From contig JANXOF010000044.1 of NCBI GenBank assembly GCA_025353725.1, forward strand, positions 62,001 to 126,000: DNA of 64,000 bases. Reading direction: 5' to 3'. Made by a program: the position numbers and the translations under genes. Of this stretch, positions 1 to 64,000 are shown piece after piece (the stretch's first letter is position 1; every line of letters starts with the position of its first letter). The notes under the pieces were generated by a model, which was given only the letters and a program-made list of their open reading frames with translations, was not told the origin of the DNA and made no database searches. Origin of the DNA: Polyangiaceae bacterium (GTDB lineage: Bacteria > Myxococcota_A > Polyangia > Polyangiales > Polyangiaceae).

Positions 1-131
1 CCAACCTTGATGGCGCAGGCGTGGAATTGGCCGACCGCGAGCGAGAGCTGCGGCGTCGGCATCGCGAGAGCTTGGCGGAGGCGTGTCGCTCGGTCGGTGT
101 CGGACGCTACGTTGCCTCACGAATAAGCTGA
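1..131 (+). CDS. C-terminal end of an unidentified protein (cut by window start)
   Basis: A reading frame open from the window edge ends at TGA 129-131 and encodes 42 residues rich in Arg, Glu and Leu, ending RYVASRIS. Its third codon positions are GC-rich, as in real genes here. The product starts outside the window and no domain can be recognised. It converges on the minus-strand hydrolase gene about 80 bases further on. It could be a chance frame. Confidence 0.4.
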   Translation, partial: NLDGAGVELADRERELRRRHRESLAEACRSVGVGRYVASRIS

Positions 132-213
132 AGGGTCCGATAGCGCTTCACCACCGCCGACGCCCGAATTATGCTCCACAAGCTGTATCGTTCCATTCCA
201 CAGATCTAGAGCA

Positions 214-1212
214 CTAGGGAAGCGGCACGTCGCCTTCGTGCGCGAGGACAAAGGCGAACGCTTCTCTCATGAGAGCCTCCATGTCACTCGGATAGCGGTG
301 AGCCACGCCGCGCATCACGAGGAGCTTTGCGGGGAACCTTTCGCGCTCGAGCGCGTCTTGGGTTTTTGCCATTCCCGCGAGCTCGGTGCCCAACTCGCCG
401 GCGAGAAGCGCAACGGCGCGAACGCCGGCCCTGCGCAAAGCGGTTGCGTCAAGCGGTGCGTTAGCCTCGATGATGACGAGGTACGGCCAGCGCGACGGGT
501 GCATCCTGGCAAGTACGGGTACCGCGAACCCTCCGCGCGACCATCCCGTAAGCACGGCTCCGTCGCGGCGAATCACCCCTGCGTGCTTGACGGAGACCTT
601 GGCAATCGAGCGCTCGAGATCGGCGTCCATGATCGTGACGAGCTCGCCCCAGGTCGGAGCCTCCCACGACGGAGGACCGACCTCGGCATCGCCGCATCGT
701 GCGTTGCCCGACGGCGCGACAAGAACGCCTACGTCAGCCGCCGCTTGAAGCCACGTGCCCGACGAGTAGGAAGGCGGATGGCAGATGCCGTGAAGGTGAG
801 CGATAAGACGGAACGGTCGCGTCAGGCCGCTCTTTGCGTCGCCAGGTAGGGCATAGTACGCGGTCCGGCCCGGGCTAAGCGGCACAGCGTGAGGCCCATT
901 CGCTTTAGAATGGTCGGTGCCCGCTGAAACAGAAAGATTTTCGGGCCAAGAGCGAGGCTCCGGAGGTCCGACCGATGCGCTCACCGATGCGCTGACCGCT
1001 TCGCTGACCGATGCGCCGGCTGTGGGTAACGGTCGCCGCGTTTCGACGCGAGCAGGAGCGACCACGCGGGCAGAAACGGCGATGCTGGCCGCACCACGCG
1101 GAGATGCGAGCGTATCCGTGGACCGGCTACATCCACACGCGAGCGCACCGGCAAGCACAAGCTGTACGAAGAGCGTCGCGGCTGTGACGCGTTTGGGGAT
1201 TGCCCGGAGCAC
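214..1212 (-). CDS. Secreted alpha/beta-hydrolase-like protein
   Basis: The 332-residue product has an N-terminal hydrophobic segment (residues about 11-25) followed by Cys26 and Cys28, so it is exported and may be a lipoprotein, although the lipobox is imperfect. A low-complexity Ala/Ser/Val linker follows to about residue 95. The C-terminal two thirds looks like an alpha/beta hydrolase: an HLHG oxyanion-type turn near residue 140, the nucleophile elbow GWSRGG with Ser225, and a late His in GVAHRYPSD as the likely third catalytic residue. This resembles the poly(3-hydroxybutyrate) depolymerase/esterase fold, but the substrate cannot be told. The start is GTG at 1212. The linker contains a 12-bp-type tandem repeat read as SEAVSASVSASV. 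It is divergent from the next gene. Confidence 0.75.
   Translation of the reverse strand: MLRAIPKRVTAATLFVQLVLAGALACGCSRSTDTLASPRGAASIAVSARVVAPARVETRRPLPTAGASVSEAVSASVSASVGPPEPRSWPENLSVSAGTDHSKANGPHAVPLSPGRTAYYALPGDAKSGLTRPFRLIAHLHGICHPPSYSSGTWLQAAADVGVLVAPSGNARCGDAEVGPPSWEAPTWGELVTIMDADLERSIAKVSVKHAGVIRRDGAVLTGWSRGGFAVPVLARMHPSRWPYLVIIEANAPLDATALRRAGVRAVALLAGELGTELAGMAKTQDALERERFPAKLLVMRGVAHRYPSDMEALMREAFAFVLAHEGDVPLP
965..1016. repeat. Short degenerate tandem repeat (about 12-bp unit) inside the hydrolase gene
   Basis: Repeated units close to ACCGATGCGCTG run head to tail inside the linker of the hydrolase gene. Unit length is a multiple of three, so the reading frame is kept. It is one of several such tracts in the window. 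Confidence 0.7.
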
Positions 1213-1257
1213 GCGTCGTCTATAAACCTAGAACTCGTCGCTGACGCGACGCCCCGC

Positions 1258-1710
1258 ATGCCCGACAACGAATCGAAGCCACCGAAACGAGTTGCCTTCT
1301 CAACGCTTCCGCCCCCGGAAAGCGACGACGACATGTACAGCGCCTCCACGAAGGTCGGACAGGCCTCCGAAGAGCTGCTCGCTCTCGTGCGCGCGTCGGA
1401 GGAAGAACGGTTACTCCAAAGTCAGGCTCTGTCGGTCGACGACGAGGCCACCATCGTCGGTTCGAAGGACGTCGCTGCGTTTACGGCGCGACCGCGCGAA
1501 GTAGCGCGGGCGAGCGCCTTACCTTCGGCTCCGCCGTCACGGGGCTCATCGAAGCACGTCACGATCTCCACCCGAGTCTCCTCTCCTGCTGCTCGCCGCG
1601 AGACGAGCGCGACGAGCGCGACGAGCAGCACGGAAGGCCTTCCACCGGCGACCTCTATTGTGCTCTTGTTCGCGGTCGTCACGCTGGTGCTCGCGGCGCT
1701 CGTTCGTTGA
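1258..1710 (+). CDS. Small tail-anchored membrane protein, function unknown
   Basis: The 150-residue product has a charged, Ser/Pro/Ala-rich and probably disordered body and a single C-terminal hydrophobic segment (ATSIVLLFAVVTLVLAALV), so it is predicted to be tail-anchored with the bulk in the cytoplasm. No domain is recognised. The ATG lies 45 bases from the divergent hydrolase start. The gene is 39 bases upstream of the next plus-strand lipoprotein gene and could be cotranscribed with it. A short (GACGAGCGC)n-like repeat encodes the SATSATS stretch. Confidence 0.65.
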   Translation: MPDNESKPPKRVAFSTLPPPESDDDMYSASTKVGQASEELLALVRASEEERLLQSQALSVDDEATIVGSKDVAAFTARPREVARASALPSAPPSRGSSKHVTISTRVSSPAARRETSATSATSSTEGLPPATSIVLLFAVVTLVLAALVR

Positions 1711-1749
1711 GCGTGGAACTCCAGCGGCTCTTTAGCCTGGAGATTACCT

Positions 1750-2331
1750 ATGTCGAACCGAATCCTGGGCGCCGCGTGCGGCGTCTTCGTGCTCACGCTT
1801 GCGGCGTGTCCGAAAAAGACGGAGTCCGTGCCGGACGCGGCCGTCGAGCCCATCGTTCCCGTTGCGGTAGCCCCCACCACGCCCGCGCCCGTCGTGGACG
1901 CCGCGACCCCGCTCGTCGGCGCTGCAAGCACGGCGGCCGCGGCAAAATCAGCCACCTCGCCGACCGTGGTCGATGCGAGTGTCGCGAGCCCCGACGCTGC
2001 GGCGCCGCTTGCGACGACGTCTGAAGACGCGGGCGCCGCATCCGCTTCGACCGCATGTTGCTGCGAAGTTACGGGTCAGCCCTTAGCGACCTTGGGAATG
2101 AGCGAGTGCACGAAAACCAAAAAAGGTCAGTGCGTAAAGAAGGACCGCTGCGCAGTCGCCACCGGTGCCGCGACCGATGGTGGAGCCAGGGCTGGTTCGG
2201 CGGTCACGCCTCCCATCGCCCAAACCTGCTGCTGTGACGTGGCTGGCAAAAAGGACATCGTCAGCCAAAGCGAGTGCGCCAAAGGCGGCAAAGGACGCTG
2301 CGTCAAAGCAGCCGAGTGCGTCCCGAAGTAG
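1750..2331 (+). CDS. Cys-rich lipoprotein with two internal CCC repeats
   Basis: The 193-residue product begins with a signal peptide and a lipobox-like LTLAAC (Cys19 or 20), so it is a predicted lipoprotein. After an Ala/Pro/Val linker come two copies of a roughly 33-residue Cys motif: a CCC(E/D)V triplet, a mid SEC and a QCV/RCV plus terminal C. The second copy is the C-terminus. Even spacing suggests a disulfide- or metal-stabilised fold, but the family is not recognised. A clear ribosome binding site, GGAG, precedes the ATG by seven bases. It converges on the next gene with a three-base gap. Confidence 0.7.
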   Translation: MSNRILGAACGVFVLTLAACPKKTESVPDAAVEPIVPVAVAPTTPAPVVDAATPLVGAASTAAAAKSATSPTVVDASVASPDAAAPLATTSEDAGAASASTACCCEVTGQPLATLGMSECTKTKKGQCVKKDRCAVATGAATDGGARAGSAVTPPIAQTCCCDVAGKKDIVSQSECAKGGKGRCVKAAECVPK

Positions 2332-2334
2332 CCC

Positions 2335-2904
2335 TCACCGACACGACACACCGCCTGCGCAATCGCCGCTGCAACGGCAGCCGAAGATCGGCGCGGATTG
2401 GGCGCAGCTTGCTTCAGGCGACCCTGTCCCCGCGCTGTCGACGCAATCGGGTCGCTTCGGATCCGACAGGTCACACCATTCGCTCGCAGCTTTGCAGGTT
2501 AGACCCTTCGTTCCGCACGCAAACGTCTTGGATGGCGTCGCACACGTCGCGTCGTTATGGCCGACTCCTTCCGTAGGCGTGTTGGGCGGCTTGCCGCCCG
2601 TTTGCGTCGTTCGGCCGGACGGTGACTTACTGTCCTTGGCAGGCGCTTCGCCGCTGCACGACCCCTGGTCCGCGGTGCCTGACGCGGCGCACGCGAACTT
2701 CTCGCCATTGATGCATGCGGACTCGCCACACAACATCGATTTCGAAACTCCGTTATACGAGATATCGCACGTGCACGAACCGCCGCTCGGCTTCGTGCCG
2801 CCGTCGGCCGAAGAATCACCGATTGTGGGGTCGCCGCTCGTGCCGGAAGAACACGCCACCGCAAACGCACCGACGAGACCGAGGGCAAGACTTTGAATTC
2901 GCAT
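2335..2904 (-). CDS. Cys-rich lipoprotein, paralogue A
   Basis: The start is set at the ATG at 2904, where the product begins MRIQSLALGLVGAFAVACSS. That gives a textbook signal peptide and lipobox and matches the start of the paralogue at 4550-5050. The mature 170-residue protein carries a block C-T-C-DISYNGV...C-GESACINGE...C, then a Pro/Gly/Ser linker and a second Cys block. The paralogue shares the order, spacing and much of the sequence. Function is unknown; the repeated Cys pairs suggest an extracellular disulfide-rich fold. The promoter-proximal bases upstream also resemble those of the paralogue. It is divergent from the Uma2 pseudogene. Confidence 0.75.
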   Translation of the reverse strand: MRIQSLALGLVGAFAVACSSGTSGDPTIGDSSADGGTKPSGGSCTCDISYNGVSKSMLCGESACINGEKFACAASGTADQGSCSGEAPAKDSKSPSGRTTQTGGKPPNTPTEGVGHNDATCATPSKTFACGTKGLTCKAASEWCDLSDPKRPDCVDSAGTGSPEASCAQSAPIFGCRCSGDCAGGVSCR

Positions 2905-3199
2905 AGCGACACGCTTTGCAGCCACTACGCCCACAATGTCGCACAGGGGAGTGCGGAGCTTTACTGAGATGGCTTCTCCGTCGCGAGGGACTCTAGAGGT
3001 CCGTGGGAGAGCGGCGATCCACCACGCGCCGCCCGCGGAGCCTCCGCGGCCCGTACAGGCCAGCCGCCGCGAATGAGCGCGTTGTCCACTTCGTTGTTGT
3101 CTAACGCGTCACGCCGGCGCCCTAAACAGAATTGCGGGTTTCGGTGTTCCCTGTGCACCCCGTCCGATCGCGTAACCGTCGCCCTGCTAGCCTTGCGCT

Positions 3200-3919
3200 G
3201 TGGCAGGCCAAACTACGCGCAAGCGCGCAACCTGTGCCGACGTGCTCGCGGCACCCGAACACCTCACCGCAGAAGTCCTCGACGGCGAACTGCATCTGAT
3301 GCCGAGACCGCGCCGCGCCCATCTTCGCTGCACCTCAGGCTTAGGCTCGATGCTCTTCGGCGTCTTTCAAGTGGGCGTGGGCGGCCCAGGCGGCTGGACG
3401 ATTATCTACGAGCTTGAGCTGCACCTTGGCTGCGAGCCCGACATCCTTGTGCCGGATTTGGCGGGGTGGCGCGCAGGAAGGCTTGTGGACCGCGACGACG
3501 AAGACGAGCCGTTCATCACGGTGATTCCTGATTAGGTATGCGAGATAGCTTCCCCGGGCGCGAGGCGCATCGACCGCATGAAGAAAATGCCAATCTTTGC
3601 GCGCGAGAAAATTCCTTTTGTATGGCTCGTCGAGCCACTTGAACGAATGGTCGAAGTGTTTCGCCACGAAGGTGCAAGTTATTCACTTATTGGCGTTTAC
3701 GGCGGCGACGACGCTGTCCGCGCGGAACCTTTTGATGCCGTAGAAATCCCCCCCCGCGTTCCTGCGGGGAAACCAGGACCCAGTCGCTCAACCGGAAGAA
3801 CACTGAATCCCAAGCCGCTTGGGAATCAGATACGTCCTCTTCAATGCAAACTTGGAAACAAACGTCGACGACGTTTCGTATGCAACGGAGCGAGCTGCTC
3901 GCTTTCCCGACGCTCATAA
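3200..3919 (+). pseudogene. Uma2-family (DUF820) endonuclease interrupted by an in-frame amber codon
   Basis: A GTG start at 3200 opens a frame reading like Uma2/DUF820, a PD-(D/E)XK nuclease family: TAEVLDGELHLMPRPRRAH, then PDILVPDLAGWR. At 3533-3535 the frame hits TAG and then continues, same phase, as VCEIASPGARRIDRMKKMPI, WLVEPLERMVEVF and RAEPFDAVEIPP, the family's second half. The family has Trp at the position of the stop (PDWVCE), so one TGG to TAG change explains it. The frame runs on to 3919, but homology ends near 3757, after a run of eight C. Predicted catalytic residues lie on both sides of the stop, so the first half alone should be inactive. Readthrough cannot be excluded. Confidence 0.85.
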
Positions 3920-3923
3920 CCGC

Positions 3924-4367
3924 TTAGTGCGTGGTGCTCCAGGTTCCGCGCACTACGTTCGTACAAACCTCTCGCGCAGCTTGGATTTCTTTCGTCGCGC
4001 TGCTACCTGTCGCCGAGCTATAGTAACAAACGTCGCTCGTTGATACCTTACAGCAGCCGGACAACGTCGTCGATGCGGGACAGCTCTCGTCAACGACACC
4101 ACCCGCCGAAGTGCATGCACTCCTGCCAGCCGCTGCGCCGCCAGGAGTCGCATACGTGAGTGAGCAGTTGTCGTAACCGACTTCCGGACTCTTGCAGGCA
4201 AAGAGCGGAGTCGAACCACCTCCGGAAGGACTGGTGCTCGCATCGGGTCGGCTCGTGCTCGCATCAGGAGGACTTGTCGTCGTCGTGTCCGATGTACAAC
4301 CGAACGCGCCAAGCCCAACGCACGTGAACACGGCCACATACGCGAGCAAACTCTGTAGCTTTAGCAT
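3924..4367 (-). CDS. Small Cys-containing lipoprotein, function unknown
   Basis: The ATG at 4367 gives MLKLQSLLAYVAVFTCVGLG followed by AFGC, a signal peptide plus lipobox; the frame's earlier start lacks this feature. The mature protein (about 125 residues) has a Thr/Ser/Pro linker with two PDASTS units, then a Cys-rich domain with a CCK motif (GCCKVSTSDVCYYSS). It may be periplasmic or surface exposed. No family is recognised. It sits between the two members of the duplicated lipoprotein/Uma2 module and ends four bases from the end of the interrupted Uma2 frame. Confidence 0.65.
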   Translation of the reverse strand: MLKLQSLLAYVAVFTCVGLGAFGCTSDTTTTSPPDASTSRPDASTSPSGGGSTPLFACKSPEVGYDNCSLTYATPGGAAAGRSACTSAGGVVDESCPASTTLSGCCKVSTSDVCYYSSATGSSATKEIQAAREVCTNVVRGTWSTTH

Positions 4368-4549
4368 GCACGTGATTCTATGCAGCGCCTCACGAGTCAC
4401 GCGAGTCAAATCGAGAGTCCTGCCAGAATCACAATCGCGAAGAAGTTCGAGTCCGCCCGTTGTCCGTCCGTGAGTTCGATGTGGACAAGGGCTGCCTCAA
4501 AGCCACTAACTCCGTTACGAAATAGCGTTCCGCCCGCGTCGGCTCACTT

Positions 4550-5050
4550 TCAAAAAACGCCCCCTGCACTCGTACGGCAACGGCAACGGGTACGGGTAGC
4601 GAACTGCTGACAGAGAGCTGCAGGGTTGGGGCCTCCCCCGACGCATTGAGGATGGCTCGCATTCATGAGTAAGCAGAATTCGACGGAAGTTTTACACGTG
4701 AGCCCCAGCTCCCCGCACGCGAACGTTTCCGATGTGATGACTCCGGGGCTGCCTCCCGCGTCAGGCGCCCCCTCGGCGCTTGGCGGCTTATCGCCCGCTT
4801 GCGTCGACCCAGCGGGGGGTGACGGCTCCCGTTTCGCAGGCGCTTCGCTACCGCACGCCCCTTCGTCCGCGGTGCCAGACGGTGCGCACGAAAAATTCTC
4901 GCCGTTGATGCATGCCGACTCGCCACAAGAAAGCGCCTTTTGAACGCCGTTGTAGGAGATATCGCAGGTACACGAGTCGGCGTTCGTGCCAGAGGAACAC
5001 GCGACCGCGAGCGCGCCGACAAGAGCAGCGGAAAGACGTCGAATTGGCAT
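4550..5050 (-). CDS. Cys-rich lipoprotein, paralogue B
   Basis: The 166-residue product begins MPIRRLSAALVGALAVACSS, a signal peptide and lipobox almost the same as paralogue A (2335-2904). The mature part has the same CTCDISYNGV, SCGESACINGE, SGTADEGAC and FACGELGLTCKT blocks in the same order, with a shorter linker. The two genes are therefore duplicates. As with copy A, an Uma2 fragment lies just upstream on the opposite strand, so a larger unit was copied. Function is unknown. The C-terminus differs from copy A, ending in a short Arg/Cys stretch. Confidence 0.75.
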   Translation of the reverse strand: MPIRRLSAALVGALAVACSSGTNADSCTCDISYNGVQKALSCGESACINGENFSCAPSGTADEGACGSEAPAKREPSPPAGSTQAGDKPPSAEGAPDAGGSPGVITSETFACGELGLTCKTSVEFCLLMNASHPQCVGGGPNPAALCQQFATRTRCRCRTSAGGVF

Positions 5051-5125
5051 AGCCCACGCGAGCTCCCACCTGCGCCCACAAAGTCAACCACCACGCAAAG
5101 CAGACGCACTGTTCGTACGGCTTTG

Positions 5126-5251
5126 CGCCGTCGTTTGGGTACTTACGGCGGCGACGCCAGTAATCGCGCGGAACCGTTTGAGGCCGTAGAGGTCCCTCCC
5201 GTGTTTCTCCGGTGGGAGCAGCCCGAGGCCGCCGCTCCAGGTGACCCGTAG
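5126..5251 (+). pseudogene. C-terminal remnant of a second Uma2-family gene
   Basis: About 40 codons ending at TAG 5249-5251 read GTYGGDASNRAEPFEAVEVP, closely matching the C-terminal block of the interrupted Uma2 gene (GVYGGDDAVRAEPFDAVEIP). Nothing resembling the catalytic core lies upstream; the frame runs straight into the promoter region of lipoprotein paralogue B. This is a decayed remnant from which some 130 or more codons have been deleted. Its position and strand relative to the lipoprotein match the first copy. Confidence 0.75.
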
Positions 5252-5386
5252 CACTTCCGGCCAGCCGCTCAGCAAGCGCCGATACTCGCTGACAACGGGT
5301 GTATGCGAACGAAATCCAATAGCTCTGCATGAAACCGAAATGCAGGACGGGCAAGATCCCGAACCGGCTGCCATCGTTTAACTTTC

Positions 5387-5434
5387 CTTTGAGCGGGACA
5401 CCGGATTCGAACCGGCGACATCCAGCTTGGGAAG
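5387..5434 (-). repeat. 48-bp direct repeat: tRNA-Gly 3'-half fragment (candidate attachment site)
   Basis: These 48 bases are identical to 6662-6709, the 3' half of the intact tRNA-Gly plus five flanking bases. The match covers the acceptor 3' strand, T arm, variable loop, the 3' side of the anticodon stem and the anticodon, then stops abruptly in the anticodon loop. A tRNA 3' fragment in direct orientation at a distance is the usual footprint of site-specific integration into a tRNA gene. The distance between copies is 1,275 bases. Confidence 0.85.
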
Positions 5435-5574
5435 GTCGACGGGTTCTTACAGAGATCCCTATTTCCCAGGGTCGCACCAAGGGATGGTGAGCGGCCCCAC
5501 GACCTCCCCCACGAGTTGGCTACTGCGTCGGGGTCGAGGTGAAAGGCTATGCCCGTCGCGGGCGTGCCAGCCGA

Positions 5575-6084
5575 CTACGGGAAGAGAGCGTTGAACTGCG
5601 TGTCGATGGCGTGCGCGAACTTGAGCAGATCGGCTCCGATGCGCTGTAGGGGATCCCTAACGCGGTGCACGATGGGGAGGTGCCGCGCGGGCCACTCCAC
5701 CGCACGGGATCCCGGATTCTCCCACGGGTATTCGAGCTGAGGAGACTGCGGCACCGCGTACACTCTCATAGCGTGGGAAACGATCGCCGGTTGAGCATTC
5801 TCCAGCTCGCGCACGGCGTCGAGGACCCGACCCTGATAGCCAGGGAGCATCGGGCCGGCGGGATGTTTTCCGAGCAGGAGAAGGAGACGGGAAGCACCGT
5901 CGTGACTTCTTGTCGGCTGATTCCCCTTTCGTGCGAACGCCGCCTTCGCCAGCTTCTCGTACGTCATCTGCAACAACATGCAAAACGTCGACTCGCACCT
6001 CGCCGTGTACGCCACTTCGGCCGCCCGAAGATCCTCCCGTGCCTGCTCCAAGAACGGATCCGCCCAGTCTCTCGGGACCGGCAT
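5575..6084 (-). CDS. HEPN-like alpha-helical protein of the cassette
   Basis: The start at ATG 6084 is fixed by a four-base ATGA overlap with the upstream gene. The 169-residue product begins MPVPRDWADPFLEQAREDLR, followed by a helix-rich stretch (STFCMLLQMTYEKLAKAAF) in the style of HEPN domains, where an N-terminal 'EQAREDL' helix and a 'YEKLAKA' helix are typical. A possible HEPN-like R-x5-H occurs late (RHLPIVH, near residue 138), though its spacing and context are not diagnostic. HEPN proteins are often RNases in toxin-antitoxin or defence modules; that role is only inferred. The coupled partner below would then be a candidate antitoxin or sensor. Confidence 0.6.
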   Translation of the reverse strand: MPVPRDWADPFLEQAREDLRAAEVAYTARCESTFCMLLQMTYEKLAKAAFARKGNQPTRSHDGASRLLLLLGKHPAGPMLPGYQGRVLDAVRELENAQPAIVSHAMRVYAVPQSPQLEYPWENPGSRAVEWPARHLPIVHRVRDPLQRIGADLLKFAHAIDTQFNALFP

Positions 6085-6395
6085 CAGAGCTTCTCGCGCT
6101 TCGACAAGTCCCATCCGGGCGGCAACGGCAACGTGCCGGACTGCACGGCCTTCCACTCGTCCGGGCTCAGGAGAATCACGACGGAGGCGAACGGAACGCC
6201 CAGGTCGGGACGGGGCTCGAACCTGAACGGAAGCACGTCACCCGAGCGCGGGGCGCTGCCTGACACCTCAAGCAAGCGAACGTCGTCAAGCTGAGGGTCG
6301 GGGAACAGGTACACCTCGACCGTCTTCGTATCCTCTTTTAGGTGGGCGGCAGCGAGACTCGCAGCCGTCGCGCGGTAGTCCAGGTCTTTGCTCAT
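6084..6395 (-). CDS. Small acidic partner protein of the cassette, function unknown
   Basis: The ATG at 6395 follows a good ribosome binding site (GGAAGAG) and gives a 103-residue protein starting MSKDLDYRATAASLAAAHLK. It has an early helix, a beta-rich middle (KTVEVYLFPDPQLDDVRLLE) and a C-terminal segment (VILLSPDEWKAVQSGTLPLP). The middle reads like a small alpha/beta domain, but no family is recognised. It ends by ATGA overlap with the HEPN-like gene, so the two are translated together in fixed order, as is usual for antitoxin-toxin or sensor-effector pairs. Confidence 0.65.
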   Translation of the reverse strand: MSKDLDYRATAASLAAAHLKEDTKTVEVYLFPDPQLDDVRLLEVSGSAPRSGDVLPFRFEPRPDLGVPFASVVILLSPDEWKAVQSGTLPLPPGWDLSKREKL

Positions 6396-6666
6396 CGTCT
6401 CTTCCCGCAGCTTACCGCAGAACAGGCACCCGATCGCCCCCTTAACCTTCAGCCATGCGGAGCAGCTCACGGAACGGGCTGCCACGCGCCGTCGCCGTCC
6501 CGCCGCTGAATTTCAGGCGTCCTTCCGGAACGCCCACAAGGCCCCCGAGACCCTTCTGAAGAAGACCGCCCTGCCCTCCGACCAGCCCCACGAGTGAGCC
6601 ATTTTGTTCAGTGATCCTGCGTTGCGTTCGGGCTCTCGCGGGGCCTGTTTTTCCGTAGTGACTTTG

Positions 6667-6739
6667 AGCGGGACACCGGATTCGAACCGGCGACATCCAG
6701 CTTGGGAAGCTGGCACTCTACCAACTGAGTTAGTCCCGC
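6667..6739 (-). tRNA. tRNA-Gly (anticodon CCC)
   Basis: On the minus strand the sequence folds as a full tRNA: acceptor stem GCGGGAC/GTCCCGC, D arm with AGTTGGTA loop, anticodon stem CCAGC/GCTGG around loop TTCCCAA (anticodon CCC, reading GGG), and T arm with TTCGAAT loop. The discriminator is T and CCA is not encoded. The 3' half is duplicated at 5387-5434. Confidence 0.95.
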
Positions 6740-6970
6740 AGGGCATCCGCGACATAACGCCATTGGTCTCCAGCGTCAATGACGACGCGCTCCACGGCGC
6801 GCACGGAGACTCACGTTCATAACAAACAGCACCGTACCGTTCGGCCCGACAGCCCCCTCATTCCCTAAGGCCTCCTCCGCTTCCCAAGCCCCACCCACTC
6901 GCAGCCCCCCTCCCATCGCAGCCTTTTTTTCGCCCTTGCCTCCCTCTCATCGCCCTCTCATCGCCCTCCC
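6740..6970. other. Pyrimidine-rich gene-free stretch
   Basis: No plausible gene is seen. From about 6850 to 6970 the plus strand is strikingly C/T rich with long C runs, and it leads directly into the 8-bp tandem repeat. Confidence 0.6.
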
Positions 6971-7034
6971 ATGCCCTCATGCCCTCATGTCCTCATGTCC
7001 TCATGTCCTCATGCCCTCATGCCCTCATGCCCTC
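6971..7034. repeat. Eight tandem copies of an 8-bp unit
   Basis: The units read ATGCCCTC twice, ATGTCCTC three times and ATGCCCTC three times, head to tail without gaps. The single C/T variant is confined to the three middle units, which suggests slippage-driven duplication of blocks. No coding frame uses it convincingly. Confidence 0.9.
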
Positions 7035-7110
7035 ATCGCCTTTGTTGCCGCGAGGAGGGGTCTGGGGAGGGAGGCGCAGCTCCCTCCCCAGCGTTCGCCG
7101 CAGGCGAACC

Positions 7111-7150
7111 TTAAAAAAGAAACGGCCCAAGTCTTTCGACCCAGGCCGTT
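7111..7150 (-). terminator. Intrinsic terminator (minus strand)
   Basis: On the minus strand a hairpin (outer stem AACGGCC/GGCCGTT, inner paired GGGTC/GACTT, GAAA loop) is followed directly by TCTTTTTT. Bases 7121-7150 form the hairpin and 7111-7120 the T run. It would end a leftward transcript covering 7151-7440. Confidence 0.75.
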
Positions 7151-7304
7151 CCCGGTTGCGGCGCCGTCGGGAACACTTTGGTTTCCGTGGCGCAGGCCCT
7201 CGACGTCCGGGGGCATGTAACCGGTGCATCCACGCGCTTTGTTGCAGTTCCGGGGAATTACAGGTGATTTCTCACCGAGACCCTGGACCACTCACGCGTG
7301 ACGC
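7151..7304 (-). ncRNA. Possible structured RNA or 3' UTR upstream of the terminator
   Basis: The minus-strand sequence between the small frame and the terminator has local structure: a GGTGA/TCACC stem with a GAAA tetraloop (7263-7276), a GTGG/CCAC-type long-range pairing and GC-rich helices. With the terminator it would make an RNA of roughly 190 nt. It lacks tmRNA, RNase P and SRP RNA signatures; 6S RNA was considered but cannot be shown by eye. Confidence 0.3.
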
Positions 7305-7436
7305 TCACGCTCGGCTACGACGTTTGAGCTCCCGGATGAGAGCCATTTCGATCTTGCATTTGCTTTTTTCCTCCTCCGGCGTACCGGCATCTGCGGGCCC
7401 GGCGATGTAGACCGCCGCCTCGCGCAGATGTTTCAT
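7305..7436 (-). CDS. Possible 43-residue protein
   Basis: ATG at 7436 follows AAGGA with suitable spacing and encodes 43 residues: MKHLREAAVYIAGPADAG, an EEEKSKCKIEMALI stretch and a basic end. The ATG overlaps, as ATGA, the stop of another short leftward frame (about 53 codons from ATG 7594), which could mean two coupled small genes. No family is recognised. It lies upstream of the terminator on the same strand, which fits a real transcript. Confidence 0.35.
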   Translation of the reverse strand: MKHLREAAVYIAGPADAGTPEEEKSKCKIEMALIRELKRRSRA

Positions 7437-7628
7437 TCGTGGGTCCTTGCTGCGACTGCGGAGGTGATCCCCCGCCGGAGAATTCCGGGAGTGTGTCCCG
7501 ACGCGGCGTCATGTTCAAAGCCTAGCATGTCGATGGCGAACGGACAGGGGAGGGAAGGCCTCAAACTCTCACAAAAATACAGCTCTTCCGTCATGACACG
7601 GCATCCGTGACCGAGCGCACCAAGCAAG

Positions 7629-8213
7629 TCAACGAGCGTCGCCTGTGCGAATGCCTGCGACCTCGTACTTCACGTCACAAGGCAACGCCGCAAAGTCTCC
7701 GCCGACGTCGGCCAGTTGGCCTTCGCACGCTGACGGCTCCGTGGGCGCGAAGTGATACGCGAGCGTTCCGGCGAAGGTCGTTGTGCCCGCAAGGTCTGTC
7801 ACGGGCATATCCAGCGGCGCGAGCGCGATGGCGACCACGTCGTTTCTCGCCATCGTGCACGCCGAGCGTTTCGAACGCGCGTCAGCGGTACGCATCGTCT
7901 GCGTCGCTGACGCGGTTAACGTAACGCTCGCCGACGCATCGACGCGGGCGGAGATCGGCGCGTCGCCCTGAACCCAGTAGAGCGTTGTCCGGTCGTGGCG
8001 AAGCCTGACGTCGAATTCCCACCGTGCAGGAGTCGCTCCGCATGACGTCGCGACGAGCTTCCCGACCACGTGAAACGCTCCAAGCGACTCCCCGGGGCGA
8101 TACGGATCTTTGCCGCCACACCCCATTCCGGCGCTCCAGAGGCTCCCCGCGAGAGCCAACGTGAGGACGACGGAGCTGACCGAAAAACGCGAGCAAGCCA
8201 TCGGGGTGCGCAT
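7629..8213 (-). CDS. Predicted lipoprotein, function unknown
   Basis: The start at 8213 gives MRTPMACSRFSVSSVVLTLA and then LAGSLWSAGMGCGG, a signal peptide with a Cys at about residue 31 (MACSRF four codons later is an alternative start). The 194-residue product has a mature beta-rich domain with regular hydrophobic alternation ([35 protein letters not shown]), three paired-looking Cys and a Cys near the C-terminus. No family can be named. It diverges from the membrane protein gene at 8248 with only 34 bases between starts, so they share a regulatory region. Confidence 0.65.
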   Translation of the reverse strand: MRTPMACSRFSVSSVVLTLALAGSLWSAGMGCGGKDPYRPGESLGAFHVVGKLVATSCGATPARWEFDVRLRHDRTTLYWVQGDAPISARVDASASVTLTASATQTMRTADARSKRSACTMARNDVVAIALAPLDMPVTDLAGTTTFAGTLAYHFAPTEPSACEGQLADVGGDFAALPCDVKYEVAGIRTGDAR

Positions 8214-8247
8214 TTGGTATCCAATCAAGCGTGAGTGGGCCACCTTC

Positions 8248-9027
8248 ATGACGCGTTGGGACGTTCGTAGCTTCGTCCGAGCCCTCGCCGTAACGCTACT
8301 CGCGCTTGCCCTGGTCTGGCTCGTCACGGCCGCGACCGACGAAGGTCAACTTGCCGCCTCTGTTCACGCAGGTCGCGCGGGCCGGACGTTGCCTATCGCG
8401 CCTTTTTGCAGCGCGGTCGGCGCCGCGCTCGCGCTCGGAACAGCCCGCGTCCGCGAAGAAACGCGTGCTCTCGAAGCCCTCGGTCGTTCCCCCAGTCAAA
8501 CGGCCCGCGCCGCGGCGCTCGGAAGCGCCTTGCCCTCACTCCTCATCGGCTTGGCCATCGGCACGAGCTCGCAGATCGATATCTCCGGGTTCTATCCGCG
8601 TGCGCCGCGCGTTGACACGTTCGTTTATACCGAAGCCGACCATTCATTCACGAGCGCGACGCTCGGCGTTCGGATCGCGAGCGATGGTGACGCTCACCCC
8701 GTCTTCGTCTCTGCGCGACAAGACGAAGACAATCTGCCGCCGCACGCCCGGGCGGCAGCCTCGCTTGCCACGGCAGCGGCCGGCCTTGCCCTTTCCGTCG
8801 TGGCTGCTGCCGCCGTGATGCGCGTAAGTCTGCAAACGGAATCCACTCGACGGCGACGCCGATTCGTCGCGGGCGTTCAAGCCTTGCTGTGCGCGCTGCT
8901 TATGCTTGTCGCCTTTCAGGCCTCCGCGGCCCGCGTAACGCCCGCTTTGCTCGCGGTGCTTCCGCCGGCGCTGCTGCTCGTACGCGCGCTTCTCGGCTAT
9001 CGTGCGCGCCATGTCTACGCCGCCTAA
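8248..9027 (+). CDS. Membrane protein with LptF/LptG-like features
   Basis: ATG at 8248 gives a 259-residue protein with a hydrophobic helix near residues 10-27, a second around 50-65, a third around 95-110, and two at the C-terminus (residues about 165-185 and 205-250). The segment 'LALGTARVREETRALEALG' then 'SPSQTARAA' resembles the coupling region of YjgP/YjgQ (LptF/LptG) permeases, where a charged loop between helices contacts LptB. It is shorter than those 350-400-residue proteins, so it may be a divergent or reduced member. The final 17 bases overlap the iaaA start, suggesting coupled translation. Confidence 0.55.
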   Translation: MTRWDVRSFVRALAVTLLALALVWLVTAATDEGQLAASVHAGRAGRTLPIAPFCSAVGAALALGTARVREETRALEALGRSPSQTARAAALGSALPSLLIGLAIGTSSQIDISGFYPRAPRVDTFVYTEADHSFTSATLGVRIASDGDAHPVFVSARQDEDNLPPHARAAASLATAAAGLALSVVAAAAVMRVSLQTESTRRRRRFVAGVQALLCALLMLVAFQASAARVTPALLAVLPPALLLVRALLGYRARHVYAA

Positions 9028-10093
9028 CCCAAACGCACCGACCGACGTTGCTGACCCCGTCACCGGAAGCTGGCATTCGGAGCCTTCACGCTGGTCCATT
9101 CTTGTCCACGGCGGCGCCGGTGACGTGAGCGCTGAGGCCGTCTCGGCGCACGTCAAAGGATGCGAACGAGCCGCAGCCGTTGGCGCGAAGGTCCTCGCGG
9201 CAGGGGGGAGTGCCCTTGATGCCGTGCAGCGCGCCGTTGAAGCGCTCGAGAGCGATCCGCTGTTCAACGCGGGCACGGGCGCGTGCCTTGATTCCGACGG
9301 TCACCTCTCGCTCGATGCCTCGATCATGGACGGTGACGGTCTCCGCGCAGGCGGCGTGTGCGCACTCCCCGCGTTCGAGCACCCCGTGGCCGTCGCGAGA
9401 TGCGTCATGGAGAGCACGCCACACGTGTTGCTCGCGGGCGAAGCCGCCGCACGGTTTGCCGTCGCGGAGGGCTTTTCGCGAGCTGAGGAAGGCACGATGG
9501 TCACGCCTGCTGCTCGAACCAAATGGCACGCGGCTCGCGCGAGGGGCGTTGCCGAAAACTGGGCAGGAGACGATACGGAGGACGCAGTCGCAGCTCCCAC
9601 ACAGCCGCGCACAAAAATCGATACGAGCGGAGGAACGGTGGGCGCGGTAGCGCGAGACGCGAACGGTCATGTAGCCGCCGCGACGAGCACCGGCGGGATG
9701 GTCAACAAGCTCGCAGGCCGCGTGGGAGATTCGCCCGTCGTGGGCGCAGGATCATACGCCGATGACGAAGCGGGCGCTTGCTCAACGACAGGTCACGGCG
9801 AAGCCATGCTCAAGCTAGGACTTGCGAAGGCCGCTATTGACGCGCTCCGAACCGATGCGCTCCAATTTGATGCGCTCCGAACTGCCGGGGCCGCGGTTGC
9901 GGCTGCTCGGCAGGTCATCGCGCTCATGCATCGGCGATTAGGACAGACAGGCGGACTCATCGTCGTCGCTGCTGACGGTTCACTTGGACTCGCGCGTACA
10001 ACGCGCACCATGACCTGGGCCTCTTGCCGCGCTAACGACCTCGCTCAGGCCAACGAACTCGACTGGGCCGAGGTCTGCCAATCAGGTTCGTAG
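9011..10093 (+). CDS. iaaA: Isoaspartyl peptidase / type-2 L-asparaginase
   Basis: This is an Ntn-hydrolase of the plant-type asparaginase family, which cleaves itself and then hydrolyses isoaspartyl dipeptides and asparagine. Landmarks from ATG 9011: WSILVHGGAG (residues 28-37), FNAGTG near 85-90, LDASIMDG near 101-108, and the autocleavage site in DTSGGTVGAVA, with Thr209 becoming the N-terminal nucleophile. The STGGMVNKL and DSPVVGAGSYADD blocks are also typical. At 360 residues it is slightly longer than the usual 310-340, partly through a short repeat (ALRTDALQFDALRTA) coded by a 12-15-bp tandem duplication. No signal peptide is seen, so it is probably cytoplasmic. Confidence 0.93.
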   Translation: MSTPPNPNAPTDVADPVTGSWHSEPSRWSILVHGGAGDVSAEAVSAHVKGCERAAAVGAKVLAAGGSALDAVQRAVEALESDPLFNAGTGACLDSDGHLSLDASIMDGDGLRAGGVCALPAFEHPVAVARCVMESTPHVLLAGEAAARFAVAEGFSRAEEGTMVTPAARTKWHAARARGVAENWAGDDTEDAVAAPTQPRTKIDTSGGTVGAVARDANGHVAAATSTGGMVNKLAGRVGDSPVVGAGSYADDEAGACSTTGHGEAMLKLGLAKAAIDALRTDALQFDALRTAGAAVAAARQVIALMHRRLGQTGGLIVVAADGSLGLARTTRTMTWASCRANDLAQANELDWAEVCQSGS

Positions 10094-10150
10094 CGCGCAG
10101 CCTCTTCGAGCCAGGATTTCAGCTACATAACCTTACGGGGCGGGGGGCAA

Positions 10151-10178
10151 GACCGAGACCGAGACCGAGACCGAGACC
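10151..10178. repeat. GACCGA hexanucleotide microsatellite
   Basis: Between 4 and 5 perfect copies of GACCGA lie just after iaaA, outside any convincing gene. Confidence 0.9.
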
Positions 10179-10213
10179 AAACCGCCCGCCGCCGCAAACC
10201 AGTCGCCTGAAAA

Positions 10214-10366
10214 CTAGGCGGATTCGCCGGCCGCTGTAGCCTTGCGATCCATCGCGTCCTGAAGGCCGCAACGAAGGCGGGTGGCCTTCTTCACGCGCTT
10301 CTTCTTGAGCGGCGTTGCCAACCACTCGTGCTTCTTCCTCATGCTCCAAAGTGCGCGATTCGACAT
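10214..10366 (-). CDS. Small basic protein (50 or 42 residues)
   Basis: A minus-strand frame from ATG 10366 (or ATG 10342) to TAG 10214-10216 encodes MSNRALWSMRKKHEWLATPL, then KKKRVKKATRLRCG and a short tail. The product is strongly basic in the middle, with compositional bias expected of a nucleic-acid- or ribosome-associated peptide. Neither start has a strong ribosome binding site; GGAG sits one base before the inner ATG. The frame has high GC at third positions and no competing gene. Family unknown. Confidence 0.5.
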   Translation of the reverse strand: MSNRALWSMRKKHEWLATPLKKKRVKKATRLRCGLQDAMDRKATAAGESA

Positions 10367-10449
10367 AGGCACGCAACATGCCAAATTCCCCAGATATTAC
10401 AAGCGTAACCGCACGCGCACGGCGACTTACTTGCGCATTTCCCTCGTAA

Positions 10450-10745
10450 TCAGTCGGGTACGGGCGCGAGCACGACGTCGAGGCGCGCGTAAGCTTGGCC
10501 TTCCTTGGCTTCGATAAGCGTGTCGGAGGGGAAGTAGCCGTCGGCCTCGACAGACACGCGATGCCTACCTGGCGGAAGCGCGACGCCGCGAAGCGAGACC
10601 ACGTCGAGCCTACCCACGAAGATGTCGTCGACCGTCACGGTCGCGTGCGGCGGGCTGCCGACAACGCGCATGGACACGGTTTTCGGTGTCGGGGGAGCAC
10701 CGCACGCGAAAAGCGACAGAACGCAGGCGCTCGCGACGTGGCGGC

Positions 10746-10749
<4 letters not shown>
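10450..10749 (-). CDS. PEGA-domain lipoprotein
   Basis: ATG 10749 overlaps the guaA stop as ATGA, so it is translated by coupling from guaA. The 99-residue product has a signal peptide ending near [10 protein letters not shown] (Cys16, lipobox), then a single PEGA-like domain: [42 protein letters not shown] domains are small beta folds common in surface or cell-wall-associated proteins of myxobacteria. Why it is coupled to GMP synthesis is not evident; it may simply use the same transcript. Confidence 0.8.
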
Positions 10750-12305
<1,556 letters not shown>

Positions 12306-12388
12306 GAGCGCTGGGTAGCACGCGGAGGCTTCTGGCAAAAGACAGGAGCTCGGTTGCAGGGTCAGCGTTGAGCGACGTCCGCGCGAGC

Positions 12389-13531
12389 TTAGGGCGCCGT
12401 CACAACGCGCGGCGTGTCCGCGAGGGGCGTGCCCGGCCCGGGCATGGTTCTCGTGGCCGTCACCGCGTGAACCGCCCCTATCGGACTCAGTTCGAACACC
12501 ATAAACAGCGAGAGGCTCGTGAGCGCGAAAAACTTCGTAGCGTCCGTCCGATCGTACTTGGACGTCCAACGTTCTCGTGCGTTCGCCAGCCAAGTCAGTC
12601 CCAATCCCAAGGGAACGAGCATCGCCAGGAAAGGCACAAGTGCTCCTGCCGCCGGTGGGCTCTCGATCTCAGCGGTTTCGCCGGCAGAAAACGTGACGAT
12701 GATCATCACGACACCAAGGAGCACGGCGGCCACGGTCGCGAGAAGAGTTCCACGTGTTCGGTCTGGGCCGAGGGAATGCGTGACGAGAGCGCCCGCGCTG
12801 ACGAGACAGATCACGGCAAGCACACCGCTGGCGAGGGCTGTATCTCCGCGCATCGCATGCCCGAGAGGGACAACGGCAAAGGGCGCAAACCGCAGCGCAA
12901 CAAACGCGACAAGCGCGGGTGCGACCACGACCACCGCGAGCGATGCGGTCGACGCCTCGGCTGCACGCGGAGGCCTCGCCGGCGAAAGAGTAGCTATCTG
13001 CACCGCGGAGGAGGCCGGACCCTCAGACGACGCGTGGAGCTCGGGCGCTCGTTGCACGACATGCATCAACGGTGCGACTGAGGAGGCCTCCACCAACAGC
13101 GTGGCCTGCGAAACAGTGGCAGCAGGCACCACCAGCGTGGCCTGCGGAACAGGGGCAGCAGGCACGACGACCGTGGCTTGCGCCAGAGGCGTCGCTCGCA
13201 GCAGCGGCGTTGCCTGGGCGGCGGCTATCGCCTCCGCCTGTTCAGTCCCCGCGACGGCCGGCGCTCTCCGGACCGCTCGCGGTTGGGGTATCGCGGTGGG
13301 TTCCACCCTACTTCGGGCCGCGGTAGATTGGGGCTCGCCTAAGTACTCCGCGAGCGCCGCGATGCGTGGGTCAAGCACGGACGGTAGCGGTGGATTCGAT
13401 GACGCCTCCGGAAGCTGAGCCGACACCGCGCTCGGCGGAGGAACGACGGAGACCTGGCCCTTCGCTCGCCACGAAGCCTCGTCGTCATCGGGGTCGTCGA
13501 GCGTCAGCAGTGACGAACTCCGAGTCTTCAT
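12389..13531 (-). CDS. Membrane protein with repeat-rich cytoplasmic or linker N-terminus
   Basis: The 380-residue product has a long soluble N-terminal half with degenerate repeats of the form (V/L)xQATxVVPAA (residues about 105-150), then four to five hydrophobic segments from about residue 193 to 345 (for example [17 protein letters not shown] and [19 protein letters not shown]). No domain is recognised. The repeats correspond to DNA tandem units of about 30-36 bp that preserve frame. It stands alone between guaA and the PEGA/kinase pair. Confidence 0.65.
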
Positions 13532-13597
13532 GGTTTGGGCTGTCTATAACGCCGTGTCGTTCTCACCGTGAGCGCCCGCCTAGTCTGCTGAGGCCGC

Positions 13598-14518
13598 CTA
13601 AAAGCGCGCGCCGACGGAACCGGTTGCGCCACCACGAACAGCGCCGACATCGAATTTGACGTCGCGCCACAAGCTGCGAGTCGACGGCGGCGAGGCGTAA
13701 CCGACTTTCACGTCGCTGTCCGACTTGGTTCGCGTAAGAATGAGGTAGGTCGCGACGCCAAGTGCGACCACACCGACTCCAAGGGAGATATCCGCAATCA
13801 GAAGCTTCGAGCTGGCGGCGTCCACATCGCTTTGCGCACAGCTGCCTTTACACGTCTTTTCGAGGTTATCGACGTCGCTCTTACCGCCGAGACCGAAAAC
13901 AGCGAAGCTACCTAAGGCGACAACTCCAATGCCGCCGACGATCAGGGCGGGGACGATTGAGCCCGCCTTTCCCTTTTCTTCTGGCGGACTCACGGTCGTT
14001 GGGCTCAGCCCCGCCGCTGTGCCCGCCGGTGCTGGCGCGCCGAACGTCACCGTCACGTTGCGGTTCTTGAGTCCCGCGCCGATGATAACTTCTTCTTCCC
14101 GCGTCTGGCCTTGGTATTCGAACTTCACGGTGTGTTTACCGAGGTCCATCTGGACCGGTTTGCCGTCCAGGCGCTCCGTCACGGCGGCGCCGTCGACGTA
14201 CACCTTGACCTCGGACAGGTCTTTACTGCCGTCTTTCGCACCAAAAACAACGGTAGGAGCCGTAGTTTCCACCTGCGTGAGCCATTCGAGACAATCTCGC
14301 TTAATCGGCGTAGGGCAGACGTCGCGGGCGCACACGAGAAGCTGGTCGCGGGCGCGACGGTATTTCCCTTCGTCCCGAAGTTGTTGGGCCTGATCCGCGG
14401 CAGTCGCGCACTGTTCGCGGTCGTCTGCGTGCGCTGCCGCTTCGCTTGCAACCAGGACCGCGGCAGCGGCAAGGACGCCGGATAGACCTCGCATCGGCGA
14501 GACAAAACGCGATGGCAT
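13598..14518 (-). CDS. PEGA-type secreted/membrane protein next to a Ser/Thr kinase
   Basis: ATG 14518 has a strong ribosome binding site (GGAGG) and gives MPSRFVSPMRGLSGVLAAAA..SEAAAHA, a signal peptide. The 306-residue protein then has a Cys-containing helical region (AADQAQQLRDEGKYRRARDQ) like a short TPR, a PEGA-like beta domain (VKVYVDGAAVTERLDGKPVQ, KHTVKFEYQGQTREEEV), and two C-terminal hydrophobic helices around residues 190-215 and 240-260. The layout recurs in myxobacteria beside Pkn kinases. It follows the kinase gene by 70 bases on the same strand, so they are probably cotranscribed. Confidence 0.75.
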   Translation of the reverse strand: MPSRFVSPMRGLSGVLAAAAVLVASEAAAHADDREQCATAADQAQQLRDEGKYRRARDQLLVCARDVCPTPIKRDCLEWLTQVETTAPTVVFGAKDGSKDLSEVKVYVDGAAVTERLDGKPVQMDLGKHTVKFEYQGQTREEEVIIGAGLKNRNVTVTFGAPAPAGTAAGLSPTTVSPPEEKGKAGSIVPALIVGGIGVVALGSFAVFGLGGKSDVDNLEKTCKGSCAQSDVDAASSKLLIADISLGVGVVALGVATYLILTRTKSDSDVKVGYASPPSTRSLWRDVKFDVGAVRGGATGSVGARF

Positions 14519-14588
14519 TTTAGCTAAACCTCCACTTCGATTCGATGACGAGACTACAGAATAGCGAGCGCCTCGCACTACGAAAAAC

Positions 14589-16064
14589 TTACTTGAGGCA
14601 CTCCATCTTGTACTTCTTTCGCCCTGTCGTGGGGTCGATCGTGTACGGAGGATCACACGAAGCACTTTTCGGTGGCGGCGCAATCGGGTGTGGCGGTGGC
14701 TGCGGCGGGGGATGCTTGACTATGGGGGGAGGATGGTCTGCCGTCGGTGGTGGCAAAGGTGGTATCGCCTCCGAGTCCGCCTTCATCGCTCCGCTTGGTG
14801 GTCCCAGCACCGCCATCCCGCGCCGCTCGTGGAAGAAGGCGTTCGGCAAGCTTGCGCGCGTTCGAGCGGTTTCGCTCAACGCGAGAACTCCAAGTACAAG
14901 GCCTGCTGAACCAAGCAAACCTGCCGCCGCCGCAAACCGGCGCGCGTTGCGCTTCGCCTTCGGACTTGGCGACATCGACCCTGAAATGGCAGGACGCGAC
15001 ACCGAGATGCTCGAGACTTGGGAGTGCGGGGAATCGCCCAGCAAAGGGAAAGACCCCGTTCGTTGAGCATTTGCCGCGACGTTCATCGTCGACGTGCTCT
15101 CGATGTCAGCAATGCTGCGCGCACGGCGACCCATCTCGCTCGAGGCCAGACTCTCGACCCATTCACCCACTTCGTAGGGAGACGCGAGCCCGATGGTTTG
15201 CTCCATCGCAAGGGCCATATCGCGCGCGGTCGCGTACCGATCTCCAGGTTCGCGTGCGAGTCCTTTCATTACGACCGCGTCCGTCGCGGGATCGATAGCC
15301 GAATTGAATTCGCTCGGACGATCGACTTTTCCCTCGATCGCGCGCACCAGGACAAGCGCCTCTGTCTCACCGTCGAAGAGACGGCGCCCCGTGAGGGCCT
15401 CCCAAAGCACGACAGAGGCCGCATAAATGTCTGTTTGGCGCGAAACTGCGCCGCCGCTAAGTTGTTCAGGCGGCATGTACGCGATCTTGCCTTTGATCTG
15501 ACCATCACGCGTACTTTGAATGCGCCCCGCGGCCTTCGCGACGCCAAAGTCGAGTACGCGTGAGGTCCCATCGGAGCCGACAAGAATGTTTTGAGGCGAA
15601 ACGTCACGATGGACAATTCCGAGCTCACGACCGTGCTCGTCTTTTGTCTGGTGAGCCGCATGAAGTCCGTGGAGGACGGACGAAATAATCGTCGCGGCGA
15701 TGCGCGGGGGAACGGTTTGGTTTTTCTGCCCTGCCGTTTTCAGGAGCTTCGAGAACGCCTCGCCAGCGACGTACTCCATGACGATAAAGATCTCGCCCTC
15801 GGTCGAGACCACGTCGAGCGTAGGCACGACGTTCGGATGTCGAATACGCCCGCACAAACGAGCCTCGTCGAGGAACATCGTCACGAACTCAGGGTCTTTC
15901 GCGTAGTGCGGATGAAGGCGCTTGATAGCGACCGTCCGCGAAAACCCAACGGCACCCGAAAGGCGGCCGAAGTGAACCGTAGCCATCCCTCCCGCGGCGA
16001 GCTCGCCGTAGAGCACGTAGCGTCCCACAGTGCGTGGGTGCGCTTGCTCGCTGGATGCCGCCAT
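14589..16064 (-). CDS. Membrane-anchored Ser/Thr protein kinase
   Basis: A Hanks-type (Pkn) kinase fills residues 12-285: glycine loop GELAAGGMATVHFG, VAIKRLH with the ATP-binding Lys, catalytic loop IVHRDVSPQNIL, DFGVAK, and APE-like MPPEQ. After a linker, one hydrophobic helix (about residues 385-405) would anchor it in the inner membrane. The exposed tail is short, Pro-rich (PPPTADHPPPIVKHPPPQPP) and ends with a two-Cys motif. The kinase substrate is unknown. The likely cotranscribed PEGA protein downstream is a candidate partner or target. Confidence 0.93.
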   Translation of the reverse strand: MAASSEQAHPRTVGRYVLYGELAAGGMATVHFGRLSGAVGFSRTVAIKRLHPHYAKDPEFVTMFLDEARLCGRIRHPNVVPTLDVVSTEGEIFIVMEYVAGEAFSKLLKTAGQKNQTVPPRIAATIISSVLHGLHAAHQTKDEHGRELGIVHRDVSPQNILVGSDGTSRVLDFGVAKAAGRIQSTRDGQIKGKIAYMPPEQLSGGAVSRQTDIYAASVVLWEALTGRRLFDGETEALVLVRAIEGKVDRPSEFNSAIDPATDAVVMKGLAREPGDRYATARDMALAMEQTIGLASPYEVGEWVESLASSEMGRRARSIADIESTSTMNVAANAQRTGSFPLLGDSPHSQVSSISVSRPAISGSMSPSPKAKRNARRFAAAAGLLGSAGLVLGVLALSETARTRASLPNAFFHERRGMAVLGPPSGAMKADSEAIPPLPPPTADHPPPIVKHPPPQPPPHPIAPPPKSASCDPPYTIDPTTGRKKYKMECLK

Positions 16065-16186
16065 CGTCTCTTGAGGCTACCAGCAGACGTAAGGGCGTGA
16101 GACCTCCAACCGTGCGGTTGCGCAACGTTTGGTGTGCTTCGTCCGCTGAACGCCGTACCGTGTAGGCGAGCGTCTCGCGCGCCGAG

Positions 16187-17398
16187 ATGCTGTTGACGCG
16201 ACGCTTTACGGCATGGCAGCGTGGGTGTGTGGAATGCTTGTCGAACCGAGCGCAGAGCACCGTAGCGCGCGAGATTTTTGCCTCGGTAGCGACCGATGAC
16301 CGCGCCTACCTACTCGGATGGATCGCCGCTGCGGGTAGCGTCGGACCGAAAGCCATCAAACTTCAAACGGCAAGCCGCGACGCCGCACTACTCCGCGCGC
16401 TCCGTGCCTCTGTGGGACAAGAGGTTACGCTTCGCGTAAGCAAGGACCGCTCTCGCGTCGGTTTTTCGATCGCATCGGAGCGTGTCGTCGAGGACGTGCG
16501 TGGCTTGTTGGGGCTCACGCGTACAGACACGACCATCGCCGAATCCGCGGCCTTCCCTTACTTGCCAAGCGCGCCGTTGAAGTGGGCCTTCGTCCGTGGT
16601 CTCTTGGACGCCAGCGGAACGATAAAATCGCTTCGTACGACGCCGGCTGACGCTGCCTTTTCGCGACGACCACGCTGCACAATCCCGAGTCGCTCTTCGC
16701 GAATGCTCGACGGCGTCGAGCGCTTCTGTCCAATCCCAAGTTCGCGGTCAACGAATTCGCTCGCATGGTCCGGGAACAACGCGCTCGATTTTCTTGCATG
16801 CCTTTATGAGCACGTAACCTCGCCCACGATGAGCGACGACTGCGACCAAAGCGAGAGCCAGCGTCGACCCCAGGCGCCGAAGCTCTTTCAGCCTCGTCAC
16901 CAAGCGAGCTACAGGCTTTGGTCCTCGCGCGTGGCAGGCTTCGCGGCAGAACGGAAGGAGGCGATTCACTTCCGCTGGGCGCGATGCCTGCCGAATGCGA
17001 GGCCTCCGACGAAGACCCACGCGTCGGATTCAGGGTACGATCTCACGCTCATCGAGACGGGCCATCGGGTCGGGTCCGTGCAGTTCTACCGCACTGGCAT
17101 AAAAGTCCAGGCCTCCCACGGGTGGTACTTCGACCTCGTTCCGCGCAGCTCGATCGCGAAGAGTGGATACTTGCTTGCGAATTCCGTCGGGGTCATCGAC
17201 CGTAGCTACGTCGGTGAAATCCTTGTGCCGCTGGTCAAAATCAACCCTGCTGCGGCCGACCTCGAGCTCCCTGCGAGACTTGTCCAAATCATTCCTCGGC
17301 CGATCGTCCATGCCTCTTTTACCGAGGTCTTGTCGTTCGAGGAAAGCTTACGCGGGCCGCGCGGTTTCGGCTCCACCGATTCAGGCAAAGCCGTCTAA
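16187..17398 (+). CDS. LAGLIDADG-like domain fused to a dUTPase
   Basis: The 403-residue product joins two unrelated folds. Residues about 37-210 look like a two-repeat LAGLIDADG homing-endonuclease domain: YLLGWIAAAG (41-50) and VRGLLDASG (136-144), each followed by family-like helices. In both repeats the catalytic Asp (position 8) is replaced, by Ala and by Ser, so cleavage should be lost. Residues about 265-403 are a trimeric-type dUTPase: SGYDL (282-286), PRSS (319-322), SVGVIDRSYVGE (333-344) with the catalytic Asp, RLVQI (364-368) and the C-terminal arm RGPRGFGSTDSG (389-400). The dUTPase motifs look intact; it would hydrolyse dUTP to dUMP. No intein splice residues are seen. It converges on, and its stop overlaps, the sigma-54 regulator gene. 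Confidence 0.85.
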   Translation: MLLTRRFTAWQRGCVECLSNRAQSTVAREIFASVATDDRAYLLGWIAAAGSVGPKAIKLQTASRDAALLRALRASVGQEVTLRVSKDRSRVGFSIASERVVEDVRGLLGLTRTDTTIAESAAFPYLPSAPLKWAFVRGLLDASGTIKSLRTTPADAAFSRRPRCTIPSRSSRMLDGVERFCPIPSSRSTNSLAWSGNNALDFLACLYEHVTSPTMSDDCDQSESQRRPQAPKLFQPRHQASYRLWSSRVAGFAAERKEAIHFRWARCLPNARPPTKTHASDSGYDLTLIETGHRVGSVQFYRTGIKVQASHGWYFDLVPRSSIAKSGYLLANSVGVIDRSYVGEILVPLVKINPAAADLELPARLVQIIPRPIVHASFTEVLSFEESLRGPRGFGSTDSGKAV

Positions 17399-18945
17399 CC
17401 CTCACCCCGCTTGATGGCGTACGCGCGGACCTTCTTGTGCAGGTTCGTGCGCTCCACGCCGAGCACCACAGCCGTCCGCGAGATGTTCCACCCTGCGAGC
17501 TTCAGAGTATCGACAATGTACTTTCGCTCCTGCTGTTCACGAAACTCTCGCAAAGTCGCATACTGACCCGGCACGAGCGACACGAGCGACACGAGCGTCG
17601 CGCGGGGCTCCCCACGGCTGGCGTCAGCGGCTTGGGTATCCTCCATGTCGTCGGGTGCGCCTTCAGGCGCGGGTTCTTCTTCCTCGAACGGACTGTCATG
17701 CGGATCCTCGGGGAGGTCGGCTATCGTGACGCGGTCCCCCGAAAGAATCGCGAGGCGTTCGACGACGTTTTTGAGCTCCCGCACGTTACCCGGCCACTGC
17801 CTTGCGGTGAGTGCGTGAATCACCGCCGGATCGATAGGCTTCGGCTTCGTACCGTTGTCTTTGGCAAACTGCTGCATGAATGCAAAAGCGAGAACGGGAA
17901 TGTCTTCGACACGCTCGCGTAGACTCGGACTGCGCAGCGGGAAAACGTTGAGTCTAAAAAAGAGGTCGTCTCTAAACAATCCGTTCTCCACGGCCTTGTC
18001 GAGATCCTTGTTGGTCGCCGCAAGGACGCGCACATCCACGTGAAGCACGTGCTCGCTTCCGACGCGCGACACTTCACCCGATTGGAGAGCGCGAAGCACC
18101 TTCGCTTGCGCAACGATATCCATGTCGCCAATTTCGTCGAGAAAAAGCGTGCCACCATGCGCCTGCTCGAAAAATCCGCGACGCTTGGCTTGCGCGCCGG
18201 TAAACGCGCCTTTCTCATGCCCAAAGAGCTCGCTCTCAATGAGCTCACGGGGGATGGCCGCGCAGTTAACCTTGACGAACGCTTCCTCGCGACGCGGGCT
18301 GAGACGATGGATGGCTCGCGCGATAAGCTCTTTGCCCGTACCACTCTCGCCCGTGATGAGAACGCTTGCTTTCGTAGGAGCAACCTTGCCCAAGTCATGA
18401 AAGAGCCGCTGTATCGGCGGGCTCGTTCCGATCATCTCGTATTTGGCAAGTTGCTCGCGAGAGACCTCGGCGAGGGTGCGCTTCGCGAGGGCAGTCTCGA
18501 GCACGTTTTTCACGCTGACAAGGACGCGCTCACGCCCGAGAGGCTTTTCAAAAAAATCGCTCGCGCCAAGCTTGATGGCGTGAACAGCGTCGTTCACGGT
18601 CGCATGTCCGCTAATGACGATAACGGGCATGTCTCGCGTCGCCTCCTCGTGGCGAATGCGCTCGAGCGCCTCGAGCCCACTCATTTGTGGCAGCTTCACG
18701 TCGAGGATCGCCATGTCGACGGGCGTGTTCGGACTCGCGAGAATCCGAAGCGCCTCTTCTCCCGTCTCCGCGCCGATAACTTGGTAGCCTTCACCCTCAA
18801 GGACGAGCTGCAGGGTTCGTCGGATATTTTTCTCGTCATCGACCACGAGGATGGTCTTCGCGGTGGGCGACGCTGGCGAGACCTGTGACGCTTGTGACGC
18901 CTGCAACGCGTCGATGGCGCTGTTTTGCGAGCTCCCAAGACTCAT
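17395..18945 (-). CDS. NtrC-family sigma-54-dependent response regulator
   Basis: The 516-residue product has a receiver domain (residues 30-145; acidic VVDDE, phospho-acceptor Asp82 in LDVKLPQ, Lys134 in FEKP), an AAA+ domain (about 168-400; Walker A GESGTGKE, GAFTGA at 246-251 for sigma-54 contact, LFLDEIGDMD Walker B) and a C-terminal Fis-type helix-turn-helix (KYIVDTLKLAGWNISRTAVV). It is NtrX/AtoC-like and would activate sigma-54 promoters when phosphorylated. No histidine kinase is adjacent. Linkers contain in-frame microsatellites (QASQASQ and LVSLVSLV). Next on the strand is bamD, nine bases upstream in the window. Confidence 0.93.
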   Translation of the reverse strand: MSLGSSQNSAIDALQASQASQVSPASPTAKTILVVDDEKNIRRTLQLVLEGEGYQVIGAETGEEALRILASPNTPVDMAILDVKLPQMSGLEALERIRHEEATRDMPVIVISGHATVNDAVHAIKLGASDFFEKPLGRERVLVSVKNVLETALAKRTLAEVSREQLAKYEMIGTSPPIQRLFHDLGKVAPTKASVLITGESGTGKELIARAIHRLSPRREEAFVKVNCAAIPRELIESELFGHEKGAFTGAQAKRRGFFEQAHGGTLFLDEIGDMDIVAQAKVLRALQSGEVSRVGSEHVLHVDVRVLAATNKDLDKAVENGLFRDDLFFRLNVFPLRSPSLRERVEDIPVLAFAFMQQFAKDNGTKPKPIDPAVIHALTARQWPGNVRELKNVVERLAILSGDRVTIADLPEDPHDSPFEEEEPAPEGAPDDMEDTQAADASRGEPRATLVSLVSLVPGQYATLREFREQQERKYIVDTLKLAGWNISRTAVVLGVERTNLHKKVRAYAIKRGEG

Positions 18946-18953
18946 CGAAAAAC

Positions 18954-19913
18954 TTAGACTCCGCGGTCTTTCATGTGGGCCAAGTAGTTGTTCGCCTGCA
19001 CGACCAAGGGGCTTCGCGGATAGTCCTTCAGCAGAGCCGCAAACACCTCGCGCGCGTCACTGAACTTGTGCATCTTGAGGTAGACTTCACCGAGCAGGAG
19101 AAGCGCCTCGGCTTCGAGCCCGTGGTCAATCGTCGCGGTCACGGTAGCGGTCACGGTCGCGAGAGCGGGCGCGAGAGCGGGCGATTCGGCGTCGCGTGGC
19201 TCTTTAGGCACTGGCCCACCCGCGAATGTTCGCATGGCAAACTGCACGCGGAGGACAGCCGCCTCGAAGTTTTCGCGGTCAAGGTAGAACCGAGCGACGT
19301 AAATTTCGTGCCGCATGAGCCGAGCGGTAGCGTCTTCGAGAAGGCGCTTAATTTTTGAAGCCTGCTTCGCGTTCGGATAGTCATGGACGTAGCTTTTGAG
19401 TTCTTTGAACGCGTCGATGATCACGGCTTGGTCTCGTTCGTCCGCGCTGGGGAGTAGGAACGATTCGGAAATCTCCGCGTGCTGAGCCTCGGCAATTTTT
19501 GACCGAGCGTAAGCGACCTCATCAGCATCCGACCTGTGGTCGTGAACGAACTGACGGTAACCGCGAATGGCTTCGGCGAACTTCTCTTGCTCGAAGTCAG
19601 CATCCGCAATCCGCAATTCGGCGAGACGCGCATACTTTGAATAGCTGTACTTCCGCTTGACTTCGCGAAAGAGCGCCTGAGTCTCAATCCAATTGTGCGC
19701 GTCAAATTCGACGAGCGCGTCGTCGTAGGCGCGCTTTGCGTCGGCCGAGTAGCTGAGAACGGTCTTTGACTCATTCCGCTCGCAGCCCGACGTCGACACG
19801 ACGAAGGCACCTCCGACGACGACGGGGATCAAAAGCTGACCCAACCACAAACATGCCGCAGCTCGCGAACGTGCGGTCACAAGCGAACACGAGCGAAGGC
19901 GTAACCAAGGCAT
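18954..19913 (-). CDS. bamD: Outer-membrane assembly lipoprotein BamD-like
   Basis: The ATG at 19913 gives a 319-residue precursor with a long signal region ending STSGC (lipobox Cys near residue 43). The mature protein consists of TPR-like helical pairs: SADAKRAYDDALVEFDAHNW, YARLAELRIADADFEQEKFA, EVAYARSKIAEAQHAE, ending PRSPLVVQANNYL, as in BamD/YfiO, which helps insert beta-barrels in the outer membrane. A short insertion (ALAPALATVTATVTATIDHG) comes from an in-frame repeat and is not family-like. Its stop lies nine bases before the sigma-54 regulator start on the same strand. Confidence 0.85.
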   Translation of the reverse strand: MPWLRLRSCSLVTARSRAAACLWLGQLLIPVVVGGAFVVSTSGCERNESKTVLSYSADAKRAYDDALVEFDAHNWIETQALFREVKRKYSYSKYARLAELRIADADFEQEKFAEAIRGYRQFVHDHRSDADEVAYARSKIAEAQHAEISESFLLPSADERDQAVIIDAFKELKSYVHDYPNAKQASKIKRLLEDATARLMRHEIYVARFYLDRENFEAAVLRVQFAMRTFAGGPVPKEPRDAESPALAPALATVTATVTATIDHGLEAEALLLLGEVYLKMHKFSDAREVFAALLKDYPRSPLVVQANNYLAHMKDRGV

Positions 19914-19941
19914 CACAACCCCGTCTACACTACTTCACGGT

Positions 19942-20349
19942 TCATTTGTCTGCTCGCCAGCGGACGATGCGAAATGCAGGCGGTTCGCCGTCGGCCCTCG
20001 CCTGACGGTACGCCGTTCGTACAAGAAGCCTGATTTGAGACGCCAGATCCCCCAGCGCGAGCGCTTCTGACGCGGCGCGCTCAGGACCTGCGACCGGGAG
20101 AGCGGCCGGCAGGGCAGCGTGCGGGAGGGCAGCGGCCGGCACGGCAGCATGCGGGAGGGGGACAGAGCGGGAGACGGAGACGGAGACGGAGACGTCGACA
20201 TCGCCCGCCTCGGATACGATGACACGCGCGTCGAAGACCTCGATCGGCCGCGAAGCCGTGCCTCGATAGGACCATGGCGGGGGGCCCTCGCGCGGGCGCT
20301 CGAGCTCGATTCGGACACCGCTCTCGGGACGTGCGCCATGGATACTCAC
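19942..20349 (-). CDS. Hypothetical protein upstream of bamD
   Basis: A GTG at 20349 (VSIHGARPESGVRIELERPR), preceded by AAAGG, gives 135 residues and avoids overlap with greA. An earlier start would overlap it. The middle holds a short microsatellite-coded stretch (DVDVSVSVSVSRS and a PHAA/PAAL-like run); the C-terminus (LALGDLASQIRLLVRTAYRQ) is helical and conserved in style. No family is recognised. It sits 28 bases upstream of bamD and probably shares its transcript, hinting at an envelope role. Confidence 0.55.
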   Translation of the reverse strand: MSIHGARPESGVRIELERPREGPPPWSYRGTASRPIEVFDARVIVSEAGDVDVSVSVSVSRSVPLPHAAVPAAALPHAALPAALPVAGPERAASEALALGDLASQIRLLVRTAYRQARADGEPPAFRIVRWRADK

Positions 20350-20427
20350 ACGCCTTTGCCTACCACAGGTGGACGATCGAGAGAATGGCTCGCCTTCTTC
20401 GAGCGTCGAGGTTAGAGACCGAGGGCT

Positions 20428-20907
20428 ATGGTGGAGAAAAACCCGATCACCCCGGAAGGGGCGCAAAAGCTCCGTGACGAGCTTCATCACCGCAAGACGA
20501 CCGAGCGCCACTTGGTCTCAAAGATGATTGGCGAGGCTCGTGCTCATGGCGACCTCAAAGAGAACGCGGAGTACCACGCGGCGCGCGAGCGCGGCGGATT
20601 CAACGAGGGCCGCATCAAGGAGCTCGAAGACAAGCTCGGACGCGCCGAGGTGATCGACCCTGCGAAGCTCGAAGGAACGTCGAAGGTCGCTTTCGGCGCG
20701 ACGGTAAAGCTTATGAACACGGATTCGGAAGAGGAGGTCAGCTACCGACTCGTCGGCGCCGACGAATGCGATATCAACGCTGGGTCGATCAGCATCACGA
20801 GCCCGCTTGCGCGCTCGCTCCTCGGCAAGGAGGTCGGCGACGAAGCGAAAACCCGGACGCCCGCGGGCGAGCGTGTTTTCGAAATTCTCGAGGTTAAGTA
20901 TAAGTAG
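20428..20907 (+). CDS. greA: Transcription elongation factor GreA
   Basis: GreA binds the RNA polymerase secondary channel and stimulates cleavage of backtracked RNA. The 159-residue product has the family's N-terminal coiled coil ([20 protein letters not shown], then [20 protein letters not shown] with the tip acidic pair DLKENAEY) and a C-terminal FKBP-like domain ([36 protein letters not shown]). Length and domain order are normal. It is divergent from the bamD-upstream gene. Confidence 0.95.
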
Positions 20908-20985
20908 GCGCGCAAGCATCGGCTCGTGAAAAACTCGCGGCCGAGTCTTTGTGGAGTGACGTGCGATTGGGTGCGGGGAGTGCTC

Positions 20986-23900
20986 GTGACTTGCTCCAAG
21001 CACGTCATGCACGAGAAAGCGTGCTCGCTTGCGTTCGACGTAGGCGGCGTTCTTGCGACGTGGATAGCCCTCGTAGCGCTTGAGAACGTGGTTGTCGCAT
21101 TTCTGTTCGACGAACAATTCGTGGGCTCGTGGGAGACAGCCCACGCCCGACACTATGCGGCTCCGATAGCCTTCGCCCTGTTGCTTCCGGTCGCGGTACT
21201 CGCGGTCGCCGTAGCGAGGCTTATGGCCGCAAGGCGCACGCGCCTCCTCGGCACGACGAGCGCGCTTTTAGGCGCGTGGCTTGCTGTCGGTGTTTCCGGT
21301 GGTCGACACATGGAGAGCCTTTTTCTGCGGGCGCCGTTCGTCGCAGTCGTGAGTGCCATCTCAGCCGGCTTGGCGGTCGTCGCCACGCGAGCGGCCCGTT
21401 CTTGGGTGCGCACGCCGGTCCGGCTGGCCGCGGTCGGCGCAGTCACGGCGTCGCTCGCGTGGGCCGCCGACGCGACGGTCCTACCTAGGCTTTACCCAGC
21501 GTTTCACGCGGCACTGCTTGTCCTTGCGCTCGCGGGGTGGTCGTCGCTCTCTTTGATCCTTCGACCAGTTCGCGCGGCCCGTGCCGTCGCGGTGTTGGGG
21601 CTATTGATAGCGGCTTTCTCCGCCTTGTGGGCACCCCACGCAGCGCGCGCGCTCGCGTTCGACGACAACCTACGGCGCGTCCTGCTCGAGCACGCGCCGC
21701 TCTTGGGCCGTGCCGTCCTCGCGGCCTCGTATCTTGCGCCCCCGTTACCGCTCGACGACGAGGAATCTCGGGGCGATAACCGAGCGACAGAGGCTTCGGC
21801 GCGCCCAACGCCTGCCGCGCGAACGCTCGACTGGACAGGTCACGACATCGTCCTCATTACGGTCGACGCTCTCCGTGCCGATCACGTGTCATCGTACGGT
21901 TACAAGCGTGCAACGACTCCGAATATCGACAGGCTTGCGGGCTTGGGTACGCGGTTCGAACATGCCTATTGCCCGACGCCGCATACGTCGTATTCGGTAG
22001 CGTCAATGATGACAGGAAAGTACATGCGTCCGCTCCTTAGAATGGGCGCGACGGACGCGGCGGAGACGTGGGCCGACAATCTTCGGCGCTACGACTACAA
22101 GACCGCTGCCTTTTATCCGCCCGCCGTATTTTTCATTGATGAACATCGCTTTCGGCATATGCAAGCGAACGGTTTAGGCTTCGAGTATCGAAAAGAGGAG
22201 TTTGCATCGCCCGAGCTTCGAGCGGCGCAAGTCGCGGAGTACGTGGCCAATGCGCCCGTCGACAAGCCTCTTTTCTTGTGGGTTCACCTCTTCGAACCCC
22301 ACGAGCCGTACGAAAAGCATCCCGCACACGACTTTGGCGGTGATGAGAGCATCGACGCCTACGATTCCGAAATCGCGACGGCGGACGACGTGATCGGCGA
22401 GATCGCCGCCGCCGTTGAGAAGCGCCAGCCGGGAGCTGTCTTTCTTCTGAGCGCCGATCATGGGGAAGAATTCGGCGATCACGGAGGCCGGTATCACGGC
22501 ACCACCGTCTACGAAGAACAGGTGAGGGTGCCCCTCATCATCGTGGGTCCTGGCGTCCCTTCCGGTGTCGTTGACGTGCCAGTCCAGACCATCGATTTGC
22601 TCCCAACGACGCTGAAGGCGCTGGCGATCCCGCAGTCTGCGCGCGTACGCGGGCGCGACCTGGGTTCCTTGATCACGAGGAACGTTGAGTCCTCGGAGCA
22701 GGGCCTCGCCTTTGCTGAAAGCGACGACTACACGCTCGTCGCGCGCGGGGCCGACCGACTCGTCTGCGTCCGAAAGATTGGCTCATGCACGCTGTTCGAT
22801 GTCAGCCGCGATCCCCATGAAGCGCGGCCCATTCTCGACAAGCCTGCGCGCGTGCAAGAGTTGCGGAGACTCACCGCAGGCGTCGAGCGCGAAAACGGAA
22901 CTCTAGAGGCACGTGAATGGCCCGAAGCGCTTCGTCGCGGGTCGCAAGGAGACATTGAAGCGGCGGAAGGCGTCGCGGCGCTCCTTGACGATGCTCGTGT
23001 AGACATCCGCCGCGAAGCCGCGCGATGCGCCTTTCGCTTGCGAGCGAACGCGATAGTCGCTCAGCTTAAGAGGGCACGGGACAGAGACGAAGACCAGGAC
23101 GTGAAGCGCTGGAGCGGGCTTGCGCTCCTCCGACTAGGCCTAAGCGAGCATGCTCTCGACGCGGCCGACTTGCTCCGTAACGACAACGTAACCTTTCGGC
23201 GAGCGGCAGCGTTGGCGCTCGCAGAACGCGGAGACGCTCGCGGGGAGGGGGAGCTCGTCGCGCGATGGGAGGCCGCGTTTCTTCCGGGCGCGCGTGATCC
23301 CGGCGAACTCGACGAAGCGCGCGAACTTCTCGACGCGTTCGCAAAGATCCGTGCGAAAACAGCCGCTCCCGCGCTCATTAAAGCGCTCGACGACGTCCGG
23401 CTTCGTACCCTCGTCGCGGTGGCTTTGGCGGAAATCGGCGACGCACGCGCGAGCGCGCCGCTACTCTTCACACTCGCACAAGAGCGCCGATTTGACGCGC
23501 GCATTCAGGAGGCCCGTGCGCTCTCACGACTAGGCGTCCGCGAATCACTTTTGCCGTCTCTTCGACACTTCGCAGGCGTACCCGAGCCCATGCTCGAGGG
23601 AGTGGCTTTGGCCTACGACCTTGGGTTGCTGGTTCCCGCACGGGGCGGTTGGAGCGTTCGTGCGGACGCGGCAGAAGAAAAGGGCGCGGGCAGTGCCGCG
23701 GTAGCCGGGCACACGGTCGAAGTGAACATTGAGGGAACCGGGCCGGCAAGGTTGCTTGCGCTCGCGCGCACCACAGAGATGCTGCGGGAGGCAGGAGCTT
23801 CTGATCCAGCGTTGTCAGTGCCGTTCCTTGTCGACGGGCGCCTCGTGAATGCAGTGCGGCGGGGCGACGTGTGGCTCGCCGAAGTTTCGGAAGTCGGGCC

Positions 23901-24021
23901 ACGCGCGCGCGTGGAGCTCGTGGGTGACGCCATCCTCAAATTCAAAGCCTTGTGGATCGTCCGAAGAGCCAACGAGACCTCGCTTTCCGCGGCCGACGGA
24001 GGGCCACCGGTTCGCCCTTGA
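20986..24021 (+). CDS. Large membrane sulfatase/phosphotransferase-like protein with HEAT-like repeats
   Basis: The start is set at GTG 20986 because GGGGAG lies five bases upstream; GTG 20926 and ATG 21007 are alternatives. The 1,011-residue product has about six hydrophobic helices (residues 12-230), a periplasmic alkaline-phosphatase-superfamily domain (DIVLITVDALRADHVSSYGY, TTPNIDRLA, LLSADHGEEFGDHGG) and a C-terminal third of HEAT-like pairs (IRREAARCAFRLRA, RRAAALALAERGDARG, LRTLVAVALAEIGDAR). The expected sulfatase C-x-P-x-R is replaced by CPTPHTSYSVASMMTG, so formylglycine activation is doubtful. It may instead be a phosphoryl-group transferase or hydrolase. The N-terminal topology resembles LtaS/phosphoethanolamine-transferase enzymes. 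Confidence 0.8.
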   Translation: MTCSKHVMHEKACSLAFDVGGVLATWIALVALENVVVAFLFDEQFVGSWETAHARHYAAPIAFALLLPVAVLAVAVARLMAARRTRLLGTTSALLGAWLAVGVSGGRHMESLFLRAPFVAVVSAISAGLAVVATRAARSWVRTPVRLAAVGAVTASLAWAADATVLPRLYPAFHAALLVLALAGWSSLSLILRPVRAARAVAVLGLLIAAFSALWAPHAARALAFDDNLRRVLLEHAPLLGRAVLAASYLAPPLPLDDEESRGDNRATEASARPTPAARTLDWTGHDIVLITVDALRADHVSSYGYKRATTPNIDRLAGLGTRFEHAYCPTPHTSYSVASMMTGKYMRPLLRMGATDAAETWADNLRRYDYKTAAFYPPAVFFIDEHRFRHMQANGLGFEYRKEEFASPELRAAQVAEYVANAPVDKPLFLWVHLFEPHEPYEKHPAHDFGGDESIDAYDSEIATADDVIGEIAAAVEKRQPGAVFLLSADHGEEFGDHGGRYHGTTVYEEQVRVPLIIVGPGVPSGVVDVPVQTIDLLPTTLKALAIPQSARVRGRDLGSLITRNVESSEQGLAFAESDDYTLVARGADRLVCVRKIGSCTLFDVSRDPHEARPILDKPARVQELRRLTAGVERENGTLEAREWPEALRRGSQGDIEAAEGVAALLDDARVDIRREAARCAFRLRANAIVAQLKRARDRDEDQDVKRWSGLALLRLGLSEHALDAADLLRNDNVTFRRAAALALAERGDARGEGELVARWEAAFLPGARDPGELDEARELLDAFAKIRAKTAAPALIKALDDVRLRTLVAVALAEIGDARASAPLLFTLAQERRFDARIQEARALSRLGVRESLLPSLRHFAGVPEPMLEGVALAYDLGLLVPARGGWSVRADAAEEKGAGSAAVAGHTVEVNIEGTGPARLLALARTTEMLREAGASDPALSVPFLVDGRLVNAVRRGDVWLAEVSEVGPRARVELVGDAILKFKALWIVRRANETSLSAADGGPPVRP

Positions 24022-24164
24022 CGCTAAATCTTTCATCGGCAGACGACATCGTGCGGATCCCGAGCGGCACGTTACCTGCCACAACGCGTAGGTCGCGGCC
24101 GGACACTCGACACCAGCATGTCTCTTCTTGTCTCTACACTGGCACGGGTTCACGGGGTCAGAAG

Positions 24165-24545
24165 TCACGCCAGCTTCAGAGGAGCGATGTTCGCAAGGAG
24201 CATGAAGACCTTATCGGTGGTGAGAAGTCCGGCCTCCGAGTCAAGCGCGCATTGGGCGACATGCGCGTCAGGCGTCGAAAGCGCGAGTCCTTTCAGAGCG
24301 GCGAGCGAACGAAGTTCGCCCACGCGAACCCAGTGTTCGAAGGGGCACGTGTGCAGGGGGAGCGAACGAAGAAACGACATGAGCGCAGCGCGCTCGCTTT
24401 TCTTGATTGGCGCGCTCAGTAGCTCGGCCGCCACTACGGGCGGAAGGACCAACGCGCCCAATTCGAGCGCTTGCTCGATCCGCGCCTCCGCTTGACCCGT
24501 GCGGAAATAGTCAATCCACACGCACGTATCGACGACTAAAATCAA
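24165..24545 (-). CDS. vapC: PIN-domain toxin VapC
   Basis: The 126-residue PIN ribonuclease begins with TTG at 24545, inside the vapB stop (TTGA overlap). The acidic active-site residues are visible: Asp6 in ILVVDTCVWIDYF, Glu41 in VVAAELL, Asp near 92-93 in TPDAHVAQCA and Asp in LLTTDKVF. VapC toxins cleave tRNA or rRNA and are held inactive by VapB. Length and motif order are normal. It is the second gene of the module, as is usual. Confidence 0.9.
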   Translation of the reverse strand: MILVVDTCVWIDYFRTGQAEARIEQALELGALVLPPVVAAELLSAPIKKSERAALMSFLRSLPLHTCPFEHWVRVGELRSLAALKGLALSTPDAHVAQCALDSEAGLLTTDKVFMLLANIAPLKLA

Positions 24546-24748
24546 AGGCGTGCACGTGATTGGCCGATGTCTATTTCTAAGTGCAGGCGGCCCTTGAGCT
24601 TTTGCGCTTTGCTAAGTGCCGCTGTTCGGCGAACGAGCTCGAGGCCGATAGCAATCGTTTCCGTAATCCCTTTACCGGTTACGGAACAGGCCTCGTCGAG
24701 GAGTGCACTTGGAAGATTGGTGGTGACCCGGTGGATCTCCTTGTCCAT
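24542..24748 (-). CDS. vapB: VapB-type antitoxin
   Basis: From ATG 24748 the 68-residue product reads MDKEIHRVTTNLPSALLDEA, then GKGITETIAIGLELVRRTAA: a ribbon-helix-helix N-terminus and a helical, basic toxin-binding tail. It precedes vapC and overlaps it by four bases. Upstream at 24754-24763 is an inverted repeat GATA-TG-TATC that may be its operator; VapB proteins usually repress their own promoter. The longer frame upstream is not coding. Confidence 0.85.
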   Translation of the reverse strand: MDKEIHRVTTNLPSALLDEACSVTGKGITETIAIGLELVRRTAALSKAQKLKGRLHLEIDIGQSRARL

Positions 24749-24753
24749 ACGCT

Positions 24754-24763
24754 GATATGTATC
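24754..24763. promoter_or_regulatory. Candidate vapBC operator
   Basis: GATATGTATC, an inverted repeat (GATA/TATC, two-base spacer), lies five bases before vapB in an AT-rich patch unusual for the region. Autoregulation is typical of the family, but this site is only a candidate. Confidence 0.35.
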
Positions 24764-24950
24764 ACTAACTGCATAGGAGTGCAACGCAGAGGCGCTTTGC
24801 CTTCGCCGCGCCGCTGGCGTCGCGGGCTGGCTGACCAGCCGCGCGCAAGACCCTTCGTGTAAGTCTAGGATCCAGGGGAGAAGCCGCTGGGCTCTCGACA
24901 CGCCATCCCATGGCCGAGTAGAGTCCGCGATTGAGAGTGTAGGTGCAGCC

Positions 24951-26174
24951 GTGAGCGACGAGAAGACAAGCGAGAACGACGCAAAGACCGAGGTAAAGCT
25001 CGACCCGCCCCACGAGTCTGCCGTCGACAGCGCGAGTCCTGAGGCGATAGCCCGCCGTGTCGCGGCGTTGGGTGAGGAGGACCCGCTTGAGGTCCAAGCG
25101 CGTGAAGAGGAGCGCAAACTCGCGGAACGGCGCCAGGCGGGGAAGCGAAAGCTCAAAAAGAGCGGTCTCGAGATTGCGGCCTCAAAGCGCGTTTCGAAAA
25201 TCGGCACGCGCGCAGAACCAGCGCGCCGCGTTGCAGTCGCGGCCGACGCCGACCCGCTGATCGAGAAGACTGAAAAGCTCAGCGAATGGGCAAAGAAAAA
25301 CCAAAAGTCCGTCCAGATCATCGGAGCGCTTCTCGCGGCCGCGCTGCTCGGGGTTGCCGGCTTCCTCTACGTCGAGCACAAAAACGAGACCGCGGCCTCG
25401 ACGCTTCTCACGAAGGCCGTCGAAGACGAGCGAGCACGAATCGGTGAGCCAGCCAAAGAGGACTCCGACACGGGCGCGCCTGCTGACCCAGCGCTTTCGT
25501 TCAAGACGTTCGACGATCGCCGCGAGTCGGCGCTAAAAAAGTACCGCGAGATCCAGACTCGCTTTCCGAAGACCGGCGCCGCGATCCTCGCGCGGCTCGC
25601 GGAGGGCTCGCTGCTCCTCGACAAGCGCGAACCCGACGCGGCAAGCGCTGCGTTCGCCGAAGTAAAAGCGTCACCGCTTGCGATGGCCGATCAAGAGGTA
25701 AAAGGGCGGGCGATCGAGGGAACGGGCTTCGCGTTCGAACTGAAAGCGCAGGCGAACGCGGCGGATGCGTCGAAGCTGCTTGATGACGCTCTCAAGACCT
25801 ACAAAGAACTCGAAAATACGGTCGACAGTCGCGGTTTCAAAGAGCTCGCGATGTACCACCAGGCTCGCGTTCTCCAGACGAAGGGAGACAAGGACAAGGC
25901 GAAAGAGCTGCTTGTCAGCCTCAAAGAGCGATTGTCCAAACCCGAAGAGCCTGGGTCATCGAACGTGCCGCAGGGTCCGTCCTTCCCGTACCTCCGAGAG
26001 GTAGCGATGGATCGCCTCCGCGAAATCGACCCCGCGGCGGCTCCGAAAATGCCTCCGCCTTCCGCCGGAGGTGGAGCCGGCGGCAGTTCACAAATGTCAC
26101 CCGCGCAGATCCGTAAAATGATCGAAGACGCACAGAAGAAGCAAAAAAGCGGCGCGGACCCGCACGGTCAGTGA
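24951..26174 (+). CDS. YfgM-like membrane-anchored TPR protein
   Basis: GTG start with AGGTG nearby. The 407-residue product has an acidic, disordered N-terminus, one transmembrane helix (IIGALLAAALLGVAGFLYV, about residues 122-140) and a periplasmic TPR-like region (KTFDDRRESALKKYREIQTR, GAAILARLAEGSLLLDKREP, FKELAMYHQARVLQTKGDKD). This matches the plan of YfgM/AncA, a periplasmic chaperone-like partner of the Sec translocon. The gene overlaps the next by GTGA, and the next is BamB-like, just as yfgM and bamB are neighbours in enterobacteria. The C-terminal 60 residues are Pro/Gly/Ser-rich and unlike YfgM. Confidence 0.75.
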   Translation: MSDEKTSENDAKTEVKLDPPHESAVDSASPEAIARRVAALGEEDPLEVQAREEERKLAERRQAGKRKLKKSGLEIAASKRVSKIGTRAEPARRVAVAADADPLIEKTEKLSEWAKKNQKSVQIIGALLAAALLGVAGFLYVEHKNETAASTLLTKAVEDERARIGEPAKEDSDTGAPADPALSFKTFDDRRESALKKYREIQTRFPKTGAAILARLAEGSLLLDKREPDAASAAFAEVKASPLAMADQEVKGRAIEGTGFAFELKAQANAADASKLLDDALKTYKELENTVDSRGFKELAMYHQARVLQTKGDKDKAKELLVSLKERLSKPEEPGSSNVPQGPSFPYLREVAMDRLREIDPAAAPKMPPPSAGGGAGGSSQMSPAQIRKMIEDAQKKQKSGADPHGQ

Positions 26175-27532
26175 AGCGAGTCGGCGACGCTTTCGCGGGT
26201 TCGGCGCGGTTCGCGTTCGCCTTCGCGGCACTCTTCGGGGTTTTCGAGGCCGGGTGCGGCCTTGCCGACGTCTTGACAGGAGACAAGATCAATCCGGCGG
26301 TTCCTTCCTGGTACCACAGGCCGAGCGGTTCGATGAGCGTCTTCACGCATCGGACACTGACGGCCCCAGGACGCGCGAACGGCGAAGATTGGGAACGCGG
26401 AAGGCCCGAAATCGACGCGGCGCATGACCGCGTTTTCGTGGGCTCGTCCGACCACGGCCTCTACGCGCTGCGAGCAGGCGACGCGTCGACGTTGTGGCGC
26501 TACGAAACGTTGGGCGTCGTTCAAAGCGAGCCGTTTTACGACGCGGAGTCGGACCTCGTGTACTTCGGCTCGAACGACGGAGCCCTCTATTGCGTGCAGG
26601 CCGCGACCGGCACCCTCGTCTTCCGTTTCGACACCGGAGCCGAGGTCTCGCGGCGGCCCGTTCGCGCGGGCGACGACCTCGTGTTCTCAAACGCGGCGGA
26701 TTTCGTGTTCTCCATCCAGCGGCGCACGGGCAAGCCACGCTGGCAGGCGCATCGAACCGCGGCCCTCGGGATGGAGATAAGCGGTCACTCCGGCACGGCC
26801 TATGACGCGGTCTCAAAGCTCGTTTTTATGGCGTACTCCGACGGTCATGTCGTCGCGTACGACGCGCGCGACGGCGCCGAAAAGTGGACCCCCGTAGACC
26901 TCGCCGCCGAAGCCGAGCAGGTGTCAGGCGAGGCGCCGCGCTACCTCGACGCCGACACGACGCCCGTTCTCGACGATCATCCTCAAGGTCGCGTGGTCTA
27001 CGTCTCGAGCTACGCAGGCGGCGTTTATGCGCTCGACGCCCTCACGGGCTCACGCGTGTGGTCTAACGACAAAGCCATTGGCGTCACGGACCTCGTCGTG
27101 TGGCGCGAACCCGCGCACAGGCCGAACCCCAACGGCCCCGACAAAGACGGGCCAGAGGTTCCGGAGCAAAAGCTCCTCATCGCCTCGAGCGCGACGTTCG
27201 GACTTGCGGGCCTCGACCCGTACACGGGCCGCGCTGTCTGGCGTAACAAGGTACCTGAGGGCGGCGTGACCGCGCCGACACCGCTCGCCGGCGGCCTCCT
27301 CGTGGGCACGAGTCGCTACGGACTTTTTCTTCTCTCGCCGCGCAACGGGCGCGTGATCGACGGGATCGACCTCACGACTGGCTTCGCGCAAACCCCGGCA
27401 GCCTTCGGTGGCCGCGCGTACGTCATGACGAACGCAGGAACGTTCCTAGGTCTCTCCGTCACGTCACCCGTCGCATCGCCCGTCTCCAACGCTTCGCACA
27501 GCCACGCCTCCGACGTGCAGGCCAAGCGTTAG
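26171..27532 (+). CDS. BamB-like PQQ-repeat beta-propeller protein
   Basis: GTG start overlaps the YfgM-like stop. The 453-residue product has a signal region (RFAFAFAALFGVFEAGCGLA, Cys at about residue 31 likely lipidated) and then PQQ-type propeller blades: DHGLYALRAGDASTLWRYET, NDGALYCVQAATGTLVFRF, DGHVVAYDARDGAEKWTPV, AGGVYALDALTGSRVW, DPYTGRAVWRNKV. BamB scaffolds the outer-membrane assembly machine; with the YfgM-like neighbour and bamD 6 kb away this role is likely but not proven. The C-terminus is low complexity (SPVASPVSNASHSHAS). Confidence 0.8.
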   Translation: MKRVGDAFAGSARFAFAFAALFGVFEAGCGLADVLTGDKINPAVPSWYHRPSGSMSVFTHRTLTAPGRANGEDWERGRPEIDAAHDRVFVGSSDHGLYALRAGDASTLWRYETLGVVQSEPFYDAESDLVYFGSNDGALYCVQAATGTLVFRFDTGAEVSRRPVRAGDDLVFSNAADFVFSIQRRTGKPRWQAHRTAALGMEISGHSGTAYDAVSKLVFMAYSDGHVVAYDARDGAEKWTPVDLAAEAEQVSGEAPRYLDADTTPVLDDHPQGRVVYVSSYAGGVYALDALTGSRVWSNDKAIGVTDLVVWREPAHRPNPNGPDKDGPEVPEQKLLIASSATFGLAGLDPYTGRAVWRNKVPEGGVTAPTPLAGGLLVGTSRYGLFLLSPRNGRVIDGIDLTTGFAQTPAAFGGRAYVMTNAGTFLGLSVTSPVASPVSNASHSHASDVQAKR

Positions 27533-27562
27533 AGCTCTCGCGGCAGACGCTAAACGCCCCAC

Positions 27563-28132
27563 CTAGCCTTTAATTCCGCACTGCTCCGCGGACGGTCCTT
27601 TCGTGAGACTTACGCCAGCACACCGAAGTTTTTCGACGCGAGACCGAGAAAAACAAAGGCTCTCACTGCTCGTCCCGGTGTCTTTCTTGACCACGATAAA
27701 GTCGAGAGTCTTCGTAGCCCCCGCAGCGCGTTCGGCGATGAGAACATAGTCGGTCTCGACGTCGTTCCGAGCAAGTTGCGTTTGCAACTCCGCCATCCCG
27801 CTCACGCTCCAGTACATCATCGTCGTACCCTCGGGCACCTGAAACTGAGAGCCGCAAATACCCGTGTTTTCGGGATTAAGTCGGCTCAAATGACTCGCGT
27901 CGGTGTCCGCCTTGTACGCCGTGAAAAGGGCGCGTCTCAACACTGAATCTTTCTTACTTTGAGCCTCAGCTTCTGCCTGCTTTTTCGCGGCCGTATCGCG
28001 CTCAACAATCCCAGCTGGCGAGCCTTCGAAGTTGGCTTCCGACGAGCCGGCAGGCTCATCGCCTGAAGGGCTCGCACAACCAACCAGCGAAGCGACCGTG
28101 GCGAGAACAACCAAAACGAGTGTCTTTTTCAT
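27563..28132 (-). CDS. Predicted lipoprotein, function unknown
   Basis: ATG 28132 gives MKKTLVLVVLATVASLVGCA, a perfect signal peptide and lipobox (Cys19). After a charged helical stretch rich in Ala, Glu and Lys (KKQAEAEAQSKKDS) comes a mixed domain with three Cys (GICG, ESLCF, LRCAG) and an acidic/aromatic core (TTMMYWSVSGMAELQTQLAR). No family is recognised. The sequence just upstream to 28558 is gene-free and contains structured repeat copy A. Confidence 0.7.
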   Translation of the reverse strand: MKKTLVLVVLATVASLVGCASPSGDEPAGSSEANFEGSPAGIVERDTAAKKQAEAEAQSKKDSVLRRALFTAYKADTDASHLSRLNPENTGICGSQFQVPEGTTMMYWSVSGMAELQTQLARNDVETDYVLIAERAAGATKTLDFIVVKKDTGTSSESLCFSRSRVEKLRCAGVSLTKGPSAEQCGIKG

Positions 28133-28297
28133 GAAATACATAGATGCAAACCTGAGACCATGTACGGAGACGTAAGAACGCTGACACAGTGAGCCCTACC
28201 TGGATCACGCCGAACCAAGTCGCGTGGATCTTCCGCACCATTCTGCCGACGCCCAGTCAAAACCGTTCTGCCGACGCCCTTCAAGACCAAACGGAAA

Positions 28298-28474
28298 GCG
28301 GCTCTGGGGCGCGGCTGGCTTCTGGGCGCGTAGGAGCAGCATCGACTCTGCAGCCCGCTCGACCCACGCAGCGCACGGCCTGGGGACCCACGAAGTGGGG
28401 CGGCCGTGCCTCAACAAGTCCGCCCATCGCCAGACAGCGACCGCGCCCAGAAGCCAGCCGCGCCCCAGAGCCGC
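28298..28474. repeat. Structured dispersed element, copy A (177 nt)
   Basis: Perfect 33-nt inverted terminal arms (28298-28330 and 28442-28474) enclose a 37-nt hairpin (28373-28409: outer stem GCACGGCC/GGCCGTGC, internal loop TGGGGA opposite GC, inner stem CCCAC/GTGGG, GAA loop). The 5' arm is followed by TAGGAGCAG. A second copy with the same layout but different stem sequences is at 38765-38942. It carries no convincing gene; a minus-strand frame across it follows from the palindrome. It may act as RNA or as a DNA hairpin or mobile-element end. Confidence 0.85.
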
Positions 28475-28558
28475 CCCCACAAAGTCGACAAGCCCCCTTC
28501 CCCAACGTCGTCTTTCAAAATTCGTATAATAAGCATTATGTAAACTAATGCCCATGGC

Positions 28559-29083
28559 GTGTGGCAGCCGACGTTTCCCGGAACACGGTCCGCGATGGTC
28601 TGCTTCGTAACGTTTGGCGGCGGCCTCATCGGCGGAGACAGCCTCGAACTCGACCTTCACGTCGCTGAGGGCGCCACGCTCGTGGTGTTTACGCAAGCCA
28701 CCACGAAAGTGTTCCGTGGTGATTCGACGCAGTGTACCCGTGCAGTCGTTCACGGAACGCTTGTCCTTCTTCCGGACCCTGTCGCGTGCTTTCGGGCCTC
28801 TTCCTTCACGCAACGAGTTGACATAACTCTTTGCGGTCGTGGGTCGGTCGTTGCGCTCGACGGGTTTACGTCGGGTCGTCCGGCATTCGGTGACCGATGG
28901 GCCTTTGAAGCGCTCGACGCGGCGCTTGTCGGAGCAAATCTGGTTACGATGGCGCGCGATGCCCTACGTGTGCGGGAGGGAGGCCCCGTAGTCTTTGCCC
29001 GATGCAATATCGGTGACGGCGTCGATACGATAGCGGCGCATATTCTAAGTGCCCGCGCCGACGCCCTCGCCCCGGCGTGCTAG
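28559..29083 (+). CDS. ureD: Orphan, N-terminally short UreD-like urease accessory protein
   Basis: UreD helps load nickel into urease. The frame from GTG 28559 contains the family core: MVCFVTFGGGLIGGDSLELD, TQATTKVFRG, LVLLPDPVACFRASSFTQRV, GDRWAFEALD. It has 174 residues where UreD usually has about 260-300. The first 40 or so residues and much of the C-terminal half are missing, and an in-frame TAA lies just upstream. No ureABC, ureE, F or G is in the window. It may be a decaying remnant or a reduced protein with another role. A TATAAT at 28525-28530 could be its -10 box. Confidence 0.75.
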   Translation: MWQPTFPGTRSAMVCFVTFGGGLIGGDSLELDLHVAEGATLVVFTQATTKVFRGDSTQCTRAVVHGTLVLLPDPVACFRASSFTQRVDITLCGRGSVVALDGFTSGRPAFGDRWAFEALDAALVGANLVTMARDALRVREGGPVVFARCNIGDGVDTIAAHILSARADALAPAC

Positions 29084-29124
29084 CCTGAAGAGACTTGGGT
29101 AAAGGCCTATTACGACTTCGGCGA

Positions 29125-29856
29125 ATGCGTAAAGGGTCATTCGGAGCCGCGCTCGGAGTCGTACTCGCAGTCGCGTCAGTGCTCATTGGCAGCACGGCCT
29201 GCACACTGCTCACATCCGTCGGTGATCTCGTCATTGCTACTGTAGAAAGTGATGTCGACAGCGGTGTTGGAACCGATCGCGACCCTGATCTCGGCAGGCG
29301 TGAGGAGCTAGCGGACAGTGGGGCCGTCGACGCCGCAAACGTGGATCGTGTGGAAGACAATGACGCCGCGGGCCCACCGGGTTTGACGAATCTCCTGAAC
29401 CTTCATCCCGAGGGAACGTTTGAAACAGGTTGTTCCCGCTGGAGAGGCAACGCGACGCACGCTGCAAGCACCACAGCCCGTACCGGATCAGCGTCGTGTC
29501 TTGTTTGCGCGAACGCAAACGCCCCCCCCGCACCATTTTTCTCTATCGATGACCTAGGGTTGAGCGGGCCTGCGACACCAGGCGCGACGTACCGCGCTGG
29601 AGGTTGGGCGCGCCTCGCTCCTGGGACGATAGGGCCTGGCCCCGTCGCCCTCACCCTGCGCAACCTCAGTAGTGACGGCAAGAATCTCGAGTCACTCTCC
29701 TCGGCAGACACTCGCCTCAGCACGGAATGGCAGCGGTTTGAGTCCACGCTCTCAATCACGAAATCAGGCGGTAAAGTAGACGTTTACATAGCTGCAGACT
29801 ACGTTCCCGGCGCGTGCTTTTTGCTCGACGACGTGGTTGTAGAGCGCGTCGATTAG
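29125..29856 (+). CDS. Lipoprotein with carbohydrate-binding-like C-terminal domain
   Basis: From ATG 29125 (MRKGSFGAALGVVLAVASVL) the signal peptide ends at STACTLL, a lipobox near residue 25. An acidic linker follows. The C-terminal 150 residues read LLNLHPEGTFETGCSRWRGN, TTARTGSASCLVCAN, PGATYRAGGWARLAPGTI, EWQRFESTLSI, PGACFLLDDVVVERVD, which is the pattern of CBM4/9-type (CenC) jelly-roll domains. A role in glycan binding at the surface is inferred. It is followed, on the opposite strand, by gpsA. Confidence 0.7.
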   Translation: MRKGSFGAALGVVLAVASVLIGSTACTLLTSVGDLVIATVESDVDSGVGTDRDPDLGRREELADSGAVDAANVDRVEDNDAAGPPGLTNLLNLHPEGTFETGCSRWRGNATHAASTTARTGSASCLVCANANAPPAPFFSIDDLGLSGPATPGATYRAGGWARLAPGTIGPGPVALTLRNLSSDGKNLESLSSADTRLSTEWQRFESTLSITKSGGKVDVYIAADYVPGACFLLDDVVVERVD

Positions 29857-29877
29857 CGCGCGTCGATTCGAGGGTGA

Positions 29878-30906
29878 CTACGGTGAGCTAAGTCCCCAGA
29901 GTTCGTCTTTCTGAGCGCGCGTAAGCAGGATCTTCATCGCGTCGAGCAGCGGTCTTCCCTCGTGGAGCACATGGTAGACTTGCTCGGTAATCGGCATATC
30001 GACGCGCGAGCGCTGCGCTAAACGCCACGCCGCGCGCGCGGTGAGAAAGCCCTCGGCGACGGTCCGTTGAGAGGCAAGGTAAGCGACGGCATTCGCTCCT
30101 TCGGCGATTTTCATCCCCAACGTGCGGTTTCGCGACAGTGCGCCCGTCGACGTAAGAATAAGGTCCCCAACCCCGCTGAGGCCCATAAACGTTAGCGGAT
30201 CGCCGCCGAGCGCGACACCAAGGCGCGCCATCTCCGACAAGCCACGCGTCACGAGCGCAGCCCTCGCGTTCAGACCCATTCCGAGCCCGTCACACGCTCC
30301 AGCAGCAATGGCCAATACGTTTTTCATCGCGCCTCCGACCTCGACGCCAATCGGATCGCGACTCGTGTAGACGCGAAAGAATGGCGAGTGCAGCGCTGCG
30401 GCAACGTCGGCCGCACACTCCGACCGCGTGGATGCGACCACGACGTCGGTGGGAAGCCCGGAGGCGACCTCGCGAGCAAAACTTGGTCCGGAGAGCGCGC
30501 AAAGTTCGTCCGGGGCCCACCCCGCGCCTTCGAGCGCGTTCGCCGCAACCTCAGTCATGAGTCGAAGCGTTGACTCGTCGATACCCTTCGTGGCGATCAC
30601 CACGCGGGCGGCCCGTGGAATGTCCTTCGACAGCGCGGTCACAACTTGGCCGAGGAAGGCCGATGGAGGAACCACGATCACAATCTCGGCCCCCCGAAGG
30701 ACGTCCGCCGCCGACGCTGACGCGCGCAGCGATCGCGGAAGGGCGACACCATCGAGGAAAAGTCGATTCTCGTGGCGTTCGTTGACGTCGGAGACCACCT
30801 CCGGCTCCCGGGCCCAAAGGACGACTTCGTGGTCAAGCCGCGCCGCATGGGCGGCGAGCGCGGTTCCCCACGCCCCTCCCCCGATGACTGCAATCTTCTT
30901 CGTCAC
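29878..30906 (-). CDS. gpsA: Glycerol-3-phosphate dehydrogenase [NAD(P)+]
   Basis: GpsA makes sn-glycerol 3-phosphate from dihydroxyacetone phosphate for phospholipid synthesis. The GTG-started 342-residue product has the N-terminal Rossmann motif AVIGGGAWGTALA, the substrate/catalytic blocks ATKGIDE and ALSGPSFAREVASGLPTDVV, VGGAMKNVLAIAAG with the catalytic Lys, and TSTGALSRNRTLG. Length is normal. A strand change to the next plus-strand gene lies on one side and a helicase gene 34 bases away on the other. Confidence 0.95.
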   Translation of the reverse strand: MTKKIAVIGGGAWGTALAAHAARLDHEVVLWAREPEVVSDVNERHENRLFLDGVALPRSLRASASAADVLRGAEIVIVVPPSAFLGQVVTALSKDIPRAARVVIATKGIDESTLRLMTEVAANALEGAGWAPDELCALSGPSFAREVASGLPTDVVVASTRSECAADVAAALHSPFFRVYTSRDPIGVEVGGAMKNVLAIAAGACDGLGMGLNARAALVTRGLSEMARLGVALGGDPLTFMGLSGVGDLILTSTGALSRNRTLGMKIAEGANAVAYLASQRTVAEGFLTARAAWRLAQRSRVDMPITEQVYHVLHEGRPLLDAMKILLTRAQKDELWGLSSP

Positions 30907-30939
30907 GGCCGAAGCTTACCTGGCTTCGAAAGCGAAGGA

Positions 30940-33471
30940 TCAGGTTGCGGCGAGGGGCGGTGCCTCGAGGTCGACAAGTGGAACATCCGGCACGGCCGTC
31001 GGCTGCGTCGCGATGCCGTCGACCACCAGCCGGGAAGGCGCTTCGCTGGAGATGCACCAAAGCTGATGAGCCGCGCGCGTGGCCCCGACATAGAGCGCAT
31101 GGCGCGCTTGCGGGGTCTCGCCGTAGCTGGAGGCTGTCGTTTCGAGCAAGATGACCTCGTCGAACTCGAGGCCCTTGGTTTGGCGTACGTCCGTCACGTC
31201 GAACCCTCGCTCCCACGAAAAATCTTGCTTCCGTACGCGACGAACATTCGGGACTTCGGCGCGAACAAGGCCCTCGTAGTAGACTTCCGCTTGCTGCGGG
31301 AACCGCGAAAGCAGCGCAACGTTGGCATCGGGCTCGTTCGCGGCAAGCTCACGGAGCGCGTCGGCGAGGAACGCCACGGCTTCGCCCGCCGAGGCGAAGG
31401 AAAAGAGCTCCACGGGCGGACCATGACGCGTCGCAATCGGCTCGGACTCATGAGCCAGCGGCCCAAGGACGGCGCGCGCGAAGCTCGTAATCTCGGCCGT
31501 CGACCGGTAGCTCACCTTGAGCGGCTCGATGACACCCGCGCCGCCCGCGACTCCGACCTCTTTGAGTGTCGCGTCCCAATCGAACTCGAGGTGTTGTTCG
31601 TCGTCGTCGCGCATACGTTGCGCCATGTCGCCGGCGAGCGTGACCGAAAGCTGACTCGGATCCGCACGGCCGTCCTCTCGGCTGCCCGCGGAGACGTCGA
31701 GGAGCACTTTGAGCTCAATCGGGCTGCAGTCTTGCACTTCGTCGACGAACAAGTGAGTGACGCTGAGCGCCGCTCCTTCCACGTCGAGCAGTGGGCCGCG
31801 AAGCGCCTGCCAAAGCCTGAGAATCAGCGCGTAGTCTTCGCTGTCGAGCGAAGGCGACTCACCGTCGCGATCGTGCTCCGAACGCACGCGCGTCTGGCGC
31901 ACGCACCATTCGTGGACTTGGTCCAGCTGGCCTTTACCGAAGTGGTCACCGAAGAACGTATCGAGCAGCGTGCGGCTCGTGGTTACCTCGTCCCACGCGC
32001 CGAGCACGGCGCGCGCTTCGTTACGAAGCTCGATACCTAACGATTGAACCGCGCTTCGGGTGATCTCGGGGAGTCCCTCGGCGCTTGCCGTGCCTTGGAT
32101 CTCACGCTTACCGGCGACCCACAACGCGAGTTGCGTGACGCGTCTGTCGGCTACGCCATGCGTCAAGCGCCACGCCGCGAGCACGCGCTCTCCGTCGGGC
32201 CAGCGGCCGCTTCCCATCGAGGCTTCGACCTTGGTGTCGAGGCGCAGTTGCACGTCTTTCGCGACCGCCTCGATCACGTGGAGCATGCCCGCGTGGTTTT
32301 TCAGGCGTGAAACCAACGGCGGCGTTTCGTCACTGATGGCGCTCGGCAAACGCGGGAAAAGGTCGTGAATGACCCGCACGGACCAGCGCGCGAACGTCAT
32401 CACAGGAACGCCCTCGACACCAAGGCCTGGCAGAACACGGCTCGTGTAGTGAATGAGCGCCTCATTCGGCACGATCACCAACATCTTCGAGCCGCGGTAG
32501 CGCGTCGGGTTCGAGGCATGGAGGTAGGCAACGCGGTGTAGGCCTACCGTGGTCTTTCCGCTGCCGGCGCTGCCTTGAATGGCGACGAGCCCAAGGCCAG
32601 GCTTGGTAATGAGTTCGTACTGCTCCTTGTCGAGCATCGCCGCGATCGAAGGCAGCAAGCGATCCGCCGACGTCGCTTTGCCGCGATCGGCCGAACCGCC
32701 AATCGGCGTCACGCCCTCTCCCTTGCCGGGAAGACGCAAGCGCGCCGTCATCGCCTCCGCGCGGCGCCAACGACCGTTCGCATCGAGCACGAAGGTGCCT
32801 TGCGGAGCGGTTACCTTGCGGAGCTCGCCATTGACGATAGCCACGGTGCGACGCGCCAACACCTCCCCTTCGACGGGACGGTCGCCGAGTCGTTCCTCGT
32901 ACGGCTCCCCCTCCTGGTAGCGATAGAAAATCCGGCTTACCGGCGCGTTGCGCCAATCGACGATCCGGATGCCAGCGCCGGCGTCGAGGTACTGCTTGGA
33001 GCCGACGAGCACGTCACGCCTTCGCAGTTTTTCGCCTCTGCCTCCCGGGCCGGGGATCGCCTCTTCGAGCCGTAAGTGCCCGAAATAAGGACTCTTTCGG
33101 TCGATCGAACCGACCGTACTTTTGCCGCGATGGGCACGGAGGGCGCCAAGCGTGTGCATCTGCTCGAGCAGCGCGGGGAGATCCTCCGGCTTCGCAATCG
33201 CCGTAAGCTCGCGCAACTCGACGAGGCGGCGATCGTCGGCCAGCAACATCTCGTTCAGCGTCGGCCCGGCCGGCTTCTCTTTCCCAGCGCCCACTACGCC
33301 GGCGTCCCCAGCCGCGGGATCTGGGCCGAGGGCGCGATAAACGGTCGCGAGAAGCTTTAGCTCCTCCCGAACGACGGACGCGGCCTCCGCATCGCTCTCG
33401 AGCCCTGGGATTTCGATGTCTTCACGGTGTGCTGTAGCTTCGTCGGTCACGGGGTCGCGGAGCCATAGCAT
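30940..33471 (-). CDS. HelD/UvrD-like superfamily-1 helicase
   Basis: The 843-residue product has a Walker A (IQGSAGSGKTTVGLHRVAYL, 298-317) after an N-terminal region typical of HelD (GRISFRD-type DWRNAPVSRIFYRYQEGEPY, where HelD has DWRAP), motif II LFVDEVQDCSPIEL, and late motifs QTKGLEFDEVILLE and YVGATRAAHQLW. HelD-family proteins either unwind DNA or, in Gram-positives, release RNA polymerase; which applies here is not known. It also resembles the UvrD/PcrA-like class-1 helicases. The start codon is ATG at 33471. Confidence 0.85.
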   Translation of the reverse strand: MLWLRDPVTDEATAHREDIEIPGLESDAEAASVVREELKLLATVYRALGPDPAAGDAGVVGAGKEKPAGPTLNEMLLADDRRLVELRELTAIAKPEDLPALLEQMHTLGALRAHRGKSTVGSIDRKSPYFGHLRLEEAIPGPGGRGEKLRRRDVLVGSKQYLDAGAGIRIVDWRNAPVSRIFYRYQEGEPYEERLGDRPVEGEVLARRTVAIVNGELRKVTAPQGTFVLDANGRWRRAEAMTARLRLPGKGEGVTPIGGSADRGKATSADRLLPSIAAMLDKEQYELITKPGLGLVAIQGSAGSGKTTVGLHRVAYLHASNPTRYRGSKMLVIVPNEALIHYTSRVLPGLGVEGVPVMTFARWSVRVIHDLFPRLPSAISDETPPLVSRLKNHAGMLHVIEAVAKDVQLRLDTKVEASMGSGRWPDGERVLAAWRLTHGVADRRVTQLALWVAGKREIQGTASAEGLPEITRSAVQSLGIELRNEARAVLGAWDEVTTSRTLLDTFFGDHFGKGQLDQVHEWCVRQTRVRSEHDRDGESPSLDSEDYALILRLWQALRGPLLDVEGAALSVTHLFVDEVQDCSPIELKVLLDVSAGSREDGRADPSQLSVTLAGDMAQRMRDDDEQHLEFDWDATLKEVGVAGGAGVIEPLKVSYRSTAEITSFARAVLGPLAHESEPIATRHGPPVELFSFASAGEAVAFLADALRELAANEPDANVALLSRFPQQAEVYYEGLVRAEVPNVRRVRKQDFSWERGFDVTDVRQTKGLEFDEVILLETTASSYGETPQARHALYVGATRAAHQLWCISSEAPSRLVVDGIATQPTAVPDVPLVDLEAPPLAAT

Positions 33472-33494
33472 TCAAGGCTCGCCCGCCCTAGCAC

Positions 33495-34262
33495 CTAAAG
33501 AAGGAGCTGGTCTTCGAGGCGGAGCACCGTGAGGTTCACGCCCTTCAGGCGGGCGCACTGAGTTTCGACCTTGGCCTGAAACGCGGGCTTTATGTGATAG
33601 AGCAACGTTGGAAGGTCTTGCGGTTTGGCGAACTTTTTCAGCTCGGGCAAGAGCGTCTGAGGCGTATGGTGCCCGCTCAGCGTGGCCACCCGCTGCTCCT
33701 CATTCGGGAAGCTCACCTCCATGAGAAGCGCGCGAAGATCGCGTTCTTCGCGGAGCACCTCCCAGAGGCGAACCGTGGGACCCGTGTCTCCGCTGTAAGC
33801 AACGGAAGCGCCATTTTTATCGACGATAAACGCTGACGTATCGATCGTGTGACTCACCGCGATGGCGCGCACCCCAAACCCGGCAACCTCGACGCGGAGC
33901 TCAGGCTTGAGAATCTTGTAGCGAATCGTCGGCTCTTTTTTTGACGGGATAGCCGTAAAGTCCGGCCAGACGAGCCCGTTGAAAAAGTGCCGCTTCAGCA
34001 CGTCAAGGGTGGCGACGGTCCCCGCCACGATCAACGGTTTGCACCCATGGTGCGCTCGGTTGTCCGCGATCGTCGCGAGGTCTCGAATGTGGTCGAGGTG
34101 CGCGTGGCTCACGAGCACGGCTTCAAGCTTGTACTGAAGCGGCAGATCGAGCCCACTGGTCAACGACCCCGCGTCAATCGCCAGGCGATCGTCGAGCAAA
34201 AAAGCGCTTGTTCGGTGCTTCGGCGTTTCGCCGCCGTGGCACCCGACTACGCGTAGAAGCAA
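33495..34262 (-). CDS. Metallo-beta-lactamase-fold phosphodiesterase-like protein
   Basis: The start is placed at TTG 34262, just before RVVGCHGGETPKHRTSAFLL, where family members begin; ATG 34376 would add 38 unlike residues. The 255-residue protein has VSHAHLDHIRDL (metal-binding HxHxDH), a following His in HFFNG, SGDTGPT and a late HHTP. The order matches class-II cyclic-nucleotide phosphodiesterases (PDE1-like), so 3',5'-cAMP hydrolysis is a reasonable guess. It lies upstream of the helicase gene on the same strand. Confidence 0.75.
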   Translation of the reverse strand: MLLRVVGCHGGETPKHRTSAFLLDDRLAIDAGSLTSGLDLPLQYKLEAVLVSHAHLDHIRDLATIADNRAHHGCKPLIVAGTVATLDVLKRHFFNGLVWPDFTAIPSKKEPTIRYKILKPELRVEVAGFGVRAIAVSHTIDTSAFIVDKNGASVAYSGDTGPTVRLWEVLREERDLRALLMEVSFPNEEQRVATLSGHHTPQTLLPELKKFAKPQDLPTLLYHIKPAFQAKVETQCARLKGVNLTVLRLEDQLLL

Positions 34263-34513
34263 AGGGCTCTCGGCGATGCCATCATCACTTGGCGCAGAGC
34301 GTAGCCTGCAGCTTCCGAACGAGTCAAAATTCGGAAGGCCCCCCCTCGACATGCAGTCACACCACGAACCGTTCAAGCGCGACCGCTATGTTGACCGTCG
34401 GCCCCGCTCGCGTCGTCGACCTCAGCCTAACCGAGAGGTTCACCTACGATTTGCGCCGACCCGCGCGGCGACACCTGGTCACCGTTGCGCGACTCGCGAT
34501 AGCCTCAGTCCTC

Positions 34514-35074
34514 ATGCGCATTCCGGTTTCCGTTTTCGTTCTTTCACTCGCCTCAATCGTCTCGGCGCTGCCCACGCTCGCTTGCGGCGGCGCCGACTCC
34601 GGGGATCCGAAAGTTCCTACGTCGGCGACGTCCGGCAGCAGCGACGGACAGGGGATCAAGCTCGGCGACAAGGCCCCGGCATTTTCCGTCGAGTCCATGA
34701 ACGGTGCGGGCAAGATGACTCTCGCCCCGGGCAAAGTCGTCATCGTCGATTTTTGGGCGACATGGTGCGAGCCATGCAAAAAATCGTTCCCAAAACTTCA
34801 GGAACTTTACGTGAAGTATAAGTCGAACGGACTCGAAATCATTGCGCTTTCCGTTGATGACGAGAAGACTGGGATCCGTGACTTCGCGACAACCCACGGC
34901 GCCAAGTTTGGTGTCGGCTGGGACGATGGGAAAAAACTTGCCGACATCTGGAAGCCAGCCAACATGCCGTCGACTTACATTGTGGGCAAAGACGGAACGG
35001 TAAAGCACATTCACCGCGGCTACCGCGATGGAGAGGAAGCTGAGATTGAGAAAGAGCTCAAAGCCCTTTTCTGA
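34514..35074 (+). CDS. TlpA/ResA-like thioredoxin lipoprotein
   Basis: ATG 34514 gives MRIPVSVFVLSLASIVSALP then TLACGGAD, a signal peptide with a lipidated Cys near residue 24. The thioredoxin domain has VIVDFWATWCEPCKKSFPKL with a WCEPC active site, a typical SVDDEKTGIRDF insert, and cis-Pro in NMPSTYIVGKDG. It would reduce or isomerise periplasmic disulfides or act in cytochrome maturation. Family length and domain are normal (about 186 residues). A bidirectional terminator separates it from groL. Confidence 0.88.
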   Translation: MRIPVSVFVLSLASIVSALPTLACGGADSGDPKVPTSATSGSSDGQGIKLGDKAPAFSVESMNGAGKMTLAPGKVVIVDFWATWCEPCKKSFPKLQELYVKYKSNGLEIIALSVDDEKTGIRDFATTHGAKFGVGWDDGKKLADIWKPANMPSTYIVGKDGTVKHIHRGYRDGEEAEIEKELKALF

Positions 35075-35151
35075 CGTCGCGCGGCGACCTGAGATGCGCC
35101 CTAGCGAAGCGCGCGGTCGGCGGTCTGGGTTTGGACAGGTCTACAAAGCGA

Positions 35152-35183
35152 GAAACCCCGAAGCCACAAGGCTCCGGGGTTTC
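35152..35183. terminator. Bidirectional terminator between tlpA-like gene and groL
   Basis: A 14-bp stem (GAAACCCCGAAGCC with GGCTCCGGGGTTTC, one mismatch) with a four-base loop is flanked by A/T-rich sequence on both sides. It can stop rightward transcription of the thioredoxin gene and leftward transcription of groSL. Confidence 0.7.
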
Positions 35184-35213
35184 TTACTTTCAGATTTGAG
35201 AGCGCGCGAACGA

Positions 35214-36905
<1,692 letters not shown>

Positions 36906-36931
36906 TTACTTAGTCGGGGATCGTCGAAAAT

Positions 36932-37222
36932 TTACTTGGTGAAGACCGCGAGAACGTCGTCTTCGCGGAGGAGAACGAGGTCTTCGCCTTCAACCTTGAC
37001 CTCGGTGCCCGTGTACTTGCCGAAGAGGACGCGGTCGCCCGCTTTCACGTCGAGCGCCACGACCTTGCCATTCTTGAGGATAGTGCCGGAGCCCACCGCG
37101 ACGACGATGCCCTCGAGGGGCTTCTCTTTGGCGGTGTCGGGAATGATGATTCCTCCCTTGGTCTTCTCCTCTTCCACGGTGCGCTTTACGACAAGACGGT
37201 CAGACAGGGGACGGATCTTCAT
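36932..37222 (-). CDS. groS: Co-chaperonin GroES
   Basis: GroES caps the GroEL chamber. ATG 37222 gives [20 protein letters not shown], then a mobile loop ([16 protein letters not shown]) and the beta-barrel end ([20 protein letters not shown]). At 96 residues it is normal length. It precedes groL and lies just downstream of a CIRCE operator and a TTGACG/TACCTT promoter on the minus strand. Confidence 0.97.
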
Positions 37223-37260
37223 GGTTCGCTTCGCTCTTTCGAAAAACGTTGGCTGGGCTG

Positions 37261-37287
37261 CTAGCACTCGCCTGACACGAGTGCCAG
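37261..37287. promoter_or_regulatory. CIRCE operator (HrcA-binding inverted repeat)
   Basis: CTAGCACTC, nine bases, GAGTGCCAG: nearly the consensus TTAGCACTC-N9-GAGTGCTAA. It lies between the minus-strand promoter and groS, so groSL is expected to be repressed by HrcA and induced by heat. No hrcA is in the window. Confidence 0.93.
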
Positions 37288-37298
37288 ACGGTGGCGGC

Positions 37299-37326
37299 AA
37301 GGTAGGCGTTCGGCCCGCGACGTCAA
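37299..37326 (-). promoter_or_regulatory. Sigma-70-type promoter of groSL
   Basis: On the minus strand, TTGACG (37321-37326), 16 bases, TACCTT (37299-37304). Placing it just upstream of CIRCE puts the operator at the start of transcription, as in other groES genes. Confidence 0.65.
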
Positions 37327-37445
37327 GCCCCCTTGCGCTCCTCTTCGGGCCAAAGCGACGTGAACGAGAACGCGTCGGCGACGTTGAGAGATTCCGTGAC
37401 GACGATCGACCTTCGAGTTTCAACGAGACACGCGTGCACGCGTGC

Positions 37446-37473
37446 TTGACAAGGAACGTGACCGAAGTAGAGT
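37446..37473 (+). promoter_or_regulatory. Sigma-70-type promoter for the tRNA pair
   Basis: TTGACA (37446-37451), 16 bases, TAGAGT (37468-37473) point toward tRNA-Gln about 110 bases downstream. A TTGACA match to consensus is rare in this GC-rich window. Confidence 0.6.
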
Positions 37474-37582
37474 GCGCCGCCGACGCATCGAGAGCCGCTT
37501 GGTTCTCTCGAAAGCCGAAACGAATTTCTGTCGAACGCTTTCTTGACTAAGCTTCTCGCTGTCACGTGCCCTGATGCCCTGA

Positions 37583-37653
37583 TGGGGGATCGTCTAATGG
37601 CAGGACGACGGATTCTGGCTCCGTCTATCTAGGTTCGAATCCTAGTCTCCCAG
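37583..37653 (+). tRNA. tRNA-Gln (anticodon CTG)
   Basis: Acceptor stem TGGGGGA/TCTCCCA (one G-T pair), D loop AATGGCA, anticodon stem ACGGA/TCCGT around TTCTGGC (anticodon CTG, codon CAG), T loop TTCGAAT. Discriminator G; CCA not encoded. Confidence 0.95.
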
Positions 37654-37721
37654 CTCAGTTATCTTCTCTTGAGTATCGAGTTTCTCTCTCCCTTTATTTG
37701 CTTTCTTGGGCTCTGTAACTC

Positions 37722-37793
37722 GGCCCCATCGTCTAGCGGTTAGGACACCGGCTTCTCACGTCGGGAACACGGGTTCAATTCCCGTTGGGGTCA
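37722..37793 (+). tRNA. tRNA-Glu (anticodon CTC)
   Basis: Acceptor stem GGCCCCA/TGGGGTC, anticodon stem CCGGC/GTCGG around TTCTCAC (anticodon CTC, codon GAG), T loop TTCAATT. Discriminator A. It follows tRNA-Gln by 68 bases, in the same direction, and a terminator follows it. Confidence 0.95.
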
Positions 37794-37812
37794 CATAGTG
37801 ACCGTGAGAATT

Positions 37813-37840
37813 CAGGCTCAGTTCGAAAGAACTGGGCCTG
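37813..37840 (+). terminator. Intrinsic terminator after tRNA-Glu
   Basis: Twelve-base-pair stem CAGGCTCAGTTC/GAACTGGGCCTG (one G-T) with a GAAA loop, followed within five bases by TTTT. It ends the tRNA transcript; the next gene starts about 70 bases further on. Confidence 0.75.
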
Positions 37841-37911
37841 TCTGCTTTTGTGCTTGTGCATCTACGGGGCGCTTTTTGATTGTCATTTCCACGCTCCAGT
37901 TTCGGGCGGAC

Positions 37912-38658
37912 GTGGTAACCGTCCCCTATGACCCTAAGACCCTAAGACCAGCACGCGCCCTCCTTGCTTTGGCAAGTCTCGCATTGAGCGCGTGCAGCTC
38001 AGGCAACAGCAGCCTCATCGGAGACGCAACGGACTCGGGTATCTCCGTTGAACGTAGTGGCGAGGTAGGCGAACCCGGAGCATCCGACGCGGGCGGTAAA
38101 CCAAGCGGACGGCCTGGGGAGAGCGTGGGTCCGAGCAACGGCCAGCCGGACAACGGTGGAGCCGGTCCCGGAAGTAACCACGGGAGCGGCGGACACGGGA
38201 GCGACGGAGCAGGTTCGGGGACCGAGCCGGCGTCTGGAGTGGTTCTCGCAAACCTTTCCTACGTGAATCACTCGGGGCGTCCCGAGGACACCGAAGCGAC
38301 GTTTGTACTCCGCAACGAGACCTATAAAGATATTGCAGAAATTCGCGCTGTCATGGTCGCCTTCGGCGGCACGCAAGTGCTCACGGTGGACTCGCCCACG
38401 TGTATCGAGTGGAGGCCATCACAGAAAAGTTCAACGAACATTCTAAGAGTAAAAATAGCTCATATCGACGTTCCAGACGACATCTCAACAACGCTGATGA
38501 CGTGCGGAGGTGGACTCTACCCACCACCGAACAGCGGCGGTCACCGACCGCGGACGACGATCGGATCCATTGGCAAGGGAAGAGTAAGCGTCACGGTGAC
38601 TGGGCTCTTCGCTGACGCGGCGCCATTCGTGGCCCGCGCAGAAGCTTCCGCCCCGTAG
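37912..38658 (+). CDS. Lipoprotein with a possible start-region frameshift
   Basis: The mature protein is clear: LRPARALLALASLALSACSS (signal peptide and lipobox), a long Gly/Ser/Asn/Asp linker, and a C-terminal beta-rich domain (SGVVLANLSYVNHSGRPEDT, FVLRNETYKDIAEIRAVMVA, RVSVTVTGLF). A tandem ACCCTAAG-type 8-bp duplication (about 37929-37946) puts the best ATG (37928) out of frame; with one copy it would read MTLRPARALLALASL. In the present sequence only GTG 37912, giving VVTVPYDPKTLRPARA, opens the frame. Translation may thus depend on copy number. Function is unknown. Confidence 0.7.
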   Translation: MVTVPYDPKTLRPARALLALASLALSACSSGNSSLIGDATDSGISVERSGEVGEPGASDAGGKPSGRPGESVGPSNGQPDNGGAGPGSNHGSGGHGSDGAGSGTEPASGVVLANLSYVNHSGRPEDTEATFVLRNETYKDIAEIRAVMVAFGGTQVLTVDSPTCIEWRPSQKSSTNILRVKIAHIDVPDDISTTLMTCGGGLYPPPNSGGHRPRTTIGSIGKGRVSVTVTGLFADAAPFVARAEASAP

Positions 38659-38764
38659 CCGAAGGCGGCTCAGTTCAACAGGTTCAGCCGCTCCTCGTTC
38701 TCACCCTTCGCCCTCACCTCCCCTTCGCCCTCACCTCACCCACGATCGCGTCGCAGATCGACAA

Positions 38765-38942
38765 GCGGCTTCGGGGCGCGGGGCTCTTCCATCCGCGTAG
38801 GAGCAGGGCTGCCCTCCCACATCGCATAATGCAAGCAGGGCGCCGCCTGGGGACCCGCACCGCGGGGCGGCGGCGCCACGCCACCCCCCACAGACCACTC
38901 AACGCGACCCGCGGACGGAAGCGCCCCGTGCCCCGAAGCCGC
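38765..38942. repeat. Structured dispersed element, copy B (178 nt)
   Basis: Same plan as copy A (28298-28474): 33-nt terminal arms (38765-38797 and 38910-38942) pairing at 31 of 33 positions including one G-T, TAGGAGCAG after the 5' arm, and an inner hairpin (38839-38877: outer stem GGCGCCGCC/GGCGGCGCC, internal loop TGGGGA opposite GC, inner stem CCCGC/GCGGG, ACC loop). Distances between parts match copy A to within one base. Stem bases differ from copy A but pairing is kept. It fills most of the gap between two genes that converge. Confidence 0.85.
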
Positions 38943-38974
38943 CCTCCCGGTTGCAAGCCTCCCGGCGCTTAGTT

Positions 38975-40024
38975 CTATTTCTCGGTCGACACCGCGCACG
39001 CCCCAACCCCCGACACGGACGCGCCAGCCATAGCGGCCACGCACGCATTCGGGTAGGTCTCGCCGTCGCACGCGCAGACGGGCTCAAACGCGTCGTTGCA
39101 GAACGAAGGCTTGTATAAGCAAGTCCCCCCCGCGTCGGCGGCGCCGCAGATGTCCTCAGCCTTCCAGCTGCAGTACTGACCTTCGTTGCACTGCGCCGCG
39201 GAACGGTACCCGCAACCGCCGCCATCGCGTCGAACAACGCGAAGGTAGAACTCCGACGCCGTCACAAAAGGTCCGCAATCGCTATCAGGGCGGCACTTCG
39301 GCATGCCTACGCTCCCCACCACGAGAAAGCCCTCAGGCGTCGAGAGTGCGCGCGCCGCGCGGTCTAGGCTTGCCTCACTGCTTAGCGACGCCGTGTTGTT
39401 AAGGTTCACGGAGAGTAGGTTGTATTCCGTTGTGCCGTTGAGTTCCGCAAGTGTCGTCGTCGGGCACGGGGCGCGTACGCATCGAACGCCACTGTCCGAC
39501 ACGCGATAAAATGTGCCGTCGGGCGTCGACCCGGTAGCGCCGACCCAGCCCTCCGTGGCGTTCAGCGTGCCGTAGGTCGTTCCGTTTTTGCCGTTTTTCT
39601 CGGCTTTGGAGATGCGCCCCTTCACGATGGCCTTGCCCGCGAAGGCCGCGTCACGCAACTCCGACTCCTCACGCTCCGACAGCCCGAGGCCCGTAAGTTT
39701 GAGCGCCGCGACGTAACACTCGGCCTGACGCGAGCCGTCAGCACACACAGTCACGGAGTCGTTGAGGCGCTTGACGTAAAATCCGCCGCACATTGGCGAT
39801 GCGCACCTACGGAAGTCACGTCGCGTGACCACGTAGTAGCCGTTGTTCGGAAAGTTCACGAGCTTTGCGTTTGTCTCGTCGGACGCGGTAAGGGCCTCCT
39901 GCTTCACCTGTAACTCGCCGTCGCTTGTCGACTCAACCGAGGTGCCTGCTACCGCACACCCGGCAAGCGTGAGCAAGGCGGAAGCAAAGAAGCACCCGGA
40001 GACGCAAAGGGGACGAAAGTTCAT
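38975..40024 (-). CDS. Kazal-domain lipoprotein
   Basis: The 349-residue product has a signal peptide ending LTLAGCA (lipobox near residue 22), a central region with YYVVTRRDFRRCASPMCGGF and CYVAALKLTGLGLSE (a pattern seen in myxobacterial proteins close to DUF6748; my naming is tentative), and a C-terminal Kazal-like serine-protease-inhibitor motif: FEPVCACDGETYPNACVAAM...GVGAC. Kazal domains block serine proteases, so a surface-exposed defence or competition role is possible. It converges on the plus-strand lipoprotein gene, with repeat copy B between. Confidence 0.85.
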   Translation of the reverse strand: MNFRPLCVSGCFFASALLTLAGCAVAGTSVESTSDGELQVKQEALTASDETNAKLVNFPNNGYYVVTRRDFRRCASPMCGGFYVKRLNDSVTVCADGSRQAECYVAALKLTGLGLSEREESELRDAAFAGKAIVKGRISKAEKNGKNGTTYGTLNATEGWVGATGSTPDGTFYRVSDSGVRCVRAPCPTTTLAELNGTTEYNLLSVNLNNTASLSSEASLDRAARALSTPEGFLVVGSVGMPKCRPDSDCGPFVTASEFYLRVVRRDGGGCGYRSAAQCNEGQYCSWKAEDICGAADAGGTCLYKPSFCNDAFEPVCACDGETYPNACVAAMAGASVSGVGACAVSTEK

Positions 40025-40105
40025 GCGAGCGGGTGTAGCAGCATGTGAGTCTTATGTAAGCTTTTTTTTCCTTCCGCTTCCGTAAAGGTAGGCTAACGAC
40101 TCAAA

Positions 40106-40864
40106 ATGTTGGCTAATGGCTGGGCGATCTACAAAAGCACCCGCAAAAAACATGACTTGATTTTCAACGTCTACCTGATGCGCCCCCTTGCGGGTCAGCT
40201 GGTCGGACTTTTGGCGCCGACGCGCGTGACGCCAAACCAAGTCACGTTGGTTAATCTGCTTCTGTTTATCTTGGCCGGCGGTCTGCTCATCGCCTTGCCC
40301 ACACTCGCCGGTGGCGTGGTGGCCATCGCGGTCCTTGAGGCGAGTTACTGCCTCGATTGTGTCGATGGCATGCTCGCTCGCCACAAAAAGATCGCGTCGA
40401 AGGAGGGCCATCTCTTCGACTTTTTTACCGACGAGCTCAAAGCGTTGCTGCTCGCCGCGCTGCTCGGCATTCGGCTTTGGCGCACGGGCGGCCTCGGCAT
40501 CGACGGACACGAATGGCCTGCGCGCGCGCCGGGGTTCCTTCTCGCGAGTATTGCGGGAGCCGTCGTTTTAGCTTCCGCGGTCTCACTCACGAACTTCGTG
40601 CGTCGACCCGAGCTTTCTGGACGCGAGACCACTGTAGAAGCGCATTATGAAACGGCCGTTGCGAACAAGCCGACGTCGCTCGTCGGGAAGGCCGCGCAGG
40701 GCCTCACCACGTTTCTTCGCTTTCTAAACCACTATCCCAGTCACCTTTGGATCTTCGCCGCACTTGGTCGGCTCGACGTATTTTTCTGGATCTACGTGAG
40801 TATCAACTTGCTCTACCTCGCGCGCGGATGGCTCGGGCTCGTTGTCCGATTCGGCCGCTTTTAG
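40106..40864 (+). CDS. CDP-alcohol phosphatidyltransferase family protein
   Basis: The 252-residue integral membrane product has the family signature D-x2-D-G-x2-A-R-x8-G-x3-D-x3-D at residues 84-109 (DCVDGMLAR..GHLFDFFTD), with all acidic residues kept. It has at least five hydrophobic segments. Such enzymes transfer a phosphatidyl group from CDP-diacylglycerol to an alcohol (glycerol phosphate, serine or inositol), but the acceptor cannot be told. A related lipid step, lgt, lies 1.2 kb away but is not linked in an operon. Confidence 0.9.
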   Translation: MLANGWAIYKSTRKKHDLIFNVYLMRPLAGQLVGLLAPTRVTPNQVTLVNLLLFILAGGLLIALPTLAGGVVAIAVLEASYCLDCVDGMLARHKKIASKEGHLFDFFTDELKALLLAALLGIRLWRTGGLGIDGHEWPARAPGFLLASIAGAVVLASAVSLTNFVRRPELSGRETTVEAHYETAVANKPTSLVGKAAQGLTTFLRFLNHYPSHLWIFAALGRLDVFFWIYVSINLLYLARGWLGLVVRFGRF

Positions 40865-40924
40865 GCGGGGGCTCGCGCAGTTTCGCCTTCCGCTCGCCTT
40901 GACCCACGCACTTGCCAAATGTCA

Positions 40925-40952
40925 CCGTATGGACTATCGTCTGCCATATGGC
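40925..40952. promoter_or_regulatory. Candidate operator of the RES/Xre module
   Basis: Two similar 8-bp near-palindromes, CCGTATGG (40925-40932) and CCATATGG within the perfect 10-bp palindrome GCCATATGGC (40943-40952), flank and cover the antitoxin start. MbcA/ParS-type antitoxins repress their own promoter; this pair of half-sites would suit that, but is only a candidate. Confidence 0.4.
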
Positions 40953-41373
40953 GAGCGCGTCTCGAGCCCTTGTTCTTTTGGATACGTCGGCGCGCGACTT
41001 CGTTCCTGCGCCGATCACGGACGAAGAAGGAGCGGCGATGTTCCGTGCCGCACTCAATCTTTTCAACCATTGGAACCTGAACGACGAACAGTCGGCCACC
41101 TTGCTCGCGCTTCAAGATCGAACGTATGCGCGCTGGAAAGCCGGTCAGGTTGGCCGCATCGATCGCGATCTAAAGGCACGTCTTTCAAACCTGATGGGAA
41201 TACACAAGGCGCTGCGCATCGTGTTTCAGGAAGCCCATCGTGGGTACCGTTGGGTAGGCGCGCCCAACGAAGCGTTTGGTGGGCGCTCGGCGCTTGATGT
41301 GATGCTCGGCGGAGAGCTGACCGACCTGATGCGCGTACGCCGGTTGCTGGATGCGGAGCGCGGTAACTGGTGA
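40948..41373 (+). CDS. Xre/MbcA/ParS-type antitoxin
   Basis: ATG 40948 (MASASRALVLLDTSARDFVP) gives 141 residues. The N-terminal half is a helical DNA-binding-like region (GAAMFRAALNLFNHWNLNDE, then ATLLALQDRTYARWKAG); the C-terminal half matches the MbcA/ParS toxin-binding domain (DUF2384): RLSNLMGIHKALRIVFQEAH, GYRWVGAPNEAFGGRSALDV, ELTDLMRVRRLLDA. It is the first gene of the pair and its end overlaps the toxin start, as in other RES modules. Confidence 0.9.
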   Translation: MASASRALVLLDTSARDFVPAPITDEEGAAMFRAALNLFNHWNLNDEQSATLLALQDRTYARWKAGQVGRIDRDLKARLSNLMGIHKALRIVFQEAHRGYRWVGAPNEAFGGRSALDVMLGGELTDLMRVRRLLDAERGNW

Positions 41374-42094
41374 ATGGGTGAGCAACGCCACCAGCGCCAC
41401 CGTTTCTCGCGTAAACTGGCCTGGAGCTGTACGCATTGTTCGAAGTCTCTATCCGCCTGTCGACCTCTTTGAAGATGTGTCCGAGCCATCGGACTGGCCG
41501 CTTCTTATTTCAGCGGAGCAAAAAACGAATCCTCGCTTGATGGAGACGATTGGTAATCTCGACCTCGTTCCGGCCCAGAGGCGCGTCGGAGGTTCGGGCG
41601 CCAGTTTTTTGATGTCGCCGTTTACCCACGTAAGTCCCGACAGGCCCTCACGGTTCAGCGACGGCGCCTACGGCGTGCTCCACGCCGGAAGCGCTTTCGA
41701 TGTCGCCTTGTTTGAGACGATTTTTCATCATGGCCGGTTCATGTCGGCCACCCACGAAGCTCCCGGTTGGACCTCGCGTTTTAGAGAAATCAAGCTTCGG
41801 GTAAAGGCCGACCTCCACGACCTTCGGGGCTCGGATTCTCGGTTTGCCGCGGCTCTCGCGCCGAATTCGTACCGTGACAGCCAGGTGGTCGGCCGAACCT
41901 TATGGAGTGCCGATTCGAACGGGATTGTCTATCCGAGTCAGCGCGCTCCCGAGGGCGACTGTGTCGGCCTGTTTTATCCAGACCTTGCGAGTCATCCGCG
42001 GCAGGGCCGTCCTCTCGATTATCACTGGAACGGGGAATTCGTGGACCTTTACCGCGATGGCGCGTCGGGCAACGTTTACCGCGTCGCCGTCTAG
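41351..42094 (+). CDS. RES-domain toxin (NAD+-degrading type)
   Basis: The RES domain takes up nearly all of the protein: AVRIVRSLYPPVDLFEDVSE (Arg), YGVLHAGSAFDVALFETIFH (Glu), and GIVYPSQRAPEGDC (Ser) supply the R-E-S residues for which the family is named. Known members degrade NAD+ and are inhibited by a cognate MbcA/ParS-type antitoxin. ATG 41351 overlaps the antitoxin by 23 bases; GTG 41378, with GGTGA upstream, is a credible alternative. Its last four bases overlap the convergent lgt stop. Confidence 0.9.
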   Translation: MRSAVTGEWVSNATSATVSRVNWPGAVRIVRSLYPPVDLFEDVSEPSDWPLLISAEQKTNPRLMETIGNLDLVPAQRRVGGSGASFLMSPFTHVSPDRPSRFSDGAYGVLHAGSAFDVALFETIFHHGRFMSATHEAPGWTSRFREIKLRVKADLHDLRGSDSRFAAALAPNSYRDSQVVGRTLWSADSNGIVYPSQRAPEGDCVGLFYPDLASHPRQGRPLDYHWNGEFVDLYRDGASGNVYRVAV

Positions 42095-43014
42095 CCTTTG
42101 GACGCGGGGGGCCGGCGCACGCGATGGATCAGCGCGGCGGCACCGAGCAACGAGACACCAATGAGCTGCGAGGTCGAAAGCCCAAAGCCGCCCCCGCGGG
42201 CATCGCGGCGCAAAATCTCGATGAGAAAGCGCGCGGCGGCATAGAGCGCGAGTGAAGCCGCGAAGACCTGACCGTCATAGCGCTTGCGTGGGAGCACCCA
42301 GAACAAGCAAAAAGCAGCGATCGCGAGCGAGGCGGCCGACTCGTAAATCTGTGTGGGGTGCACGGGTTCGCTCCACATGCGAACGCTCTCGAGGAGATGA
42401 GTCTTCGCCTGCTCCTCGCTCGCTGGACTTCGTGGAGGAAACGAGAGCCCCCATGGCAACGACGTCGGCGCGCCGAAGCAGCAGCCCGCGAGAAGACAGC
42501 CCATCCGCCCGAACGCAAGGCCCATCGGAATCGCGAATCCCGCCATATCCGCGGCCTTCCAGAATGGAAAGTGGTCGCGCCGGAGGAGCACCACGGCGGC
42601 GGCGGTCGCTCCAAAGAAGCCTCCGTAGTAAGTCAGCCCGCCCGCCCAGAACTTTGCCCACGCGAAGCAGTCCGAGCTTTTCGGGTGGCAGACGCCGCGC
42701 GCCGCATCCCAAACGCCGTCGTAGACTTTCGAGACGCATTCGCCTCGGTCAAGGGGCCAATCGACCCTCGCTGGGTCCGTGCAGAGGTGAACGTAGTCCC
42801 AGAAGTAGCCGTCGGCGAGCACGTGCAAGACGCGCGAACCCGCGACGCCAGCCAGCAACATGGCGAGTCCCAGGTCGACAATCACATCAGGATTCATGCC
42901 GATACGCCGTGCCCAAAGCACGCCAAGAATCGTCGCAAAGAGAAAGCCCGAGAGCAAGAGAACGAAGTAGGAGGGGAAGCCTACGTCGAACATGCGAAAG
43001 AGCTCTGGGCGCAT
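42091..43014 (-). CDS. lgt: Prolipoprotein diacylglyceryl transferase
   Basis: Lgt attaches diacylglycerol to the lipobox Cys of exported prolipoproteins, of which this window has many. The 307-residue inner-membrane product has about seven hydrophobic segments, the invariant Arg-Gly region GRMGCLLAGCCFGAPT (family GRxGNFxNxE-like, divergent here) and EPVHPTQIYESAASLAIAAF. A longer loop (residues about 85-120, with GVCHPKSSDC) exceeds the usual size. It ends convergently with the RES toxin. Confidence 0.93.
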   Translation of the reverse strand: MRPELFRMFDVGFPSYFVLLLSGFLFATILGVLWARRIGMNPDVIVDLGLAMLLAGVAGSRVLHVLADGYFWDYVHLCTDPARVDWPLDRGECVSKVYDGVWDAARGVCHPKSSDCFAWAKFWAGGLTYYGGFFGATAAAVVLLRRDHFPFWKAADMAGFAIPMGLAFGRMGCLLAGCCFGAPTSLPWGLSFPPRSPASEEQAKTHLLESVRMWSEPVHPTQIYESAASLAIAAFCLFWVLPRKRYDGQVFAASLALYAAARFLIEILRRDARGGGFGLSTSQLIGVSLLGAAALIHRVRRPPASKG

Positions 43015-43140
43015 CCGCCGTGAAGCTTAGTACGAAGAAGGGGTTCCACGTGCGTCCGTAGGAGCGCTGCGGTTCGCATGGGGCTCCGCCCGACGTGGGC
43101 TCCCCTCTCGCGCCGAGTTGGGCTAGGGTAGCCGTCGATT

Positions 43141-44073
43141 ATGACCAAGAGCTCCGTTCTTATTGTCGGTTCCCTCGCGTTCGATGACCTCGAAATGCCC
43201 TCGGGCACCTTCGAAAACGTCGTCGGCGGTGCAGCAACTTATGCGTCAATCGCGGCCTCCCTGCTGTGTCCCGTTCGCCTCGTCGGCGTCATCGGTGACG
43301 ACTTTCCGAGCGCGGTGATAAGCGATCTTGGGAAACGCGGCGTCGATACGTCCGGGGTCGAGAAGGCCAGCGGCAAGACGTTCCGATGGCGTGGTCGCTA
43401 CGCAAAAGATTTGTCGAGCCGCGAGACGCTCGATACGCAGCTCAACGTCTTCGCCGACTTTCGCCCGAAGATCCCAGCGACCTTTAAAACCACGCCGTAC
43501 GTGCTCCTCGGTAACATTCACCCGGCGCTTCAGCTCGAGGTGCTCGCGCAAATCGAGCGCCCGAAGCTCGTTGTCGCCGACACCATGAACTTTTGGATCA
43601 CCGGCGAGCCGAAGCTCCTCGGCGAGGTCATGAAAAAGGTTGACCTTCTCGTGATCAATGACGAGGAAGCGCGTGAACTGACGGGCATTCACAACCTCGT
43701 GAAGGCCGCCGCCGACATTCGCAAACGCGGGCCGAAGCACCTCATCGTGAAACGCGGAGAGCACGGGGCGCTCTACTTCGACGAGGCGGGCGCCTTCTTC
43801 GCGCCGGCCTACCCTCTCGAAGACGTCCTTGACCCGACAGGAGCCGGAGACTCGTTCGCGGGCGGCTTGCTCGGATACCTCACGTGCGTCGGAACGCTCG
43901 AGCACCCCGTGATGCGCCGGGCGATCTACTTCGGCTCTGCACTCGGCTCGTTTTGCGTCGAAGGCATCGGCCCGCGTCGTCTCCTCGACGTCACGAAAGC
44001 CGATCTTCAAAAGCGCATGGGCGAATTCATGTCGCTCGTCGAAACCGGCGGCCCGGTCGTTTTACCCGTTTAG
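43141..44073 (+). CDS. PfkB-family sugar kinase
   Basis: The 310-residue product has the N-terminal VGGAATYASIAAS region, ribokinase-like blocks (VRLVGVIGDDFPSAVISDLG, VINDEEARELTG) and the C-terminal PfkB signature DPTGAGDSFAGGLLGYL, with the catalytic Asp. Such kinases phosphorylate ribose, adenosine, fructose or related sugars; the exact substrate cannot be assigned. It stands alone with its own short upstream region. Confidence 0.9.
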   Translation: MTKSSVLIVGSLAFDDLEMPSGTFENVVGGAATYASIAASLLCPVRLVGVIGDDFPSAVISDLGKRGVDTSGVEKASGKTFRWRGRYAKDLSSRETLDTQLNVFADFRPKIPATFKTTPYVLLGNIHPALQLEVLAQIERPKLVVADTMNFWITGEPKLLGEVMKKVDLLVINDEEARELTGIHNLVKAAADIRKRGPKHLIVKRGEHGALYFDEAGAFFAPAYPLEDVLDPTGAGDSFAGGLLGYLTCVGTLEHPVMRRAIYFGSALGSFCVEGIGPRRLLDVTKADLQKRMGEFMSLVETGGPVVLPV

Positions 44074-44128
44074 GCACTACGATTCGCGCGCAGTCGTCTC
44101 GTTGCCGAGGGAACGTTCGGAACTTGGT

Positions 44129-44821
44129 TCACCCGCCGTCGGGTGACGCGTCTGTCGGAGTTCCCGCGTCTACGTTTGCATCGACCAGGAGGCCCCGGCG
44201 CGCCAGCTCGGAGGATGCGTAGTCACGAAACTCGCTCAGCGTGGGCTGCTTGCACTCGCCCGTCGCACCGACGACCGTGACCCACTTCACGAGGTGATCG
44301 CGATAAGAAGAGATTTTGAGATAGCCCGTGGGTCCGTTACGTAGGTCCGTCTGAAATTGGAAGAACCGAAACTGAAAGCCCGCAGCCCGAAGAGCAACGT
44401 ACGCGCGCGGCGGGTTCTGAAGAATCTTCCGCAGCCGGTAATAGCCTTTCGCCCAGCACGTCGTGTTCCCCTCGTTCACGGCAGCACTGCCGCCTTCGAA
44501 CTCCAAAACGCGAGGCCCCGCGTCAGGCGTGACGAGCGAACCGTATTTGTACGTGTCGCCGTCCGCCGTCGTGCCGATCTCCCAGGCGCCGAGAGACACT
44601 TTCTCGGAGCCGAGCGGTGCGTCGTCCGGCAGAGTCGGCAGCGCCGGGCAAAGGCCAACGTCGATGTCGGCTCCGTCAAGATCTTGGTCGCCGAGACAGT
44701 CCTCGGCGGTGGCCGCTGCCACGCGTTGCGACACGATGGCCAAAGGTTCTGTGCGCGCGACCGAGCAACCCGACACACCGACGAGAACGAGTACCGTGGC
44801 TTCGAACGAAAATCTCTGCAT
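44129..44821 (-). CDS. Predicted lipoprotein, function unknown
   Basis: The 230-residue product begins MQRFSFEATVLVLVGVSGCS, a signal peptide with lipobox SGC (Cys19). It has an acidic/Gly-rich middle and a Cys pair near WAKGYYRLRKIL, then a C-terminal region (FQFRFFQFQTDLRN, LVKWVTVVGATGECKQPT). The last 20 residues are Asp/Gly/Thr-rich. The family is not recognised. Its coding end contains a small GC hairpin that may aid termination. Confidence 0.65.
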   Translation of the reverse strand: MQRFSFEATVLVLVGVSGCSVARTEPLAIVSQRVAAATAEDCLGDQDLDGADIDVGLCPALPTLPDDAPLGSEKVSLGAWEIGTTADGDTYKYGSLVTPDAGPRVLEFEGGSAAVNEGNTTCWAKGYYRLRKILQNPPRAYVALRAAGFQFRFFQFQTDLRNGPTGYLKISSYRDHLVKWVTVVGATGECKQPTLSEFRDYASSELARRGLLVDANVDAGTPTDASPDGG

Positions 44822-44855
44822 GGGAAGCCGACTAGCACGGCCATACGAAGTCGCG

Positions 44856-45035
44856 CTAACTGGTTTGACGGCGGAAGGCGCTCACCCCCGCTGAGCCCGC
44901 GCTCCTTCGCGCGTTCGACAACTTAGGCGCTCGGTACATGATCGTCGGGTTGTCGACCTCTGGTTCGAGAATCGCGCGGGCGTTCAGACCGAAGAGGCCG
45001 TCTGGCGTGCCGGTGGAGTACGGATTCGCCCTCAC
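44856..45035 (-). CDS. Possible small protein or gene remnant (59 residues)
   Basis: A GTG frame (ANPYSTGTPDGLFGLNAR, then AILEPEVDNPTIMYRAPK) has very high GC at third positions over 40 codons, then loses conviction toward its end (RRSAGSAGVSAFRRQTS). The frame remains open for several codons upstream of GTG, into the divergent lipoprotein's leader. This looks like genuine coding sequence that may be a decayed or frameshifted gene end. No family is recognised. Confidence 0.4.
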   Translation of the reverse strand: MRANPYSTGTPDGLFGLNARAILEPEVDNPTIMYRAPKLSNARRSAGSAGVSAFRRQTS

Positions 45036-45077
45036 TTCGCTAAGATGCCGGCTCCCCTCTTCACAGTTGTAGAATGC

Positions 45078-46103
45078 ATGCAGGTTACTCGTTTTCTCGC
45101 CTCGGTTGCCTCAGGAGTCGTCGTTCTCGGTTTGCACGTTTTTCACATCGGATGTTCACATGAGCATATCGAAGTACCGGCGCCGGCCCCGCCGAGGGCT
45201 GTCGCTACGTCCGCAGGGACAAATAACGTACCAGCCCTGCCAACGGAACCCGACGTGTCGCAGGTGGTCGCGGAGTTTCGAAGGTCGAATAAATCGCGAA
45301 TAATCCATGGTATTCCGCATGAAAGCTTGTTGGACGACCACGCTCGTGACGCGTGGTGCCAACGCCTCACGCCCTTGGCTCGTTCAAGGATTTCGCAAAG
45401 TGGCGATAACGTCGGCGACTCCTCGGCGTGTGCCATTAGCCTTTTGCCGGCGGCCTCGCGGCGAAAGGTCGCCGGCGTTCGAGTCGTTTTTGATATCGAG
45501 TTATTCTTTCGGATGCCCTACGCAGCGGCGTCCTACGATCGTGAATCACGAACGCTATTTCTCCCGCTTGACGCCTTACTGAAAGACTGGAGTGAGGTCA
45601 CGGCAACGAAGCATGAGTGGCTCCACGCCGAGATTCACCGACGCGCACTCGCGGGTGACGCCTTTTCAGTGGCGCTACAGACGCAAGCGTCGGGTCCAGA
45701 ATACCAACCGGACGCCTTCAACGTCGACGAGATTCCGGCGAGCTTATGTGACCTCGCATCGGTCCTCGATCGCGGCGCTTTCCCCGAAGCGTGGCAGATG
45801 ACAATGGCGACAAGCTACATTGATATCCTTGGTGGGCTCTTGCTAAAGCTAAGGGAGCTCGCGCAACCACTACCTGAAGTAAGGGCAGGCGTGGGCGGCT
45901 TACGGTTCTCGCTCGAGAACGGGGTGACGACTTGGCTTGGCGGGCCGACGCCTCGCCCCTGCCTCGCCATCCTCGAAGCCATACACCGCGATGCCAAAAG
46001 CGCACTTCAGTCGCTCGCGCTGCGCCCGTCACAAACGCTTGCGGCGCGCGCTGTCCCGCTGCTGGCAGCGACGTGTCCATCGCTCCCGGTTGGCACCCCG
46101 TAG
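45078..46103 (+). CDS. Lipoprotein with an HExxH zinc-metallopeptidase-like motif
   Basis: ATG 45078 gives MQVTRFLASVASGVVVLGLH followed by VFHIGCS, a signal peptide and lipobox. After a Pro/Ala linker the domain contains KHEWLHAEIHRR (HExxH plus an extra His) and a downstream acidic FNVDEIPASLCDLASV, the spacing a Zn-binding site could use. Other parts (RVVFDIELFFRMPYAAASYD) are helical. No known peptidase family was matched, so the enzyme assignment is an inference from the motif only. It lies immediately upstream of the Rpn-like pseudogene. Confidence 0.55.
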   Translation: MQVTRFLASVASGVVVLGLHVFHIGCSHEHIEVPAPAPPRAVATSAGTNNVPALPTEPDVSQVVAEFRRSNKSRIIHGIPHESLLDDHARDAWCQRLTPLARSRISQSGDNVGDSSACAISLLPAASRRKVAGVRVVFDIELFFRMPYAAASYDRESRTLFLPLDALLKDWSEVTATKHEWLHAEIHRRALAGDAFSVALQTQASGPEYQPDAFNVDEIPASLCDLASVLDRGAFPEAWQMTMATSYIDILGGLLLKLRELAQPLPEVRAGVGGLRFSLENGVTTWLGGPTPRPCLAILEAIHRDAKSALQSLALRPSQTLAARAVPLLAATCPSLPVGTP

Positions 46104-46112
46104 GGTGCGCGT

Positions 46113-46656
46113 GAGGCTGCCTCGCCTGCCTATACCGAAGCGCGGCTCGAATCGGGCGACTTCGCCGCGGTCGTCTCTACCGAATATCGCGCTGACCTTG
46201 TCGTACTTTTGGTCGATGACAAGCCCATACTTGGCATTGTGATCGAGGTCCAACTTGCGCGTGACGACCGCAAGCGCTTCACGTGGCCTGTCTATGCCGC
46301 AACGTTGCGCGCGCGCCTCGAATGCGAAACTTGCGTGCTCGTTATCGCATCTGATGCAAGCACCGCCGCCTGGGCCGCCGCGCCTATTGCACTGGGCGCA
46401 GGCCAAACGTTTGCTCCCGTCGTACTCGGCGATGCTGCCATTCCGCTGGTCGTATCTGCCAAAAGTAAAGGCCGAAGGTAAAGCGGAGGGCAAGGCCGAG
46501 GGTAAAACGGAGGCCCTGTTGCTCTTACTCGAGGCGCGAGCGATTCCGATGAGCGCCGCCGAACGCACGCGTATCCTTGCACTCAACAGCCCAGAGACGC
46601 TCGCTCGATGGATTGTGATGGCCATGACTGCCACGCGCTCGGAAGACTTGCTCTGA
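46113..46656 (+). pseudogene. Rpn-like (PD-(D/E)XK) nuclease/transposase remnant
   Basis: Starting about ten bases after the preceding stop, a frame without its N-terminus reads AYTEARLESGDFAAVVSTEY, RADLVVLLVDDKPILGIVIE, VQLARDDRKRFTWPVYAATL, then a stop near 46481. The remainder of the family C-terminus (KAEGKAEGKAEGKTEALL..LEARAIPMSAAERTRILALN) continues in another frame, with the middle missing. The D-x9-ExQ nuclease core is retained in the first part. The gene is therefore broken by a start loss, an internal deletion and a frameshift. Confidence 0.75.
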
Positions 46657-46876
46657 TCGGACCACGTGAGCGTAGCCCAAGGTATCTGCCGACGGCTTGC
46701 AAGCGAGCTGCACCAGTCCGCGCAGCGATGGACGGCGGGCGGAGAGTGTGTCGTCCGCGGTGCCAGGTCCCGAAGCACGGAGTTACGGACAGACGGCGGC
46801 TCGGTCACCGTCGCCAGTCCAACGCAGCGCAGCTTTTGTGCTGGCACTTTGGAAAAGCAGGCACGAGGGCCCGCCT

Positions 46877-47149
46877 TCAAGCTGCGGCGTTGACGGTGTC
46901 GAGGGCATCTCCTTCAAGGGTTGACAGCGTCCGGGTCGCGGGCCCGTTCGCGCGCTCTCGCTCGGCGTTCACCACGGTCAAGAGCTCCGACTTGCTCACG
47001 AGCTCGAGCTCTAGAAGGGCGCGCATGTAGCCGTCGACGTAGCCGTGGGCGCGCGCGAGGCGGCCGTAGACCTCACCGGATGCCTTTGCCGCAAAAACAT
47101 CCGCCAACATGGCCCTGAGCCCCGTCACGATCTCGTGCTTCGACTTCAT
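46877..47149 (-). CDS. Small alpha-helical protein, function unknown
   Basis: The 90-residue product MKSKHEIVTGLRAMLADVFA.. with ARAHGYVDGYMRALLELELV and SKSELLTVVNAERERANGPA is highly helical, with heptad-like Leu spacing. No family is recognised; the style is that of small conserved myxobacterial proteins that often bind a larger partner. It stands between a pseudogene and the Pro-rich membrane protein. Confidence 0.55.
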   Translation of the reverse strand: MKSKHEIVTGLRAMLADVFAAKASGEVYGRLARAHGYVDGYMRALLELELVSKSELLTVVNAERERANGPATRTLSTLEGDALDTVNAAA

Positions 47150-47265
47150 TGCGTTTGTCTCCCTGCTCCGCTGAACTAAGCGTTATCGGAGCGAGAGCTG
47201 ACGGGCAAAATTTTGAAGGCTGGCGGTCGCGCTGACGTTCAGCTAGGTCCTTGAGCGCTCTTACC

Positions 47266-49050
47266 ATGGCCGTTCCAGAAACCGAAAAGCGGCCAGAAGG
47301 TGTTGCGCCGACCGACGACGCGCTCGCCGTGCCTGGTGAGGCGCTCCCCTCAGCACAAGAGCCGCCCGCTTCGCGGCCACCTGTCCACCCGCTGGCGCCG
47401 GCAGCTTCGGAAGTGGCGCTTTCGCCGATTCCGGTCGCCGCCGCCGCAGCGTCAGCCCACGTAGCTACGCCGGCGCGGCCTTCCGACCCGCGAATCGCCA
47501 GCGCAGCCTCGACCAGCGCCGCGGGAACCGGGGAACCCTTTGCGCTAGCAGCTTCGGTGTCCTCCTTGTCGGCTGTGCTCGCGAACTTGCCTTCGGTCGA
47601 GAGCATGCCCGCACTGGCTGCGCTGTTACCGAACGCGGACGCGACGGGTCCGTCGCTTGCGAAGGTGGGCTCTGTTCCGCCGAATCCACCGCCCCAGGCC
47701 CCCACGGCGATGAGCCGTCCAGCCTCGCTTCCCGCGCTTCCAGAGGTCCCCGCGGCTCCGGTCCTCCTCGCTGACGTCGGGCCCCCCTCGTCGGCCGTTC
47801 CCGCGCACTTTGCCGTCGCGCAAGCGCCCGCGTCGGCATTTCCAGCATCGGTCCGTACAAGCTTGGACGGCGTCGCGGCCACCGGGGAGCTCGGGGCATA
47901 TGAGGCGCTTGCTCGTTCGGCGCGCCTCCGTGATGTGGTCGCTATCGCGCGTGTCGTACTCACAGATGCCGCGCGGGCGCGGCGCTCCGAGTGGGATTTC
48001 GCGGCCGCAGTGCAAGCGGCGGCCGATGAAGCCAAGATTTCGCGTATCGACTTCGAAACACCCTTCGGCAACGTACTGAAGATTCTCGGTTCAGGTCCTG
48101 AAGGTCGAGCCGAAAGTGCTCTCGCGGCTGCCATCTGGGCGCACGCCATCGCCGACGCGCGGGATGAAGACGCAGCACGCCTGTCGGGGGATATTCTTTG
48201 GCTCGCGACGCACACCGCGTTCGACGCGACGTCGCTCCTCGATCGCGCGCTCGGCGATGAGGCACAACGACTTTGGTTCGCGATCGGCGAATGGATACGT
48301 CGTATCGATGACGGCCAGGGAGCCGCTCTCGGACGGAGCGAGACCATCGTTGCGTGCGCGGCGCTCGCCGGTTCGGACTCGGCCGTCGCGCGACGTCTCG
48401 TCGTCGACCTTGCGCAAGCTGTGCACGACGCCACGCGAAAGCGCTTGCTAAAGGCGAGCGCGGCCGCACAAGCCACGTCCGTGCATTTTGAAGGTGAGGG
48501 TGCCTCGGCGCCCCGCGGGCGGCTCGCAACGGCATTTCTGGGCCTAACCGGCTTGCTTTTCGTGACGCACGCGCTCCGTCTCGGCGCGCGGTTTGCCCTC
48601 GCCTATCGGCAACCTGCCGAAGTGTCGCTTTCCGAGGCCGGGATTCGTATCAAAACACGCACGGAGCTTCTCGGTCGCGTGATCCGAGAGCGCGAGGAGG
48701 TCCTTGTTCGCGCCGGGCTTGTCCGCGTGAGCCGCGAGGTTCGGTACCCACGCGCGGCGTTTTACGCGGGCTTGCTGGCGCTGGCAGTCGGCAGTTACGT
48801 CGGTGTCCGCGCGTTCGTCGACGGCGTACGGGCGGCGTCGCCTTCGCTCCTGCTAACGGGACTCATCGTCATCTCGCTTGGCATTGCCGCCGACTTTATC
48901 TTCGGAAGTCTCGTACCTGGCGCGCGTGGTCGCGTCCGCGTCGTATTTGTACCGCGCGCGGGCAAAAGCCACTGCGTCGCCGACGTCGACGCGCAGCGTG
49001 CGCACGACGCGCTTGACGCGTTGGCGCGGCTCATCGTTACGAAGTCCTAA
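47266..49050 (+). CDS. Large Ala/Pro-rich protein with C-terminal membrane domain
   Basis: From ATG 47266 (an upstream TTG is less likely) the 594-residue product has a long disordered Ala/Pro/Ser N-terminus (to about residue 200), a helical central domain (GELGAYEALARSARLRDVVA, AAVQAAADEAKISRIDFETP) and a C-terminal part with four hydrophobic segments (LATAFLGLTGLLFVTHALRL, AAFYAGLLALAVGSYVGVRA, SLLLTGLIVISLGIAADFIF). No family is recognised. A long open frame on the other strand is antisense and not believed. Confidence 0.7.
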   Translation: MAVPETEKRPEGVAPTDDALAVPGEALPSAQEPPASRPPVHPLAPAASEVALSPIPVAAAAASAHVATPARPSDPRIASAASTSAAGTGEPFALAASVSSLSAVLANLPSVESMPALAALLPNADATGPSLAKVGSVPPNPPPQAPTAMSRPASLPALPEVPAAPVLLADVGPPSSAVPAHFAVAQAPASAFPASVRTSLDGVAATGELGAYEALARSARLRDVVAIARVVLTDAARARRSEWDFAAAVQAAADEAKISRIDFETPFGNVLKILGSGPEGRAESALAAAIWAHAIADARDEDAARLSGDILWLATHTAFDATSLLDRALGDEAQRLWFAIGEWIRRIDDGQGAALGRSETIVACAALAGSDSAVARRLVVDLAQAVHDATRKRLLKASAAAQATSVHFEGEGASAPRGRLATAFLGLTGLLFVTHALRLGARFALAYRQPAEVSLSEAGIRIKTRTELLGRVIREREEVLVRAGLVRVSREVRYPRAAFYAGLLALAVGSYVGVRAFVDGVRAASPSLLLTGLIVISLGIAADFIFGSLVPGARGRVRVVFVPRAGKSHCVADVDAQRAHDALDALARLIVTKS

Positions 49051-49214
49051 CTTCGTTCGCTTCGCAGACACAGTCGTTCTTCAGATGGCTTCGCGGCTTG
49101 GTCCGCGCCGGCTAGCCGCACGAAAAGCGATGGTTTTTGCCCGCCTTGACGCGGTTTCAGTCGCGTGCAAAGCGCATGAGCTCTTTGCGCGCCCCTTCGA
49201 CCTCGAGGCTACCC

Positions 49215-52106
49215 ATGAGACCGACTGCCTTCGCTTCACGGACGACGCTGTCATGGCGCACGGCGCTGTCATGGCGCACGGCGCTGTCATCGCGCAACGC
49301 GCTGTCATCGCGCAACGCGCTACCCGTGCTCGTCGCACTCGCCTCGCTCGCTGCGGGCGCATCCGTGCCTGCGTGCTCACCCACAGCGGGGTCGCCGCCT
49401 GCCTCGATAGAAACGGTGCCCGAGCCGACGCTCGCGAGCGAGACCGTGGGCGCACACTTCGATGTCACGTTGACGCCCGCACCCGTGTTGAACACGCGCT
49501 CGGAGCTTCAGCCTATTGCGGCCCCCGTCAAAGTCACCGGGGGCACGGCCGATCTCGAACTCATCGCGCACGCGCACAAAGACCAACGCCCGGACATCAC
49601 CGATAAGGGCCGCGTATGGATCGAACTTTATTTCGTCAACAAAACGACGCACGCGCTCCGTGACGTCAAGGTCACGCTAGGAGGGTTGTCCGGTGCGGCT
49701 CGTTTTTACGATCAGAGCGATACGCCTTTCGCCGAGGTTTCGACCTCCAACGAACTGTCCATTCCGCGCATTGGCAAAGAGGGCATTGGGCACCTGAGCA
49801 TCGCCCTGCCGCCTACGAAAGAGACGATCTCCTTCGCGCTCGATCTCACCGGCGCGAGCACCCCTTACGAGGCACGCTCCTCCGCGCCGCTGGAGGTTAC
49901 CTCCGACGGTGCGGAGCTGTGGGCCCCCGTACCAGACGCCAATCTGGTCGCCGTGATCGACACGAAGACGGACAAGCGCATCGCTCAGGTAGCCACGCCA
50001 GGCCACCCAGAGGCCGTGGCGCTCACGCCCGATGGGACGACGGCTCTCGTCCTTTCTTCTCGCAGCAACGAGGTGCGCATCATCGACCGCGCGTCGCGTA
50101 CCGTTCGTCAAACACTCGGCGAGGCGGACGGCATCGGGCGTGAGCCGAAGCACATTGTCGTTTCGCCCGACGGCGCTCGCGCCTACGTTTCGTCGTACGT
50201 CGGCGATGCGGTCGCCGAACTTGAACGCCTTCCGAACGGCACCTATCGCGTGTCGAGCACGCTCGACGTCGGGCGGCGCCCCGTCGGGATGTCGATAGCC
50301 CCGGACGGCGCGACGCTCCTCGTCAGCCACATGCTCCCCCAAGGGAAGATTCGCGCGAACTTCGGGTGGGTCACTGTGATGGGTACCCGGCCCCTTCGTC
50401 TCGTGCGCGAGACTCGAATCCACGACGACGCGAATGACGACGACGGCGGTTTTTGCGTGACCGATCGATTCGGCGTCCCGCGCGCCAAGGCTGCAGGAGC
50501 GGCAGGCGATTCCGTTCCTTCGCAGCTCGCGGGCGTATTTTTGAACCCCGCGGGGACCGAAGGCTGGGTACCCGGAATGCGCTTTTTCGGGCAGCCCATT
50601 TGGGAGGGAGACCTCGCGAAGGGCGGATTCGGAGGGTTGCCCATCACGACGTCCGCGATGACGTTCCTTCTGAGCACGCGCGACATGACCAACGTTACGG
50701 AAATGCCACACCCCGGGGTGGCCGACTTTCGTGACGGCAACGATGCATTCTACAAGTGTTTCAAGCCTCGCGTCGAGTTCAAAGCTTCGAGTCGCGTTCC
50801 GAACGGACCGGGCGCTCAGCTCACGCTCAGCGTCGCGATTGCGTCAGGGTTTGTCGGCCTCACTGAGTCAGCTCCCGTAAAGTTCATCACCTTCACGCGC
50901 GGCGGTCGGCGCGCGCTTATGCTCTCGCGCTACTCCGACGAGCTGATGGTTTGGGACGCCGTGACGCACCACCCCACCAGCCAGCGCTACAAGGTGCTTT
51001 CGGGCAGTACGCCGAACGGCCTCGCGCTTACCCCCGACGGAAAAAAAGGCTACGTATCCTACGAAAGCGAGGTCTTCACCTCCGTGCTCGATCTCACCGC
51101 GTATGCGGGAGACGTTCTACCCGCTCCCTCGTACGTGCCCTACTCGTACTCCGCCATGGGGGCGGTGAGCATTCTCACGGACCTCACGCTCGTGCGGAAC
51201 ACCGCGAAGGTGCCCGACCGGCCGCCGGTAAATGAGCTCGGTACGGTGCAGCTTGTCGACGCCGACCCGCTCGACCACGAGCTCCGGCAGGGCCAACGTC
51301 TATTTTATACGGCAAATCCGGACAAGTTCCCGCAGCAGACGTCGAGTCGTAAAACAGGCTGCGCCGTCTGCCACGTCAACGGCGGAACCGACGGATCCGT
51401 CTGGGGAACGATGGAGGGAGAACGTCGCACGATGTCCCTCCGCGGCGGCGTTCGCGGACGCGGATGGTTGCACCAGGCTGGAACCCACGCCGATGCCGAC
51501 GAGTTCGTTCGGCTTGTCGTCACGGAGCGTCTCAAAGGGAGCGCCGCGGTCGAATCCGACATTCAGGCGCTCAAGCGCTATCTGCTCGACGGGATCCCAA
51601 AGCTCCAAGCGCCGAAGACCGACGCGGCGCTCGTTGCGAAGGGGCAGTCGTTGTTCGTGAGCAAGTGCGCCGGGTGCCACGCAGGTCCGAAGCACACGAG
51701 TGGCAACCCCGATCCCGCGAGCGCTCTCGGCGGTGGACTCGAGGCGGGCCCCCTTCTTTACGACGTGGGGAGTGCGTCGACGTGGGCGGGCGCCGTGAAC
51801 GGTGAGGGACTGCTTTTCACGTTGCCCGCAGAGGTTGCCGCGCGCTTCCGGCTCGCTCGAGGCGATCGCGACCTAGGCCCCGGGGACCCTCTGCAAGCTG
51901 AATTTGGCTTCCGACAACGCCCGGTGCGCAAGCGGGGTTCCTTCAAGGCACCAACGCTCGAGGGGGTGTTCGACTACGTGCTCTTCTTCCATGACGGCCG
52001 AGCGTCGTCTCTCAAAGAGGCCGTCGATGACATTTCGAGCCGCGTGGGTGCGGACGTCACAGAAGACGACAAGCGAGCGCTCGTCGAGTACCTGAAGACG
52101 CTGTAA
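49215..52106 (+). CDS. Secreted beta-propeller/diheme cytochrome c protein
   Basis: Start placed at ATG 49215 (MRPTAFASRTTLSWRTALSW), which precedes a hydrophobic segment (ALPVLVALASLAAGASV) and a lipobox-like PAC; earlier starts are possible. The N-terminal part has YVTN-type propeller repeats (VPDANLVAVIDTKTDKRIAQ, GTTALVLSSRSNEVRIIDR, GARAYVSSYVGDAVAELERL). The C-terminal part has two CxxCH haem sites, CAVCHVNGGTDG and CAGCHAGPKHTS, as in MauG-like/cytochrome-c-peroxidase domains. It is probably a periplasmic or surface redox protein. The leader repeats (LSWRTALSWRTALSSRNAL) are coded by a 12-18-bp tandem repeat. Confidence 0.8.
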   Translation: MRPTAFASRTTLSWRTALSWRTALSSRNALSSRNALPVLVALASLAAGASVPACSPTAGSPPASIETVPEPTLASETVGAHFDVTLTPAPVLNTRSELQPIAAPVKVTGGTADLELIAHAHKDQRPDITDKGRVWIELYFVNKTTHALRDVKVTLGGLSGAARFYDQSDTPFAEVSTSNELSIPRIGKEGIGHLSIALPPTKETISFALDLTGASTPYEARSSAPLEVTSDGAELWAPVPDANLVAVIDTKTDKRIAQVATPGHPEAVALTPDGTTALVLSSRSNEVRIIDRASRTVRQTLGEADGIGREPKHIVVSPDGARAYVSSYVGDAVAELERLPNGTYRVSSTLDVGRRPVGMSIAPDGATLLVSHMLPQGKIRANFGWVTVMGTRPLRLVRETRIHDDANDDDGGFCVTDRFGVPRAKAAGAAGDSVPSQLAGVFLNPAGTEGWVPGMRFFGQPIWEGDLAKGGFGGLPITTSAMTFLLSTRDMTNVTEMPHPGVADFRDGNDAFYKCFKPRVEFKASSRVPNGPGAQLTLSVAIASGFVGLTESAPVKFITFTRGGRRALMLSRYSDELMVWDAVTHHPTSQRYKVLSGSTPNGLALTPDGKKGYVSYESEVFTSVLDLTAYAGDVLPAPSYVPYSYSAMGAVSILTDLTLVRNTAKVPDRPPVNELGTVQLVDADPLDHELRQGQRLFYTANPDKFPQQTSSRKTGCAVCHVNGGTDGSVWGTMEGERRTMSLRGGVRGRGWLHQAGTHADADEFVRLVVTERLKGSAAVESDIQALKRYLLDGIPKLQAPKTDAALVAKGQSLFVSKCAGCHAGPKHTSGNPDPASALGGGLEAGPLLYDVGSASTWAGAVNGEGLLFTLPAEVAARFRLARGDRDLGPGDPLQAEFGFRQRPVRKRGSFKAPTLEGVFDYVLFFHDGRASSLKEAVDDISSRVGADVTEDDKRALVEYLKTL
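49245..49330. repeat. Intragenic short tandem repeat in the cytochrome/propeller gene
   Basis: Two near-identical units close to GCTGTCATGGCGCACGGC are followed by two close to GCTGTCATCGCGCAACGC. The frame is kept and the encoded residues form part of the leader region. Confidence 0.85.
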
Positions 52107-52176
52107 AGATGCGCATCGGGCTCGCTCGGCGAGGTCGCTCGAGGAGCCATTCCGCGAGACCGCTCAGTGAGGCCGC

Positions 52177-53904
52177 TCAGCGAGACGGCTCAGTGAGCCT
52201 TTCGCCGAAGATCGCATCGAGCTTGCCCGCTGTCGCGCGGGCCTCGATGCGCACCGTTCGCGTGTGGTCGTCCGCGCAGGCCCACAAGGCTGCGGAGTGT
52301 TGGCCGTGGGATCTGTCGAGCTCTTCATGGGTCACGGCGTCGACCACGCGCGCTTCAAGACCCGTGCCGTCGCCTGATGTGCCGACCGCCACGCGTAAGC
52401 ATTGGTTTGCCGCAATTTGTGCATTTTGCACATAAAGATGAGCGGCCTCGAGCGAGGCATAGCGCACGGCGCCGGCGCTCCCCTCGTGAAGAACGCCGGG
52501 GCCGACCGCCGCGCGTTCGAGCATGCGGCTTGCGGCGAGCGGATGAGCCGTAAAAAGAGGGTCCTTCCATCGCTCCGCGCGCGTCAAAAGGGCATACGGC
52601 CCGGCGCGGCCCCGCGTGCCGAGATCGACGCGCGCCTGGCCTTTACCGCAAGCAAAGAGTGTGGCGTCGGCGGCGGCTTCGCTTGCGGCGAGAAGCGCGC
52701 CGGCGTCGTCCCACACCGCGACGTCGACGAGCGACAGTGGCGCCCCCGCTACCACATCGATGCGCGTGCAGTTCCCCGCGGGGACAAGGCCCACGGGAAC
52801 GGTCACGCGACGACCGAGCTGGAGCTGCCCCGCCTGAGACGACACGGGCGATCCGTAGCCGGCTTTGGCAAGCGCCGCGTTGCGCTCGCCGCGCGTCACG
52901 TCGACCGACTGCGTCGGCGCGACCCACGCGACGTCTGGGCGGGCGGAGAGGTCTCGCGCACCGCCAGGCTTTGTCTTCGACACCACGACGGCCACGAGCC
53001 CCCGGCCGACGTGAGGTCTCACTTGAATCGAGCCGGTGAGCGAGCTTCGCGAGCAAAGCGTGACAGAACGCGCCGGTCCGCCGTCCTTCGCGCGACCGAC
53101 CACGCGGCCTTCGGCGTCGAGCACGTCGAGGTCAACGACGGCCACGTCCTCGTCCGGCACGACAAGGGCGTCCGTGCACCCCCCCTCCTCGACCGCAAAC
53201 GCTATCGCCGCGACGGCACGAGCGTCCACGCTCACGGCCACGCGGCGCTGCTCCTCCCACGTTCCTCCCATAAACGCGCGATGGGCACGCACGACGTCTT
53301 CGAGGCCCGGCCACGCCTCGGGCGAGCGTGAGGGCGCGCCCCCTGGAACGCCTCGCGCCGCGAGCGCAAGGCCCACCTCGGCCGCTTTTTCGCGCGGAAC
53401 GAGCTGCGCCGCGACGACGCAAAGTCCTTCCCCGCTCGCGGCGTGTGCGGCCACGTAAATGCGGCTCGGATGAGGCGGGCACAGCAGGATCGTGGGCTTC
53501 GGATCGGGGCCCTCGTCGACGGCGAGAGGATTCCCCTCTTCGGCGAACGCCGCGAGATCGATGTCCTCAAGGGACGCCGCGGCGCGTCCGTACGCGAGAA
53601 GGCACGCCTCCTGCGGAACGTCGACGAAGGCGCCGAGCCTTTCCCCCTCATTCATTGGCCCCGACGCCACGATCGCCACGGGCCCTGCCCCTAACTTTAT
53701 GGCCCGCGAGGGCATGTCTCCGAGGAGCGGCTCCGGCTGCAACGCCCCCGCAACGACCTCAGGCGCACCGAGGCGAACAGGCCGCGGAGCTACGCGCGTC
53801 GGCAACCGCGCGGGGCTGCACGCGGCGAGCCCGAACGCAAACGCGACTCCCGCAGCCCACGCCGTCAGCCGAAGAGCGCCTGTGCACGTTTTCAATCGCC
53901 TCAT
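52177..53904 (-). CDS. Large predicted lipoprotein, function unknown
   Basis: ATG 53904 lies inside the stop of the upstream gene (ATGA) and gives MRRLKTCTGALRLTAWAAGV then AFAFGLAACSP, a signal peptide and lipobox near residue 29. The mature 545 residues have repeated beta-type segments (VAIVASGPMNEGERLGAFV, GRRVTVPVGLVPAGNCTRI, AHLYVQNAQIAANQCLRVAV), each ending in a Cys-containing turn, and look like tandem domains of one type. No family is recognised. The upstream coupled gene has similar content. Confidence 0.65.
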   Translation of the reverse strand: MRRLKTCTGALRLTAWAAGVAFAFGLAACSPARLPTRVAPRPVRLGAPEVVAGALQPEPLLGDMPSRAIKLGAGPVAIVASGPMNEGERLGAFVDVPQEACLLAYGRAAASLEDIDLAAFAEEGNPLAVDEGPDPKPTILLCPPHPSRIYVAAHAASGEGLCVVAAQLVPREKAAEVGLALAARGVPGGAPSRSPEAWPGLEDVVRAHRAFMGGTWEEQRRVAVSVDARAVAAIAFAVEEGGCTDALVVPDEDVAVVDLDVLDAEGRVVGRAKDGGPARSVTLCSRSSLTGSIQVRPHVGRGLVAVVVSKTKPGGARDLSARPDVAWVAPTQSVDVTRGERNAALAKAGYGSPVSSQAGQLQLGRRVTVPVGLVPAGNCTRIDVVAGAPLSLVDVAVWDDAGALLAASEAAADATLFACGKGQARVDLGTRGRAGPYALLTRAERWKDPLFTAHPLAASRMLERAAVGPGVLHEGSAGAVRYASLEAAHLYVQNAQIAANQCLRVAVGTSGDGTGLEARVVDAVTHEELDRSHGQHSAALWACADDHTRTVRIEARATAGKLDAIFGERLTEPSR

Positions 53905-55292
53905 CGCCCTACCTCCCACGTACCGCTCCTCACGCGAAAGACGGCAAGCGCCCATCCTACGCTTGTGCCGCGCGCATGAACTTCGAGGCGCGCGCGTTGG
54001 TTCGCGGCGCCCTGCGGCAGCCCTAGCGGCGTCACTTGCGCGCCCACGCAAAAAGCACTGAGCGCCACCTCCTCGGCCGCGCCGCGCTCATCGGAGGATT
54101 CGCTCGCGCCCGCGGTGCTCCGAAGTTGCAGCGAGCGCGCATGACCGTGCGTAAGCGCAACGACGGCGAGGTAGCAGCCGCCGGTCTCGACGGGCACGGG
54201 GAAGGGTGTCGTTCCCGAGCTTCCCTGCCCTAGAAAAACCGGAGGGTCGACCGGTGCCACGACGTTCCGCACGAACAGCGCTCGCGCCATTTTGCTCCGA
54301 ACGCTCTGCCCCCAGAGCCACGGGAGCCGTGAAGGTAGCGGCCAGCTTGCGAGCGTGGCCGTCACGACGGCGTTGGCAGGCGCCCCGACAAAGACCAGCC
54401 TGGGATTTGTCGCCTCGCCGAGGCACGTTTCAAGGCGCGCGTCGGGCGCCTCGGTTCGATCCCGGGCGAGCACGCGTTCTGTCGAAGGCTCGCGGAGCTC
54501 GGCGTCGATGTCGAGACGGAGCCTTCGGCCTGGACCGTCCGCCCGCGGGTCCCGCGCGAAAAGCTCGAGTCGATGGCAGCCTTCCCCGAGAGGCAGCTCA
54601 ACTTCGCCACCGCCATCGTCTCGCGCGCGGAAGAGCGTGCGCGCGTCGATCGTGGCCCCTTCACGGCGCGCCCGGCGCTCTGCGATTTCTGCCCTTTTTT
54701 CCGGTGCCGCGAGAATCGGTAGCGGGCCTGCGTCGGCCACGGCCGGGAGCGCGCCGCCCGTGCGCTCGGGGATCACCGACGTAAGCGAAGGCAAGGCCGA
54801 CGGCGCCCGAGCAACCACCACCTCGAGCGCGCCGCGCCCCGCCTCGCTGGTGACGACCACATGCCTTATCGGGCGGTCGAGGCCGCATCGGCGCAGCTCG
54901 ACCACCCCCGCGAGACTTGCCGCGCGCGCGCCAAATTCGGCCGTGAGCGCCTCGCTTCGCGCGTCCGAAAGGCGCGCGCGGAAGCTCAGACCGCGCGCGC
55001 CAATGAGCGCGATGTGCGTGCAGCCACTGACGTCTGCGCTAGCGGCTTTCGAAACGTCGGCGACAGGAATCACCACGGTCTCGTCGTCGAACACGAAACG
55101 TGTAGTTTGCAAGGTAGCGTGCCCGCCGGCGTCGCGCCACTGCTCCACCACGCGCGTCGCTACATCACGCGCGGAATCCGCCTTCGCGGACCGCACCCCG
55201 AAGGAACGTGTGGTCCCGAAGAACGCCAGAAAAAAAGCGACGAAAAAGGCGACGCGAGAAGTCGCGGTAGGACGAGTGGCGGCTCGCGGCAC
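53901..55292 (-). CDS. Large secreted protein, first gene of coupled pair
   Basis: The 463-residue product begins with a hydrophobic N-terminus (VAFFVAFFLAFFGTTRSFG) and lacks a lipobox, so it is predicted to be exported. It contains beta-type domains with periodic Cys (DVSGCTHIALIGARGLSFRA, GEGCHRLELFARDPRAD, ETGGCYLAVVALTHGHARSL) resembling those of the second gene. Translation of the two is coupled through an ATGA overlap. No domain family was recognised; an envelope complex is a reasonable guess. Confidence 0.65.
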   Translation of the reverse strand: MPRAATRPTATSRVAFFVAFFLAFFGTTRSFGVRSAKADSARDVATRVVEQWRDAGGHATLQTTRFVFDDETVVIPVADVSKAASADVSGCTHIALIGARGLSFRARLSDARSEALTAEFGARAASLAGVVELRRCGLDRPIRHVVVTSEAGRGALEVVVARAPSALPSLTSVIPERTGGALPAVADAGPLPILAAPEKRAEIAERRARREGATIDARTLFRARDDGGGEVELPLGEGCHRLELFARDPRADGPGRRLRLDIDAELREPSTERVLARDRTEAPDARLETCLGEATNPRLVFVGAPANAVVTATLASWPLPSRLPWLWGQSVRSKMARALFVRNVVAPVDPPVFLGQGSSGTTPFPVPVETGGCYLAVVALTHGHARSLQLRSTAGASESSDERGAAEEVALSAFCVGAQVTPLGLPQGAANQRARLEVHARGTSVGWALAVFRVRSGTWEVGR

Positions 55293-55316
55293 TCTTGAAA
55301 ACGTAGCACGCTACGG

Positions 55317-55826
55317 TCATGCGATCGTTAGCCCCGCCTCAACGAACCGCGTAGACGCCGCCTCCCAGACGAAAAGCTTGCAGTCGTCGACCGTGCCCTT
55401 GCGCACGCTCGAGACAAGATACGCGAGAGGGTACGAGGGTTGCGCGAGTCCCATCAGCGCGGCCTGGGCGTCGGTCTCCGAGAAGTAGGCGCCGACATCG
55501 AGGTGCGAGTGGTAGAGGACCTTGGCAGGCTGGCCGCAAAGGTCACCCTCACGCATTAAACGCTCGAATTTGAGCGGGTCGACGTCAAAGTACATCCGCC
55601 CGGTGCGGGGGTACGTCACCGGGTCGAGCCGATGAAGCATGTTCGCTCGGTTGACCATCGGAACGATCGCGTCGACCGCGAGCGGCGCCGCCGCGGGCCC
55701 GAGGAGCAACCCGCAGCTTTCTTCGTCGCGACCGTACGCGGCTCGCGCTTCCTCGTCGACGCGTGCTTTGACGTCGCGCGTCAACACGAGCCCGCCCATG
55801 ACCCAAAGGTGCGTCGCTGCGTTCAT
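55317..55826 (-). CDS. JAMM/Mov34-type metalloprotease (Mec-like)
   Basis: The 169-residue product has the JAMM zinc site: Glu36 in DEESCGLLLG, then VLYHSHLDVGAYFSETD with His106, His108, Ser117 and Asp119. In Mycobacterium the homologous Mec+ releases cysteine from the CysO-cysteine adduct, and here it ends an operon with cysO- and cysM-like genes, which supports the same role. It begins three bases after the cysM-like stop. ATG 55799, nine codons in, is an alternative start. Confidence 0.88.
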   Translation of the reverse strand: MNAATHLWVMGGLVLTRDVKARVDEEARAAYGRDEESCGLLLGPAAAPLAVDAIVPMVNRANMLHRLDPVTYPRTGRMYFDVDPLKFERLMREGDLCGQPAKVLYHSHLDVGAYFSETDAQAALMGLAQPSYPLAYLVSSVRKGTVDDCKLFVWEAASTRFVEAGLTIA

Positions 55827-55829
55827 TCG

Positions 55830-56768
55830 TCACCAAACGTAGCGTTTGTCCCATTTCACGGGTGAAAAGTAGCGATCGCCGCGGTCGCAAACAATGGCCA
55901 CGACGCACCCGGGCTTGCCCTCCCGCTGAAGTTTCTCCGCGATGTTCACGGCGCAAAAGAGGTTCGCGCCGGACGAGTGCCCCACGTGCATTCCCTCTTC
56001 ACGGGCGAGTCGGTCGGCCATGTCCCAACCGTCTTCCGTCGTCACCGCGCAAAGCTCGTCGTGCATCGACCGATCATAGATCGCGGGCACGAGACTCGAC
56101 GCCATATGCTTGAGACCCTCGAGGCCGTGCATGGGCGAGTCAGGCTCGACGGCGACGCACTGGATCGGCCGATGGTGCTCCTTGAGGCGACGGGCCGTGC
56201 CCATCATCGTGCCGCTGGTGCCAAGTCCGGCGACAAAGTGCGTAATTTGGTCCCCGAGATCACGGAGAATCTCGGTGCCGGTCCCGTAGTAGTGCGCGAG
56301 CGGATTGTCGGGGTTCGAGTATTGATCCGGATAGTAGAGTAGCTCGGGATCTTCGGCCGCCATCCGTTTCGCAATCCCGATGGCGCCGTCGGAGCCCTCG
56401 AGCGGATCGGAGAAGAGGATCTCGGTGCCGAACGCTCGCGCGATGTCTTTGCGAGCCTTCGAAACGTTCGAGGGCATCACGAGCTTCACGGGAATGCCGA
56501 GGGCCGCACCGAAAAGTGAGTAGGCGACGCCGGTGTTCCCACTCGTGGAGTCGATGAGCGTCTTCTTTCGGGTCAAGCGACCGTCTTTCAGCGCCTCCTG
56601 CATCATGCGGAGGGCCGCGCGATCCTTCACGCTTCCGCCGGGGTTCGAGCATTCGAGCTTCGCGTAAACGGGAATGTCCGGAGCGTCTTTGGTGACGACG
56701 CGTAAGCGCACGAGAGGCGTATCCCCGACCGCTTCGGTGACGGACGCGAGCCTACGCGAGTCGATCAC
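55830..56768 (-). CDS. cysM: CysM-like PLP-dependent cysteine synthase
   Basis: A fold-type II PLP enzyme: SNPGGSVKDRA with Lys48 (Schiff base), SGNTGVAYSL, GTSGTMMG and GANLFCAV. In the CysO pathway, CysM uses O-phosphoserine and CysO thiocarboxylate to make CysO-cysteine. Its length (312) and neighbours support this rather than sulfide-dependent synthesis. It starts at GTG 56768, overlapping the upstream gene as GTGA. Confidence 0.88.
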   Translation of the reverse strand: MIDSRRLASVTEAVGDTPLVRLRVVTKDAPDIPVYAKLECSNPGGSVKDRAALRMMQEALKDGRLTRKKTLIDSTSGNTGVAYSLFGAALGIPVKLVMPSNVSKARKDIARAFGTEILFSDPLEGSDGAIGIAKRMAAEDPELLYYPDQYSNPDNPLAHYYGTGTEILRDLGDQITHFVAGLGTSGTMMGTARRLKEHHRPIQCVAVEPDSPMHGLEGLKHMASSLVPAIYDRSMHDELCAVTTEDGWDMADRLAREEGMHVGHSSGANLFCAVNIAEKLQREGKPGCVVAIVCDRGDRYFSPVKWDKRYVW

Positions 56769-57127
56769 GACGTGCCTCCGCTAGCCTCGATTCCAAGGAC
56801 TTTGCGCATCGTAAAAAGCGCTCGAAGGGCGCCGTCGGCCACCTCGCGCGCCGCGACATCGTGCATCCCGAGCGAGGCAAGGACGGCCGCGTAGGTACTC
56901 GCTTCGGCGCACGTCTCCGCGTTGCGAACAGCTTGCGACGAGGCCCGAGCGCTGGCATCGACGTGAAGGCCCGAGCGCTCCAAGTACGCGGCCTCGACCT
57001 CACGCGCGTGGCCGACAGTTCGCAGAGCGACCTCACTCGAAGCCAGCCGCGCCTGGCCGGTCTCGCCGATTTCCGACAAGCGAATCTGTGCGCCATGACG
57101 AACGCGATCGACGGCCACCGCGCTCAC
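56765..57127 (-). CDS. Unknown helical protein within the cysteine operon
   Basis: The 120-residue product (SAVAVDRVRHGAQIRLSEIG, QARLASSEVALRTVGHAREV, AETCAEASTYAAVLASLGMH, LRALFTMRKVLGIEASGG) is strongly helical, with one Cys. It has no recognised family. It overlaps both neighbours (GTGA with the sulfur-carrier stop and GTGA with the CysM-like start), so it is made together with them, in fixed stoichiometry. A role as a scaffold or regulator of the sulfur-carrier step is inferred from position only. Confidence 0.7.
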   Translation of the reverse strand: MSAVAVDRVRHGAQIRLSEIGETGQARLASSEVALRTVGHAREVEAAYLERSGLHVDASARASSQAVRNAETCAEASTYAAVLASLGMHDVAAREVADGALRALFTMRKVLGIEASGGTS

Positions 57128-57396
57128 CCGCCTGCGATCGCAGGAACGATGGTGATTTGGTCGCCGGCCTTCAGTGCGGTTTCGAGTCCACCCGTAAAGC
57201 GCACGTCCTCCTCGCCGACGTAGATGTTGATGAAGCGACGCACTCCCTTCGCATCAAGAAGCCTATCGCGGAGGCCTGGGTGCTTTACTTCGAGATCCGC
57301 GACGATCTCGCCGACCGTAGCCCCAGAAGCGACGACTTCGTCAGCTCCGCCGGTCAAGCTTCGCAAGGGGGCAGGAATTCTGACGATCGTGTCCAT
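57124..57396 (-). CDS. cysO: CysO/ThiS/MoaD-type sulfur-carrier protein
   Basis: ATG 57396 gives 90 residues in the ubiquitin fold: MDTIVRIPAPLRSLTGGADE, LRDRLLDAKGVRRFINIYVG, and a C-terminus PAIAGG. The Gly-Gly tail is adenylated and thiocarboxylated by a MoeB-type enzyme, encoded upstream. With a CysM-like and a JAMM protein downstream, it fits CysO better than ThiS or MoaD. It follows the E1-like gene by 94 bases. Confidence 0.85.
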   Translation of the reverse strand: MDTIVRIPAPLRSLTGGADEVVASGATVGEIVADLEVKHPGLRDRLLDAKGVRRFINIYVGEEDVRFTGGLETALKAGDQITIVPAIAGG

Positions 57397-57490
57397 ATTA
57401 GGCGAGCTCGTGGGTTTTAGGTTTTGGTCGTTGTCGTTGGGGAGACACAGGCGCGAAGACGCTGAGGAACGTACACGACCCGGCACTCGT

Positions 57491-58231
57491 TCAGATGTCG
57501 CACCGCGTGACGGCGTAGCGGCTCGCCTCAATTCGTTGGATGGATCGGGGAGTCCCGCAGAGCGCGCACGCGGCGCGGCCCTGAATCGATCGGCGCCGTG
57601 CCTCCAGCGAGAGACCGTCAAACGTAAAGAGAACACCAAAGACAGGCTCGCCACGGAGAATCGAAATCGCGAGATCGGCCTGGACTGCGGCTACAACGCC
57701 CACGACCGGACCGACCACCCCGGCTTCGGCGCAGTTAGGCGCGTTTTCGCGCGGTAAGTCCTCGAAAAGACAGCGATAACAGGGCCCGCCGTTCGGGCCC
57801 ACCGCGAGCGCCGTACCGTGCCAGCGAACCGCGGCACCATGAACGATCGCTTTCCGCGCGAGACGAGCGGCGTCCGCGGCCAGGAACTTGGTCGGGAAGT
57901 TGTCGCTCGCCTCGACCACCACATCATACCGCGACGCGAGCGCGACGGCGTTGTGCGGCAGCATACGTGCGACGTGAGGCTCGACGCGGAGCTCGGGGAC
58001 CACGCGGATCAGCGCGGCCGCGGCGGCCTCGACTTTGGGTCGCCCGACGTCCTCCTCGCCAAAGAGAATTTGGCGGTGCAGGTTGGGCAACTCGACGAGG
58101 TCGTCGTCGACGATTCCCACCGTGCCGACCCCCGAACGCGCGAGGGCAAGCGCGGCGGGACAGCCGAGGCCGCCGGCGCCCACGACAAGTACCCGCGACC
58201 CCGCGAGCACGAGCCGCGCGGACATGGTCAT
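57491..58231 (-). CDS. MoeB/ThiF-like sulfur-carrier adenylyltransferase
   Basis: The E1-like product has the nucleotide motif VVGAGGLGCPAALALARSGV, DDLVELPNLHRQILF, the NFPTKF-type SDNFPTKF and two Cys pairs (CYRC, CALC) for zinc. It would adenylate the carrier's C-terminal glycine. It lacks the extra rhodanese domain seen in mycobacterial MoeZ, so the sulfur donor must come from elsewhere. Its ATG overlaps the cysK-like stop by one base (TGATG); a TTG one codon earlier is also possible. Confidence 0.88.
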   Translation of the reverse strand: MTMSARLVLAGSRVLVVGAGGLGCPAALALARSGVGTVGIVDDDLVELPNLHRQILFGEEDVGRPKVEAAAAALIRVVPELRVEPHVARMLPHNAVALASRYDVVVEASDNFPTKFLAADAARLARKAIVHGAAVRWHGTALAVGPNGGPCYRCLFEDLPRENAPNCAEAGVVGPVVGVVAAVQADLAISILRGEPVFGVLFTFDGLSLEARRRSIQGRAACALCGTPRSIQRIEASRYAVTRCDI

Positions 58232-59259
58232 CAACGAACCTCGCCGTGATCGGGGTGAGTTGAGGACGCATTCTCATGAGGTGCGAAGTCTGCTGTCACG
58301 CCGGGAAAGTACTCCTCGAGACTGAAGTAGCGCTCTCCCGTATCACAAAGCACGGTGAGGACGTTTTTTCCCTCGCCGAGCGTCGCGGCTACCGCGAACG
58401 CGGCAAAGACGTTGGCCCCCGCGCTCGGACCGACCAACAGGCCCTCGTGACGTGCCAAACGGAGCTTGGTACGCCAGGCGTCTTCGTCGCTCACGGTGCG
58501 GACCTCGTCGACAACGTGGGCGCGGTAGTTGGCAGGAATAAACCCAGCGCCGATGCCCTGAATCTTTGTAGGCCCTCGCTCGCCACGAGAAATTGTCGCG
58601 CAAGACTCGGGCTCGACCGCCACCACGCGGACGTTCGGATGAGCCTTGCGCAACTCGGGCCCGACTCCGCTGACGGTCCCGCCTGTGCCGACCGCCGCCA
58701 CAAAAGCGTCGATGGAGAGACCTTTCATCGCCGCGAGCATTTCGTGCGCCGTAGTTCGCGCGTGCACCGACGGGTTCGCCGGGTTGTCAAACTGCGACGG
58801 CATGAACGACGACGGCGTCCGCGCGTGCAGGCGCTGAGCCTCCGCAATCGCTCCTTCCATCTGGTCTTCTGCCTTCGTGAGGACGATTTCGGCGCCGTAC
58901 GCTTGGAGAAGCTGGCGTCGTTCGAGACTCATGCTTTCCGGCATCGCCAGAATGAGCCGGTAGCCCTTTACGGCGCAGACCCATGCGAGCCCTACACCCG
59001 TGTTTCCGCTGGTGGATTCGATGACGGGACCCGGGGGACGGAGCGTGCCTCGCGCTTCGGCGTCTTCAATCATCGCGCGGCAGATGCGGTCTTTGATGCT
59101 CCCGCCGGGGTTCAGGTGCTCCATTTTTGCCCAGACAGCCGCCACGCCCCTCCCGGTTGAGCGGCTAGACTCGTGTGCGTCGTCGCTCCACACGCCCTGC
59201 GCACGAATGCGCACAAGCGGCGTATGACCTACGAGGTCGAGCATGGAAGACGCGATCAT
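58231..59259 (-). CDS. Cysteine synthase (CysK/CysM paralogue)
   Basis: A second fold-type II PLP enzyme: NPGGSIKDR with Lys56, ESTSGNTGVGLAW, AVGTGGTVSGVG and GPSAGANVF. At 342 residues it is longer than the CysM-like gene 1.5 kb away and has an inserted acidic loop near residues 24-36 (SDDAHESSRSTGRG). It may make cysteine from O-acetylserine and sulfide, or supply cystathionine. It is the first gene of the operon. Confidence 0.85.
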   Translation of the reverse strand: MIASSMLDLVGHTPLVRIRAQGVWSDDAHESSRSTGRGVAAVWAKMEHLNPGGSIKDRICRAMIEDAEARGTLRPPGPVIESTSGNTGVGLAWVCAVKGYRLILAMPESMSLERRQLLQAYGAEIVLTKAEDQMEGAIAEAQRLHARTPSSFMPSQFDNPANPSVHARTTAHEMLAAMKGLSIDAFVAAVGTGGTVSGVGPELRKAHPNVRVVAVEPESCATISRGERGPTKIQGIGAGFIPANYRAHVVDEVRTVSDEDAWRTKLRLARHEGLLVGPSAGANVFAAFAVAATLGEGKNVLTVLCDTGERYFSLEEYFPGVTADFAPHENASSTHPDHGEVR

Positions 59260-59447
59260 CGCGGCCCTTTTCGGTGCGCCATTCTACAGTTCCCCCTGAG
59301 AACCACCCGACCCGCGAACCCTTTGCTTTGCGCCGCAGCGCACGAAGCTAGGACTGAGACCGTAGTGTTTGGAGCGAAAATATCAAGGACGCGATGGCGA
59401 CGTGAAAACCGTGGACGTCTCAACCCCGACAGAGGATTCTCGCCACG

Positions 59448-60467
59448 GTGAGCGACCGCGTAACAAGGGTTGGTTCCGACACGGCTCAAGCTATCCACGC
59501 CGAGCACCCACCTATCGACCTTCACGCGGACACGCTCATGTGGTCGCGCTGGACAGGTTACGACCTCCACAAGCAGCACGAGCCGCCATTGCCTTTCGCC
59601 GCTTGGGGAGGCCACGTGGACCTTCCGCGCATGCGCGAGGGAGGCATGAGCGCGCAGTTTTTTGGACTCGTTTCTCTCCCGCTCTCCGATCGCGCGCGGG
59701 GGATGGCGCGTGTCATTCACGAGCAAATCGATGCGCTCGAGCACCAGATTTCCAAGCGACCGGGCGCACTTCGGCTCGTTCGTACCGCCGCGGAGCTCGC
59801 ACACGCGACCGCCGCGGGCGAGTTGAGCGCCCTTTTGGGCATCGAGGGGGCTCACGCGCTCGAGGGCAATCTTGACAACGTCGCCGCGTTTGCGAGGCGC
59901 GGCGTCCGTTACCTAGGCCTGCTTCACTTCACCGCAAACGAGGCGGGGTTTCCGGCGTTCGGAAAGGGCCGACGCGACGACGCCGGACTCACCGCTTGGG
60001 GTCTCGAGCTGGTCGAGGCCTGCGAGAGCAACGACGTCTTCGTGGACTTGTCGCACCTCAACAAACAGGGCTTTTTGGACGCCTGCCGCGTGGCCCGCAA
60101 ACCTCCTATCGTGAGCCACACGGGCGTCCTCGGCGCCTTCGAGCACTGGCGAAATATTGATGACGTGCAGCTCCGCGCCGTGGCCGACAAGGGCGGCGTC
60201 GTGGGCGTAATTTTCTGCCCGCGCTACGTCGGGGGCGATGGGCTCGAGCCCGTGGTCAAACACCTCAAACACGTCGTTGACGTCGTGGGCGAAGACGCGG
60301 CGGCGCTCGGAAGCGATTGGGACGGCTTCATCGTGCCCACCCGCGAGCTGAAAGATCCGCGCGGTCTCCCGCTGCTCACGGACGCCATGCTTGCGGCGGG
60401 GTTCAGCCGCTCCAGCATCGGGAAGATCCTTCACGGCAACGTGATGCGCGTCCTCCGGGAGGCGTGA
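59448..60467 (+). CDS. Renal-dipeptidase-type membrane dipeptidase (M19)
   Basis: The 339-residue product has PIDLHADTLMWSRW near residue 22 (zinc ligands HxD), GIEGAHAL (bridging Glu), LLHFTANEAG, VDLSHLNKQGFLDACR, PPIVSHTG (His) and LGSDWDGF. These are the M19 metal and substrate sites, for cleaving dipeptides with either L- or D-residues. It begins at GTG 59448. No signal peptide is seen, so it is probably cytoplasmic. Confidence 0.9.
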   Translation: MSDRVTRVGSDTAQAIHAEHPPIDLHADTLMWSRWTGYDLHKQHEPPLPFAAWGGHVDLPRMREGGMSAQFFGLVSLPLSDRARGMARVIHEQIDALEHQISKRPGALRLVRTAAELAHATAAGELSALLGIEGAHALEGNLDNVAAFARRGVRYLGLLHFTANEAGFPAFGKGRRDDAGLTAWGLELVEACESNDVFVDLSHLNKQGFLDACRVARKPPIVSHTGVLGAFEHWRNIDDVQLRAVADKGGVVGVIFCPRYVGGDGLEPVVKHLKHVVDVVGEDAAALGSDWDGFIVPTRELKDPRGLPLLTDAMLAAGFSRSSIGKILHGNVMRVLREA

Positions 60468-60632
60468 GCTCCCGCGCGTCGACTCACGCGCTGCGCGGAG
60501 CTACACAACGTTCGTAGGCAAATCTGCGGGCTTACGCGGACTGCCCCGTGAGATATCTTCGCTTGAATCGCGCTCGGCTGCGGACTCGCGAGGCAGTCGC
60601 AGCGTGAACGTCGTCGACTAATGTCTGCGCGT

Positions 60633-62147
60633 TTACCGCGCCCAACGCTGCCACTCTTCTTCGTAGTAGCGAACAAGCCTCTGGTTGTTGAGTCGGTTCA
60701 CTTCGACCGGGACCTCCGACATATCTGGCGCGAGGTCGAAAAGTGAGCCCACCGTCGCGTCTGTGAGGTACCGCAACCCCGTCGGAACATGCGACGGGAG
60801 AGGCAACTCCTCTTCTTGCCGGCCCGCGAGCACGAATCCCCACTCGCCGAACGACGGCACGAGCGCGTGGTACGGGCGGACGGCGAACCCGGCCGCCTCG
60901 ATCGATCGCACGACGCACCAAAACGACCGACGCGCGACGAGCGGCGACGTCGACTGCACCGACACGACGCCTCCCTCGGCGAGCCTTTCGCGCAGAAGCC
61001 TATAGAATCGAACCGTATAGAGCTTTCCAAGGGAAAAGTTGTTGGGGTCGGGAAAGTCGACGATGACGACGTCGAAGCGCTTCGGGACGCCTTCGTGGTC
61101 TTGCGCTATCCACACCATCGCGTCGTCGTTCACCACGCGGACGCGCGGGTCGTAGAGCGATTTCATGTTCAGCTCGCGAAGGAGCGGCAAGTCGCGCGCG
61201 AGGTCGGTCATGCCCTTGTCGAGGTCGACCAGCGTGACCGAGGCGACCTCGGGATGACGGAGCACCTCGCGCACGGCAAGCCCGTCGCCGCCCCCCAAGA
61301 CGAGAACATTCGCCTTGTTTTTGGCCACGGAGAACGCCGGGTGCACGAGCGCCTCGTGGTAGCGATACTCGTCGACCGATGCAAACTGCAGATTTCCGTC
61401 AAGGAACAGGCTCACGCCGCTGCGGGCCTGCGTCAGCACGATCCGCTGGTATTCGGTCTGCTTCGTGAACGCGACCGGATGCAGCAAAAGCGCTTCGTCG
61501 GCCACTTGCACGACCTTTTGCGACGCCGCCAGGGCGCCGGCCAACACCACAAGGGCTAGGCACGCGCGAACTTGAAGAGGGCGCGGCTCGAGCGACGTCC
61601 CGAGGACCCACGTGCCCCAGAGCGCAGAAAGAACGCCGAGCAGACCGAAGACGATTCCGGTCCTCAAGATTCCGAGGTTCGGCAGGAGCACCAGCGCGAA
61701 CAGGAGAGCCCCGACGAGCGCGCCCGCGTAGTCGAGCGTGAGCACACGCGGGACGACGTCTCTGAACGCGACGCGGCGCCGTAGAACGCGCATAAGCAGC
61801 GGGAGCTCGGCGCCGACGAAGATCCCCGTGCCCGCAACAAGCACGTACAGCACCAGGCGAACGTGCGAGCTTTGTGCGAACGTGAGATACAGAATCGGAC
61901 CGCCAAGCCCGCCCAAGAACGACGCGGCTATTTGGCAATCAATAAAGCGCTCGGCTACGCGGTCTTCGACGTATCGAGAGAGCCACGCGCCGACGCCCAT
62001 GGCGGACAAGTGCACACCAATAACGGTCGACAGTTGCGTGACCGAATCGCCAAGCAAGTACGTCGAGACAGCGCCGGCCACGAGCTCGTAGACAAGTCCG
62101 CACGTCGCGACGAGAACCACAGTGACGTAGAGAAGGACCTCACCCAT
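60633..62147 (-). CDS. Membrane-bound spermidine-synthase-like aminopropyltransferase
   Basis: The 504-residue product starts with about seven hydrophobic segments (residues 5-230), followed by a polyamine aminopropyltransferase domain: YQRIVLTQARSGVSLFLDGN, VLVLGGGDGLAVREVLRHPE (dcSAM site), VVNDDAMVW, VVIVDFPDPNN and SPLVARRSFWCVVRSIEAAG. It would transfer an aminopropyl group from decarboxylated S-adenosylmethionine. DUF4178 protein and speD genes lie directly adjacent, as in other bacterial loci of this kind. Confidence 0.85.
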   Translation of the reverse strand: MGEVLLYVTVVLVATCGLVYELVAGAVSTYLLGDSVTQLSTVIGVHLSAMGVGAWLSRYVEDRVAERFIDCQIAASFLGGLGGPILYLTFAQSSHVRLVLYVLVAGTGIFVGAELPLLMRVLRRRVAFRDVVPRVLTLDYAGALVGALLFALVLLPNLGILRTGIVFGLLGVLSALWGTWVLGTSLEPRPLQVRACLALVVLAGALAASQKVVQVADEALLLHPVAFTKQTEYQRIVLTQARSGVSLFLDGNLQFASVDEYRYHEALVHPAFSVAKNKANVLVLGGGDGLAVREVLRHPEVASVTLVDLDKGMTDLARDLPLLRELNMKSLYDPRVRVVNDDAMVWIAQDHEGVPKRFDVVIVDFPDPNNFSLGKLYTVRFYRLLRERLAEGGVVSVQSTSPLVARRSFWCVVRSIEAAGFAVRPYHALVPSFGEWGFVLAGRQEEELPLPSHVPTGLRYLTDATVGSLFDLAPDMSEVPVEVNRLNNQRLVRYYEEEWQRWAR

Positions 62148-62167
62148 CGAGCGCGCACGCTAGCATT

Positions 62168-63676
62168 CTACTTTCCGCCGAACCCGCCGCTCGAACTGCC
62201 GCCCACGCCGCGAAAGCCGCCGCTGCTGCTGCTGCTTCCCGAGCCCTCGGAGCCGCTACCGCCGCCGAGGCATGTCGCGCACGAGGCCATTCCGACGACC
62301 AAGATGACTAAAACGATGATGACGATGAGGATCACGGGCGACGCGGTGCTCTTGCCGCCCTCCGCCGCGCCTCCGTAGGCGCTCGCTTTTGGCGTAAACC
62401 CGAAGGCCTGCGTAACCGCTTGCAGCGGGATGACCACGCCGTGCGACCAGCTGATTTCGTTCGCGTTTTTCTCGCTTGAGACGAGCTCGCGGCCGTGCTC
62501 GTAGTCCTCGGCCCAGACCGTTTCACCGACTTCGACCTTCCAGTAAAATTCGCCGAGCACGAAGTCGACGCGTGCCGTTTGCGCGTTGCGCTGGCGAAAG
62601 TGAATGTCGCCGCGGCGCACGAACGTGGGCGCGCGACTTGCGTCGATGTCGCCCGCCGCGAGGGGCGTGACGTAGTAAACCATGCCCTCGTCGAACACGA
62701 GCCACCGGTAGCCGTGCTGGACATTATAAAGAAGGTATTCTTGCCAGCCGAACCATTCGTCGCTGAACCGCTCGCCGGTGGATCGCTCGACGTACCCGAG
62801 CACGGTCCACTCGGCGCCGATGACGCCTCGCGCGTCGGCCACGGGCAAGACTCCCTTGCGGCCAAGCTCAATCGAGGGCGTCTCGCGCGCTTTGCCTTGC
62901 TGCGCGACGACTTGCTGAAGTTTGACGTCCGTAAGCGCGTTGCAATGCTTGCATGCTGCACGTTCTGTCCCGGCCGAGAGCACCGGAAGCGGGGCGCCGC
63001 AGTTCCCGCACGTGATAGCTTGCGTCGAAACTTTCGCCACCGGGCGGTCGCCGCCGCGTGGCTGCACCTGAAATTCGGCAAACGTCGTTTGAACACCGAC
63101 GAAGACCTGAGGCGCCGAGGTGCCGTCGCCGTAGTCGATCGACGCCCAACCGCCGCCGGGGGCAGACAGGTCAACGAAGGTGCGGCGCGTGCCTGGCGAA
63201 GCCGCGAACGGAAGCTCGCCCTCGCCCGAGAGAAACGTGCCTTGATTCGTTTCGCCAACGACGAACGTGCCATGCGGCCCGAGCGGCACCTGAACCTGCG
63301 GGCGAAGCACTTGAAGACGAGGCGCCTGGATCGGCGCCGCGGTGACCACCTGCCAGAAGCCCTGCGCCTCGCTTATCCATCCCGGATGGCGACCGTCGAA
63401 GATCGCGTAATACTCCTCCCACGTGCCGCCTGCCGGGTGCTGGAGCACGAGGCGGCCCTCGATCGCGAACGGCCGCCCGCGAAACGTCCCGCGGTCACCG
63501 GGCGAGAGCGCGGCGTCGGAGAACGTGACGTCGGCGACGCGGCCGAGGTTCCGCAAATCGCGGTCGGTCCGCACCACGACGTGCTTGCAAAAAGGGCAGA
63601 CGATCGAAAGCGACGCGCCCGCGCGAAACTCGATGGGAGAGCCGCAGTTTGGACAGGGACCCGATGCGACCGCCAT
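62168..63676 (-). CDS. DUF4178 membrane protein with two zinc ribbons
   Basis: The 502-residue product begins with a zinc ribbon (PCPNCGS, VCPFCKH), a DUF4178 domain, a second CxxC pair (CGNC, CKHC), another DUF4178 domain and one C-terminal hydrophobic segment (ASPVILIVIIVLVILVVGMA), ending in a Gly/Ser tail. DUF4178 proteins accompany membrane polyamine synthases and AdoMet decarboxylases, as here. Biochemical role unknown. It lies 21 bases from the synthase gene on the same strand. Confidence 0.8.
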   Translation of the reverse strand: MAVASGPCPNCGSPIEFRAGASLSIVCPFCKHVVVRTDRDLRNLGRVADVTFSDAALSPGDRGTFRGRPFAIEGRLVLQHPAGGTWEEYYAIFDGRHPGWISEAQGFWQVVTAAPIQAPRLQVLRPQVQVPLGPHGTFVVGETNQGTFLSGEGELPFAASPGTRRTFVDLSAPGGGWASIDYGDGTSAPQVFVGVQTTFAEFQVQPRGGDRPVAKVSTQAITCGNCGAPLPVLSAGTERAACKHCNALTDVKLQQVVAQQGKARETPSIELGRKGVLPVADARGVIGAEWTVLGYVERSTGERFSDEWFGWQEYLLYNVQHGYRWLVFDEGMVYYVTPLAAGDIDASRAPTFVRRGDIHFRQRNAQTARVDFVLGEFYWKVEVGETVWAEDYEHGRELVSSEKNANEISWSHGVVIPLQAVTQAFGFTPKASAYGGAAEGGKSTASPVILIVIIVLVILVVGMASCATCLGGGSGSEGSGSSSSSGGFRGVGGSSSGGFGGK

Positions 63677-63743
63677 GATCGAGGCCGACGATAGAAGCTT
63701 TTCGCAAGCGAAGCGAGAGGGTAGCCTCGCGCCGAGACTTCTG

Positions 63744-64000
63744 ATGACGGTGGGAACAGAATGGCTGGTCGATGCTCATGGGTGCCGCCCCGACGCACTG
63801 CGCGATCTTGCGACCGTGCGCGCGTTGCTCGAGCTGCTTGTCGTGCGGTACGAGCTTCGCGTGGTGGGTGAGAGCGCCTGGCATAAGTTTCCGGGCGAAG
63901 GCGGGGTCACGGGGCTCTATTTGCTGACCGAATCGCATCTCGCCGTGCACACCTATCCGGAGCACGGCATCGCGACGGTAAACCTCTATTGCTGCCGCTG
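63744..64000 (+). CDS. speD: S-adenosylmethionine decarboxylase, speD (cut by window end)
   Basis: ATG 63744 gives MTVGTEWLVDAHGCRPDALR, and the frame runs off the window at about 85 codons. The self-processing site is clear: TESHLAVHTYPEHG, with Ser64 as the future pyruvoyl residue, preceded by catalytic Glu63 and followed by His69. An in-frame ATG 23 codons earlier (63675) would overlap the divergent DUF4178 start. The enzyme makes decarboxylated AdoMet, the aminopropyl donor of the synthase in this locus. Confidence 0.9.
   Translation, partial: MTVGTEWLVDAHGCRPDALRDLATVRALLELLVVRYELRVVGESAWHKFPGEGGVTGLYLLTESHLAVHTYPEHGIATVNLYCCR

Follow-up and report, generated by a model that had tools for sequence, protein, structure and literature searches.

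Retron-like dispersed elements without a reverse transcriptase and with strongly covarying stems in one genus of Polyangiaceae

Why does a long inverted repeat occur twice in one stretch of a bacterial genome, with its pairing kept and its sequence changed? In the window (the whole stretch of 64,000 nt analyzed), a scan for inverted repeats 22 nt or longer and separated by up to 400 nt yields four pairs. Two of these are overlapping palindromes and the other two are the elements called here copy A and copy B, which have a common architecture, 33-nt arms enclosing a loop that contains an inner hairpin in two parts. Their features are as follows (the GAGC and GCG motifs are placed from an alignment of 24 copies, with the positions of the GAGC in copy B counted off the sequence).

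38765..38942, + strand: copy B, whole element, defined by its arms and inner hairpin (128.4 bits with the covariance model R3, a score that is not independent, copy B being among the copies used to build R3)
38765..38797, + strand: copy B, 5′ arm, a1-like, pairing with 38910–38942
38801..38804, + strand: copy B, GAGC shortly past the 5′ arm
38839..38877, + strand: copy B, two-part inner hairpin, GGCGCCGCC-TGGGGA-CCCGC-ACC-GCGGG-GC-GGCGGCGCC, from the sequence, with helices 2 and 3 covarying
38904..38906, + strand: copy B, GCG shortly ahead of the 3′ arm
38910..38942, + strand: copy B, 3′ arm, a2-like, 112 nt from the 5′ arm
28298..28474, + strand: copy A, whole element, with arms at 28298–28330 and 28442–28474
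28334..28337, + strand: copy A, GAGC past the 5′ arm
28373..28409, + strand: copy A, two-part inner hairpin, from the sequence, with covarying helices
38975..40024, − strand: right-hand neighbor of copy B, a convergent ORF of 349 aa, from the ORF list (context, outside the element)

In copy A, the arms pair at all 33 positions, with 111 nt between them. In copy B, they pair at 31 of 33, as the sequence-only reading had counted (30 Watson–Crick pairs and one G-U, the remainder being one A-C and one other mismatch). The same reading had noted that the arm sequences change between the copies, and 10 of the 33 bases of the 5′ arms do differ when counted by eye. The inner hairpin, read off the sequence, changes from GCACGGCC/GGCCGTGC in copy A to GGCGCCGCC/GGCGGCGCC in copy B, and CCCAC/GTGGG becomes CCCGC/GCGGG, both as described there. 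Two further statements stand in part: the internal loop TGGGGA/GC is unchanged between copies A and B but varies across the family (TGGGGA is found in copies A, B, and C, and in G63a and G64a after an extra T, with a different loop, e.g., TGGGGC, in other copies), and the near-constant spacing applies to copies A to C but not to the family, whose members range from 177 to 267 nt.

An Rfam scan of the window finds only three tRNAs above the gathering thresholds; at E ≤ 10, there is no match for copy A and one sub-threshold, chance-level match for copy B. With a consensus scan, one promoter-like site (on the minus strand) is found near copy A and none near copy B. Two tRNA genes (37583–37653 and 37722–37793) lie about 1–1.2 kb upstream of copy B, beside ORFs at 35214–37423 that we take to be groES/groEL-like. 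Separately, the window contains at 38704–38737 an exact 17-nt tandem duplication of CCCTTCGCCCTCACCTC, 27 nt upstream of copy B.

The sequence-only reading had proposed a search for more copies in the same genome (6.6 Mb in 98 contigs, 97.55% complete), and there are three besides A and B, five in all. A third full copy came from a DNA search together with a pattern search, and a covariance model built from three copies (R1) gave two further ones, plus copies in related genomes. A 16-copy model (R2) served to search 183 genomes from the order and 317 from the class. With strict filters, it finds copies in five genomes, all members of the window's genus, and no convincing copy outside that genus among the 317 class genomes. 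A laxer R2 search of 12 genus members plus G042, 13 genomes in all, brings up weak matches in G059 and G062 as well; on reading, these are genuine, having arms, NAGC, and GCG alike, and 7 of the 12 searched genomes of the genus carry the element. Since this lax search reveals that the large strict scans miss diverged copies, absence elsewhere is provisional. One additional copy, in G054, was recovered by blast comparison (85.6% identical to its neighbor), and a third model (R3), run over fetched loci, gave two more in G062, each of 267 nt and arranged in tandem. The total of 27 comprises the 24 aligned copies, the degenerate G63e, and the G062 tandem pair, with partial copies in addition. We found no description of the family in a search of the open-access literature, with subscription papers largely outside its scope.

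Some candidates were discarded. A match of R1 in G042, outside the genus (E 0.01, 104 nt), is reported neither by R2 (E ≤ 0.01) nor by R3 (E ≤ 0.05). A pattern scan of genome contigs returned 83 stretches from unrelated phyla, in which R3 gave a single match (L051, E 0.048), taken as chance. In a search for half-elements by the 5′ motif, only known copies are returned with zero to two mismatches; one match with three mismatches led to the locus of the G062 tandem pair.

The stem changes had been interpreted at the outset as a sign of selection on structure, with the suggestion that further copies be aligned and covariation tested. In an alignment of 22 copies (sequence-based, with the structure taken from the same alignment), 95.0% of 922 stem cells pair, and 37 of the 42 pairs are changed on both sides, against a shuffled mean of 17.6 (none of 500 shuffles as high). 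The covariation score is 0.522, against 0.150 for shuffled alignments (again 0/500 as high) and at most 0.099 with a slid partner; because the copies are related, the shuffle counts are not probabilities. An alignment of 16 copies has 95.0% paired, 33 of 48 pairs changed on both sides, and a score of 0.434. G63e is left out of all pair counts and alignments, as are the two 267-nt G062 copies and the partial copies from all alignments; G59a and G62a belong to the 24-copy alignment and stand outside the 22-copy covariation and arm-mismatch counts.

The strand that folds can be read from the mismatches in the arms. The closing inverted repeat, of the a1/a2 type, is 32–35 nt long in most copies, with 96.9% of its cells paired in the 22 copies. 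Pairing the two arms of each element, at hand-set arm lengths of 32, 33, or 35, gives 680 Watson–Crick cells, 29 G-U, 4 A-C, and 22 others. The excess of G-U over A-C has a binomial p = 1.1e-5, for copies that are not independent; over the full structure, in 16 copies, the ratio is 28 to 9. Template switching can keep inverted repeats perfect in the absence of selection, but it predicts equal numbers of G-U and A-C, so that 29 versus 4 means selection for folding of the + strand. This strand keeps its fold while its sequence drifts, and both the covariation far above controls and the wobble bias in the arms bear out the original interpretation. The wobble bias on the + strand fits a folded RNA as well as a folded single-stranded DNA.

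Which positions are kept while the helices change? Across the 24 aligned copies, the columns without any variation are AGC past the 5′ arm, GCG ahead of the 3′ arm, and two single Gs within helices; outside the long helices, AGC and GCG are the sole invariant positions (24/24). Between the 5′ arm and AGC there are 3–6 nt, and the base preceding AGC is G in 20 copies, T in three, and A in one, giving GAGC, TAGC, and AAGC. In one consensus fold, the GC of AGC pairs with the GC of GCG; in another, both are open. The central two-part hairpin, with its covarying helices 2 and 3, is present in the place of the long msd hairpin of retrons. In the msr-like part, no conserved hairpins of 7–10 bp are predicted, and the folds of single copies differ.

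This arrangement resembles that of retrons. According to a review (PMC6868368), retrons have msr and msd placed between the arms a1 and a2, arms of 8–30 nt, and a priming motif at or beside the inner end of the a1 stem, usually TAGC, with GAGC for Mx65. Like the msr-msd units of myxobacteria (Mx65, Mx162, Sa163, Ne144), the elements have inverted arms and an inner hairpin, and the NAGC is likewise at the inner end of the 5′ arm. The elements differ in having no reverse transcriptase (RT) nearby or in the cassette, arms of 32–35 nt (longer than the range given in the review), no conserved msr hairpins predicted, and several dispersed copies; they are also known from sequence alone. A closer likeness is with Retron-Nex1 (Ne160), for which the same review mentions msr-msd repeats, several and duplicated, that have no RT less than a kilobase away, in a host that is the myxobacterium Nannocystis exedens by the title of the paper cited there (PMC6868368). 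The likeness, in several msr-msd-like units without an RT, is to that description and not to the Nex1 sequence, and for the present family the model gives no copy outside one genus among 317 class genomes, a set that perhaps does not include Nannocystis.

We read the family as dispersed, retron-like elements without an RT, not as proven retrons, and we lean, tentatively and with somewhat less than even confidence, toward a working of the retron msr-msd type. In each element, one strand folds: a closing stem, in most copies about 32–35 bp long, leads to a small internal loop, conserved with NAGC on the 5′ side and GCG on the 3′ side, and the central two-part hairpin is inside. The transcript would work as a retron msr-msd RNA, with the arms serving as a1/a2, the G of NAGC as the 2′-OH primer, and the sequence as far as the 3′ arm as template for a small branched DNA. 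As the elements have no RT, one encoded elsewhere would act in trans, or else the copies would be relics that still fold; the same RT activity could account for the spread of the copies. A stronger form, in which each genome keeps under selection several dispersed RT-less retron RNAs and a distant RT serves them in trans or spreads them, one enzyme thereby making many small DNAs, is doubtful. In favor of an msr-msd working are the covariation, the NAGC past the 5′ arm, the repeats of Retron-Nex1, the occurrence of retron-type RTs only among the element-bearing genomes of the genus, the partial and tandem copies, and the regions beside presumed orthologs that have no element by R3. Against it are the element contigs without an RT, the lack of a retron type among the RT matches of the window's genome, the RNA that the retron RTs seem to have of their own, the long arms, the lack of predicted conserved msr hairpins and of an Rfam match, and the lack of a + strand promoter-like site near copies A and B.

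The same data can be read as a new structured non-coding RNA family unrelated to retrons, mobile or amplified in one genus, with the AGC/GCG loop as a protein-binding or tertiary motif. This is a real possibility, if an appreciably smaller one than an even chance. The covariation and the + strand wobble bias agree with it, as do the lack of any Rfam match, the restriction to one genus among 317 class genomes (under strict filters), the element contigs without an RT, and the lack of a retron type among the RT matches of the window's genome. Against it, the NAGC, by its place past the arm and with G or T as its usual first base, closely fits the retron priming site as given in the review, and RT-less msr-msd repeats are on record for Retron-Nex1. 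A retron is usually described as a single RNA beside a single enzyme. If the retron-like reading is true, selected units without an RT revive the old idea of retrotransposition of bacterial retrons, or mean that retron enzymes serve several RNAs; if the elements are not retron-derived, they form a structured RNA family absent from Rfam with very strong covariation.

Is there an RT that could act on them? In 12 genomes of the genus, there are 15 RVT_1 matches, none on an element-bearing contig (several contigs are only 6–20 kb). PADLOC assigns five RTs to retrons. Four are related to one another and of type RT_other/RT_outgroup, in G054, G058, G063, and G064 (49%–74% identical to the first), and one is of type XIII, in G058. 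For the other RTs scanned, no retron family is the best match. Retron-type RTs occur in four of the seven element-bearing genomes of the genus and in none of the five others, a difference that is not significant (one-sided Fisher 0.07, computed by hand, for genomes that are related). A tighter association, 4/5 versus 0/7 genomes, was weakened once G059 and G062 proved to bear elements. The window's genome has five copies, but its RVT_1 matches include no retron-type RT by PADLOC, and the profile of the four related retron RTs has no match there at E ≤ 1e-20. The RVT_1 matches of this genome comprise one DGR/UG-like RT, a broken RT in two pieces, and a Drt5 RT; in our reading, those other than Drt5 look DGR-like and group-II-like. 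The broken one, split in two frames with a stop (contig C63, L095 and L096), is presumably group-II-like, with an adjacent ORF that we take to be integrase-like. The Drt5 is a defense RT on contig C11 (L097).

An inverted repeat directly upstream of the RT is the usual layout of a retron. The regions upstream of the four RT_outgroup-type RTs (L184, L185, L187, L188) align over a common sequence with short arms, which suggests that they would hold a canonical-looking RNA of their own, distinct from the dispersed family (the RT proteins are stop-to-stop translations, whose first residues include upstream sequence). In G058, a 24-nt inverted repeat, 96% complementary, is present directly upstream of the type XIII retron RT (L186:8324–8569). 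No full copy of the element is found by R2, unfiltered, over 72 kb around the five retron-type RTs, by R2 over six RT loci of other genera, or by R3 over 41 RT loci. The best match at an RT locus lies within the type XIII retron RNA region (G058:C129, L186:8427–8502; E 0.00058 with R2, 0.0021 with R3). It has no core, and the opposite strand also matches (E 0.0026 and 0.022), so that we regard it as a GC-rich hairpin matching by chance; alternatively, it could be faint support for the retron reading. In retrons, the RT mostly requires its own msr, with some exceptions, according to the review (PMC6868368). It is because of this requirement, the separate RNA at the retron RTs, and the element contigs without an RT that we name the family retron-like and not retron.

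On comparison of related genomes, copies appear and disappear from one to the next. At the G64c site, the flanking blocks are 45 nt apart in G063, 15 nt in G062, and about 655 nt in G064, where the extra DNA consists of the element and about 460 nt with an ORF; because this stretch also differs, the exact boundaries of the element are unproved there. With blast and R3, no element is found in nine regions beside presumed orthologs of three element-flanking genes (those of G64c in G063, G058, G062, and G000; of G64a in G063, G054, and G060; of G63a in G064 and G058), orthology meaning here DNA similarity, with the left side also matching only for G64c versus G063 and G062. In G064 and G063, elements of different subtypes stand at the same gene end, at different base positions (G64b at L131 and G63d at L120). 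The closest core is within the same genome for 17 of 22 copies, and the five G058 copies have cores 90%–93% identical.

Small intergenic palindromes with a patchy distribution beside gene ends are known as ERIC, REP, or MITE elements, and the present elements are alike in these respects. They could be palindromic DNA of the MITE or REP type, recognized as a folded single strand by a transposase acting in trans. Shortness, dispersal, and the patchy occurrence, with absence beside presumed orthologous genes, agree with this, as does the convergent orientation of the nearest right-hand ORF in 17 of 22 copies (with a crude ORF caller), and folded single-stranded DNA would tolerate G-T wobble too. 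But there are no fixed end sequences, arm identity averaging 66% between genomes and 70% within, no target-site duplication is seen by eye in the flanks, and terminal repeats that a transposase recognizes would not usually keep their pairing so strongly through drift. Unlike ERIC, REP, or MITE elements, the family has stem covariation, an invariant internal loop, and few copies per genome. We consider a DNA element of this type unlikely. Different copies have no flanks in common apart from those of neighboring copies, one same-gene pair, and two matches of 24–30 nt.

The position at gene ends raises another reading, a bidirectional terminator or a 3′-UTR stabilizer for convergent neighbor genes. 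The neighbor ORF of copy B ends 32 nt past the 3′ arm, 13 of 22 copies have the end of a convergent ORF no more than 115 nt from their 3′ arm, and in G64b the stop codon of the gene is inside the 3′ arm of the element. A consensus scan finds no terminator-like site around copies A and B, however, an invariant internal loop is needless for a terminator, and the wobble bias is on the + strand, not the strand read by the right-hand gene. Such a role is highly improbable.

In several genomes, partial or tandem copies adjoin full ones. The G062 tandem pair (L149:664–1252) consists of two head-to-tail copies of 267 nt with the same arms and, by eye, more related sequence seems to follow the pair on the other strand.
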